Below are positions 1-42,420 of a stretch of 42,420 bases of DNA, piece after piece (positions within the stretch are counted from its first letter, which is position 1; every line of letters begins with the position of its first letter). A program made the translations under genes and the position numbers. Source of the stretch: Microcaldota archaeon (GTDB lineage Archaea; Micrarchaeota; Micrarchaeia; Micrarchaeales; CABMGC01). Location of the stretch: positions 1 through 42,420 of the forward strand of contig JAJZLT010000036.1 in NCBI GenBank assembly GCA_021803245.1. Reading direction: 5' to 3'. Below the pieces are notes generated by a model. That model saw nothing but the letters and a program-made list of their open reading frames with translations. It had not been told where the DNA came from and did no database searches.

Positions 1-424
1 GATAGAGCCTAAAATAGGAAAGTAGTGCGACAATAAATCCTATGCTCATTGTAAAAGAAAAAAGGTTATTCTGAAATCCAGATAACAGAAACTCAAAGCC
101 AGAGATATACGCAGTTAATATCGAAACAAGCCCCAAAACTGCAACTAAAGAGATATTCCTCAACTTAGTTTTTATTGCACTGATTAGTATCCATGCAGAA
201 CCGAGGAGTAATCCAACCCCCACTATAAAGTGCTCAAGCAAAAATGGGGTTGTAAATATTGCATTAAAGTAAATCTGGTCTGAGGAATTCACAGGTATAT
301 TTGGAAAGGTAACAAATAGGTTTAATGTCATTCCGAGTATGAATTGCAACACGAGAAAAACGAGTATTACAAGAATGTCTCTGCGAAACCACTTCTTGCT
401 AAACATATTTGAAATTGAGACCAT
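1..424 (-). CDS. Membrane protein, 3' end cut by left edge
   Basis: Reading the minus strand from the ATG at 424, the frame stays open for 141 codons to the first base of the window, so only the N-terminal part is present. The start is a short basic stretch (SKKWFRRD, about residues 9-16), followed by a hydrophobic segment at about 17-37 and further hydrophobic segments at about 60-82, 92-108 and 122-138, giving roughly four membrane passes. I do not recognise the family. It is transcribed away from the gene at 578. The open frame and its strongly hydrophobic, non-repetitive composition make a real gene likely. Confidence 0.7.
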   Translation of the reverse strand, partial: MVSISNMFSKKWFRRDILVILVFLVLQFILGMTLNLFVTFPNIPVNSSDQIYFNAIFTTPFLLEHFIVGVGLLLGSAWILISAIKTKLRNISLVAVLGLVSILTAYISGFEFLLSGFQNNLFSFTMSIGFIVALLSYFRLY

Positions 425-541
425 ATTATCTTCTTATGCTCATAACTTATTAAATCTACCACCTGCACTTTTAATCCTTAACCTGCACATTTATTCTGCA
501 CTTAAAAGAGGTTTACGTGCAAAGCCACATTGACATATTGA

Positions 542-550
542 TTTAAATAT
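542..550 (+). promoter_or_regulatory. TATA box of gene at 578
   Basis: TTTAAATAT is centred about 32 bases before the ATG at 578. In archaea transcription starts about 25 bases after the TATA centre, so the mRNA would have little or no leader. Confidence 0.5.
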
Positions 551-577
551 CTGAAAAAAGCATATATTACTGATACT

Positions 578-2371
578 ATGCAAGCAACCAAATCTACGCG
601 TTCAGATGTCAGGTTGGTTCCACTCCGTGGTGCTTTTGAACCACAAATGCAAACTTGGCCTTCAACAGCAATAGGCAGCACGCTTCGCGGTCCTTCCGTA
701 ACCCAAAACTCAGCCGCTACAGATATCAAGAATATAGGTGTCCAGAAACGCATAAATTCAATCTACGAAGATCTGAAAATGCAGCTGAAAGATATTCAAA
801 ATGGTGCGGATCTTAGCGTCGACAGGATTGGCAAGATAAATTCAGCCAGTGTAGCGCTTCATCTTTATGCTGATAATATGTCATCCGCAATGCCTCGCTT
901 TAAGGAAAGCATGGAGGTTACTAAGTCAAATTCTAATGCCATTGTAGATAATATAATCAAGCTTGCTGAAGCAAGGGGTTCCTCAGTAAAAGGCGAATAT
1001 GTCAAGATAAATCCTTCTTTTACAGTTATCAAAGCGAAATATGCAAAGTCACAATCCCAAAACGGCAGGCAAGTAGTCGAGGAGAAACCCGAAGTCAAGA
1101 GAGATGTAAATGAGGCTCTGGCGGAATGGAAGATAAAGGATCCTAAAACGCCAAACAGCCACGATTTCAACCTTGTAAATTCCATGGAAAGGGGAGTCAG
1201 GGATTTCATCTCCGAGCTTGGCCAGAAGTATACGCTTGATAAAGAGAGGATTCCGGGAAAGGAAGAGAGCAAAACTGCAGAATATCTGAAACTATATCAC
1301 ATAATGCTGATACAACTCAAGATTCATGCGCAAGGAGAGACTTATGGTTATGCAAAGCCATCATCTGCTCCGCAGCAGCCTAGCCCTGGAGCCAGGATTA
1401 TAAAACCTCCCGCCTCTTCAGAAGAAAGGCAGAACGAACAGGGAAAAGCGCAGTACGCAGGAAACGAAGAGAAAAAAGGCGAATCCAGCGCTGCCGGCAT
1501 TGCCCCTGCTTCACCAATGGTGATAGTGCAAGGCAAGGATCTGGGTGGTGACTCTCCAGAACGAACCTCAGTAAAACCTATGCCTGAAGACATCGGCAAG
1601 GAAGAAGTTGAAACTGCTGGGGATAGCAAGGCAACAGCAAAAAGAGGCCTGCATTTCGGTGCAATTGAGGGTACTAACGAAGCAATAGCGCCTTATCTAA
1701 GCAGGCACAGTGCAGCTACTTCCATAAGAGCATCGTCTATGTCGGAGAGGCTAGGCAAGCATTTCAAGCCATTTGTGCTTCCTGTGGCAGACGATTCAGC
1801 AGCATATAAGGGCAGGCATGCCAAACAGCTTACCGCACCTGTCTCGGTATCCGAGATAAGCGATGTTGGCCCAGGCAGGAAGAAAGTCACGCAGCCAAAG
1901 CCCTTTCCAACAATAAAGATAACCGATGAGAGCCTGCGCACGAAGCCGGCATCTGGTTCTGAAGCTGGTAAAGTCTCCCTTAGAGACCGTCTGCCGCTAT
2001 TCAAAGAGCGTCTAATAAACGCACTGGCAACATACGGCGCAAGCAAGACGAGTGGAATAACTGGATTTGCTGAAACCTATCTAAATCAGGCGAGCGACGG
2101 AGTGAATGGCTCACGTATTGATAATGGCACTGCGAATCAGCATGACTATTTATCCAAGACTTCAGTTAATGGTGGCAGGCACTTTAAACATGCATCTGAC
2201 ATCCAGAAAGTGAAGGAGCAGTCAGATGGCTTACATTATATGCCCAAAACATCTATCCCGCAGAAAATAAGAGAACTCTTCAGACGCGAAAAGATACCGG
2301 AAGTGACAGGACCTATAGTCTTAATCTTTGAACCCTCGCAAAAAAGCACCAATGGAAACGGGAGTTCATAA
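578..2371 (+). CDS. Unrecognised 597-residue protein, long disordered middle
   Basis: I do not recognise this gene. The ATG at 578 sits at the expected distance from a TATA box, so a leaderless mRNA is likely. Residues about 50-130 and 170-250 look like two helical domains rich in Lys, Glu and Ala. Residues about 255-450 are rich in Pro, Ser, Glu, Gly and Lys and probably disordered. The C-terminal 150 residues are basic with several Arg/Lys-rich patches. I see no cysteine, no signal peptide and no membrane segment, so it is probably cytosolic. It is the longest gene of the accessory block and the first in its direction. A scaffold or nucleic-acid-associated role would be a guess. Confidence 0.75.
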   Translation: MQATKSTRSDVRLVPLRGAFEPQMQTWPSTAIGSTLRGPSVTQNSAATDIKNIGVQKRINSIYEDLKMQLKDIQNGADLSVDRIGKINSASVALHLYADNMSSAMPRFKESMEVTKSNSNAIVDNIIKLAEARGSSVKGEYVKINPSFTVIKAKYAKSQSQNGRQVVEEKPEVKRDVNEALAEWKIKDPKTPNSHDFNLVNSMERGVRDFISELGQKYTLDKERIPGKEESKTAEYLKLYHIMLIQLKIHAQGETYGYAKPSSAPQQPSPGARIIKPPASSEERQNEQGKAQYAGNEEKKGESSAAGIAPASPMVIVQGKDLGGDSPERTSVKPMPEDIGKEEVETAGDSKATAKRGLHFGAIEGTNEAIAPYLSRHSAATSIRASSMSERLGKHFKPFVLPVADDSAAYKGRHAKQLTAPVSVSEISDVGPGRKKVTQPKPFPTIKITDESLRTKPASGSEAGKVSLRDRLPLFKERLINALATYGASKTSGITGFAETYLNQASDGVNGSRIDNGTANQHDYLSKTSVNGGRHFKHASDIQKVKEQSDGLHYMPKTSIPQKIRELFRREKIPEVTGPIVLIFEPSQKSTNGNGSS

Positions 2372-2449
2372 GCCATAAGAGCAGATATATCGGGTGCCAT
2401 ATTGATCTTCCTGAGCAGCAAGCATAACTCTGCCGTGCAGATATCCGCA

Positions 2450-3046
2450 ATGGCGGAGAAGAAGCAATTGTGCCCTCCAGATGAACGCGACCTGTATTTG
2501 GCAGCTGCAGGTATTAAGCCGGTTGCACTACAGCGCCGCCTTGCCAGAGAAGATCTGCGTACCCTGAAGAGGCTCGGTATGAAAACGGACATTACCTATG
2601 CGATGTATCCTAATCTGGAAGTAACCTTTGTGGGACGTAGCCGCGCAGGTGTCTCGCTAGCTTCGCATGCACTCAATGATTATGAACTGGGGCATGCACT
2701 CGGATATCCCGGCGATGCAGTCTTGAGGTACTCGCAGCTGACCTCGCAAGGAAAACCTCCGGCGCTCGCGTACCAGCACGATATAATCATGGCATTAGAA
2801 AATGGCGTTCAGCTCCCTTCATGGCTGGCATACGTTAATCATGTCCCTTCAGAATACAACCTTAAGAAAGGAAGAGTGGCGCAGTCAAGCGAGGAACATG
2901 CGAGGATTGCGATGGGATACACTGTTAGGGACAATTATCGGCTTGCATGCAGTCTGCATGCCTACTTATCCGACAGAGTTTCCAGGCTAATGGCCAATGC
3001 CGAAAATATAAAACAGCTGATGCGCATCCATTACCCAACACGATGA
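2450..3046 (+). CDS. Possible DUF483-like protein
   Basis: The frame is open from a TTG at 2402, but the first ATG is at 2450 and begins a soluble, well-formed protein of 198 residues (MAEKKQLCPPDERDL), so I prefer that start. Two features recall the archaeal DUF483 family: a block around GHALGYPGDAVLRYS, resembling that family's LGYPxCCxxxF region but without the cysteines, and a following segment with many Ser, His and Tyr residues (HVPSEYN, SSEEHAR). The match is from memory of the motif and is weak. It lies 78 bases after the 597-residue gene in the same direction and could share its transcript. Confidence 0.6.
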   Translation: MAEKKQLCPPDERDLYLAAAGIKPVALQRRLAREDLRTLKRLGMKTDITYAMYPNLEVTFVGRSRAGVSLASHALNDYELGHALGYPGDAVLRYSQLTSQGKPPALAYQHDIIMALENGVQLPSWLAYVNHVPSEYNLKKGRVAQSSEEHARIAMGYTVRDNYRLACSLHAYLSDRVSRLMANAENIKQLMRIHYPTR

Positions 3047-3192
3047 TAATTTACATGAATAAGCCTGCAATGGACTGTTTGCCATCTTACCGCTTAAGTA
3101 TTCTGGCTTGTGCATAGGGCCATGATTCTCCAGAGCCAAATCCAAAAAAGCACTGTTGAAAAAATGCCTGCGTATTATTTTGTAGAAAATAC

Positions 3193-3202
3193 TTTTAAAT
3201 AA
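3193..3202 (+). promoter_or_regulatory. TATA box of gene at 3219
   Basis: TTTTAAATAA lies about 21-24 bases before a double ATG at 3219 and 3222, consistent with a leaderless mRNA for the small membrane protein. Confidence 0.45.
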
Positions 3203-3218
3203 TAAGAGATAGATCTTA

Positions 3219-3440
3219 ATGATGCAAAGCAGAAAGCTACATAAATTGGATAAAAAACTGGTAGCTGCAGGGATAGCTGTAGCTTCATCGCAACTTACCC
3301 TCATGGGCATGGACATAACCTATAAACATCCTTCATTCACCGTTCTTAACGGTTCAATAGGCTCTCTTGCCGGACTTGTGACCGTTACTGGAGTTGCTTA
3401 TCATTATTATAAGAGTCTGCATTCGTTAAAAAGGCGCTAA
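3219..3440 (+). CDS. Small membrane protein, two hydrophobic segments
   Basis: This 73-residue protein begins with a basic stretch (QSRKLHKLDKK), then has two hydrophobic segments at about residues 14-32 and 40-62 separated by a short polar loop, and ends with a basic tail (KSLHSLKRR). Positive charge on both ends predicts both termini inside the cell with the loop outside. The family is unknown to me. Its own TATA box and the double ATG support it. The next gene starts 9 bases later in the same direction, so the two are probably co-transcribed. The same hairpin-like layout recurs at 4145, 8073 and 8699. Confidence 0.65.
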   Translation: MMQSRKLHKLDKKLVAAGIAVASSQLTLMGMDITYKHPSFTVLNGSIGSLAGLVTVTGVAYHYYKSLHSLKRR

Positions 3441-3449
3441 GTATCGTAA

Positions 3450-3905
3450 ATGGCGAGTGAAACCATGCAAGCTACTCTGGAGACAAAAGGCGTTAAGTAT
3501 ACTTACTTTGAACTCGCAGATGATCCGCTCAGAGACTACAGAAGAGGCACTATCAATTTCAGCTTAGCTACCATGTACAAATACACAAAAAAGGAGCCTG
3601 ATAGGGCGCAGAGGCTTTATGATATAGCAGCCAGATACTATCTTCACGGAGGCATTCTTGGCGAGGCAGCTATTGCCTTGAAAAATGCAGGAAGGAAGAG
3701 CGATTCACGAACAATACGCGAACTCATCGATGACTGGATGGCTGCTCCTGAAGTGAGTGACTTTATAAAGTGGGCAAAGCGCAACGTTTCAGGCATGGAG
3801 TTGCAAAAAGGCATGCACATCCTTGCAAGCGTAGGAAGATTCTCTGATTTCAGAATGCTTAAGAGGCCTAAGATGGCAGCAAGTATGGCAGAAGGTAATG
3901 AATAG
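3450..3905 (+). CDS. Unrecognised helical, possibly TPR-like protein
   Basis: A 151-residue soluble protein of unknown family. The middle (about residues 35-100) is made of amphipathic helices with small residues at regular intervals and patterns such as RAQRLYDIAARYYLHGG and GEAAIALKNAGR, which resemble tetratricopeptide-type helix pairs. No catalytic motif is visible. It starts 9 bases after the small membrane protein, suggesting one transcript and perhaps a partnership at the membrane. The start at 3450 is the first ATG; MQATLE at 3465 is an alternative. Confidence 0.65.
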   Translation: MASETMQATLETKGVKYTYFELADDPLRDYRRGTINFSLATMYKYTKKEPDRAQRLYDIAARYYLHGGILGEAAIALKNAGRKSDSRTIRELIDDWMAAPEVSDFIKWAKRNVSGMELQKGMHILASVGRFSDFRMLKRPKMAASMAEGNE

Positions 3906-4144
3906 GAAGAGCTTAACCAGAGCCAAGCTTCATGTATCAGAAATTATTAGATATTCTCACATACTATTAGAATATTACGTGCAATTGGGAGTAATACCTC
4001 TCCTGTATTCATAAAATGCCTGGTCCGGGAGCAGGAGGATGCTAATACCAAAACTATTTTAGATAATCTAACAGAATAATAGAAAAATTAATAGCGTAAT
4101 GCTTAAATATGTAACAAATGCAAATATACAAGTATGGTAAAACT

Positions 4145-4849
4145 ATGACAAAATTTTTTCAATCGTCACGGAAAGACCGCATGGTAGAAGCGCTGGAGCA
4201 CCAAATGCTTAGCAACTTTCAGAGGGACAGGAAGACTAGCGGTAAGATTGAAAACAGTGTTGGCTACCTAAGATACGCTGAGTTCAGGCCATTTGACAGG
4301 GAACTGCACGCAGCCTTGGTAAGAGCGCAGAAAGATGCAAGACATACAACGGAACTTTCTGCAGATAAGTTGATCAGTATAGTAAGGTCTAGCGAGGAGC
4401 AGTCTATCGCATCGGACACAACGCTTAAGTGGCGTGGCCATATAGACAAAAAGAGGAGCAGGATGATAAAAAAGATTGCAAAGAGTGAAATGCCAGCCGA
4501 AGGCCTGGGCGCTGTACGCTGGGTTGAGGGAAGATTACCAAACATGAGCAGGGTAGTAACTGCTTTCTCGTTCCCATTTGCCATGAGCACTGGTTATCTT
4601 GCCTATAAGGTAGGTGGAGATGCTGCCATAGTGGGTGCAGTTGCAGCAGGATTTTCTCTGTCTTTTGGAGCTTCAGTAGTGGCAAACGCAAGCATAACCA
4701 CATACAGGGCAATTAGCGGAAGGCATGCTGCAGAAAAGCTAAAAAGCCACATTGCGGATTTTGATGCCATAAGCAAGAGATATGTCAACAGCACAGGAGG
4801 AGCATATGTGGATTTTTTAAAGTCTTATGGGAAGCAGCATACGGAGTGA
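4145..4849 (+). CDS. Unrecognised protein with membrane hairpin
   Basis: The frame opens at an ATG at 4118, but a TATA-like element (CTTAAATAT, 4102-4110) would place the transcript start near 4132, so the in-frame ATG at 4145 (MTKFFQSSRKDRM) is the better start, giving 234 residues. The first 140 residues are charged and helical with many Lys and Arg. Residues about 140-195 hold two long hydrophobic segments (around VVTAFSFPFAMSTGYLAYK and AIVGAVAAGFSLSFGASVV) and a charged helical tail follows. The family is unknown to me. The organisation, a basic helix then a hairpin then a charged helix, matches other genes of this block. Confidence 0.7.
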   Translation: MTKFFQSSRKDRMVEALEHQMLSNFQRDRKTSGKIENSVGYLRYAEFRPFDRELHAALVRAQKDARHTTELSADKLISIVRSSEEQSIASDTTLKWRGHIDKKRSRMIKKIAKSEMPAEGLGAVRWVEGRLPNMSRVVTAFSFPFAMSTGYLAYKVGGDAAIVGAVAAGFSLSFGASVVANASITTYRAISGRHAAEKLKSHIADFDAISKRYVNSTGGAYVDFLKSYGKQHTE

Positions 4850-4926
4850 AGGTTATGGCAGTTTCGATTCCAAAGAAGAAGCGGTACTAAAATGTTATTG
4901 GATACTATAATATTATTTTAGCATTC

Positions 4927-4932
4927 GAGGTG
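4927..4932 (+). promoter_or_regulatory. Shine-Dalgarno site of gene at 4938
   Basis: GAGGTG lies five bases before the ATG at 4938 and is complementary to the usual archaeal 16S rRNA 3' end. It fixes the start and shows that this genome uses leadered as well as leaderless messages. Confidence 0.6.
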
Positions 4933-4937
4933 TTCAT

Positions 4938-5363
4938 ATGGAAATGAAAGAAAAAATGATATCTGAAAATGTAAAACCCACCGCAACAGCTGTGGTTGCC
5001 GCTATGAGAAGTCAGGTAAGAATCATTGGAGATGCATTCAGCAAAGAAGACATGGTTTCCATATTCGCAAAGATAAAGAGGCAAAGGGGTGCTTCGTTGG
5101 CGCTAGGGATGAATGTCCTCTATATACGCTATGGCATAAGTAGCGATCCACTAAGACTGCTCTCTGATCAACAGCCTTTATTGGCCATATCTGAATTGGC
5201 AGACAGACTAGGTTACTCTCCACGTGTTATTCAAAAAGCCGAGTCTAGCGCTGCAGTGGCTGTGCTTAATGAGCTCTGGCTGCTGCGAAAAGAGCGCACA
5301 CCTGAATGGGCGGAAGCGTACAAAAAAAATCTAAGAATATTAATGGGGAGCGTAAAAAGATAA
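4938..5363 (+). CDS. Unrecognised 141-residue soluble protein
   Basis: The start is fixed by a Shine-Dalgarno site at 4927-4932. The protein is predicted to be mostly helical and has no cysteine, no membrane segment and no motif I can name. Residues about 80-110 (LLAISELADRLGYSPRVIQK) have the spacing of a helix-turn-helix, so DNA binding is possible, though the flanking residues do not resemble a known regulator family. It is the last clearly intact plus-strand gene of this cluster. Confidence 0.65.
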   Translation: MEMKEKMISENVKPTATAVVAAMRSQVRIIGDAFSKEDMVSIFAKIKRQRGASLALGMNVLYIRYGISSDPLRLLSDQQPLLAISELADRLGYSPRVIQKAESSAAVAVLNELWLLRKERTPEWAEAYKKNLRILMGSVKR

Positions 5364-5498
5364 CACGTTGTAGCAAAAGGGAGGCGCAGGCAGAATCAGC
5401 AAGCCATTCAGTCAAAGCTTTTAGTGAAACTAAGATAGTATAAGAATATCTAATATTTTATTGTCTTATTTGGATTTTCTGAATAAATTCAACTATAC

Positions 5499-5931
5499 GT
5501 GAAATCAGAGAAACCTGTATATATCAAGAAAGAAGAAGATGTGATTAAGAGCAGATCTGTCTTTTTTTGGCAGACGCATAAAGAAGCTAGAACTGGAAGT
5601 CAATAATAAAGTAGTATCACGCGATGTTGCAGATTACGGTCTCATCACTTCATTTGAAATGGAAGTCAGCGGGCCGCCAGGAGGGAGGCCGGTGAAGGTT
5701 GCTACTATAGGTGCAAAAAACGAAGAACCAATGCTGTACGATGGGCATATTGGGGTATACTCCAAGAATCGCGTAATTTCAATATGGTTTCTGTCTAGGC
5801 TTCCTGGAGATCCATATTATCTAAGCGCTAGGGTAGCTGTTGCTCGAGCAGGCAGGGAGATGCTGGAGGCTGCCCGTAGGGGGGGGAAACCGTGCAAAGA
5901 AGAGAGATGCCCAAATAAAACTAGGGAGTAA
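5499..5931 (+). pseudogene. Unrecognised gene split by one-base shift at a T7 run
   Basis: The only ATG-initiated frame is 5659-5931 (90 residues), yet coding-like sequence continues upstream in the same frame to 5545 without any usable start codon. A second frame starts with GTG at 5499 (VKSEKPVYIKKEEDVIKS) and runs to a stop at 5604-5606. The two join cleanly if one T is removed from the seven-T run at 5562-5568, giving a 143-residue protein with the junction SVFFGRRIKKLELEVN. The C-terminal part has two cysteines in a CKEERC pattern and a run of eight G within codons for Arg-Gly-Gly. Family unknown. The shift may be a sequencing error, a true pseudogene or programmed frameshifting. Confidence 0.5.
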
Positions 5932-6361
5932 AATAAAGATGTCTAAAAGGTTTGTGAATCAAGAAAAGTCTTAGACTTTCAAGAATATTCCTGTCATTGG
6001 CGAAATTTTGCGGTATTTGCATTTTAAAAGCGTATCTATCGAGCCATCTAAAATATCGAATGCCAATTATTCTGCGATGCTAGGCCCGTTTACTCGCAAA
6101 TTTCTGTCGTCGGAAGCCTTTTTCATGCTGCTCGTTTCACATTTTTAACAGTAGTATTTTTACTTTCATTTATATGAAACGAAAAGTAATATTTCCATGT
6201 AATTGATATAAAAATGTACCTCAGAGGAAAATCAATTCTTTTTTACAAGATCTGACGCGGAATAGGGATGGCTTAACAAAAACAAGGCATTTTCCAAAAA
6301 TATGCAATAAGCAGCTCTAACCAGATCTTTATTTATGTTATTATTTTGGAATTTGAGTATC
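5932..6361. other. Gene-free stretch, 430 bases
   Basis: This AT-rich stretch separates the plus-strand genes from the converging minus-strand genes. I see only very short frames with no coding character (for example ATG AAA CGA at about 6175, ten codons), and no tRNA-like fold or long repeat. It should contain the transcription ends of both neighbours. Confidence 0.5.
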
Positions 6362-6895
6362 TCATTCCTTTCTTTGGCTTATTTTCATGAATCTGGAATC
6401 AGGCAGCTCTATATATGTAAATCCTGGCAAATGCTGGTGCATACGCTTTGCATGATCATCACCAACAACTGCGACCTGGACGTGCTTCTTGAGTATTCTC
6501 CTGACCATAAACTCCTCCCTTTGTTCATCCAATATTGTGCTATAATGCTTTGCTGCATTTACATACCTGTTCATTGCGTCCATGTGCCTCTGATCTATGG
6601 CCTGAGCTGCCTCTGCGCCAAACTCCCGTAAAGACCTTGCCACGACTGCGCGTTCAAAATGCAGCCTCTGGTTATCTAGGTGTATGATCCTTACTCCTCT
6701 TTGCATATATTCTCTTGCTAATGGAACAAAGAATCTGCTGCCTGTTTGTATGTTAAACTTAACCCGAGCCTGTGCTGACAAACTAGCGGGCATCTCAAGG
6801 CCGAGCTTCTGGAATGAATGCTGCCTAAGCAGCTCTTTCAATTGAGACAGATTTTCCGGAACGTGTGTTACTCCAATAAGAAGACGTTTTTCAAT
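6362..6895 (-). CDS. TraB-like protein with unclear 5' end
   Basis: The best formal start is a TTG at 6841 (159 residues), but conserved-looking sequence continues upstream: LLIGVTHVPENLSQLKELL recalls the N-terminal GTxH motif of the TraB/Tiki family. The rest fits that family as well: a central Arg/Glu-rich helical part, then REEFMVRRI followed by VQVAVVGDDH, like the ERD..M and VVGxxH motifs. In frame there is no ATG, GTG or TTG above 6841; an ATT at 6895 or a one-base loss in the T run at 6905-6908 (which would give an ATG start at 6915) are the options. There is no C-terminal membrane region as in longer TraB proteins. Function is unknown; membership of the family is an inference from motifs. 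Confidence 0.5.
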   Translation of the reverse strand: MEKRLLIGVTHVPENLSQLKELLRQHSFQKLGLEMPASLSAQARVKFNIQTGSRFFVPLAREYMQRGVRIIHLDNQRLHFERAVVARSLREFGAEAAQAIDQRHMDAMNRYVNAAKHYSTILDEQREEFMVRRILKKHVQVAVVGDDHAKRMHQHLPGFTYIELPDSRFMKISQRKE

Positions 6896-7063
6896 TGCTG
6901 CTATAAAATCATCATATTAATTATATTTTCCAATTCATTGTATCTACAGCTTGTTCCGTCGCTGAACAAATACATAATTCCAATATAATTTTAGAGATTC
7001 TCAATTAATAATAGTATCTCTTTCTCCAGACCTTCTCTTCTTTCAAATTAATCTTATATGCTC

Positions 7064-7372
7064 TTACTTCCTTATCATTTTGCCAAGTTCCTGCAGATGG
7101 CCTGCGTAGATTACGCGTGTTGAAGGAACTGTGGCTGCTGGTATCTCTTCGTAGACCTCGCTTTTATGCACTGTTCTTGGGATTATGCCAAGCGCAGCTC
7201 CGGCTCCGATTCCTCCTCCTACCAAAGCAGAAAAACCGGCTACTATCACCGCAGCATCCTTAAATAGCTGATTTCTCCTTTGATCTGCAAAGGTGCTCTG
7301 CCTCTCGATGCCTTCTCCTTTCTTCTCAGGACCCAAAGTTGACTCTCGTCTTCTAGAAATTATTGATTGCAT
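7064..7372 (-). CDS. Unrecognised small membrane protein
   Basis: A 102-residue protein of unknown family. The N-terminal half is charged (RRRESTLGPEKKGEGIERQ), a single Gly/Ala-rich hydrophobic segment lies at about residues 39-65 (AAVIVAGFSALVGGGIGAGA) and the last 35 residues are polar. The Gly-rich segment could form one long or two short membrane helices. It starts with ATG at 7372. It is separated from the neighbours by about 170-190 bases on each side and so is probably transcribed alone. Confidence 0.6.
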   Translation of the reverse strand: MQSIISRRRESTLGPEKKGEGIERQSTFADQRRNQLFKDAAVIVAGFSALVGGGIGAGAALGIIPRTVHKSEVYEEIPAATVPSTRVIYAGHLQELGKMIRK

Positions 7373-7562
7373 GTATTTTATTGTTACTTAGCTGATATTT
7401 AAGTATTAGGAGTTTTTTGCAATTTGTTTAAGTAATTTTGTTATTTTGAAAAATAATGGGTGTTTTTGACTACATTCCGCTGCTCTGATAAAGCCGCTTA
7501 AATAGAGTAAATCATAAATTATTGTGAATTTATTATCTGCTTAAATGTTTGTTTTGATCAGA

Positions 7563-8051
7563 TTACAAAAATGACAAAGGCTCGGCGTTAGGATCTAGGG
7601 ACTCTTTTTTGTCACCGAAAAGCAGACCATATTTTTTCACGAATCCGTCTCTCCTTAACTCTGTTGCTTTGGCTATCTCATTTGCATTCATAGCCAGCCC
7701 GGGATCACGCTTTTCAAGCAGCCTGGCTGCAGATTCAAGCAGGCGGGCAGCATGCTCTAACGAGAACCTTCCATTGAAATAGGTTGCTGCGTCTCTTCTT
7801 TTTTGTATGCTATCGCCTCCTTCGAATGACCTGGACAGGTTAATTCCATTCTCAAGAACACTTATTGCGATTTCAAGCGGCTCATATTCGGGAATTGCCG
7901 ATCCTCTTCTCTTTGACGCATTTTTAAGCTCACCCCTAAGGAAACCTACCTGATCCTCTTCTTTTCCCCTGAATGCACTTCTTATTGCCCACTTTTCATT
8001 AGCAGTCGAGATTTTTGGTGCACCACTCCGCAGTATAAATGAGTCTGCCAC
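7563..8051 (-). CDS. Unrecognised helical soluble protein
   Basis: A 162-residue cytosolic protein of unknown family, start ATG at 8051. It is predicted to be almost entirely helical; residues about 95-120 contain a short internal repeat (AARLLESAARLLEKR). There is no cysteine, no membrane segment and no recognisable motif. It lies 21 bases downstream of the gene at 8073-8630 and is probably on the same transcript, so it may work with that membrane protein. Confidence 0.65.
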   Translation of the reverse strand: MADSFILRSGAPKISTANEKWAIRSAFRGKEEDQVGFLRGELKNASKRRGSAIPEYEPLEIAISVLENGINLSRSFEGGDSIQKRRDAATYFNGRFSLEHAARLLESAARLLEKRDPGLAMNANEIAKATELRRDGFVKKYGLLFGDKKESLDPNAEPLSFL

Positions 8052-8072
8052 TTAACCAGCGATTATTATTCT

Positions 8073-8630
8073 TCATTCATCTTTCGGCCAGTCAAATCTG
8101 CCGCTTGGCTTGAAGGGACTAAACTGGGTTTCATGCTGAATAAGCTTTACGTGAGTGCCTGGCTGCGTTTTGCGTTGTTCGAAAGTTAGCGTAGCCTTCC
8201 TGCGGAGTTCCTTCTTTTTTTCATTCAGCACATTTATCCTATCATGAGCTTTAAAGGCAACAAATGCGCCGATTGGTCCTAGTATGCCTATTCCGTCAGT
8301 TGAGATAGTAATATTGTTCTTCCATGCAGCGTAAAGCGATACTGACGCTGAGCCAGCCGCTGCCAGAGCAGCTCCAGTTCTTACCCTGTTGAGCCTTCTT
8401 ACTTTTGCCTTTAACTCTGCTATTTTCTGCTTCGGGGTTATTTCCTGCGCAGGCTTAAGCGGCTCCCTAGCGAGTTTCTTCCACTCTGCCTCTCTGCCTC
8501 TCCTTGAATTCATCATGTCTCTTGCCTTAGAGGCCATCAAATTTAAATCATACCTTGTTCTTCCGATCAGGCCCTGATTCTCCTCGCTCTTTCCTCCATT
8601 AATTACTCTAAAATTCCTATCCATGGGCAT
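8073..8630 (-). CDS. Unrecognised protein with membrane hairpin
   Basis: The frame opens at a TTG at 8633, but the ATG at 8630 lies 28 bases from the centre of a TATA box at 8654-8663 and is the better, leaderless start, giving 185 residues. The N-terminal 85 residues are very basic and helical (NSRRGREAEWKKLAREP). Two hydrophobic segments at about 95-112 and 120-137 follow, then another basic helix (NEKKKELRRKA) and a polar tail. Family unknown. The layout parallels the genes at 3219, 4145 and 8699. Confidence 0.65.
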   Translation of the reverse strand: MPMDRNFRVINGGKSEENQGLIGRTRYDLNLMASKARDMMNSRRGREAEWKKLAREPLKPAQEITPKQKIAELKAKVRRLNRVRTGAALAAAGSASVSLYAAWKNNITISTDGIGILGPIGAFVAFKAHDRINVLNEKKKELRRKATLTFEQRKTQPGTHVKLIQHETQFSPFKPSGRFDWPKDE

Positions 8631-8653
8631 CAATTATAACTGCGCAGGTTATG

Positions 8654-8663
8654 ATATTTAAAG
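8654..8663 (-). promoter_or_regulatory. TATA box of gene at 8630
   Basis: On the minus strand CTTTAAATAT is centred 28 bases before the ATG at 8630, which supports that start and a leaderless mRNA. Confidence 0.5.
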
Positions 8664-8698
8664 ATAACGCCATTATACTTGCCGTGTGAAGATGCTTG

Positions 8699-9121
8699 TT
8701 ATTTTGCAGCACTTTCTCCGCCGATTATTCTTACTCCCGCCACGGGATAAGATTTTATGGCTTCCTGAAGCATGTTTTCTGCTTCAATCTCTCTCTTCAG
8801 TTTCCTTGTTTTTGAATAATGTTCTGACGCAACTTTAATTGAGATCATGCAGTTCAGCAGCCATACCGCACCCTCTACCTTGGATATTGGCTGGCCCGGC
8901 TGATTGCCAGTAGAGGCTATGTGTTCTATAGCCCATGCCATCGGATATGCTGGTGCTAAGCCATATATTGCAGTATACACCTGTCTCTTTTTCATCTCAC
9001 TTCTAAGCAGGCTTCTTAACGGCGCGTTCTCCGACGCAGCTCCGGAAGCCCTCCGCGATGCGATCTCCAAAGCTGCCAATACCTCACTTTTCTTTTTTGC
9101 TTGGTTCACTGCGTAGTTCAT
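8699..9121 (-). CDS. Unrecognised protein with membrane hairpin
   Basis: A TTG at 9127 precedes the ATG at 9121 by two codons; the ATG fits better with an AT-rich element about 27 bases upstream. The 140-residue protein has a basic helical N-terminus (about 1-45), two moderately hydrophobic segments at about 50-66 and 83-99 joined by a polar loop with Gly and Pro, and a charged helix (KTRKLKREIEAENML). Family unknown. It is divergent from the methylthioadenosine phosphorylase gene and marks the end of the accessory block. Confidence 0.65.
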   Translation of the reverse strand: MNYAVNQAKKKSEVLAALEIASRRASGAASENAPLRSLLRSEMKKRQVYTAIYGLAPAYPMAWAIEHIASTGNQPGQPISKVEGAVWLLNCMISIKVASEHYSKTRKLKREIEAENMLQEAIKSYPVAGVRIIGGESAAK

Positions 9122-9235
9122 AGACAAAATGGATAAATTTTATGATTATTAAGCGTTTTGCATAAATTGGATTATTGAAAATGTCCCTGCATAAACTTTT
9201 AAGGATGCTTGCGCCAAATAATCAATGTAGTTAAG

Positions 9236-10039
9236 ATGGAGGCAGAGATTGGAATAATAGGAGGATCCGGGCTTTATTCCTTGCTAGATGATTCCAAAGA
9301 GGTAAAAGTGCAAACTAAATACGGCGCTCCCAGTGACTCAATCACCATAGGAACCATTGCCGGACGCAATGTTGCGTTTCTTCCGCGGCATTCCCGCAAA
9401 CATACTATACCTCCGCACAAAGTGCCATACAGGGCAAATATCGATGCGCTTCGACAGCTTGGTGTTAACAGGATAATTGCCACGAATGCAGTTGGCTCTC
9501 TTGACAGAAATTATAAACCTGGCGAGCTTGCAATATTCGATCAATTTATTAATGCGACTCATGGAAGGCATGATACTTATTACGATGAAGAGGTAGTGGC
9601 GCATGTGAGCAGTGCAGACCCCTATTGCCTGCAGCTCAGAAATGTGGCTATTAAAGTTGCAAAAGAGGCAGGAATAAAAATGCACGATTCAGGCACAGTT
9701 GTTGTCATAAACGGACCAAGATTTTCAACAAGGGCCGAATCAAAAATGTTTAAGCTGTACGGGGCTCATATGATAAACATGACCCAGTATCCAGAAGTAA
9801 TCCTTGCGCGCGAAAAGCAGATGTGCTATCTTGGCATAGGCCTGGTTACCGATTACGATTCGGGGCTCGAGGGAGATGATGGAGTAGAGCCTGTCACTGC
9901 TGACGAAGTAGCCAAAATATTCGACGCGAATGTAGGCAAGGCAAAAAAGATGATACACGGCATAGTGGCAGAAGTGCCTGAAGAGAAGACATGTTCATGC
10001 TCCAGTTCCATGGAACATGCCATCCAGACAAAAAAATGA
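9236..10039 (+). CDS. mtnP: S-methyl-5'-thioadenosine phosphorylase
   Basis: This cytosolic enzyme splits methylthioadenosine with phosphate into adenine and methylthioribose 1-phosphate. The frame is open from a TTG at 9209, but the ATG at 9236 (MEAEIGIIGGSGLY) matches the family start and gives 267 residues, the usual length. Visible landmarks are the phosphate-binding GGSGLY near residue 8, PRHSRKH near 52, NAVGSL near 92, GPRFSTRAES near 160, INMTQYPE near 181 and TDYD near 209; the last is typical of adenosine-type rather than inosine-type purine phosphorylases. The C-terminus holds a CSC motif, as in hyperthermophilic archaeal homologues where it forms a stabilising disulfide. The next two genes act on its product. 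Confidence 0.92.
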   Translation: MEAEIGIIGGSGLYSLLDDSKEVKVQTKYGAPSDSITIGTIAGRNVAFLPRHSRKHTIPPHKVPYRANIDALRQLGVNRIIATNAVGSLDRNYKPGELAIFDQFINATHGRHDTYYDEEVVAHVSSADPYCLQLRNVAIKVAKEAGIKMHDSGTVVVINGPRFSTRAESKMFKLYGAHMINMTQYPEVILAREKQMCYLGIGLVTDYDSGLEGDDGVEPVTADEVAKIFDANVGKAKKMIHGIVAEVPEEKTCSCSSSMEHAIQTKK

Positions 10040-10131
10040 AGATCACGTGCAGCTCAGGGTAAGATAAGTAAATGGCGGCATCTTCATATCATATATGACT
10101 TATACCATACAATTACTTGTTGAGTGATGGA

Positions 10132-10782
10132 ATGGCAGATAGGAAAGAGTCAAATGAATTTAGTGAAGGATATATAAAATTCAATTTTAAATTGAACAAT
10201 GGCGATCCTCCTTCACCTGAGAAACTAGTCAAATTAAACGAATGGCGCCAAAGGCTATACAAGCTTGGAATTATAGGCGCCTATCCGAATGGAGTGGGGT
10301 TTGGGAATGTCTCAGTTAAAGACGGCAAGTACTTTATAGTAAGTGGAAGTGCAACTGGAAGGCTCAAAGAGCTCAAACCTGAACATTACGTTACCGTTAC
10401 TGGCTATTCTTTTGAGCGTAATTTTGTTGAATGTACGGGCAAGGTAGATCCGTCATCTGAGTCGATGACGCATGCTGCTCTTTACGAAGCCGGTGCCGGA
10501 GCAGCCATCCATGTGCATGCCATGATGCCATGGAAGGAGTTAATGGGCAAAGTCCCTACAACTAAGCCAAACGTGCCATATGGGACACCTGAAATGGCTT
10601 ATGAAATGCTCAGGTTGTTAAGAGAAACCAGTATAAGGAAGCAGCGCATGATAGTTATGGCTGGCCATAAAGAGGGAATGATTGCATTCGGCAGAAACCT
10701 TGACGAGGCAGGGCAGGTAATTATGAAAAAAGTGGTTCCACTTCTGCCAGATAAAGGAATAATCAAAAATAGAAAAAGCTGA
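10132..10782 (+). CDS. Class II aldolase, candidate for MTA salvage
   Basis: Two TTG codons precede the ATG at 10132, which is the likely start (216 residues). The class II aldolase/adducin zinc site is complete: GNVSV near residue 67, the SSES motif with its acidic residue near 112-114, HVHA near 127-130 and the third histidine in MAGHKEGM near 186. Members of the family cleave or dehydrate phosphorylated ketoses. Placed between mtnP and mtnA, the likely substrate is methylthioribulose 1-phosphate or 5-deoxyribulose 1-phosphate, either cleaved to dihydroxyacetone phosphate and an aldehyde (DHAP shunt) or dehydrated as by MtnB. Sequence alone does not decide between the two. Only 4 bases separate it from the isomerase gene. 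Confidence 0.75.
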   Translation: MADRKESNEFSEGYIKFNFKLNNGDPPSPEKLVKLNEWRQRLYKLGIIGAYPNGVGFGNVSVKDGKYFIVSGSATGRLKELKPEHYVTVTGYSFERNFVECTGKVDPSSESMTHAALYEAGAGAAIHVHAMMPWKELMGKVPTTKPNVPYGTPEMAYEMLRLLRETSIRKQRMIVMAGHKEGMIAFGRNLDEAGQVIMKKVVPLLPDKGIIKNRKS

Positions 10783-10786
10783 TTAC

Positions 10787-11893
10787 ATGTCTAAAGTATC
10801 TACAAATGTGGTTCCTATAAGCTGGGATGATTCTAAGGGAGAGATATTGTGGCTTGACAATTCCAAGATTCCATGGAAAGAAGTTAGCGTATCATCTAAA
10901 AGCCTGGCAAGGCTGATAAAAGCAATACAGGCACTAGAAATAAGGGGTGCGCCGATACTCGGTGAGGCCGGGGCATACGGAACTGCCATGATAGCAAACA
11001 ACTCTCCAAACTCTAAAGAGAGAATTCTCAAAAATGTGATGGAGCATGGGGCAAGGCTGGCTGCAGCCAGGCCTACTGCAGTCAATCTCAGCTGGGGAGT
11101 CCTGCAGATACAGAATGTGGTAAAGAACGAATACAAGAGAGGCGCATCTCCTGCTGAGATTAAAAAAACAGCCATAGAAGCTGCAAAGAGAATACAAAGG
11201 GAGAATATAGAAGCCACTTACAAGATAGGTGAGCATGGAAAAAAGCTGATTCATGATGGTGATGTCTTTGTAACCATCTGCAATGCAGGCACCCTTGCCT
11301 GTGATGGCCTCGGAACTTCAACAGCCCCAATGAGGGCTGCATATTCGGATGGCATCAAGTTCAAGGTGCTTGCCACGTATACGGCTCCGCTGTACCAGGG
11401 TGCACGCCTTACAGCATGGGAAATGCACAAGGATGGAATACCGGTGCAGGTAATAACTGACAATATGGCCGGGCACCTTATGCGTGAAGAGAAAGCGACT
11501 GCAGTTTGGGCTGGAGCAGACAGGATCCTTGGAAATTCCACAAAAGAAAGCGGGACAGTCTATAATAAGATAGGCACATTTGGCCTAGCTATGATGGCCC
11601 GTGAATTGGGCATAAAGACGTACGTCGCGGCTCCCACATCTACAATCGACCCGGAGCACTCGGTAAAGGAGATAAAGATAGAGCAAAGGCAGCCTGAAGA
11701 GGTCGAAACACTTCTGAATGGCACAACAGTTGTCCCTAAAGGAGTAGGCGTACTGAATCCAGCATTCGACAGGACACCGCCAGGCTATGTCTCTGCAATA
11801 GTAACCGAGTTAGGAATAGCAAAAGCCCCTTATAATGCGTCAATACCAAAACTGCTTTCGCTTCCCGGAAGCATGGCTAAGCTTTCTAAATAG
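10787..11893 (+). CDS. mtnA: Methylthioribose-1-phosphate isomerase
   Basis: The enzyme opens the ring of methylthioribose 1-phosphate to methylthioribulose 1-phosphate, the step after the phosphorylase. At 368 residues it has normal length. Diagnostic segments are RGAPILGEAGAYG at about 53-65, CNAGTLACDGLGT near 165 with the catalytic cysteine, VITDNMAG near 225 with the catalytic aspartate, and NKIGTFGLAMMA plus PTSTID near 260-286. These features separate it from the related eIF2B-like regulatory subunits and ribose-1,5-bisphosphate isomerase, although archaeal members can be hard to split by eye. It follows the aldolase gene by 4 bases, so the two are surely co-transcribed. Confidence 0.9.
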   Translation: MSKVSTNVVPISWDDSKGEILWLDNSKIPWKEVSVSSKSLARLIKAIQALEIRGAPILGEAGAYGTAMIANNSPNSKERILKNVMEHGARLAAARPTAVNLSWGVLQIQNVVKNEYKRGASPAEIKKTAIEAAKRIQRENIEATYKIGEHGKKLIHDGDVFVTICNAGTLACDGLGTSTAPMRAAYSDGIKFKVLATYTAPLYQGARLTAWEMHKDGIPVQVITDNMAGHLMREEKATAVWAGADRILGNSTKESGTVYNKIGTFGLAMMARELGIKTYVAAPTSTIDPEHSVKEIKIEQRQPEEVETLLNGTTVVPKGVGVLNPAFDRTPPGYVSAIVTELGIAKAPYNASIPKLLSLPGSMAKLSK

Positions 11894-11956
11894 AAGTATC
11901 TTACAAAAAGCTGCACAGTAGATTGTCAGAAAATGAAAGGCCAATGCCCTATCACT

Positions 11957-12184
11957 TTAAAGCCCTTTCCATTTTTTCCATGCAGTATACATTTCTTCAG
12001 TCGCTTTATTTGCTTTTTTGCGTGTCAGCCATTCCCTTCTTCCCAAAAGCTTTACCTTGCCGAGATCTTTGTCATGCTCTGACACTTCGAGCCAGTCATT
12101 AAGTGCCTCTCTCCACAAATTGCTTAATTCCCTGGCTCTTTTCGCCTTGACTTTGAAAATCATCTTTAAATTCCTTCCAGACAT
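11957..12184 (-). CDS. Small basic protein, unrecognised
   Basis: A 75-residue protein with about a third Lys and Arg and six Trp residues (for example LTRKKANKATEEM and TAWKKWKGL at the C-terminus). It is predicted helical and soluble. An AT-rich element on the minus strand at about 12203-12212 lies roughly 23 bases before the ATG at 12184 and would give a leaderless mRNA. The composition suggests nucleic acid or ribosome binding, but I do not recognise a family. It converges on mtnA, with 63 bases between the stop codons. Confidence 0.55.
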   Translation of the reverse strand: MSGRNLKMIFKVKAKRARELSNLWREALNDWLEVSEHDKDLGKVKLLGRREWLTRKKANKATEEMYTAWKKWKGL

Positions 12185-12350
12185 ACCAAAACCACATTGA
12201 CATTAAATACTAAATCATTACATCTATTTAAATCAGCTCCATAGAACAATAAGTTAGCGTCCAATTTCAGCAATACTATCTATCAGCAGGTATTCACTTA
12301 TACTTTATAATGCAATGAGAATTTATCGCACTATTCAAATACAACCTGCT

Positions 12351-12893
12351 TCAGTAAGCCTTTATGTGTATAATATTGAAAATCTGTTCCGGAGTCAACC
12401 CGGCCTTGATGGATTCAAAGCCAGCACATTTCGCTTTCTCCCTTTCTGCTTCAAGCTCACTCAGTATTACTCTTCTCTGTTCTTCAGTATCGCCCCATCC
12501 ATGGGGGTTCTTTCCAGAACTGATTCTGCTAATAAGCATCCAACTTACCTGCCCGGCATCCGCATCCAAATAGTATTTCCTGTCAAAAAATTCGACTAGA
12601 TCGTATATATTATATGCGTTTCCAAAAAGATAGATTTCCGGATTTTTATCCAGCAATAACTTAAGTTTTAAAGGATCCCAATTCCACCTCAGGCCTCTTT
12701 CGAATGCCCATTGCCCAATGCTCTTCTTTATTTCCAGTGCAGGCTCGAATTCGTTGCCCGCCTTATCGCACCAGATCCCTATGCCAGCCCTGTCGGCATC
12801 TACAGCATTAATGCCGCGTTCTTTGAAGTACTCTGCAAGCAATGTCTTACCTGAACCGGAAGGACCAGCTATAAGAATGCGGTTACTCGACAT
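12351..12893 (-). CDS. P-loop kinase-like NTPase
   Basis: A 180-residue cytosolic protein with a clear Walker A motif, GPSGSGKT at residues 10-17, directly after the first strand. Next comes a segment with NAVDADRAGIG that resembles the acceptor-binding part of small-molecule kinases and dephospho-CoA kinase-type proteins. The middle has PEIYLFGNAYN, which looks like a hydrophobic strand ending in a polar turn. No lid with repeated arginines is obvious. The size and layout fit the nucleoside/shikimate kinase-like group, but the substrate cannot be told. It stands alone, flanked by gaps of 110-170 bases. Confidence 0.7.
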   Translation of the reverse strand: MSSNRILIAGPSGSGKTLLAEYFKERGINAVDADRAGIGIWCDKAGNEFEPALEIKKSIGQWAFERGLRWNWDPLKLKLLLDKNPEIYLFGNAYNIYDLVEFFDRKYYLDADAGQVSWMLISRISSGKNPHGWGDTEEQRRVILSELEAEREKAKCAGFESIKAGLTPEQIFNIIHIKAY

Positions 12894-13005
12894 ATTTGCA
12901 CTTATGATAGTAATCTCAAAGGCAATATAAATTTTGCCATCATCGCACTTTTATATAAAAGGAAAGTACCCATATCCTTATAATGGGCATTTTATCCTGA
13001 AGAGC

Positions 13006-13131
13006 ATGAAAAATATTGGCCAATATAAGATGATAAACGCATTTATCCGAAGAGGACCATCCTTATGGAAGAATGCCAGGCAATTTAGAGTTTGTGGACT
13101 GAATAGAATAAGAAGAGAAGCAGCATATTAA
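13006..13131 (+). CDS. Possible 41-residue basic protein
   Basis: An ATG at 13006 opens a 41-residue frame with strongly basic composition (INAFIRRGPSLWKNARQF, LNRIRREAAY). A TATA-like stretch (CCTTATAAT, about 12976-12984) lies about 26 bases upstream, the spacing seen for leaderless genes here. The frame also continues upstream to 12934, but that part lacks coding character. I do not recognise it; it may be a small nucleic-acid-binding protein or a chance frame. Confidence 0.35.
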   Translation: MKNIGQYKMINAFIRRGPSLWKNARQFRVCGLNRIRREAAY

Positions 13132-13169
13132 AGTACATGATAGAAAAGTAATTACTAGTATAAATGCTT

Positions 13170-13721
13170 TTAATACGGCGTGAAGGTTATCTTGGCTTCG
13201 ACCATCTTCTTGTAGAAGTCCCTGTCTTCCACGCTTTCCTTCGGCTTTGAAATCATATGGTCAAAACCCGTCCAGATTGTGTACCAGCTTGCAGGGGTAA
13301 GTATTATCTCAACCGCATCCTTGAACAATGCGGCAGAGCCATTGACTGATAAAAGGAAAGCATCGATAAAGCCTATTACAGCGCCAACTATAATCATAAT
13401 CAGTGCCTGCCTGTTCCACGCCGAGAGATCTTTCTCGAGTAATTTATAATGCTTTCTAAAATGATTTTTTAGCCTGGATTTTATCAGATCTTCATTTGCA
13501 GTATTTCTTACTGAATTTGGGATCAGGAAGCGGAGCTCTATCCCTTTTTCCTTGTCACGCGTTGCTTTTTTAGCCTCATACAGGAAGTCTTCAGATAGCG
13601 CACGTTCACTGTACGGCCTAGGATCAAAGTCTGAAAATATATCGTCATAGGTATCCAGCACAAGGCTTATCTCTGCCTTCTCAATAATCTCCTTTATCTC
13701 AGCCTTATTGCCTTCTTCCAT
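13170..13721 (-). CDS. Unrecognised membrane protein with soluble N-terminal domain
   Basis: A 183-residue protein. Residues 1-105 form a charged soluble domain that begins with an acidic helix and contains DTYDDIFSDFDPRPYSER, which has the look of a strongly conserved motif. Two hydrophobic segments follow at about 108-128 and 136-152, then a polar tail of 30 residues. Lys/Arg before the first segment predicts the N-terminal domain inside the cell. I recall similar uncharacterised proteins in other prokaryotes with this SDFDPR-type motif, but cannot name a family. Start ATG at 13721. It is divergent from the cold-shock gene. Confidence 0.65.
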   Translation of the reverse strand: MEEGNKAEIKEIIEKAEISLVLDTYDDIFSDFDPRPYSERALSEDFLYEAKKATRDKEKGIELRFLIPNSVRNTANEDLIKSRLKNHFRKHYKLLEKDLSAWNRQALIMIIVGAVIGFIDAFLLSVNGSAALFKDAVEIILTPASWYTIWTGFDHMISKPKESVEDRDFYKKMVEAKITFTPY

Positions 13722-13856
13722 GGTTTATATTCGCATTGAAGCTTTTTAAGCTTTGAGAAGACATGACTCTGTGATTTAAACATGATGCCATTTACTTATA
13801 TGCCGGGTATGCTTTCGCAGAAAAATGTGCTATATGCAAACAAATATAGATTGATG

Positions 13857-13872
13857 TTTTAAAATAATATAG
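13857..13872 (+). promoter_or_regulatory. TATA box of cold-shock gene
   Basis: TTTTAAAATAATATAG is centred about 27 bases before the ATG at 13891, predicting a leaderless or nearly leaderless mRNA. Confidence 0.55.
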
Positions 13873-13890
13873 AACAAACAATGTGGTAAT

Positions 13891-14082
13891 ATGAAAGGAA
13901 AAGTAAAGATGTTCAATGCCCAACGAGGCTTTGGATTCATAACAGGAGAAGATGGAAAAGACGTATATGTGCATACTTCTGCCATACAGGGTGGCGCAGC
14001 GCTCTCAGTAGGTGATGCAGTAGAATACGAAGTGGAACAAGGAGAGAGAGGACCGAGAGCGAAAAATGTAAAGAAAGTTTAA
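13891..14082 (+). CDS. Cold-shock-domain protein
   Basis: At 63 residues this is a single cold-shock domain of usual CspA size. It begins [18 protein letters not shown], with the RNP1 motif RGFGFI at residues 12-17 and the RNP2 motif VYVHT at 25-29. Both aromatic clusters for binding single-stranded RNA or DNA are present. Such proteins melt RNA structure and act in translation or transcription at low temperature or in stress. They are universal in bacteria but patchy in archaea, so a bacterial origin is likely. It has its own TATA box and no close neighbours; a short inverted repeat (14098-14136) follows its stop codon. Confidence 0.92.
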
Positions 14083-14460
14083 ATACGCAATACGCAATCC
14101 TGGAGTGTAGCTTCTATTCATTTTTGATCCCCAGGAGGCGTAAAGTATCTGTTTATCTAATATTTCGGACCTTTGCGGCGCATGTGCAGGGCCTTCTAAT
14201 ACTTCTCACTAAGAAGAATAGGCTTTGTTGAAAAATTCAAATTTTGCTATTAGTTGCCTTGTAGAAATCATAATAGCGGGATGTTAAGCAAATCAGCTAG
14301 TTAATACTCTGCTTACATAATGGGCCATTATGAAGATATAAAAAGATAAATGGCGATATATGATTAATCTGGATATTATTCTGGCTTGTGACTCTTGCAG
14401 CTATGTCTGAGAAATCAGTATGGTAAAGATGCCACAATGATTACTGGAGATGAGGGCATT
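14083..14460. other. Intergenic stretch, 378 bases, with one inverted repeat
   Basis: No convincing gene. It starts with a tandem ACGCAAT pair at 14085-14098, then has an inverted repeat (TCCTGG at 14098-14103 and CCAGGA at 14131-14136) whose right arm overlaps an AGGAGG, but no start codon follows at a useful distance. An AT-rich element near 14333-14345 could serve the HD gene as promoter, which would leave a long leader. Confidence 0.4.
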
Positions 14461-15120
14461 ATGGAATATAGGAAGAAGGTGCTATCAAAAACCGTATGGT
14501 ATGTGCGGAGAGCTATGCCTCCAGACAGCACCGGCCATGATTGGTGGCATGTTTATCGCGTTTGGAAGAATGCGCTTAAGATAGCCAAGTACGAGAAGAG
14601 TGCTGATAAATATATAGTGCAGCTTGGTGCGCTCCTACATGACATTGCTGACTATAAATTCAATGGCGGAGACGAGCTGGCAGGCGGGCGCATAGCAGCG
14701 GAATGCCTGAAAAGAGCTTCGGCAAGCGAAGAAACCATTAGCAGGGTCTGCCATATAGTCGACAATGTTTCGTATAGAGGTGCAAGGGTAAAGAATGAGA
14801 TGAAAAGCATAGAAGGCAAGATAGTGCAGGACGCAGACAGGCTGGATGCCCTTGGCGCAATAGGGATAGCGCGGGCATTTGCATATGGAGGGATGAAAGG
14901 TAAGCTTATATACGAGCCCAAAATCAGGCCAGTATACCACAAAAGCTTTAATGAATACAAAAGCTCTCAGGGAACAACTATAAACCACTTCTACGAGAAG
15001 CTTTTTTTACTTCACGGCAGAATGAACACCAAAATAGGCAAAGAACTCGCGGAAGAACGTGACGAGTACATGAGAGGATACCTCAAGCAATTCCTGAAAG
15101 AATGGAAAGTAAGCCCGTGA
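14461..15120 (+). CDS. HD-domain phosphohydrolase
   Basis: The frame opens far upstream at a TTG at 14395, with ATGs at 14437 and 14461. The last has a GAGGG Shine-Dalgarno-like site at 14452-14456 and gives a normal 219-residue protein. Metal ligands of the HD fold are visible: HDWWH at 26-30, LLHDIAD at 59-64 and DADRLDAL at 124-131. The layout resembles the YedJ-like branch of HD hydrolases, which act on nucleotides or other phosphate esters; the substrate cannot be told. The gene runs into msrB with 12 bases between them, so they are probably co-transcribed, which hints at a role in stress or nucleotide clean-up. Confidence 0.85.
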   Translation: MEYRKKVLSKTVWYVRRAMPPDSTGHDWWHVYRVWKNALKIAKYEKSADKYIVQLGALLHDIADYKFNGGDELAGGRIAAECLKRASASEETISRVCHIVDNVSYRGARVKNEMKSIEGKIVQDADRLDALGAIGIARAFAYGGMKGKLIYEPKIRPVYHKSFNEYKSSQGTTINHFYEKLFLLHGRMNTKIGKELAEERDEYMRGYLKQFLKEWKVSP

Positions 15121-15132
15121 TATGGTAATAAT

Positions 15133-15516
15133 ATGAAATTGAATAAGCTTACCAAGAAGGAAGAAGAGATAATCCTGCGCAAAGGCACCGAAGCACCATT
15201 CACAGGCGAGTATGAGCAGAACTGGAGAGAGGGAGTATATGTATGCAGAAGATGCAATGCCAAATTGTACAGGTCTGAAGATAAATTTGACGCGCACTGC
15301 GGCTGGCCCAGTTTTGACCAGGAGATAAAAGGCGCAGTGAAGCGTGTTCCGGACGCTGACGGGATAAGGACTGAAATCCAGTGCGCAAGATGTGGAGCTC
15401 ACCTCGGCCACGTCTTTGAGGGCGAAGGATTTACTCCGAAAGAAACCAGGCATTGCGTTAATTCCATATCATTAAAATTTATACCGAAAGAAAAGGAGAG
15501 TGGAAAGAAGAAATGA
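15133..15516 (+). CDS. msrB: Peptide methionine-R-sulfoxide reductase
   Basis: This 127-residue enzyme reduces the R epimer of methionine sulfoxide in proteins. It has the four zinc cysteines as CRRC at 38-41 and CARC at 84-87, the resolving cysteine in HCGWPSF at 56, and the catalytic cysteine in RHCVNSISL at 108. Length is typical for the single-domain form. It follows the HD gene by 12 bases and precedes the MFS transporter. With msrA close downstream, both epimers of oxidised methionine can be repaired. The C-terminus ends in a lysine-rich tail. Confidence 0.95.
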
Positions 15517-15579
15517 ATAGGGTTTTCAGCAGATCTGCTCCTAATTCGGAGATATGACCACGTATATTACAGCGATTAT

Positions 15580-16773
15580 ATGAAAATTAACCTTAAGCGA
15601 ATAAGAAAAGGCACGGTTTTCATACTTATACTAGGTATAGTAAGCTTATTTGCAGACTTTACCTACGAAGGCGCGAGAAGCATAATACCGCAGTTTTTTA
15701 CTTCCGCTCTGGGTGGTTCAGTTTTCCTGCTGGGCATTGTGCTAGGTCTGAGCGAATTCGCAGGATATGCGTTCAGGCTTGTGAGCGGCAGGCTTGCAGA
15801 TAGCACAAGAAGATACTGGACTATGATGTTCATAGGATACGCGATAAACCTCTTTGCGGTCCCGCTGCTTGCGCTTTCAGGAAATTATCTGGTAGCTGCA
15901 GTGCTAATATTCATGGAGAGGATTGGAAAGGGAACACGGGCTCCTCCGAAAGACTATATCATATCCATGGCTGCTTCAAAGGGAAAGACGGGCAGGGCAT
16001 TCGCAATAAATGAGGCTCTCGACCAGACCGGTGCCATACTGGGTCCGATTGTCGTATCACTGGTATTGTTCTTTAGAGGAGGATACCGGGATGCATTCGG
16101 ATTACTTGCCGTGCCTGCCCTGCTGGCCATGGCATTCCTATTCGTAGCATACGGCTATTACGGCAGAAACAAGCTGCAGCGGAAGAGACAGGAGAATAGC
16201 AGGCCAATGACATTCAGAAGCTTCTTAATTTATTCTGTTGCAGTAGCAATAAGCGCCGCGGGCCTCTATCAGGTGTCTTTCATCTTATACGGAGCGCAAT
16301 ACATGATAAGCACCTATCTCGTGCCGCTCATCTTCCTTGTGGCGATGGCAGGCGAAGGCGCATTTGGGACAATCTTTGGGCTGATGTATGATAAAGCGGG
16401 AAGACGGCTCGTCTATATTGGCTTACTGCTGCCCCTGCTTATTCCGCTTCTTCTTCTGGGTGGCACCTTTTTTCTATTTATAGCAGCTTTGATATTCGGA
16501 GCTGCTATAGGTGTGCAGGATACAGTTATGCGCGCAGTTATAGGATCAATGATACATGAAAAGAAGAGAGGCTCTGCGTATGGGATCTTTAATGCATTCT
16601 ATGGCTTTGGGCTTATGATATCCGGAGTGGTTATAGGCTACTTATATTACTCCATGACAGACATAATGGTTTATGTCGCTATAGCCCAAGCAACGGCATT
16701 CTTAATGCTATACGTCTCGTTCAGGATGAGCGATATGGAATCCAACGCAGCAGTGGCAGTTAGTGCAAGTTAA
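15580..16773 (+). CDS. MFS transporter
   Basis: A 397-residue integral membrane protein with about 12 hydrophobic segments and a charged central loop at about 200-212 (GRNKLQRKRQENSRP) that divides the two six-helix halves. The loop after the second helix holds the MFS signature-like stretch RLVSGRLADSTRR near residues 66-78. Further conserved-looking parts are ERIGKGTRAPPKD near 112 and the similar position in the second half, GLMYDKAGRR. GKGTRAPPKD is a motif I associate with a group of uncharacterised MFS proteins. The substrate is unknown; the location between msrB and msrA suggests sulfur-compound or oxidant-related export, an inference only. ATG at 15580 lies 63 bases after msrB. Confidence 0.85.
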   Translation: MKINLKRIRKGTVFILILGIVSLFADFTYEGARSIIPQFFTSALGGSVFLLGIVLGLSEFAGYAFRLVSGRLADSTRRYWTMMFIGYAINLFAVPLLALSGNYLVAAVLIFMERIGKGTRAPPKDYIISMAASKGKTGRAFAINEALDQTGAILGPIVVSLVLFFRGGYRDAFGLLAVPALLAMAFLFVAYGYYGRNKLQRKRQENSRPMTFRSFLIYSVAVAISAAGLYQVSFILYGAQYMISTYLVPLIFLVAMAGEGAFGTIFGLMYDKAGRRLVYIGLLLPLLIPLLLLGGTFFLFIAALIFGAAIGVQDTVMRAVIGSMIHEKKRGSAYGIFNAFYGFGLMISGVVIGYLYYSMTDIMVYVAIAQATAFLMLYVSFRMSDMESNAAVAVSAS

Positions 16774-16841
16774 CCCGTCAATAAAGTGAAGATTATAAAG
16801 GTTATCTGGCGCTTCTTTCCCCAAAGTGCTTCTATCGCATG

Positions 16842-16850
16842 TGTTTAAAT
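16842..16850 (+). promoter_or_regulatory. TATA box near msrA start
   Basis: GTTTAAATA is centred only 11 bases before the ATG at 16858. At the usual distance transcription would start near 16872, exactly at an in-frame GTG at 16873, so this element bears on the choice of start for msrA. Confidence 0.4.
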
Positions 16851-16857
16851 AGCAGAC

Positions 16858-17409
16858 ATGCGAATTAGGAATGTGGAGACAGGTACGAAACAGATAGTGT
16901 TAGGTGGCGGTTGCTTCTGGTGCACTGAGGCTATATTTGATATGCTCAGGGGCGTTATCCGAACAACTCCTGGCTACGCTGGCGGCCATGCAAAAAACCC
17001 GACATACAAAGAAGTGTGTAGTGGAAGCACAGGTCATGCCGAAGTGCTTAAAATAGAATACTCTGCTAAAGCAATATCGCTTGAAAAGCTGCTGGAGGTC
17101 TTCTTCTCGATGCATGATCCGACCTCAGTCAATCAGCAGGGCGCAGACGTAGGATCCCAGTATCGTTCCATAATATTATACACGGATGAAGCAGATCGAA
17201 GGATAATAGGAGACTACATCGCGAGGATCGCTGGCAGCTTCAAGAAACCCATAGCTACGGAAGTCAAGAAGCTTGATGCCTTCTATCCCTCTGAGGATTA
17301 CCACAAGGACTACTACAAGCGCAATCCGTTGCAGCCTTATTGCATGTTCGTGATAAGGCCGAAAATCTCTAAGACGAAGAAGGAGTTTTCGAGTGAGCTC
17401 AAGCCTTAA
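16858..17409 (+). CDS. msrA: Peptide methionine-S-sulfoxide reductase
   Basis: This 183-residue enzyme reduces the S epimer of methionine sulfoxide. The active site is GCFWC at residues 18-22 with the catalytic cysteine at 19, and the family landmarks GYAGG near 40, TGHAEV near 58, FFSMHDPTSVNQQGAD near 82 and EDYHKDYYKRNP near 143 are all present. A cysteine near 162 (LQPYCMFV) may be the resolving residue. A TATA box only 11 bases upstream of the ATG makes the in-frame GTG at 16873 an alternative start that removes five residues before the domain. It pairs with msrB upstream. Confidence 0.95.
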   Translation: MRIRNVETGTKQIVLGGGCFWCTEAIFDMLRGVIRTTPGYAGGHAKNPTYKEVCSGSTGHAEVLKIEYSAKAISLEKLLEVFFSMHDPTSVNQQGADVGSQYRSIILYTDEADRRIIGDYIARIAGSFKKPIATEVKKLDAFYPSEDYHKDYYKRNPLQPYCMFVIRPKISKTKKEFSSELKP

Positions 17410-17427
17410 GCGCATTCAGGCACAATC

Positions 17428-17538
17428 CTACCAAAACCATCCTTTGTCGCTGCAGTCCAGCTGTACGCCGCAATTTTTGCATAGCAGATGACAGGCCTGA
17501 ATGCTTAGCATCGGATTATTGCATCTGGGGCATCTCAT
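17428..17538 (-). CDS. Small zinc-ribbon protein
   Basis: A 36-residue protein read on the minus strand from the ATG at 17538. It carries four cysteines in two pairs (MRCPRC at 3-6 and LLCKNC at 20-23) that form a zinc ribbon, with two further cysteines (ACH at 16 and LDCSDKG at 29). The pattern ACH-x2-C-x2-C-x5-CSDKG matches a small uncharacterised zinc-ribbon family that I have seen in bacteria and archaea. A TATA-like element at 17561-17573 lies 28 bases upstream, giving a leaderless mRNA. It converges on msrA. Function unknown; such ribbons often bind nucleic acid or protein. Confidence 0.75.
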   Translation of the reverse strand: MRCPRCNNPMLSIQACHLLCKNCGVQLDCSDKGWFW

Positions 17539-17560
17539 TGATTGTTACTAGACAACTTAA

Positions 17561-17573
17561 AGATATAATAAAT
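17561..17573 (-). promoter_or_regulatory. TATA box of zinc-ribbon gene
   Basis: The minus strand reads TTTATTATATCTT here, centred about 28 bases before the ATG at 17538, the usual spacing for a leaderless archaeal message. Confidence 0.45.
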
Positions 17574-17643
17574 TGAGCAGTATCCTTGAACATTGCTTTT
17601 GCACTGGCGCAAATTCCATGCCCTTGCTTATTCTTCGCCTGTC

Positions 17644-18447
17644 TCACTGTGGCGCCTTTTCAACCGAGAATTCAATCTTGTTAAGGTTTTGTGGGGCAGT
17701 AGGCGAACGGTACACTTTGATGTAAGGTATCGCACTCATCAAGGCCTTACACTCTTGAGCTGTTTTTACCGGCAGTGCACTTGGCCACTTATATTCAAGG
17801 CCTGCCTGTTTTGCTTCTATCATTTTAGTCACTGTATCTTTTCCGTATGCTTCAATCTGCGCCGGACTTAGTGCCTGATCGAAAATCCCTATGAAGTATA
17901 AGGGCGTAGTGCTTAATACAGGCACATTGAACTTGCCCCCGGAAGGATATCTTCCAACCTTCTCATCCTCAAGTTTGGCACCGAACTGGTCATACCAGAT
18001 AAAAGATGTGCCGTTATATTCATATGCGTCCAGTATGGGAAGTGAAGATGCAGTATCGCGGTATTTTGGCTCTTCAATCACTGTCCATGGTCTGCTCAGC
18101 GGCAGGTCTAAAGCGATCACTGTCTCTCCTACTGTCTTTACGGTGCATGTACTTGCCTGAGCCTTTATGGCTGCAGCCTGTGTTGTTGTGGTTACCTCCG
18201 GCACCACGGGGTTAATTCTAGAGTTTTTGCCTGAATTAAGGCTAAAGTAAGTTGCAGCTGCTCCGGCAATCAGTATTGCAGTTCCAGCTATCTCTGCCTT
18301 TCTGGCAAGCCCTTTAAACTTTCTCTTTTCAGCACCGTGTCCGCCAGAAACCAGGCTTCCGGAATTACTGCTTCTGGAAGCGGAGATAATAGCAGCATCA
18401 AGCGCATCTCTCCTTCTGCCTCTCTGGTTACTCATCTTGCCGGTCAT
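17644..18447 (-). CDS. Membrane-anchored protein with external domain
   Basis: A TTG at 18450 precedes the ATG at 18447; the ATG lies 28 bases from an AT-rich element (about 18471-18480) and gives 267 residues. The N-terminus is Ser/Arg-rich and cytosolic (about 1-50), one hydrophobic segment at about 51-68 (AEIAGTAILIAGAAATYF) anchors it, and about 195 residues follow that should lie outside the cell. The external part has two cysteines (near 100 and 233), which could form a disulfide, and many aromatic residues. The predicted topology is N-in, C-out without a cleaved signal. I do not recognise the family. Confidence 0.7.
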   Translation of the reverse strand: MTGKMSNQRGRRRDALDAAIISASRSSNSGSLVSGGHGAEKRKFKGLARKAEIAGTAILIAGAAATYFSLNSGKNSRINPVVPEVTTTTQAAAIKAQASTCTVKTVGETVIALDLPLSRPWTVIEEPKYRDTASSLPILDAYEYNGTSFIWYDQFGAKLEDEKVGRYPSGGKFNVPVLSTTPLYFIGIFDQALSPAQIEAYGKDTVTKMIEAKQAGLEYKWPSALPVKTAQECKALMSAIPYIKVYRSPTAPQNLNKIEFSVEKAPQ

Positions 18448-18790
18448 CAATATGTATTAGTATATTTTTTGATATAAAAACCTTTTTCAGATGCCATATC
18501 TATAGCACCAAGGAAGAGCCTGCTCTAAAAACATCTCTCAAAAAGGGTTTGGGAGATGGGCGGCATGAATGAACGCGGGTAGGGGATAAATAGGTTGTAT
18601 TCGTCCACGCCGATGCCATATCCCATATATAATAGGCTTTATTTATATATAAATATTACTTTATAATATAACTAATTTATTTTAATTTAAGGAGATTAAA
18701 TGCTTTTTAATAATTTAAAACAAATTTATTTAGTATTTATACTCGTAAAGAAATAGAAACATTTTTAGATATGCGTTACAATATAGTGTT
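18448..18790. other. Very AT-rich intergenic stretch, 343 bases
   Basis: The right half (about 18620-18790) is almost entirely A and T with several TATA-like runs, in sharp contrast to the G-rich piece just before it (about 18540-18600). It separates two divergent genes. It contains one short frame with a good ribosome-binding site (listed separately). It could hold the promoters of both genes and an operator for the regulator at 18791. Confidence 0.45.
18700..18756 (+). CDS. Possible 18-residue upstream peptide
   Basis: An ATG at 18700 preceded by AAGGAG at 18689-18694 with five-base spacing opens an 18-residue frame (MLFNNLKQIYLVFILVKK) ending at 18756, 34 bases before the regulator gene. 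It may be a leader peptide or a chance frame in AT-rich sequence. A TATA-like element near 18762 between it and the next gene argues against a shared transcript. Confidence 0.25.
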   Translation: MLFNNLKQIYLVFILVKK

Positions 18791-20197
18791 ATGCGTATAC
18801 TACCAAAAGCCGTAAAGGAACAGTTTGAAGAGATAAAGCTGGAAAACAAGGCGCGGCACATATATCTTAAGGAACTTTCAGGCCGCTTTTATGTATACAA
18901 CATGGAGTATCTGGCGGATGAAACCGGCAGGAAGGTACGAAGATCTTATTACATGGGAAGGATAACCGACGAAGGCATATTCCTGAGGAAAGGAGTCTCT
19001 GGAGACGAAAATAAACTGGAGGCTGCCAAGGTGCTTATAAAGAAATACGGCGGCAGTGTCATTATGCCGGAATTCCGGAAGCCAGAGGAGCCGGTAAAGG
19101 CAGAAAAGGAGATTGTCTTTGAACCAAGTGAGGAAGAAAAGATGATGCTCACCATACTCAGCATGAACGGCAGGGCAAGATTCAATTCAATAGCAAAAGC
19201 ACTCGGAATAACGCCGCAGGGCACAGCCAGAAAAATAAGGAAACTTGAAAAGAAGTATGGGATAGACTACCTGGCTCAGATGAACATGAACAGGCTGGGC
19301 TTCTTCGGCCATATAGCATTTATCAAGTTTCACGACAAAATGCCAAGCGTAGAATATATAAAGAGGACATTTGAAAACCAGCCTCTTATTCAGCTCTGCG
19401 CCCTCATAGAAGGCCAATATGACCTGATGCTATACTTGTTGCTTGAAGCTGACTCTGCAAAAGCGAGAGAGCAGGTCGAAGAGCTTAGGGAAGGACTGCT
19501 TCCGGAGTACCTGGCAACTTGGCACATAAAACCTGTAGCTGAGGTATACGGTTTCATACCTGTACGGGATCTCTTCTTTGATGTTCTCTCCAAAAAGGTC
19601 TGGAGAAGGACGTTAGAGAATCCCCGGCCAAAGGAAGACAGCCTGCTGCAGAGGGAGTTCCTTTCATTGAGAAGCTTTAATTCCGGAGGCAACAAACAGT
19701 TCCAGGATATAGACAAGGAGTGCAGCCTTACTAAAGGGGCAGCCAGGTATTCATATTACAAGATGCTTGAAAAGGGAATGCTTGAGCGCATAACTATAAA
19801 CATAAGAAACATAACGTTCTCATACAACGGCATAATCTTTATGGAAAGGGAAGACAACAGGAAATTCGGTAAGACCAGAAACCAGCTCCGACTTGACATA
19901 ACAGGTGGGAACAAGAATATAGCTAACAGCTATTCTGTGATATTTGACGTGATGGATCCGGATGGAGTAATATTTATCGCTCCATTCAAGAAAGATGAGG
20001 CCATTGAGAGCAAGATAGATGACTTAAAATCAAAGATAGAAGGCGCTACTTTTAGCAGGATAGGCATAATCACCACTACACTGGTAGGTACGTTCTGCAA
20101 TAGGCGCTTCGACAATCAGTATACGATACAGTACCAAAATCTGGTAAAAGCGCGTGCAGTAGAGCCTAAGCCGTACATAGACTACACAAAAATGTAA
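18791..20197 (+). CDS. Transposase-like domain fused to tandem Lrp/AsnC modules
   Basis: A 468-residue protein with three parts. Residues 1-75 (HIYLKELSGRFYVYNMEYL, SYYMGRITDEG) resemble the N-terminal region of IS1634-like transposases, here without any catalytic domain. Residues about 113-165 are a winged helix-turn-helix (FNSIAKALGITPQGTARKIR) and 166-260 a ligand-binding RAM-type domain with GQYDLMLYLLLE at 208-219, as in Lrp/AsnC regulators. Residues about 285-345 and 346-460 look like a second, more diverged pair of the same modules. It is likely a DNA-binding regulator that dimerises through its RAM domains. The AT-rich upstream region may be its own operator. The transposase resemblance is from pattern memory and less sure than the Lrp part. 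Confidence 0.7.
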   Translation: MRILPKAVKEQFEEIKLENKARHIYLKELSGRFYVYNMEYLADETGRKVRRSYYMGRITDEGIFLRKGVSGDENKLEAAKVLIKKYGGSVIMPEFRKPEEPVKAEKEIVFEPSEEEKMMLTILSMNGRARFNSIAKALGITPQGTARKIRKLEKKYGIDYLAQMNMNRLGFFGHIAFIKFHDKMPSVEYIKRTFENQPLIQLCALIEGQYDLMLYLLLEADSAKAREQVEELREGLLPEYLATWHIKPVAEVYGFIPVRDLFFDVLSKKVWRRTLENPRPKEDSLLQREFLSLRSFNSGGNKQFQDIDKECSLTKGAARYSYYKMLEKGMLERITINIRNITFSYNGIIFMEREDNRKFGKTRNQLRLDITGGNKNIANSYSVIFDVMDPDGVIFIAPFKKDEAIESKIDDLKSKIEGATFSRIGIITTTLVGTFCNRRFDNQYTIQYQNLVKARAVEPKPYIDYTKM

Positions 20198-20557
20198 GGA
20201 AACAGAAGATATAAGGACACGGAACTTGCAGACACCAAAAAAAGGCAAGATTTAAAATAGAGTATAGAAAAAGAAGCACTTATTTGTTGTTTCTAGCCTC
20301 CTCCTGACATAGTCTTCACCCAATCTCCAGTTAGTTATTGAAGTATAGCTTTAAAAAACTTGCGTTTAATCCTGGTCTAGCTCAGGAAACATAATTTATG
20401 TATGTATCTGTTAAACGTCGCGTACTCGTTTGTCATTTGCCACGTAAGGAACTGTAGACACAGAGTTATTGCGCTTTGGTTTTGCAGGCAAAATCATTCC
20501 CTGTCATCTTTATAGCTTTTTGTTTTTGATTAGTATTGGCACTTGGAGGTGTTATTT
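20198..20557. other. Gene-free stretch, 360 bases
   Basis: I see no convincing frame, tRNA-like fold or long repeat here. The region ends in the ribosome-binding site of the SPFH gene. Possible TATA-like runs lie near 20350 (GCTTTAAAAA) and 20508 (CTTTATAGC); the latter is about 45 bases before the SPFH start and would give a leader long enough for the Shine-Dalgarno site. Confidence 0.4.
20545..20551 (+). promoter_or_regulatory. Shine-Dalgarno site deciding a GTG start
   Basis: GGAGGTG lies six bases before the GTG at 20558. This is a near-perfect site and shows that the SPFH gene starts at GTG, not at the in-frame TTG at 20543 that overlaps the site. Confidence 0.75.
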
Positions 20558-21562
20558 GTGAATGCTATTAAAAGTTACAACTCAGCATTACTGGTAGATG
20601 TTGGATTTGCTCTTCTGCTCGCACTCATTGCTGCAGTAGGGTCATTCGGAGCAGGCGCATCGAGCGCGCTGGCGATAGGAATCTTCGTATTCATAGTAAT
20701 TTTCCTGATTCTTCTCGCACTTTCTATAAGGATAGTAAGGGAATGGAATAGGATGCCTTTGCTCAGGCTCGGAAGGTATCAGGGAATAATAGGGCCCGGC
20801 TTCTATCTGATCATACCGCTTGTAGAATCCACCCCGTTTACTGTAGATTTACGCGTCATAAGCACAACATTCAGTGCAGAGCAGACACTTACCAAAGACA
20901 ATGTGCCTGTCGATGTTGACGCTATACTCTTCTGGCAGGTCTCAGATCCCGAGAAGACGATACTAAATGTTCAATCCTACTTTGATTCTGTTCAGCTTGC
21001 GGCCCAGACCGCGCTTAGGGACATTATAGGGAAGAGCGACCTTTCAGGAATGCTTGCGGGCAGGGACATGATAGGCAAAGACATACAAGCGCTGATAGAA
21101 CAGAGAGTCAGCATCTGGGGCATCAATGCCATCTCGGTTGAGATAAGGGATGTAAGGATACCCAAGGAGCTGCAGGACGCGATGGCACGTGTTGCCACCT
21201 CCGAAAGAGAGAAGATGGCAAGAGTAAAACTGGCTGAAAGCGAATCACTCGCAGCTGACAAGATGCTTGATGCTGCGAAGAAATACCAGAGTGATCTCTA
21301 CGCGATGCAGCTGCGCGCCCTGAATATGATGTATGAGATGAGCCTTAATGGCCACAATCTTATGATCTTCATACCTACAGAGAGCAAGGGTTTCAGCATG
21401 CCGACTCCGGTAGGCATACTCGGCCTAGAGCAGCTGGCGAACCAGCACCTCAATATATACAATCAGCAAAACCAGCAAAAAGGCCAGCAACAGAACCTGC
21501 AGGATCAAGGCGGCAAAGATGGCCAGCAACAGGGCAAGAGAAGAGAAAAAGATAGGAAATAA
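20558..21562 (+). CDS. SPFH/Band 7 (stomatin-like) membrane protein
   Basis: The GTG at 20558 with its Shine-Dalgarno site gives 334 residues. Two hydrophobic segments at about 10-32 and 35-57 form an N-terminal hairpin or double anchor. The SPFH domain follows (about 62-250), with the typical MPLLRLGRYQGIIGPGF, RVISTTF, TLTKDNVPVDVDA and GINAISVEIRDVRIP segments, then a coiled-coil with many Ala/Glu (SEREKMARVKLAESES). The C-terminus is Gln-rich and highly charged. Such proteins form large oligomeric membrane rings that organise membrane domains or control proteases. The usual partner gene, an NfeD-like protease, is not adjacent. Confidence 0.9.
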   Translation: MNAIKSYNSALLVDVGFALLLALIAAVGSFGAGASSALAIGIFVFIVIFLILLALSIRIVREWNRMPLLRLGRYQGIIGPGFYLIIPLVESTPFTVDLRVISTTFSAEQTLTKDNVPVDVDAILFWQVSDPEKTILNVQSYFDSVQLAAQTALRDIIGKSDLSGMLAGRDMIGKDIQALIEQRVSIWGINAISVEIRDVRIPKELQDAMARVATSEREKMARVKLAESESLAADKMLDAAKKYQSDLYAMQLRALNMMYEMSLNGHNLMIFIPTESKGFSMPTPVGILGLEQLANQHLNIYNQQNQQKGQQQNLQDQGGKDGQQQGKRREKDRK

Positions 21563-21652
21563 GCTCAGCTTCCAGGCAGGAAACGGCAGAGTAGGCGAGA
21601 TTGTGGTCGTAAGAGATGCATCGCGGGCACAGGCTTCAGAGCCACGCCATCT

Positions 21653-22942
21653 TTATTTATCTTCATTACCTGGCTCTAAATAAATATCGCGTTTCCTGTT
21701 CCTGAGACCGCGTATCTCCCTGTATTCTATATATTTGGATCGTGCATAAAGCGTTATTATGGCCAGTATTGCAGTCCAGATGACGAATCTGTACTGATAA
21801 GACAGGAATCCCGCCTGCGTCGTTGTTCCCTGTGCAGATTGCTGCTTTGTAGAAGCCTGCTGCTTCTGCGTCGGAGCGGAGCTTTTGACTGGGAGTGTAG
21901 TGGATCCCGTAGGGTCCTGTGAAGCAGCAGCCTCAACTACCCTCTTGCATGAAGCTATGGTCTGCCCTACCTCAGCATCAAAGGAGAGTGAATTGTTAAG
22001 ATAAGTCTCGGATCCCTGGACGCTTTTGGGACTTGAATATGCTGTTATGTAATTCATGTTTGTGTAAATTTCAGCTGAATAATTTTTCCCGGATATGGCG
22101 TTGCATTTCTGTATAAGTGAGTAATTGCCGTTGTATTCGTTCTCTGCAGAGGCCATATTGCTTTTTGCTTCGGCTGCGTAGTCAAGTATAATATTGGATG
22201 AGCCTACAAAAGCGCTGAAATTGTCAACTTCGCCATTCAGAGTGGCATTCGCGCGCTGGGCGTAGTAAAGCACCTTCTCGATCTGCACTGAATTGACCAC
22301 TGCGGACGTGTTATATCCATTTATAAAAGAATCGGCATATGCGAGCTCGTACGAAGAGTTGGAGAGGTAACTTTCTATGCTCTGGTTGCATATTCCAATG
22401 CCAAGGCACAGATTTGCATATGTACTGTTCTGGTATTCATATTCTGATGCCGCTGCCTCATAAGTATTGTAAAGCTCGCTCTGCTGGCCGGTAAGGTAAT
22501 ATTCTATGGTTATGCTAAAATTAGAGTATGCAAAAATCTGCGGATATGTATTGGAGACTAGCTTGAGGCTTACATTTTCACTTGTGATCCCGTAGCCCAT
22601 CGAAAGGGGAGCCGGTGCAAGGGCTATAAAGCACGTCTGGACCGTATCGCTCGATACCTGGCATTGATTTCCATCTACTCCGACAGGGTTTCCATACTCG
22701 TAAGGCTGGGCAGAGTATACAGTGAAATTGCCATATTCTGGCGCATATTGCTCTGAAACGGTAAATCCTATTTCGGGAGACGCTCCGTCCTGGCATGAAA
22801 TTATCGACTGGCTTACCTGGGTGCACGGATTTGACGCGCCACTGAGACTAGGAGCCAGATAGAATGCCATCGACGGCGCTAGCAAAAGGACCGCTCCCAA
22901 GATCATGTAAACGAGTATATGCCCCATCTCCATCTTCTGCAT
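21653..22942 (-). CDS. Exported protein with N- and C-terminal membrane anchors
   Basis: A 429-residue protein with a hydrophobic segment at about 8-30 (signal peptide or anchor), a long external region rich in Asn, Ser, Tyr and Thr with several N-x-S/T sequons and six or more cysteines in pairs, a low-complexity Thr/Gln/Ser stretch at about 350-380, and a C-terminal hydrophobic segment at about 388-405 followed by a basic cytosolic tail. This is the look of a surface protein, possibly glycosylated. I do not recognise the family. It follows nmd3 by 32 bases in the same direction and so lies at the end of the secF-secD-nmd3 operon, perhaps fed by the Sec apparatus. Confidence 0.75.
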   Translation of the reverse strand: MQKMEMGHILVYMILGAVLLLAPSMAFYLAPSLSGASNPCTQVSQSIISCQDGASPEIGFTVSEQYAPEYGNFTVYSAQPYEYGNPVGVDGNQCQVSSDTVQTCFIALAPAPLSMGYGITSENVSLKLVSNTYPQIFAYSNFSITIEYYLTGQQSELYNTYEAAASEYEYQNSTYANLCLGIGICNQSIESYLSNSSYELAYADSFINGYNTSAVVNSVQIEKVLYYAQRANATLNGEVDNFSAFVGSSNIILDYAAEAKSNMASAENEYNGNYSLIQKCNAISGKNYSAEIYTNMNYITAYSSPKSVQGSETYLNNSLSFDAEVGQTIASCKRVVEAAASQDPTGSTTLPVKSSAPTQKQQASTKQQSAQGTTTQAGFLSYQYRFVIWTAILAIITLYARSKYIEYREIRGLRNRKRDIYLEPGNEDK

Positions 22943-22974
22943 GTTAACTCTATAGATTAAGATGCTTTTCTCAT

Positions 22975-23610
22975 CTATATTCTTATCGCATATGTGTTCC
23001 TATATACCTTTTTCCCCCTTTTCATCCCGTATAGCGTATAGGAGACAGTAGGTTTAAGCTTCCTTGCGGCAATATAGTCCGAAATGCACTTCTTGCTGCT
23101 TATGTACATGTCAAAGCCGTTGTCTATACTCTCCACTTTTGCCACAAATTCATCCCTGGATTCCAGGTAAGACGCAATTGATAGCATAAGCTTTTCCATG
23201 CGATCTCTGCTTCCCCGCAGCTGCACAATCGCCTCGTAGTATGATCCTGATTTCTTCCTGCATTTTTCGCATATTGAATTTTTGTAGATAAGTGATATCT
23301 CCTTTTCTGCGGAAATGGCGTGTTCAGGAGTGCGCTCGGTGACGAGCGTGAGCAGCGAGCTGTCCATATAACTTATCAGCTTTATTTCGCGGTCTTTTAT
23401 CTGTGAGTTGAGCATCTCCTCAAGGCGTTCGCGGTTCGGCTTCATGAACCTGCCTTTTATCCTTACTCTACCGCACCTCTTGCACCTCTCTACGCTTAGT
23501 CTCGAAGGCGTGCTATTCCGTATCTTGTCTTCTGAGCAATAGCGGCAAAAATCGCCATAGAACTCTGCTTCATCGCTGGATCTGTTGCAGAGGGGGCAGT
23601 GCTTAGGCAT
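22975..23610 (-). CDS. nmd3: NMD3 family protein (archaeal)
   Basis: A 211-residue protein with zinc-binding cysteine pairs CPLC at 5-8, CRYC at 22-25, CKRCGR at 43-48 and CEKC near 115-118, followed by SYYEAIVQLRG, a strong signature of NMD3. The end contains NGFDMYISSKK, also typical. In eukaryotes NMD3 is the adaptor for export of the 60S ribosomal subunit; archaeal members lack the export signals and probably bind the large ribosomal subunit during assembly. The start overlaps the end of secD by 8 bases (ATG within the last codons), which indicates coupled translation. Confidence 0.88.
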   Translation of the reverse strand: MPKHCPLCNRSSDEAEFYGDFCRYCSEDKIRNSTPSRLSVERCKRCGRVRIKGRFMKPNRERLEEMLNSQIKDREIKLISYMDSSLLTLVTERTPEHAISAEKEISLIYKNSICEKCRKKSGSYYEAIVQLRGSRDRMEKLMLSIASYLESRDEFVAKVESIDNGFDMYISSKKCISDYIAARKLKPTVSYTLYGMKRGKKVYRNTYAIRI

Positions 23611-25213
23611 CCGTACCGGCCCCGGCGTAGCGCCTGCTCAGTATTGCACCGTAGGCAGGCCTGGTTACGAATGCTCCTAAAAGCGCACCGAAAATCGTAG
23701 ACTCGGCAAAACCTACCACATCAACAAGGGAAGGCGAAAACAGAAGAGGGAGCATCGCTACGGAGAGAAGAGCTGCGTCTGCCCAGACTATGTAAAAGGC
23801 GCTGTTAAGCTTGACCCGCATGCTTGAATCCTTGCTTCTAGTTAGTACCTCGTCAGTAATGATTATCTGTGCGTCTACACCCGTGCCTATCACAGCTATC
23901 ATTCCGGCTATATTCGCAAGGTCTATGCTTCCAAGCACACCTATTATTGAAACTATTATAAAAAGCTCAGCAAGCGTAGTGAAGATAATGGGCAGGATAA
24001 GAAAGAGCTTTTTGTACCTTATGACTATGGTTATGGCAACAGCAAGCACTGCAAGGACAAGCGCGACTGCGCTTATGTACTCGAAGCTTTTGCCAAGCGT
24101 TGGCGGTGTTACTGTTGGCGTCCCTATTATTATATGCACAGGCAATGCACCACCGCTCAGTATACTTGCAATGAATTTCGATTCATTATTTGCGTATGCT
24201 ATCGCCTGGGTTTCGGTAAGATTCGAGGGTGCGAGGCCGGATATCTCATAGCTCTCGCTTACATTCCCGTTTGCCAGCCCGGCCGCCACTATCGGAGACG
24301 AAAGTAGGCCCACTGCAGGCCACGTTTGAACCTGTATTGTCTGGTTTGTCGCGTTTGTTTCTATGAAAGTAGGCGTCATATTTGCTATTGATTCGTATTT
24401 CACAGTATAATTGAGTGCAATAAGATTTGATGTTATATAGCTTGGCGTGCCATTCTCGACTATCACCTGGCTGTATCTGCTCCGGCTGCTGTTCAGGAAG
24501 CTGCGCACGCTGTTCCAGTTGCTGCCATTAGTGCTTAGCAATTCTATCGGAATAGGGCTCTGTGGAAATGCAACTGCATCCTGCATTGCGCTTATCTTCT
24601 TGCCAATTGTAGAGATTAGGAGGGAAGTGACGTTTGTCCCTTCCAGTATGGACTTGTTGAGTATGACAATGGTATTGGTCGGCCGGTCAAGGTACATATA
24701 CAATGGCTTGTTTCCCTGCCCGAATGCCACGCGCGCAAATCTCTGCGCTGCAGGTTGCGAGATATAGAACGAAACGACCCAGGAAACGTTGCTGCCGATT
24801 ACCTGGTAATTCGGGCTTATGCCGCTGGACCCGCCTATTATATCGGAATTATTCACTGCCTCCTTGCCGCCCAGTATGCCCTGGAAGTAGCCTTGCTGGT
24901 CTATCAGTGCAATGGTCTGATTTACCTCGTATGATGAGAATGTGGGAAGCGTAACCTCAATTTCGGAGCTTCCTATGCCCTGCACAGTGGGATTCCTCAG
25001 TCCGAACGAAGAGATTCGTTGCGAGATTGTGGCTATTATCGAACTCATCTCCGAAGGGTTTACTGCCGTCTGAAGCGTTATTGGTATCTGCGTGCCTCCG
25101 GCAAACTCAATGCCCAGGTGTATTCCGTAAACCAGGTCAGCCACTGCTAGCAGCACGAGGAGTGCCAGCATGCCCATTATTCTCCTGTCCTTTATATAAT
25201 CGATAAATGCCAT
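23603..25213 (-). CDS. secD: Protein-export membrane protein SecD
   Basis: A 536-residue subunit of the SecDF complex, which helps pull proteins out of the Sec translocon using the ion gradient. A membrane segment at about 13-32 is followed by GIEFAGGTQIPI (the SecD/SecF entry motif), a large external domain to about 375, and a C-terminal bundle of five membrane segments with IAGMIAVIGTGVDAQIIITD near 440-460, the conserved motif of the fourth transmembrane region, which carries the aspartate. It starts on the last base of the secF stop codon (TAATG), so translation is coupled, and its own end overlaps nmd3. Confidence 0.93.
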   Translation of the reverse strand: MAFIDYIKDRRIMGMLALLVLLAVADLVYGIHLGIEFAGGTQIPITLQTAVNPSEMSSIIATISQRISSFGLRNPTVQGIGSSEIEVTLPTFSSYEVNQTIALIDQQGYFQGILGGKEAVNNSDIIGGSSGISPNYQVIGSNVSWVVSFYISQPAAQRFARVAFGQGNKPLYMYLDRPTNTIVILNKSILEGTNVTSLLISTIGKKISAMQDAVAFPQSPIPIELLSTNGSNWNSVRSFLNSSRSRYSQVIVENGTPSYITSNLIALNYTVKYESIANMTPTFIETNATNQTIQVQTWPAVGLLSSPIVAAGLANGNVSESYEISGLAPSNLTETQAIAYANNESKFIASILSGGALPVHIIIGTPTVTPPTLGKSFEYISAVALVLAVLAVAITIVIRYKKLFLILPIIFTTLAELFIIVSIIGVLGSIDLANIAGMIAVIGTGVDAQIIITDEVLTRSKDSSMRVKLNSAFYIVWADAALLSVAMLPLLFSPSLVDVVGFAESTIFGALLGAFVTRPAYGAILSRRYAGAGTDA

Positions 25214-26367
25214 TATATCTTCTCCTTTCGTTTCTTGTAAAGCAGCACCATCGAAGCATTGCCAAGCCAGGTAGTAAATATGTCTGCAATGAGGCCAAAA
25301 AGAACTATTCCCGAAATCTCATAATACGTGGGAACATACACTACCAGCGAAACAATGAAAAGCACTGCAAACGAGACTATCGCTGTTGTGGTCATTGTAA
25401 GCCCTGTCTTCATTGCGCTGTACGCCCTGTCTTCTGCAGTACCTTCATGCCTTTTAAGTATCCTCACTGAAGTTAGTACATCAGTGTCTATGGAATAGCC
25501 AATGAGCATCAGGAGACCTCCTATGCTGGCTATGTCGAGCGGTATCTTAAAAACAGCCATGGCCCCCACACTGACTACGATATCATTCAATGCGCCGAAG
25601 ACGACCGCGAAAGCAGGAATCGGAGATCTGAAGATTACTATAAAGATGATTAGAGAAACAAGAATAAATGCAGTTATAATCACAATCTTTAGCTGGCTCA
25701 GGAAGAAGCTGCCAAGTGTTGCCGAGACTTCCTCGAACTGGTAAGACTTGGCAGGCACGATGCCGGTTATGGCACTCACGACATTATTTTTATAGCGGCT
25801 AAGAGAAGCGTTATATGCACTGTTGGCCAGGGTAGTCATTCCGGTCACGTCTGTCGAATTGAAAGTCTGCGAGCCTATAAACGGCCTGAGGGCGCTAAGC
25901 TCTGCGGATAGCGAAGAGCCCATCCCTGCCAGCGATCTGTTCATTTCATCTTTTGAGATCTGTATCTGGCTTGACAGGGTGGTATTGGACGGATTGCTTT
26001 TGTAAGCATTCTCGAAGGCAGTAGTGTTATATAAAGCCGCAGTGTAATTGCTGTTATATGCATAGAAGTCCAGCAGGTATCTCTCTCCTGAGCCTATGCT
26101 GCCGTTCAATGGCAGAGTTACCGAAATGCTGCCCGAGCTCTCAACTATCTGCGGATTGAAGACGCCAAGCTTGCCGGAGATTTCAGATGCAAGTAAACTA
26201 GGCGCGATGGTCTGATTTGTCAGCATGGTTATCTGCACGCCGCCGCTAAGCGATGGTCCGAGAATCACTTTGGTCGAGAAGTAAGCTCCAAGGACCATAA
26301 GCAGCAGCGGCACGAGGATGTAGTACTTTACATACTTTCCCTTGTATATGTTTGGTATGCTAACCAT
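25213..26367 (-). CDS. secF: Protein-export membrane protein SecF
   Basis: A 384-residue subunit of the SecDF export complex. A membrane segment at about 14-32 leads into GPSLSGGVQITML, then an external domain to about 215 that is larger than in most SecF proteins (about 300 residues overall in many archaea), and a five-helix bundle with VFGALNDIVVSVG near 255 and IGYSIDTDVLTSVRIL near 288-303. Comparison with secD shows the same architecture. It is the first gene of the operon secF-secD-nmd3. The order secF before secD is as found in several archaea. Confidence 0.92.
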   Translation of the reverse strand: MVSIPNIYKGKYVKYYILVPLLLMVLGAYFSTKVILGPSLSGGVQITMLTNQTIAPSLLASEISGKLGVFNPQIVESSGSISVTLPLNGSIGSGERYLLDFYAYNSNYTAALYNTTAFENAYKSNPSNTTLSSQIQISKDEMNRSLAGMGSSLSAELSALRPFIGSQTFNSTDVTGMTTLANSAYNASLSRYKNNVVSAITGIVPAKSYQFEEVSATLGSFFLSQLKIVIITAFILVSLIIFIVIFRSPIPAFAVVFGALNDIVVSVGAMAVFKIPLDIASIGGLLMLIGYSIDTDVLTSVRILKRHEGTAEDRAYSAMKTGLTMTTTAIVSFAVLFIVSLVVYVPTYYEISGIVLFGLIADIFTTWLGNASMVLLYKKRKEKI

Positions 26368-26464
26368 TAAAACATCGTCAAAATCCAGTCATCCTTTGAA
26401 AATAAGAATGGAAAATAAAACAAAGGATATATTGTCATAAAAAGGTATTTAAAGCGTACCTTTT

Positions 26465-26758
26465 TCAGGCGTACCTCTTCATCAGCTTCAGATGCAGCGA
26501 AGAGACTGCGCCGTATATTATCAGCATCAGTGCGAGCACTACGAATGAGATGCCTACAGAAACTTCAACGCTATATCCGGCTGCGCTCTGCAGCAAAAGC
26601 GTTATTCCCACAATGAAGAGGTAAACGCTCCAATATACCGACCTGAAGATATGCCAGCCTGACTGCTTCTCATTGTAATGCAGCATTCTTCTCATATACA
26701 GATCAGGATCCACCTGTATGACCTGTTGCCTTCTAGAAGATGTATCTCTTGTAGCCAT
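26465..26758 (-). CDS. Small two-segment membrane protein
   Basis: A 97-residue protein with a polar, Arg/Gln-rich N-terminus (SSRRQQVIQVDPDLYMRRM) and two hydrophobic segments at about 43-60 and 66-86, followed by a short basic end (HLKLMKRYA). Both termini should be cytosolic. I do not recognise the family. It lies 97 bases upstream of secF and 79 bases downstream of the 178-residue membrane protein in the same direction; co-expression with the Sec genes is possible. Confidence 0.65.
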   Translation of the reverse strand: MATRDTSSRRQQVIQVDPDLYMRRMLHYNEKQSGWHIFRSVYWSVYLFIVGITLLLQSAAGYSVEVSVGISFVVLALMLIIYGAVSSLHLKLMKRYA

Positions 26759-26837
26759 CTAGATACCCGGTTCTTATATGAAATCGCAATGCTTAAAAAA
26801 TAGTGTGTTGCGCACTGGACAGCAAGGCATCGCGTGC

Positions 26838-27374
26838 TTATGCCATTCCAGTCCCGTATCTTGCATTGTAGTTTCGGTACAGTACAATAGCCTCCCCAAG
26901 AAGCAGCCCGGCGCTGAATGCTAGCAGTATGTCGGCACCGAAAACAACCGTGCTGCTTTCATATGCGGCAATAGAAGCAGGGCTCGCCGAAGGGCCCTGG
27001 ACATAAAGCGGGTTGAGGAAGAAGTCTATTCCTATCCGTACTATGTAGCCAATTATCCACAGCAGCATAACTTCATTGGATCTTCTGTAAAGTATCTTTC
27101 CATCCTGCTCGAAAAGATCGGATCTCCGTCCGAGGACAAGACCTGCAACGATACCTGCAATTATCACCGCCAATATTACAAGGTCCTGCCAGAATGGCAC
27201 TCCTATGAGCAGATAAACCGTCAGGGCTGTGTATATCATGGGCGTGAGGAAGATGCTGCGCACCGAGTATTTCGTGCCTTTCCTCTGCCTCATGACCCGT
27301 CTGCCCAGGAGGAAAATTACCAGTATAAGGAAGATAAGCAGGCCACTTGAGTTAAAACTGCCAGTAGTTGCCAT
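26838..27374 (-). CDS. Membrane protein, possibly CcdC/DUF1453-like
   Basis: A 178-residue integral membrane protein with five hydrophobic segments at about 10-24, 42-60, 66-84, 102-118 and 145-163. Basic loops (RRVMRQRKGTKYSVRS at 25-40) set the orientation. The spacing, LVLGRRSDLFEQDGKILYRR near 80-98 and the following LLWIIGYIVRIG are reminiscent of the CcdC/DUF1453 family, in which a short soluble strand pair interrupts the membrane part. This is a weak recognition. Start ATG at 27374, in the same direction as the small membrane protein and secF. Confidence 0.65.
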   Translation of the reverse strand: MATTGSFNSSGLLIFLILVIFLLGRRVMRQRKGTKYSVRSIFLTPMIYTALTVYLLIGVPFWQDLVILAVIIAGIVAGLVLGRRSDLFEQDGKILYRRSNEVMLLWIIGYIVRIGIDFFLNPLYVQGPSASPASIAAYESSTVVFGADILLAFSAGLLLGEAIVLYRNYNARYGTGMA

Positions 27375-27486
27375 CTAACCTATTGCTTATTTCCTCGCAA
27401 GCAATAAATAATCTTCTATGGACATGGATGCTGGAGAATCTGGCATCAGGTACAAAGATGCCTTAGCAATACAATTGAAAAGTCTT

Positions 27487-28248
27487 CTATTTCTGCATCC
27501 TTGATTGTATTATGCGTTCAAGTTTTGCTCCGAAGTCTTCTCTGCGCTTGCTGAACCTTACCACCCGTATTGGCTTCTTTGAAAGTCTGACTGAGAATGT
27601 ATCGCCTTCGGCCATGACGCCCAGCTTTGTTCCATCGTAGCTAAGTATGCCTTTGGACTTCCTGACCTCTATTTCGATGATTTTATCCGCACCTACGACT
27701 ATAGGGTTGCTATATGGCCCATCTACATTTAGGAATGTTATGCAGAGCACATCAGGATTAAGTATTATTGGTCCTCCGGCTGATTTGTTGTAGGCAGTGG
27801 AGCCTACCGAGCTTGTCACAAGCACGCCGTCGCCGCTCATCACAAACGGATATACTTCCTCCTTCTTTCTCCCGTCTGAGCTATACACCTTGAAGCTTAC
27901 CTCTGTAGTGGTGTTGTTCATAACCACCTCATTAACAGGATACATTTTCCTGCCTTTGTACGTGAGTTCTATCTTGTTGCCCAGCCTTTCTATAAAGTAC
28001 TCCCTCCTCTTGAGCATGCTTATGGCATAATCGATGTCATCTATCGATAAGTCAGAGTAATAGCCTATGCTGCCTTTTTCCTTTGACCTTATCGGCAGTA
28101 TCGGGCCGTCGAATTCTTTCGAGGCCTTTATGAAAGTTCCGTCTCCGCCTATTGCAACGCAAATCTCTCCTGTCTTCCCTATTTCAAAGTTCGCAGCAAA
28201 TTTTTCCGTGCCAGGATAATCCGCCTTCTTTATAAGTTTTATTTTCAT
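27487..28248 (-). CDS. nadK: NAD kinase
   Basis: This enzyme phosphorylates NAD to NADP. The frame is open further upstream, but the ATG at 28248 (MKIKLIKKADYPG) gives the normal length, 253 residues, and lies four bases after the stop of lpd. The diagnostic GGDGTFI at 34-40 supplies the catalytic aspartate, NEVVMNN near 110 and SSVGSTAYNKSAGG near 150 are the second and third conserved motifs, and NPIVVG near 185 is typical as well. As last gene of the dehydrogenase operon it couples NADH-producing pyruvate oxidation with NADP supply. Confidence 0.93.
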   Translation of the reverse strand: MKIKLIKKADYPGTEKFAANFEIGKTGEICVAIGGDGTFIKASKEFDGPILPIRSKEKGSIGYYSDLSIDDIDYAISMLKRREYFIERLGNKIELTYKGRKMYPVNEVVMNNTTTEVSFKVYSSDGRKKEEVYPFVMSGDGVLVTSSVGSTAYNKSAGGPIILNPDVLCITFLNVDGPYSNPIVVGADKIIEIEVRKSKGILSYDGTKLGVMAEGDTFSVRLSKKPIRVVRFSKRREDFGAKLERIIQSRMQK

Positions 28249-28252
28249 GCTC

Positions 28253-29617
28253 TCACTTACCCCTGCCGTAGAAGAAATGTATCGGCCTGCCCAGTGCTGC
28301 TTCCGCAACCTCCTGCATGGACTCGGAGAAGGTGGGATGGGCATGTATTGTGTCTGCCATGTCCTCAAGGGTGGCACCGGTTTCTATTGCAAAAGCGGCC
28401 TCTGCAATCATAGTATTCGCATCCGGAGAGACTATCTCCACTCCCTTAACAATCTTCTCATTATTGTACGCTATTTTGACAAAACCATCGGTTTCTCCAA
28501 GCGCTATGGCGCGGCCCAGAGCAGTAAGCGGAAATTTCTTCACATCTATTCCTTCGCCGGAAAGTTTCCCGGCAGTTGCTATCTCCGGATCAGAAAAAAC
28601 TACTGCTGGTATCACTATGTTGTCGAATCCCGATTTCTGTCCTGCTGCAACTTCTGCAGCGACAACCCCCTGCCTCATGGCCTTATGCGCGAGAAGCGGC
28701 TCACCGATTACATCTCCAATCGCAAGTATGTTCGGGTCGGTGGTGAGCAGTTGCGAATCAGTCTTTATGAAGCCTTTTTCATCAATCACTACTTTTGTAT
28801 TTTCAAGGCCAAGGCCCTGCGTATACGGGGAGAGACCTATTGCAACTACAATCAGTTCTGGATTAATGCTGGTACCGTCACTCAGCCGGAGAGTCTTGTC
28901 CAGATATGATACCGGAGTGACTCCGGAGTAGATTTTCACTCCAAGCTTCTGCAGCCTTGATTTTATAATCGTTACTGCCTCTTTGTCGAATCTCGAGAGT
29001 ATGTCGGATCTTGCTATTATGCTTACTTCCGTTCCAAATTTTGCGTATATTGTTGCGGTTTCAACTGCAACGTATCCTGCTCCCAGAATGCAGATGCTTT
29101 TAGGCAGATGGTCAAGCATCAGGGCCTGCTTATAGTCTATAATATTGCCACCGAATTCGAAGCCTTTCAGAGGCGTTGGCGCAGAGCCTGTTGCTATTAT
29201 GGCTTTCTTGAACTCCAGGCTTGTTCCATTTGTGAGCTGCAGTTCATTCGGAGAGACAAAGGTGGCAGTTCCTTTGACTACCTCTATCTGGTTCTGCCTG
29301 CAGAGGAAAGCAACGCCGTCCTCAAGCTTTTTGGAGACACCCATGCGCCATTTGTACATTGCCTTCGCATCAACCGAACCGTTTCCCGTTATTCCGAAGT
29401 TGGCAGAATTGGAAATATTGTAGAAGACATTTGCAATATGCAGCAATGTCTTTGACGGTATGCATGCGTAGTTTAGGCAGTGGCCGCCCAGCTTGTCTTT
29501 CTCGACCAGTGCCGTTGAAAGGCCAAGCTCGGCTGCCCGTATTGCGGCCACATAGCCGCCCACTCCTCCGCCGATTATTGCAAGATCCACCTCTTCTGGC
29601 AAAGATCCCATTACCAT
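28253..29617 (-). CDS. lpdA: Dihydrolipoyl dehydrogenase (E3)
   Basis: This flavoenzyme reoxidises the lipoyl groups of the E2 component with NAD. At 454 residues it is complete. The FAD-binding GGGVGGYVAAIRAAE at about 16-30 is followed by the redox-active disulfide in GGHCLNYACIPSK (Cys 47 and 52), a second dinucleotide fold with ILGAGYVAVETA near 180, GDVIGEPLLAHKA near 300 and the C-terminal AHPTFSE near 430 with the catalytic histidine. It lies 9 bases after the E2 gene. Confidence 0.95.
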   Translation of the reverse strand: MVMGSLPEEVDLAIIGGGVGGYVAAIRAAELGLSTALVEKDKLGGHCLNYACIPSKTLLHIANVFYNISNSANFGITGNGSVDAKAMYKWRMGVSKKLEDGVAFLCRQNQIEVVKGTATFVSPNELQLTNGTSLEFKKAIIATGSAPTPLKGFEFGGNIIDYKQALMLDHLPKSICILGAGYVAVETATIYAKFGTEVSIIARSDILSRFDKEAVTIIKSRLQKLGVKIYSGVTPVSYLDKTLRLSDGTSINPELIVVAIGLSPYTQGLGLENTKVVIDEKGFIKTDSQLLTTDPNILAIGDVIGEPLLAHKAMRQGVVAAEVAAGQKSGFDNIVIPAVVFSDPEIATAGKLSGEGIDVKKFPLTALGRAIALGETDGFVKIAYNNEKIVKGVEIVSPDANTMIAEAAFAIETGATLEDMADTIHAHPTFSESMQEVAEAALGRPIHFFYGRGK

Positions 29618-29626
29618 CGAATCAGT

Positions 29627-30871
29627 TCATTCAAGCAGCTCAAGAAATTCCGGATCCTCTATAAATTCCTTGAAAGCATTGCCAAACTTAACCGCATCTG
29701 CACCATCAACGACCCTGTGATCGAATACCAAAGAGAAAGGCAGCATCTTTATTACCTTGATTGAGCCGTTTATTGGCGTCGGCCAGTCCCTGATGAGATG
29801 CACGCCGAGTATCGCCACTTCAGGATAATTTATCATGGGCACAGAGAGGAAGCCTCCACCCAGGCTGCCTATGTTTGTTATGGTGAATGTAGAGTCCCTC
29901 ATCTCCTCCAGGCTCACTGTCTGCTCGCTTACCTTCTTTCCAATTTCCTGCAGTTCCTTCGCAATCTGCTTTATCGTCTTCTTGTCGGCATCCTTTATTG
30001 CGACAACCTTGAGACCGTCAGGGCCTTCGGCAGCTATTCCTATGTTATAATACTTTTTAACTATTATCTCATATTTCTCATGGTCGTAGCTTGAATTAAA
30101 ACGCGGGTACTGCTTTAGCGCCTCTACGCATGCCTTTATTATGAAGGGAAGGAATGTAAGTTTTATCCCGCTTTTTTCCATCTTCTCCTTCTCTCCTGTG
30201 ACCAGCTCGACGAGCTTCGTAGCATTTATCAGGTCCATGTGCGTTGCCCGCGGTATTGTCCATGAGAGCTCCATGTTTCTCGCTATGGCCTTGCGGGTTT
30301 GTGACATGGGTATGCGCTCTACCTCCTCGCCATGCTCTTCCTCAAGCAGTTCTGAGAACTTTGGTATAGCTTTTTTCTGCCCGCCCTGCTGCACCTCCCT
30401 CGCAGAGGTTCTAAGGTCGTTTTCGAGTATCCTTCCGCCCGGCCCTGTGCCTTTTATGCTGCTCAGGTCCACGTCAAGCTCGCGCGCCAGTTTTCTTACT
30501 GCAGGAGTGGCCAATATCTCCGTTTCGTTTGTGCTCCCTCTTTGCAATGCACGGTTAACAGCCCCATTCTGTTGTTTGGGCCCTGCTTCCTCTGGCTTTG
30601 CCATGCTTTTCTGCATTGCAGGAGAAGAGCTCAGCTCGCTTGCGCTGCCCAGCAATGCAAGGGTATCCCCGACTTTTACCGTATCTCCCTCATGCACTCT
30701 TATCTTGACCTGTCCTGATACCGGAGAGGGTATATTCACCACCGCCTTGTCTGTCTCGATCTGGACTATAGGCTGGTCCTCCTTAACGCTCTCCCCGTCG
30801 CTGACAAGCCACTTCTGCACCTTCCCCTCGGTTATGCCTTCTCCAACATCTACAAACTTCAGCTCCTTCAT
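29627..30871 (-). CDS. Dihydrolipoyl acyltransferase (E2)
   Basis: This 414-residue core protein of the 2-oxoacid dehydrogenase complex moves the acyl group to CoA. Residues 1-76 are a lipoyl domain with the lipoylated lysine at 42 (IETDKAVV). A linker follows, then the peripheral-subunit-binding domain near 120-155 (PAVRKLARELDVD, GTGPGGRILENDL) and the catalytic domain from about 185 to the end with the active-site FDHRVVDGADAVKF near 385-398. Only one lipoyl domain is present, as in many archaeal and Gram-positive forms. It lies between E1 beta and E3. Its assembly would need lipoate attachment, for which no gene is seen in the window. Confidence 0.93.
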   Translation of the reverse strand: MKELKFVDVGEGITEGKVQKWLVSDGESVKEDQPIVQIETDKAVVNIPSPVSGQVKIRVHEGDTVKVGDTLALLGSASELSSSPAMQKSMAKPEEAGPKQQNGAVNRALQRGSTNETEILATPAVRKLARELDVDLSSIKGTGPGGRILENDLRTSAREVQQGGQKKAIPKFSELLEEEHGEEVERIPMSQTRKAIARNMELSWTIPRATHMDLINATKLVELVTGEKEKMEKSGIKLTFLPFIIKACVEALKQYPRFNSSYDHEKYEIIVKKYYNIGIAAEGPDGLKVVAIKDADKKTIKQIAKELQEIGKKVSEQTVSLEEMRDSTFTITNIGSLGGGFLSVPMINYPEVAILGVHLIRDWPTPINGSIKVIKMLPFSLVFDHRVVDGADAVKFGNAFKEFIEDPEFLELLE

Positions 30872-30875
30872 TAAT

Positions 30876-31847
30876 TCACGAATTCAGCAATCTGTCTATT
30901 GCCTTAGATACCTTCAGCTCATTTGGAATATAATACTTTTCGTAGCCCGGGAATGGGTAAGGAAAGCTATTTGAAGCGACTCTTATCACAGGAGCCTGCA
31001 GCTCATATATGGCCTTCTCGGCAACCCGTGCAGCAACCTCTGCCCCGACCCCAAAGCTTAATGATGCCTCATGCACTATAAGCACTCTTCCGGTCTTCTT
31101 AGCGCTGTCGACTATCGCTTTTTCATCGAGCGGATTTATGGTCCGCAGGTCTATTATGTCTGCGCTTACCCCTTTCTTCCTTGCCACCTCGCTTACAAGA
31201 GGCACCATTGTTCCGTATGTGATTATTGAGAGCTTGTCTCCCGAGCTTACTTCCCGCGCTTTTCCTATCTCGATTTCGTAAGGCTCATCAGGAACTTCCT
31301 GCTTGAAGAGCCGGTATAGTTTTGTCGGTTCGAGGAAGATTACAGGATCCTCCATTCGCACTGCTTTAATCATCAGGCCCTTGGCATCGTAAGGTGTAGA
31401 GGGCTCTACGACTATCAGGCCGCCCATGTGCGAATAATAGGCTTCCGGGCTCTCGGAGTGATGCTCAAGGGTCCTTACCCCTCCGCTTACCGGCGTCCTT
31501 ACTACCATTGGAACTTTGAGCGAAGACCTGGTCCTGCTTCTATACCTGGAAGCATGGTTTATTAGCTGGCCGAATGCCAGAAACATAAACCCTGCAAACT
31601 GCATCTCCGGTATCGGGTGAAGGCCTGCAAGTGCCATCCCTATGGCAGTACCGGCTATGCCTGATTCTGCCAGAGGCGTATCTACCACCCTCTTTTCGCC
31701 AAACTTGTCCAGAAGGCCTTCGGTAACCCTGAAGACTCCGCCATCCTTCCCGATATCCTCTCCGAGCAGCACCACATCCTCATTCTCTTTCATGCTGGCC
31801 TCGAGCGCACTGTTTATTGCATTTACCATATTAGCCATCATTTGCAT
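30876..31847 (-). CDS. 2-oxoacid dehydrogenase E1 beta subunit
   Basis: The 323-residue beta subunit pairs with E1 alpha to decarboxylate a 2-oxoacid with thiamine diphosphate. It begins after the E1 alpha stop with no gap. Landmarks are VLLGEDIGKDGGVFRVTEGL near 26-45 with the glutamate that contacts the thiazolium-activating site, VDTPLAESGIAG near 56, PVSGGVRTLEHHSESPEAYY near 118-137, and TYGTMVPLV near 208. Start options are two in-frame ATGs (at 31847 and 31841). Substrate preference (pyruvate versus branched-chain acids) cannot be read safely. Confidence 0.92.
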   Translation of the reverse strand: MQMMANMVNAINSALEASMKENEDVVLLGEDIGKDGGVFRVTEGLLDKFGEKRVVDTPLAESGIAGTAIGMALAGLHPIPEMQFAGFMFLAFGQLINHASRYRSRTRSSLKVPMVVRTPVSGGVRTLEHHSESPEAYYSHMGGLIVVEPSTPYDAKGLMIKAVRMEDPVIFLEPTKLYRLFKQEVPDEPYEIEIGKAREVSSGDKLSIITYGTMVPLVSEVARKKGVSADIIDLRTINPLDEKAIVDSAKKTGRVLIVHEASLSFGVGAEVAARVAEKAIYELQAPVIRVASNSFPYPFPGYEKYYIPNELKVSKAIDRLLNS

Positions 31848-32918
31848 CTACCCCTGCCAGAAGCCTGCCGCCTCTGATTCATCTAGCTCCTGCTTGAGAA
31901 CATCCGGCATAAAGCTGTAAACATGCTCAAACATGCTCTTAGGATCAGGTACAAACCTCTCGGCCTCTTCCACAGCCTTGTCGATTCTCCCTGCCTGCTC
32001 CTCTGCCATCTCCTTTTCTTTCCCATCGTCCCAGAGATTGTTTTTCACAAGATAGGTTTTCAGGCGCAGCAGCGGGTCCTTCTTTTTCCATTCCTCTAAG
32101 TCTGCATCGCTCCTGTACTTTGTGGGATCGTCAGCAGTTGTATGGAGCCCCATCCTGTAAGTCAGGCATTCTATTACGGTCGGCCCTTGTGCTGAATTTT
32201 CTATTGCATCCTTGGTTGCCTTGTAGACACCCACGACGTCATTTCCATCTACCTGTATTGCGTTTATTCCGGCCTCTACTGCCTTCTGAGCAAGCGTCTT
32301 TGCTGCTGTCTGTTTGGATCTGGGTATGGAAATCGCCCATCCGTTATTTTCTATTATTACGATAAGTGGGATTTTCCATACTCCTGCGAAATTAAGGGCT
32401 TCATAGAAGTCGCCCTCGGAAGTCCCGCCGTCTCCCACATATGTAACAACTGAATTGCCTGTGCCCTTATATTTCTGTGCAAAGGCAATGCCTGCAGCAT
32501 GCGGCAGCTGAGTCGAGACAGGGACTATTATCGGAGTTCCGCCTACTCCCTTAGGAATAACATCGCCTTCCTCGTACCCTTTCCAGTAAAGGAAGAGGAG
32601 ATGCAACGGGGTTCCTCTTGCTATGTAAACAGCATGCTGCCTGAAGGCAGGCACAAAGAAGTCATTCTTCCCCATTGCCATTGCGCTGCCGATCTGCGTA
32701 GCTTCCTCGCCAAGGAGAGGTGCATACGTAACCGCCCTGCCCTGCCGCTGCAGGCTCAGAACCTTGGCGTCAAAAGCCCTCGCAAGGGACATGCCTTTGT
32801 ACATTTCAATTAGCGTGTTGCTGTCGATGCCCTTAGGTGCCAGCGCTTTGTCAAGTTCTCCGTTCTCATCGAGTATCTGGAGATAGTCTATCTCTGTTGA
32901 ATATATTTTGCTTAGCAT
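31848..32918 (-). CDS. 2-oxoacid dehydrogenase E1 alpha subunit
   Basis: The 356-residue alpha subunit binds thiamine diphosphate. The cofactor motif GDGGTSEGDFYEALNFA is near 162-178 and ends at IIENNGW near 188-194. Further landmarks are RQGRAVTYAPLLGEEA near 58-73 and TYRMGLHTTADDPTKYR near 257-273, the phosphorylation-loop region of pyruvate/branched-chain dehydrogenases. It is the first gene of the operon E1 alpha, E1 beta, E2, E3, NAD kinase. An AT-rich element at about 32950-32965 lies roughly 40 bases upstream. The operon is divergent from the isopentenyl-diphosphate isomerase gene. Confidence 0.93.
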   Translation of the reverse strand: MLSKIYSTEIDYLQILDENGELDKALAPKGIDSNTLIEMYKGMSLARAFDAKVLSLQRQGRAVTYAPLLGEEATQIGSAMAMGKNDFFVPAFRQHAVYIARGTPLHLLFLYWKGYEEGDVIPKGVGGTPIIVPVSTQLPHAAGIAFAQKYKGTGNSVVTYVGDGGTSEGDFYEALNFAGVWKIPLIVIIENNGWAISIPRSKQTAAKTLAQKAVEAGINAIQVDGNDVVGVYKATKDAIENSAQGPTVIECLTYRMGLHTTADDPTKYRSDADLEEWKKKDPLLRLKTYLVKNNLWDDGKEKEMAEEQAGRIDKAVEEAERFVPDPKSMFEHVYSFMPDVLKQELDESEAAGFWQG

Positions 32919-33077
32919 CGCCTTACCCTCTCAGGAGAAACAAGATGCTTATTAATAAATAAATATGTGTAATCTTGGTGTAATGGGATACGAAGTCGGA
33001 GCTTGCCGATCACTGCATCAGGCGAGTATTCAGATACCTTTTTAGAATATGTCTGATATAAATTCATCGGTGCAGCG

Positions 33078-34160
33078 ATGGAGAAGTCCAAGGAGGCGAA
33101 GATAAAAGAGATAATGAAAAGGAAGGAAGAACATATACGCATCTGCCTTGAGAAGCATGTCGAGTCCAAGGCCGTGAGCACCCTATTTGAAGATGTCAGG
33201 CTCGTAAACAATTCCCTGCCTGAAATGAACTTTGATGAGATTGACACCTCTGTGAACTTTTTAGGCCATAAATTCTCAGCTCCAATAATGGTAGGCGCAA
33301 TGACAGGCGGCGCTGAGCTTGCCAAGAAGATCAACAGGAATCTCGCAGAGGCATGCGAAGAGCTAGGCCTGGGCATGGCAGTCGGAAGCCAGCGTGCCGC
33401 TCTTTACGACAAGATTTTGGAAGAGACATATTCTACAGCAAGAAAGCACGGGCCAACCATCTTCCTGGGCGCAAATATTGGAGCTGCCCAGCTTTCCAAA
33501 GGGCTGAGCATGCATGATGCTAAAAGCTTGGTAGAGATGCTCGACGCAGATGCGCTCTATGTTCATCTGAATCCTACCCAGGAGATAGTTCAGCCGGAAG
33601 GCGATCCTGCGTACGCGAACGTTCTGTCAAGAATAAGTGAACTCGCCAAGAATGTGGATAAGCCTGTCGTTGCAAAGGAGGTAGGGTGTGGCATTTCAGG
33701 GGAGGTGGCGAAGAAGCTTGAAGCGGCAGGAGTAAGCGCAGTCGAAGTCGCAGGCACAGGAGGCACCAGCTACTCTGCTGTGGAGTACTACCGTGCATTG
33801 GAATACGGGAACAGGGAGAAGGCAACCCTCGGCAAGCTCTTCTGGGACTGGGGCATACCTACGGCAGCCGCACTTATAGACGTCAGACGCTCAGTACGCA
33901 TCCCGGTTGTCTCCTCAGGCGGCCTGCGCAACGGATTGGAGGTTGCCAAGTCGATGGCTCTGGGCGCTTCGCTCTGTGCCATGGCAAAGCCGCTTCTCGG
34001 GCCAGCGAGCGATTCAGGCAAAAGCGCCAGAATGTACCTGGAAAGCGTGATAAACGGCCTGAAGGCTACAATGTTCCTTACCGGCTCAAGGAATATAAGA
34101 GAACTTGGAAAGGCAAGGTACGTGATAACCGGGGAACTTGCAGACTGGGCGAAGGAGTAA
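33078..34160 (+). CDS. fni: Type 2 isopentenyl-diphosphate isomerase
   Basis: This FMN-dependent enzyme interconverts isopentenyl and dimethylallyl diphosphate, the first branch of archaeal lipid synthesis. At 360 residues it is complete. Landmarks are RKEEHIR near 12-18, MTGGAE near 73-78 for flavin binding, GSQRAAL near 100, HLNPTQEIVQPEGD near 156-169 with the catalytic Gln and the metal-binding Glu, KEVGCGIS near 195, GTGGTSY near 216 and SSGGLRNG near 275. A TATA-like GATATAAATT about 20 bases upstream of the ATG at 33078 suggests a leaderless mRNA. Confidence 0.95.
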   Translation: MEKSKEAKIKEIMKRKEEHIRICLEKHVESKAVSTLFEDVRLVNNSLPEMNFDEIDTSVNFLGHKFSAPIMVGAMTGGAELAKKINRNLAEACEELGLGMAVGSQRAALYDKILEETYSTARKHGPTIFLGANIGAAQLSKGLSMHDAKSLVEMLDADALYVHLNPTQEIVQPEGDPAYANVLSRISELAKNVDKPVVAKEVGCGISGEVAKKLEAAGVSAVEVAGTGGTSYSAVEYYRALEYGNREKATLGKLFWDWGIPTAAALIDVRRSVRIPVVSSGGLRNGLEVAKSMALGASLCAMAKPLLGPASDSGKSARMYLESVINGLKATMFLTGSRNIRELGKARYVITGELADWAKE

Positions 34161-34224
34161 AAAGCGTGGCGGAAACGAAATTTCAAGAGCCTTTTATTCT
34201 GCTTTTTAAAGATTTGTGCTTACC

Positions 34225-34233
34225 TTTTTAAAT
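34225..34233 (+). promoter_or_regulatory. TATA box before short frame at 34255
   Basis: TTTTTAAAT is centred 26 bases before the ATG at 34255, the spacing of a leaderless archaeal gene. The transcript could also carry the gene at 34339. Confidence 0.4.
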
Positions 34234-34254
34234 CATAAAGTCCAATTTTTAATC

Positions 34255-34317
34255 ATGCAATCAATGAATGAAGCAGCAGAAGCGGAGCTTAGGCAAAGGA
34301 ATGCATGCTGGTCTTGA
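34255..34317 (+). CDS. Possible 20-residue leaderless peptide
   Basis: An ATG at 34255, placed 26 bases after a TATA box, opens a 20-residue frame (MQSMNEAAEAELRQRNACWS) with helical composition, ending 21 bases before the next gene. It may be a real micro-protein, an upstream frame controlling the gene at 34339, or chance. Confidence 0.3.
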   Translation: MQSMNEAAEAELRQRNACWS

Positions 34318-34338
34318 TTCATTATAGAATTGATATAA

Positions 34339-34536
34339 ATGGCAACCAAACGCAGCTACAGGAATAATCCCGCGTATATCCGAAATTCTGCAATTGTGAA
34401 CAGTGCCATGCGGGAGATGGCTAGAAAAATCGATACAGCGGCAAGCAACCGCGGGCAAAAGGATGCGCTCTTGAAAGGGCTGCACCGCGGGCTTACGGAG
34501 CTTAGGGATAGCTTGCAAAAGGCGCAGCGGAAATAA
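34339..34536 (+). CDS. Small basic helical protein, unrecognised
   Basis: A 65-residue protein rich in Lys, Arg, Asn and Ala, predicted helical from about residue 12 (ATKRSYRNNPAYIRN at the start, KGLHRGLTELRDSLQKAQRK at the end). No motif or membrane segment. Its promoter may be the TATA box at 34225-34233. It lies 55 bases before the peroxiredoxin gene and points the same way. Family unknown; nucleic acid binding is possible from the charge. Confidence 0.5.
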   Translation: MATKRSYRNNPAYIRNSAIVNSAMREMARKIDTAASNRGQKDALLKGLHRGLTELRDSLQKAQRK

Positions 34537-34591
34537 GTTTCATATTGCAGCCTTTTATATCTTCTTTTCCTAATATAGCCAGGTGTTAAGA

Positions 34592-35065
34592 ATGGTGGAA
34601 ATCGGAAATGCAGTACCAAAGATAAGTTTAGTAGACACTGAGCTGAAGCAAGTTGATCTCTCAGAAGCTTCCAGAGGGAAGGCAACAATACTGGCGTTCT
34701 TTCCAGGTGCATTTACCGGAGTCTGTACAAAGGAACTCTGCACGTTCAGGGACAGTATGGGAAAGTTCAACTCGCTGAACGGGCGTGTATATGCAATAAG
34801 CGTTGATAGTCCTTTCGCAAACAAAGGCTTCAAGGACCATAACAACCTGAACTTTCCAATTCTGAGCGATTACAGGAAGGATGCAGTAAAGGCATTTGGG
34901 ATAGAATTGAACAATTTCGCTAACCTGAAAGGCTACACTGCTGCGAAGAGGTCCGTATTTATTGCAGATTCGAAAGGCACTATAAAGTACAAGTGGGTAA
35001 GCGACGACCCTACAGTTGAGCCGAAATATGCCGAGATAGAGGCTGCGATGAAGAACATTAGCTAA
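34592..35065 (+). CDS. Peroxiredoxin (AhpC/TSA type)
   Basis: This 157-residue thiol peroxidase reduces hydrogen peroxide and organic peroxides. The ATG at 34592 follows AGGTG at 34581-34585 and is preferred to the in-frame GTG at 34583. The peroxidatic cysteine is Cys 45 in PGAFTGVCTKELC, with a second cysteine at 50; the conserved arginine lies in the C-terminal half (AAKRSVFIAD). The stretch SVDSPFANKGFKDHNN and VSDDPTVEPKYAE are typical of a group of archaeal and bacterial redoxins. No thioredoxin reductase gene is adjacent. Confidence 0.92.
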   Translation: MVEIGNAVPKISLVDTELKQVDLSEASRGKATILAFFPGAFTGVCTKELCTFRDSMGKFNSLNGRVYAISVDSPFANKGFKDHNNLNFPILSDYRKDAVKAFGIELNNFANLKGYTAAKRSVFIADSKGTIKYKWVSDDPTVEPKYAEIEAAMKNIS

Positions 35066-35089
35066 GGATTCGCGGTTTCAGGCCTTTCT

Positions 35090-35974
35090 TTATCCGGTGC
35101 CTTTCTTTTCTTCAGCATTTGCTGATTTCAGCTCAGAGAGCAACCGGATATTTGCTTTTATTATTGTTCCTGCTCCTCTTCTATTTGCCTTCTTAAGTTC
35201 CTCGGTTATGTTGCCAACCGTTTGGTGAAAGCCTTCGATGCCGGCACCTCTGCGGATCGAATCCTTAATTACCTTAAGGCCGCTCTCCCCCAATAGATAA
35301 GCAAGGTTGTTCGAGGATGCTATATTTGCCATATCCATTATGTCGCGCTCCTTGGAGCGCAACAGCTTATACGCCATCGACTCTCCAAGGGTCTGCTGTG
35401 CTTCCATGCCTATTATTGAAATATGCCCATTCCTTGCCTGATAGAATTCTGTAGGCAGAAATATTACTGTTAAAAAAAGTTTACGGCCTTTCTGCTTCTT
35501 GGAAAAGAGTCCCTGGCCAGGTATGCTTGGCACGGTCTGCTTCTTCCCTTCTGCATCTTCAAATGTGACAGAAAAGTAGTCAATCGCATTTTTTTTGTTC
35601 CATCCGGCGCCACTGAGTGCCATGGTAGTCGGTTCGGCAAATTCTTTAGGCACTTGTATATCGAATAGATTGCTGGTTGCCCGCGAATTCAAGTACGAGG
35701 GCGGCAGGTTAATTCCAATCCCAAATGCGGATGCTCCTATTGGGGAATATGGTATATGTTTGTCGTTCAGCAGCTGGAAGACTTCTCTCCCTATTTCCAC
35801 AGACACTCTAAGCGGTATAGTGCCAAATGAATCCTTTCTGTTGATTACTGCCAATACCTTGGCTCCTTCGTGTGGCCTAGGGAAAAAAAACAGGGTGTCT
35901 GGCAAGCTGTTTCCAAGGCGTAAACCCTGCTTATCTTTTTTAATTTCTAATGCTACCTTGCGAGTAGTTTCCAT
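35090..35974 (-). CDS. Unrecognised protein, paralogue of the gene at 36028
   Basis: A 294-residue soluble protein with no cysteine, no membrane segment and no motif I can name. It aligns through most of its length with the next gene upstream: both share a (P/R)RPxEGxxVxxVxNRKDxFGxIxL segment near 33-56 of this protein, FxSxxFxDxEG (here FSVTFEDAEG), FYxARxGxxxxI near 185 and LLRxxxxDxxxxxxxAxxNxxxLLG near 208-235. The last 70 residues are helical and charged. Start ATG at 35974. The 53-base gap to the paralogue suggests one transcript. Function unknown. Confidence 0.75.
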   Translation of the reverse strand: METTRKVALEIKKDKQGLRLGNSLPDTLFFFPRPHEGAKVLAVINRKDSFGTIPLRVSVEIGREVFQLLNDKHIPYSPIGASAFGIGINLPPSYLNSRATSNLFDIQVPKEFAEPTTMALSGAGWNKKNAIDYFSVTFEDAEGKKQTVPSIPGQGLFSKKQKGRKLFLTVIFLPTEFYQARNGHISIIGMEAQQTLGESMAYKLLRSKERDIMDMANIASSNNLAYLLGESGLKVIKDSIRRGAGIEGFHQTVGNITEELKKANRRGAGTIIKANIRLLSELKSANAEEKKGTG

Positions 35975-36027
35975 CTATTTAAAAGCGGCATTTTTCCTAT
36001 TTAAGTCTTATGGTGTCATCGCCACTT

Positions 36028-36966
36028 CTAATGCTCCTTGTTTTTAATGTATTCGGAGAGTCTAACTGCACTTTCGTGTATAGACCCCAGGACATCCAAG
36101 TTAGTGTTAATGTGCAGGCCTGTTTCTGTCTCCTTCGATTTAAGCATAACATTCTCTATGAGATGCGAAACTTTCTTTTCAAAACTATCTATCCACCCGC
36201 TTTTTTTGGCCTTTTCATGCATCTTCTTGTCCATCTTCTCTCCGTGGCTTCCAAGTAGGGATGCAAAGTTGTTTTCTGCAACAGCCAGATTTGTTAGGTC
36301 TACCTGGTCCTGCTGGTTTCCCCTGAGTAGCTTGAATACAACGGTATCTGCCGGCCTTGGAACTCTGCTAAAAGGTATCACCCTGACAGCCCCGCTTCTT
36401 GCAGCATAGAATTCAGATGGAACCTGCACGACACTTAAAGCAAAGTCCGACCTGTCGCTTACAAACATCATCTGCCTTAAAGCACTGGGCGCAATCCTGG
36501 GCATGCCTTCATCATCAATAAAGGTAATGGAAAAGAACTGTTTCGCATCTATCTGTGCCCACCCCTCTCTTTTTACGGTAGCTTTTAAATTGGAGTTAGA
36601 TCCTTTGAAAAATACATCCACGATTAAGCTTACAGTGCGCTCTTCTTCAAATGACCTAGGCACAGAAAGCCGCGTACCGTACAGGGCAGAGCCTACCATT
36701 TCGAATTCGATCCCGCTGCTGCGCAGACTGGAGTATAGGCTTGTCATTCCAGGCAGAGCATTTGATAAGGCTATCCTTCCAAAATCATCCTTGCGGTTCA
36801 CTACACCTACCACAGGTGAACCTTCGCGCGGTCGCACGGTTTGCATGGGCAACACGTATAATTTCTTTCTGAAGGGTTTGATATTTAAAAGTTTTCTATA
36901 AAGTGGCTTCTGGGTGCTATTTCTGTATTTTCGGAGATTGAAGCCGCATTTTGAAGGATTTACCAT
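36028..36966 (-). CDS. Unrecognised protein, paralogue of the gene at 35090
   Basis: A 312-residue soluble protein, tandem paralogue of its neighbour, with the same order of motifs (VRPREGSPVVGVVNRKDDFG near 45-64, FFSITFIDDEG near 145, FYAARSGAVRVIPF near 190). The first ATG is at 36966. A TATA-like CTTTTAAATAT at about 36881-36890 on the minus strand would start the mRNA near 36860, making GTG at 36855 or ATG at 36846 (MQTVRPREG) alternative starts, though residues before them still align partly with the paralogue. The C-terminal third is helical and charged. Family unknown to me. Confidence 0.72.
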   Translation of the reverse strand: MVNPSKCGFNLRKYRNSTQKPLYRKLLNIKPFRKKLYVLPMQTVRPREGSPVVGVVNRKDDFGRIALSNALPGMTSLYSSLRSSGIEFEMVGSALYGTRLSVPRSFEEERTVSLIVDVFFKGSNSNLKATVKREGWAQIDAKQFFSITFIDDEGMPRIAPSALRQMMFVSDRSDFALSVVQVPSEFYAARSGAVRVIPFSRVPRPADTVVFKLLRGNQQDQVDLTNLAVAENNFASLLGSHGEKMDKKMHEKAKKSGWIDSFEKKVSHLIENVMLKSKETETGLHINTNLDVLGSIHESAVRLSEYIKNKEH

Positions 36967-37321
36967 GTTTCAATCTTGTGTCCAATGAGCAGCTTGCACT
37001 TCCGCAGCCAATATAAATCGGGCAGGTCTTGCTGGCTTACTTCCTTGTATCTGCATATGCTGGCATCTGCCCGATATGGCAGAAACTAACTAATAAAGAT
37101 AAGAATTTCGATTACATTTTTCAGGGCCTCCCTGGAGATATGGCATAAATTAATCCCTCTTGCAAAGCGCCTTCACGCCTTCACAATTTCTTTTATACTT
37201 CTATTTTCTGCTTACAAAGAGCCCAACACACTGGGATATATATTATTTACATTCATTTAAGCATCATATAAGCCTGGAAGCGGGTCTGCCCTGCTCGGCA
37301 TATTTTCGGTTTTGTGGTTTG
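36967..37321. other. Divergent intergenic stretch, 355 bases
   Basis: No convincing gene. A TATA-like ATTTATATT on the minus strand at about 37010-37018 could serve the gene at 36966. A plus-strand frame from 37160 continues into the diphthine-ammonia ligase gene but has no coding character before 37322. A TATATATTATTTAC run near 37236-37250 may serve as promoter on the plus strand with a longer leader. Confidence 0.4.
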
Positions 37322-37990
37322 ATGGTAAATGCTGTCCTGTATAGCGGCGGAAAGGACTCTACTCTTGCACTGCACAAAATGGCAGAGAAAGGGATTGAAA
37401 TAGATCTACTGATAACCATGCTAAGCAAAAATGAGCACAGCTACATGTTTCATTACCCCAATCTGCGTTACACGAAGCTCCAGGCAGAAGCTCTCGGTAT
37501 AAAGCAGGTTTTTTCAAGCACAGAAGGGGAGAAAGAAAGGGAACTGGACGATCTAAGGGAATCGCTTGCAGAGAATAGGGTGAGTATGCTTGTAACTGGC
37601 GCGACATACAGCGAATACCAGGCCAGCAGGATAAACAGAATATGCAAGGAGCTCGGAATAGAGCATGCTGCGCCGCTCTGGCACATAGACCCTCTTAAAG
37701 AGCTTGATGAGCTTGCACGCGATTTTGAGGCAATAATAACTTCTGTATCAGCGGAAGGTATGGACCAGGCCTTCCTGGGTAAAAGGATAGACACTGATAT
37801 AATAATGCGCCTTCAGGATGTCAATAGAAAATATGGAGTTAATATGCTCTTTGAGGGTGGCGAAGCTGAAAGCTTTGTATTAAATGCGCCATTATTTAAA
37901 AAACGCATACAGGTTGTCAAGGCAAGGACAGAATGGAATGGAGTTTCAGGGGCTTATTTTATAGAAGATGCCAAACTAATCGGTAAATAG
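37322..37990 (+). CDS. Diphthine-ammonia ligase-like ATPase
   Basis: This 222-residue enzyme of the Dph6 / MJ0570 family would amidate diphthine on elongation factor 2, the last step of diphthamide synthesis. The frame is open from 37160, but the family begins as MVNAVLYSGGKDS, which starts at the ATG at 37322. The PP-loop for ATP, SGGKDST, lies at 8-14; HYPNLRY near 48, VTGATYSEYQASR near 94-106, PLWHID near 122-127 and FEGGEAESFVLNAP near 180-193 are family landmarks. NUDIX follows after 9 bases, so the two share a transcript. Confidence 0.85.
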   Translation: MVNAVLYSGGKDSTLALHKMAEKGIEIDLLITMLSKNEHSYMFHYPNLRYTKLQAEALGIKQVFSSTEGEKERELDDLRESLAENRVSMLVTGATYSEYQASRINRICKELGIEHAAPLWHIDPLKELDELARDFEAIITSVSAEGMDQAFLGKRIDTDIIMRLQDVNRKYGVNMLFEGGEAESFVLNAPLFKKRIQVVKARTEWNGVSGAYFIEDAKLIGK

Positions 37991-37999
37991 TGCAGTAAA

Positions 38000-38557
38000 A
38001 TGGGAAGAAAAGAAAAAATAGTCTTCAGAGGAGAAATATACAGGATATACCAATGGAGGCAGAAGCTGTATGATGGCAGCTATGCAACTTTCGAAAGGGC
38101 GGAGCGTCCTTCAGTGGTACAAATCCTATGCATAATGGATAACGCAGTGCTTCTTGCAAAGGAGGAGCAGCCCGAAATGACGCCTTCGATAAATATGTTT
38201 GGCGGAGTGATAGAAGAGGGCGAGCATCCTCTTGAAGCTGCAAAACGGGAATTGCTCGAAGAAGCAGGAATCACTGCGAAAAACTGGATATCACTTAAGA
38301 CCTTTGCATACGGAGGCAAGCTGAGCTATAAATTCTATCTCTATGCAGCCTTGAACTGCACCAGTCACTCGAAGCAGAAGCTTGACCCTGGAGAGAAGAT
38401 AAGGGTAATAAGAATGCCATTAAAAGCATTTATGCGATCCGTGAAGAGAATGAGGATGAACGGGGATATCAAGCTGTACTTTACCGAACTCAGGTATCAG
38501 AAGATGAGACTGCACAATTTCGAAAAAAAGCTGGGCCTGAAAAAGCAGAACCGTTAG
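38000..38557 (+). CDS. NUDIX hydrolase, possibly ADP-ribose pyrophosphatase
   Basis: A 185-residue hydrolase of nucleoside diphosphates linked to another group. The Nudix box is complete at residues 69-91: Gly69, Glu75, then RELLEEAGI at 83-91, with all metal-binding acids. The preceding strand-rich part (DGSYATFERAERPSVVQIL) fits the N-terminal region of ADP-ribose pyrophosphatases, but the substrate is not certain. The C-terminus is basic. It starts 9 bases after the Dph6-like gene. Confidence 0.85.
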   Translation: MGRKEKIVFRGEIYRIYQWRQKLYDGSYATFERAERPSVVQILCIMDNAVLLAKEEQPEMTPSINMFGGVIEEGEHPLEAAKRELLEEAGITAKNWISLKTFAYGGKLSYKFYLYAALNCTSHSKQKLDPGEKIRVIRMPLKAFMRSVKRMRMNGDIKLYFTELRYQKMRLHNFEKKLGLKKQNR

Positions 38558-38625
38558 GCTGTTCAAAGCCCAATTATTAGGAACCTTTTATTCGTTTATG
38601 AATCCTGCCTTTTTAAAGTACGTTC

Positions 38626-39018
38626 TTATTTGCCTTTGCTAATGATAGAGTAATTGACCGAATATACACACTTATTCCTTTTTACGAGATTGAAAAATTC
38701 CCTTGTTTTTTCAGCTGTAGTATTAAGTGTCAGTATGTCTATGCCCGTGCCGGGATGATGGTGGTGCATGTCCGTCTCTATGGCCTCCCTGAACTTGTGT
38801 ATCAGATCCGAAACGTTGTTTTTCTCAGTATCTTTATATACGAGTACAAATACGCTCTCTACATCTCCCTTCAGCGAGTCGAGCGTCTCGTAGTCCTTTA
38901 TCAGGCTGAGCACAGCATTGCGGAGCATCTTCGACCTGCTGCTGTACCCCAGTCGTTTCTGTATCTGCTCAAGCTGCGCAAGGGAATTCTTATCCATTGA
39001 GATGCTTAGTATTTCCAT
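38626..39018 (-). CDS. NikR-like ribbon-helix-helix regulator
   Basis: The ATG at 39018 is 24 bases from a TATA box; the frame above it (to a TTG at 39048) would contain that TATA box, so the shorter start, giving 130 residues, is preferred. Residues 1-43 are a ribbon-helix-helix DNA-binding domain (EILSISMDKNSLAQLEQIQ, SSRSKMLRNAV). The C-terminal part (about 52-125) has the ferredoxin-like pattern of NikR regulatory domains with a run of four histidines at 85-88, another at 74 and a cysteine at 117 as candidate metal ligands. It is divergent from a metal-transporter-like gene, which fits a nickel- or cobalt-responsive repressor. The exact metal is unknown. Confidence 0.75.
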   Translation of the reverse strand: MEILSISMDKNSLAQLEQIQKRLGYSSRSKMLRNAVLSLIKDYETLDSLKGDVESVFVLVYKDTEKNNVSDLIHKFREAIETDMHHHHPGTGIDILTLNTTAEKTREFFNLVKRNKCVYSVNYSIISKGK

Positions 39019-39029
39019 GCAGTTCCTGA

Positions 39030-39094
39030 TTATTAACTTATATAGCAATATTTATTAATATTTAGTTATTAACATATATATCATTACTTAATAA
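39030..39094. promoter_or_regulatory. Shared promoter with repeats, candidate operator
   Basis: TTATTAAC occurs directly repeated at 39030-39037 and 39066-39073, and TTAATAA, the inverse of its first seven bases, lies at 39088-39094. Each copy of the direct repeat touches a TATA box: TATATAAG on the minus strand (39037-39044) for the regulator and ACATATATATC (39072-39082) for the transporter. This is the arrangement expected when one repressor blocks both promoters. Confidence 0.5.
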
Positions 39095-39107
39095 TTTATC
39101 TGGGCCG

Positions 39108-40094
39108 ATGTTCATGATCGCAAGAAAATATGTGCTTTTACTTGGAACAATAATAGTTATACTGGTTAGCGGGATCATGGCATTTCATTATGCATTTCCC
39201 CAGTTTAGCCTGTCATTTATACTTAATCCGCCGGCGGGGCTTACACTGGCAGAGATACTTACTATAGCATTTGTGCTGGGCATTTTGCATGGAATCACTC
39301 CCGATGAACACACTTGGCCCATTACATTCAGTTACGCAATTGGCAGCTATAGCACACGCAAGGGAATGAAGGCAGGGTTCTCCTTCTCTCTTGGTTTCAC
39401 AGCCCAGAGGGCATTTCTTACCACTCTTGGCTTTATCGGGCTGGCTGCCTTCTACAGGACATACAACCTTGATGGCCCGGTGTATATACTTGTTGGCGTC
39501 GCAATGGCAGTAGTAGGAACATATATACTGGATAAAAAGCTTGGGCTACATATACCTTTCGACAAGCTGCTCAGAAGCGAGCACCATTCCGGAAAATCAG
39601 AGCGCACCCCGATGCACGATGTAAAGCCCAAGGTAGCCATAATCCACGGGCTGATAGCGGGCTTTGGTTTTGGGGCATATGCAACAATTATAACATTTAT
39701 CTTGGCTCCGCAGGTTCCCGGCCTTATATATGCACCATTGCCCGGAGTCATGTTTGGGCTTGGGACGATGACGATGCAGATAATATTTGGGGCAGTATTT
39801 GCTAATTTTGCAAGGGTCAGAAAGCTGAGCGAGAACCAGATAAAATACGTTGGAAGAAAGACTGCCGGAAGAACGCTTCTTTATGGCGGGATAGCATTTG
39901 CAGCAATAGGTGCGCTTATTGTATTCTTTCCTGCTATAGATGCGTTTGCGGTGAGCACAGGCAACCCTATACCGAATCTTAGCTCCATAGGCATATCAAC
40001 AGTGCTAGTGCTGCTGGTTGTTGGAGTAATTGGCATAGGCAGCCTGATAGCAGGCATTGGAGAAATGCTGAGGCTAAACCGAAGGCGCAAGTAA
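39108..40094 (+). CDS. Membrane transporter, NicO/NiCoT-like
   Basis: A 328-residue membrane protein with about eight hydrophobic segments. The second region holds HGITPDEHTW at 61-70, a variant of the HxxxxDH metal-binding motif of nickel/cobalt transporters (NiCoT, NicO/RcnA). A polar loop at about 145-170 includes HHSGKSERTPMHD, rich in histidines, as in RcnA-type exporters. Direction and metal are unknown. The gene is divergent from a NikR-like regulator and its TATA box is overlapped by repeats, so metal-controlled expression is likely. ATGs at 39108 and 39114 are both possible. Confidence 0.72.
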   Translation: MFMIARKYVLLLGTIIVILVSGIMAFHYAFPQFSLSFILNPPAGLTLAEILTIAFVLGILHGITPDEHTWPITFSYAIGSYSTRKGMKAGFSFSLGFTAQRAFLTTLGFIGLAAFYRTYNLDGPVYILVGVAMAVVGTYILDKKLGLHIPFDKLLRSEHHSGKSERTPMHDVKPKVAIIHGLIAGFGFGAYATIITFILAPQVPGLIYAPLPGVMFGLGTMTMQIIFGAVFANFARVRKLSENQIKYVGRKTAGRTLLYGGIAFAAIGALIVFFPAIDAFAVSTGNPIPNLSSIGISTVLVLLVVGVIGIGSLIAGIGEMLRLNRRRK

Positions 40095-40119
40095 TAAATA
40101 GCTCTGCATTTTATGTGAA

Positions 40120-41349
40120 ATGATTCGAATGGCATTTTTGTCGAGTAGAGGCAGGTATGCGATTAATGCTCTGGAAGAAGACGATGTGCTTGCAGACAAG
40201 ATAATAAGGTCTGGCAGGCAGGTAATAAAAATGAACAGGGGAGATCCGCCCGCCTATTTCAAGACCCCGGAATACATAATAGATGCCTACATTGAAGCAC
40301 TGAAGGAGAACAGGACAGGCTACTCCGACGCTACAGGAATACATGAGCTGAAGGAGGCAGTTTCTGCAAGATACAAGCGCTTATACGGAATTAATTTTAA
40401 CCCGGGCAAGGTAACGATAACGCAGGGAGTGAGCGAAGCCCTTCTCTTCCTTAATTCGATGCTGATAAACAGCGGCGACGAGGCAGTCATCTTCAGGCCG
40501 TATTACACGCAATATCTTCCGGACCTTGAATTCTATGGAGGCAAAGCCATACTTGAAAGATACAGTGAGAAGGATAACTGGAATGTAGATCTGGACGGAT
40601 TGGAAAAGAGCATTAAAAAGAGTATAAAGAGAAAGAGGAAGGCAAAGTACCTTATAATAACCAACCCGAATAATCCTACCGGCACCGTGCTGGACCTGAA
40701 GGTTCTCAAAGAGATAGTCGAGCTGTCCAAGAATTACGGGATGATACTGGTAAGCGATGAGATCTACGACGAAATAGTGTATAACGGCGCTGCTTTTACC
40801 AGCATTTCGAAGATAGCGAAGGGAGTGCCGCACATGATACTTAATGGTTCATCGAAGGTTCTTGATTCCACCGGCTTCAGAATCGGCTACATGATAATAC
40901 CTGAGGAAGACAAGAGGTCACTGGAGATGAATGCAGAGGCAAAGAATCTTTCGCGTGTGAGGCTTTCTTCAAATACGCCTGCCCAGTACGCGGTTGCTGC
41001 AGGCCTCAGGAATGTCGTTGCTCACCAGCAGGCTGTCAGAAGCATGGTAAATGAGATAGCAGGCAGGGTTAACTTTGCCTCAAGGCTTATAAATGAAAGC
41101 AAGTATATGAATACTGTTAAGCCGAGCGGTGCATTTTATATCTTTCCAAAACTGGATATGAAGATGCTCAAGATAAAGGATGACAAGGAGTTTGTAGACA
41201 GGCTCCTGGAAGAGGAGTGCGTTCAGGTAACAAGGGGCTCAGGTTTTGGAGACCCTGGACACATAAGAATAGTTTCTCTGCCCCCAAAAGAGATTCTGGA
41301 AACCGCAATAGGCAGAATTGAAGCTTTTTGCAAACGGCATTCAAGATAA
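40120..41349 (+). CDS. Aminotransferase, alanine aminotransferase-like
   Basis: A 409-residue PLP enzyme of aminotransferase class I. Landmarks are RGDPPAYFKTPEYI near 40-53, TQGVSEALLFLNSML near 99, the NPNNPTGTV motif near 191-199 with the cofactor-binding Asn, VSDEIYDEIVY near 218-228 (Asp and Tyr of the cofactor site), the catalytic lysine in NGSSKVLDSTGFRIGYM near 243-259, and arginine in GHIRIVSLP near 386 for the substrate carboxylate. The details resemble archaeal and bacterial AlaT-type alanine aminotransferases more than aspartate aminotransferases. Alanine transamination would link with the pyruvate dehydrogenase operon. ATG at 40120; ATG at 40129 is an alternative. Confidence 0.85.
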   Translation: MIRMAFLSSRGRYAINALEEDDVLADKIIRSGRQVIKMNRGDPPAYFKTPEYIIDAYIEALKENRTGYSDATGIHELKEAVSARYKRLYGINFNPGKVTITQGVSEALLFLNSMLINSGDEAVIFRPYYTQYLPDLEFYGGKAILERYSEKDNWNVDLDGLEKSIKKSIKRKRKAKYLIITNPNNPTGTVLDLKVLKEIVELSKNYGMILVSDEIYDEIVYNGAAFTSISKIAKGVPHMILNGSSKVLDSTGFRIGYMIIPEEDKRSLEMNAEAKNLSRVRLSSNTPAQYAVAAGLRNVVAHQQAVRSMVNEIAGRVNFASRLINESKYMNTVKPSGAFYIFPKLDMKMLKIKDDKEFVDRLLEEECVQVTRGSGFGDPGHIRIVSLPPKEILETAIGRIEAFCKRHSR

Positions 41350-41358
41350 AAAAAATAG

Positions 41359-41429
41359 GGAGGCATAGTCTATTGGTAGGACGTCACCCTTACACGGTGA
41401 AGAGCTGGGTTCGATTCCCTGTGCCTCCA
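41359..41429 (+). tRNA. tRNA-Val, anticodon UAC
   Basis: The cloverleaf is complete: acceptor GGAGGCA (41359-41365) with TGCCTCC (41422-41428), D stem GTCT/GGAC, anticodon stem TCACC/GGTGA around the loop CTTACAC with anticodon TAC at 41391-41393, and T arm with loop TTCGATT. The discriminator is A at 41429 and no CCA is encoded. The T stem has one T-T mismatch at its second pair (41406 with 41420). It follows the aminotransferase gene by only 9 bases. Confidence 0.93.
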
Positions 41430-41560
41430 TGAAGTTCTCTACATCGACAAGGCTGTAAAGACTCCCATAAAAGGTTTATATACATAACACGCCTGCTCAG
41501 TTGAATAATTACCGTTTTGGGGAATCAGATCAAATATGATACCAAAGGTCCAAAATTCCT

Positions 41561-42409
41561 TCACATTTTTTGAAGGGCGGAAGTACATACAGTATCATAC
41601 GCCCAGAATCTCTGAATTGCCTCTGCAATCATGTTGATCTTTTTTCTGCTAACAATATTCTCTCCGTATTTCCTTTTTACTGCGGAGAAGATTCCTTCTG
41701 TGCACGGCCATCTCAGCCCATGCCTCACTTTTATTCTCCATTTATTTTGCATTTCCCTCCTCTTCTTTTCATTATCCCCATAATGCCTTGCGCCCCGGAT
41801 TCTGGGCAGACCAAATTGTTCCCACACCTCCTTCCTTCTTGCAGGCCTACTGCCTCTTACCGACGCATTTATGTGAATTGGTATTTTCGGTTCTATACCA
41901 TAACGATCCAGTTCATCGAATGTATCGTTTGTGTCAAACTTTCCATCGCCATAGAAGCCACCTATTTTCTTCCCTTTCCTTATCAGTTTTCTCGTATGCC
42001 CCATTGCAATTTTGGGTTCATCATCACCTTCTCCCTCTATGTGCGCATTCACAGCAAGTAATTTCTTATGTTTGACGTCTGCAGTTATCACCACAATAAG
42101 ATACTTCTTTCGAGTTCTTTCCCCATATTTGAAAACCCTGTACTGACCCGCATTGTTACTCTTCAATCCTGAGCCGTCACTTCCTAAGTCCAATTCATCA
42201 TATTCTGGCAGTATAATCTCTGGTTTCATTTTATGTATACGGTACCACACAGTAGTATAATCGTCATACTCTGGAATCAACCTGAATCTTGAGAGTTTCC
42301 TTGCAATACCCTCCAACCCTCGATAATCTACAAACTGGTGCCATACTTCCTGCCATTTCATAAACGATTCGGGAAAATGAAAAGGTCTACCCACTTTACG
42401 GCCATTCAT
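41561..42409 (-). mobile_element. IS5-like DDE transposase, right edge of window
   Basis: The visible transposase frame has 282 residues and may continue beyond the ATG at 42409, since codons upstream remain open to the edge (42420). It begins with GRPFHFPESFMKW and a helical DNA-binding part (GLEGIARKLSRF). The DDE residues are in place: Asp 78 in GSDGSGLKS, Asp 155 in FYGDGKFDTND and Glu 238 in CTEGIFSAVKRKYGE. This fits the IS5-type DDE_Tnp_1 group found in archaea. The left inverted repeat should lie between 41430 and 41560 but cannot be identified without the other end, which is outside the window. Confidence 0.85.
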
Positions 42410-42420
42410 CTCTCTGAGTT

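Follow-up and report, generated by a model that had tools for sequence, protein, structure and literature searches.

Predicted control of an unnamed transporter family in Micrarchaeota by a regulator of the NikR fold with a putative new operator and a probably changed metal

The window, i.e. the whole stretch of DNA analyzed here, comprises 42,420 bp of contig JAJZLT010000036.1 of a Microcaldota archaeon (assembly GCA_021803245.1; Micrarchaeota in GTDB). It harbours a small regulator gene and, divergently oriented, a gene for a membrane transporter, separated by a gap of 89 bp with 78 % A+T (Table 1). An earlier note on this DNA had described a NikR-like regulator divergent from a membrane transporter, and fold, profile and motif comparisons agree with this. 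The sequence indicates ATG 39018 as the most likely regulator start; it is kept in the homologs (MEILSIS) and is preferred to the listed start TTG 39048. Both TATA-like boxes were called by the placement rule for archaeal TATA boxes. A DDE transposase (DDE_Tnp_1, Pfam) is located at 41561-42409, at the contig end and ~1.5 kb past the transporter.

Table 1 Features of the divergent regulator/transporter locus (positions in the window)
Feature	Position	Strand	Remarks
NikR-fold ribbon-helix-helix regulator (predicted), 130 aa	38626..39018	-	start ATG 39018, stop 38626-38628
Operator O1 (putative), ATTATTAAC-N13-TTTATTAAT	39029..39059	+	exact consensus; pairs kept in homologous loci
TATA-like box of regulator	39038..39044	-	~23 bp upstream of its ATG; sequence and promoter rule
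Operator O2 (putative), GTTATTAAC-N13-CTTAATAAT	39065..39095	+	2 mismatches to consensus; sequence
TATA-like box of transporter	39074..39081	+	~30 bp upstream of ATG 39108; sequence and promoter rule
NicO-like membrane transporter, 328 aa	39108..40094	+	34-member alignment; homologs in 65 of 98 relatives

The gap carries four TTAWTAA cores, at 39030, 39052, 39066 and 39088, which pair at exactly 22 bp (39030/39052 in O1 and 39066/39088 in O2), and each 13-bp spacer begins with a TATA-like run. These are the only two 22-bp TTAWTAA pairs in the whole window; two pairs were found in none of 200 shuffles of the window and in none of 2000 shuffles of the gap. The earlier note had reported TTATTAAC repeats (39030-39037 and 39066-39073) followed by a partial inverse copy, TTAATAAT, at 39088. 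All three copies are indeed present; the fourth core, at 39052, had been missed, and the conserved spacing is 22 bp rather than 36 bp. Nor do the repeats overlap the TATA boxes, as had been stated: they adjoin the TATA-like runs, which lie within the spacers. The single motifs carry no signal of their own. The 8-mer TTATTAAC occurs at chance level in the window (2 observed, 1.56 expected) and was dropped as a stand-alone signal, and the 7-mer core is not enriched (11 observed against 10.9 in shuffles). The 36-bp repeat arises because O2 follows O1 at this distance. As an operator this direct repeat was rejected as well, being present in 6 of 46 loci against 34 of 46 for the 22-bp pair. Two pairs placed 36-37 bp apart are also present in loci L110, L112, L128 and L147.

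Scanning of genomes with a profile of the regulator yielded 47 loci, of which 43 are labelled Candidatus Micrarchaeota, three only as archaea and one as Marsarchaeota. The 22-bp TTAWTAA pair is present in the available DNA of 38 of these. Near the regulator, 23 loci have a NicO-like gene as partner, nine a ZIP gene and seven ZnuA-type ABC genes; eight loci have none. When spacings were counted upstream of the regulator, for 46 of the 47 loci after removal of one near-duplicate, 34 had the 22-bp pair within 300 bp, while no other spacing between 7 and 60 bp occurred in more than eight. The mean over 300 shuffles was 0.007, a contrast overstated by the shared ancestry of the loci. Flank counts over 43 sites, with the TTAWTAA core fixed by the search, gave the half-site RTTAWTAAY. 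This bears out the view of the earlier note that the operator differs from the GTATGA/TCATAC type. The new metal-switch motif that it had suggested holds for the operator sequence; the spacing equals that of E. coli NikR.

The pattern RTTAWTAAY-N13-TTTATTAAY was searched, as an exact match, in 301 genomes of the phylum. It was found at 39 sites in 38 genomes, while the reversed pattern, used as a control, matched once. Each of these 38 genomes belongs to the 93 that encode the regulator (E <= 1e-10), and none to the other 208; this genome set overlaps with the 47-locus set, so that the two sets of counts are not independent tests. With one mismatch allowed, among 98 relatives, a site was found in 29 of 35 regulator genomes and also in 12 of 63 regulator-less genomes, and the regulon counts are therefore based on exact sites only. 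One-mismatch sites outside the regulon, as well as a two-mismatch site on contig C18 of the own genome, were judged chance-like as the reversed control also matches. Two one-mismatch sites in regulator-less genomes were noted: one directly upstream of a clamp-loader-like gene in G003 (by eye), and one ~230 bp upstream of an Nramp-family open reading frame in G044 (L108:2592-2622).

Operator and regulator are not always neighbours. They lie on separate contigs in genomes G011, G016 and G145 (exact sites) and G051 (one mismatch), and in G057 1.6 kb separate the regulator from the exact site. Genome G005 served as a test of prediction: its regulator is on contig C48 and its ABC genes are on C5, and a site was found beside the ABC start (GTTATTAAC-N13-GTTAATAAT, two mismatches, cores 22 apart). 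The region of G054 examined alongside G005 had no site. In G035 no site was found in the region; its ABC genes begin at the contig edge, the upstream DNA being absent from the assembly.

A search for site pairs at metal genes had been proposed in the earlier note, and it placed 36 of 38 exact sites at metal-uptake genes. Neighbours were read at 38 of the 39 sites, G278 being left out: 17 are NicO-like, 13 ZIP, five ZnuA-type ABC and one CbiM-like, and two sites have the regulator only. Every matched gene points away from its site. The two regulator-only operators (G123, L153; G124, L151) have unannotated secreted-looking proteins as neighbours. The CbiM-like gene (G145, L186:282-1013) encodes an ECF component that contains a long His-rich loop; its neighbours are FeoB and a DtxR-like gene, the latter identified by eye. 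Judged by sequence this component may be a zinc or a nickel/cobalt importer.

The importers appear to replace each other. A NicO-like gene is present in 65 of the 98 relatives, the regulator in 35 and ZnuA-type proteins in seven. All seven ZnuA-type genomes carry the regulator and none carries a NicO-like gene; the genomes with an operator-linked ZIP gene (G025, G038, G072) likewise have no NicO-like gene, absences that are provisional in draft genomes. The 35 regulator genomes thus split into 24 with NicO-like genes, seven with ABC genes, three with operator-linked ZIP genes and one with none of these (G054, in which the regulator match is to a divergent homolog). Weak ZIP matches are found in 21 of the 98 relatives in all, and exclusivity is therefore claimed only for the ABC and the operator-linked ZIP genes. 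Since these two never occur alongside a NicO-like gene, the three importer types probably supply one and the same metal.

The N-terminus of the regulator matches the Pfam model RHH_1 above cut-off (26.6 bits, cut-off 20.5) and is thus a ribbon-helix-helix DNA-binding domain. NikR_C scores below cut-off (18.2 bits, cut-off 22), as do five NCBIfam nickel-regulator models (e.g. PRK01002, 60.3 bits against a cut-off of 111; TIGR02793, 24.9 against 175.45). A profile of 30 homologs compared with the PDB matched Pyrococcus horikoshii NikR (E 9.5e-11). An AF2 model (pLDDT 90.6) aligned over 128 residues with full-length PhNikR (2bj7; Z 13.7, rmsd 2.8); over the metal domain alone, 2bj7 was tied with TM1266. 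As modelled, the regulator is a NikR-fold protein, and the full-length match points to a C-terminal metal domain of the NikR type. It does not have the Fur-family fold expected of a Zur.

E. coli NikR binds nickel by His87, His89, Cys95 and His76', as given in the available part of a review (PMC7055735). In our alignment of 30 regulators (A1; G033 and G056 (L040/L009, L059/L005) and the divergent G040 (L020) were left out) the histidine equivalents are H85 (30/30), H87 (30/30) and H74 (29/30). At position 92, that of the Cys ligand, 18 regulators have Cys, 11 have Gly and one has Ala. The window regulator has Gly92; H74, H85 and H87 are present and the His3Cys nickel site is incomplete. The four consecutive histidines mentioned in the earlier note are there as well (HHHH, residues 85-88). 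A correlation of the Cys ligand with partner type was considered and rejected: NicO-like, ZIP and ABC genes are each served by Cys-containing as well as Cys-less regulators, so that Cys loss alone does not track the target. Among the strand residues Ile3-Ser5-Ser7 is invariant (30/30), while E. coli NikR carries Arg3-Thr5-Thr7 at these positions, and the changed half-site fits this replacement. G040 (L020:760-1140) and G054 (L211:2590-2970) encode a more divergent homolog of NikR, marked by LHSK...KCLE residues; by their sequences these homologs perhaps form a separate, more NikR-like branch.

The transporter is less easily placed. Its family, in an alignment of 34 members, is characterized by the motifs HGxTPDEHTWPITFSYA and HGxxAGxGFG, with an invariant TPDEHTWPITFSYA stretch directly preceded by HGx. 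The HxxxxDEH motif of the earlier note is found as HGITPDEH at residues 61-68. The label NicO-like, also taken from that note, is weak: two distant members reach PF03824 below cut-off (1.4e-4 and 3.0e-4), the window protein has no Pfam or NCBIfam match at E <= 0.1, and a comparison with the NiCoT profile of Micrarchaeota gave an hhalign probability of 1.6 %, with shallow alignments. No PF03824 match was found in G000. LysE matches at E <= 1 were obtained for 14 of the 34 members (best 1.9e-4) and DsbD_2 matches for two (best 1.4e-5). The AF2 model (pLDDT 73) had no Foldseek match in the PDB at E <= 0.001; a second fold comparison gave middling matches only, among them CcdA (5vkv) at rank 21 (Z 5.3, rmsd 4.9, 204 aligned). 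We therefore use NicO-like as a convenience name for an unnamed family whose sequence relations to LysE, DsbD_2 and NicO appear weak.

Of the 65 relatives with a homolog of the transporter, 41 have no regulator. In eight of 24 regulator-less loci (L026, L027, L029, L189, L194, L196, L197, L201) a DtxR/MntR-family gene lies directly upstream of a group B transporter, on the same strand; these were counted by a text-motif search, and Fe_dep_repr_C (Pfam) was found in all three of the eight that were analyzed. The transporter family thus also appears under another class of metal sensor in these loci. The own genome contains a second paralog of the transporter, of group B, which is open and near the end of contig C20 (L061:1992-2939) and has no 22-bp operator pair.

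It is highly improbable that the repeats are merely paired core-promoter elements of divergent genes. Such a reading would account for A+T-rich cores beside TATA-like runs in loci many of which are divergent, but the 22-bp spacing is fixed, exact sites are confined to regulator genomes with 36 of 38 at metal importers, and there are sites whose regulator is encoded elsewhere or as part of the same operon (G011, G016, G051, G005, G045, G052). With an operator assumed, the question is which metal it serves. Because ZIP and ZnuA-type ABC genes share the regulator and the operator, zinc (or manganese) rather than nickel is probably the metal of this switch. The partner proteins were recognized by PF02535 (ZIP; 5 of 5 tested) and PF01297 (ZnuA; 6 of 6 tested), and the best models were those of the zinc proteins AztC for three of three binding proteins and AztB for two of two permeases, all below cut-off. 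Neither ZIP nor ZnuA is a strictly zinc-specific family. Nevertheless, we regard zinc as the probable metal, with some reserve. An ordinary NikR, sensing nickel or cobalt from an A+T-rich operator, could claim the NikR-like sequence and fold, the three kept histidines, the Cys in 18 of 30 regulators and the exact site before a CbiM-like (cobalt/nickel ECF) gene. Moreover, nickel/cobalt permeases carry an HX4DH motif, which the HxxxxDEH of the transporter recalls. However, the partners are mainly ZIP, ZnuA-type ABC and the unnamed family. Of 60 relatives, four had a hydrogenase above cut-off, among them two of the 21 that carry the regulator, and none was found in the own genome, which is 80 % complete. 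NicO/NiCoT genes above cut-off occur in seven regulator genomes (G017, G033, G038, G042, G049, G056, G196); none of these genes lies at an exact operator, and in six of the seven genomes no one-mismatch site was found there either. Together with loss of the Cys ligand in the window regulator, this disfavours nickel, and nickel or cobalt sensing is judged quite unlikely from the sequences.

Manganese, sensed and imported by the same switch in an MntR-like role, is also judged unlikely, though the regulon offers it some footing. At each of the five exact ABC sites the third ligand of the binding protein is His, and the binding proteins of G128 and G129 have His-rich loops. Six other ABC binding proteins of the regulon (G051, G007, G027, G017, L131, L152; the latter two partial) have Glu, as in manganese-binding PsaA; the L115 sequence was too short for a call. 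One regulon hence includes ZnuA-type binding proteins of two kinds, five with His and six with Glu (L095 to L100, L131, L152, L162 to L166). The DtxR/MntR-family genes that precede the related transporter in eight of the 24 regulator-less loci and the one-mismatch site near the Nramp gene of G044, which has no regulator match, fit manganese as well. Against it stand the His ligand in all five exact-site binding proteins, the 13 exact sites that serve ZIP genes and the three His ligands of the regulator, which suit zinc better than manganese in coordination chemistry. The available part of a review warns against regarding metal selectivity as fixed by sequence similarity (PMC7055735).

Sequence comparison and prediction show the fold, the operator, how it is linked to the regulator, and which genes make up the regulon; from these we infer the following mechanism for a zinc switch, which as a whole we hold to be rather probable. 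The regulator would be a tetramer with two ribbon-helix-helix heads. One metal-loaded tetramer would bind each operator RTTAWTAAY-N13-TTTATTAAY, with half-sites 22 bp, or two helical turns, apart; E. coli NikR has this spacing too, which makes a single tetramer on each operator the natural assumption. Zn(II) would be bound by H74, H85 and H87. O1 and O2 would cover one TATA box each of the divergent promoter pair, and as binding there would cover both TATA-like runs, co-repression by metal combined with autoregulation is suggested. In metal-replete cells TBP/TFB would be blocked and both importer and regulator shut off; upon metal scarcity the regulator would release the DNA and the importer would be made. 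The NicO-like protein would import the same metal and be exchangeable with ZnuABC-type and ZIP importers across Micrarchaeota. A stronger form of this proposal, in which a zinc-sensing ribbon-helix-helix repressor is the archaeal counterpart of Zur on a NikR scaffold, with its own operator code and in control of an unrecognised zinc-importer family (HGxTPDEHTW) that replaces ZnuABC and ZIP, seems to us evenly balanced between true and false.

A NikR homolog in which operator and metal have both changed would, if true, show the evolution of metal-sensor specificity, of which a Cys lost in some lineages beside nearly fixed His ligands is the pattern. It would also provide uncultured archaea of small genome size with a switch for zinc or manganese uptake, and for an unnamed transporter family the exchange with known importers allows a prediction of the substrate. 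The available part of a 2019 review names NikR as the sole metal-regulated ribbon-helix-helix protein (PMC7055735). In the open-licence PMC literature no NikR-family zinc or manganese regulator and no Micrarchaeota NikR was found; one paper contains both 'Micrarchaeota' and 'NikR' (PMC10378326).

Among known systems, the transporter shares the H-x4-D-(E)-H motif with NicO/NiCoT proteins (PF03824) and differs from them by its own TPDEHTWPITFSYA stretch; for LysE/CcdA-type membrane proteins, weak LysE and DsbD_2 matches and a middling CcdA (5vkv) match were obtained. Bacterial Zur and AdcR resemble the system in their regulon of ZnuABC-type and ZIP-type importers, with the same presumed co-repressor logic. 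However, Zur has a Fur fold and AdcR a MarR fold, whereas the Micrarchaeota regulator is a ribbon-helix-helix protein. The NikRs of E. coli, H. pylori and P. horikoshii come closest, with a predicted full-length likeness (ribbon-helix-helix plus ACT-like metal domain), equivalents of His76, His87 and His89 and a site beside an uptake gene. The 22-bp spacing is shared as well: in the E. coli operator, GTATGA-N16-TCATAC, the half-sites are 22 bp apart from centre to centre, according to the available part of the review (PMC7055735). In contrast to NikR, the Micrarchaeota regulators recognize, as predicted, the half-site RTTAWTAAY instead of the GTATGA type and have Ile3-Ser5-Ser7 in place of Arg3-Thr5-Thr7. 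The Cys ligand is gone in 12 of 30, the window regulator included, and the latter falls below the cut-offs of all five NCBIfam nickel-regulator models. Their regulon, finally, consists mainly of ZIP, ZnuA-type ABC and NicO-like genes, with predicted substrates, and not of nickel-uptake genes.
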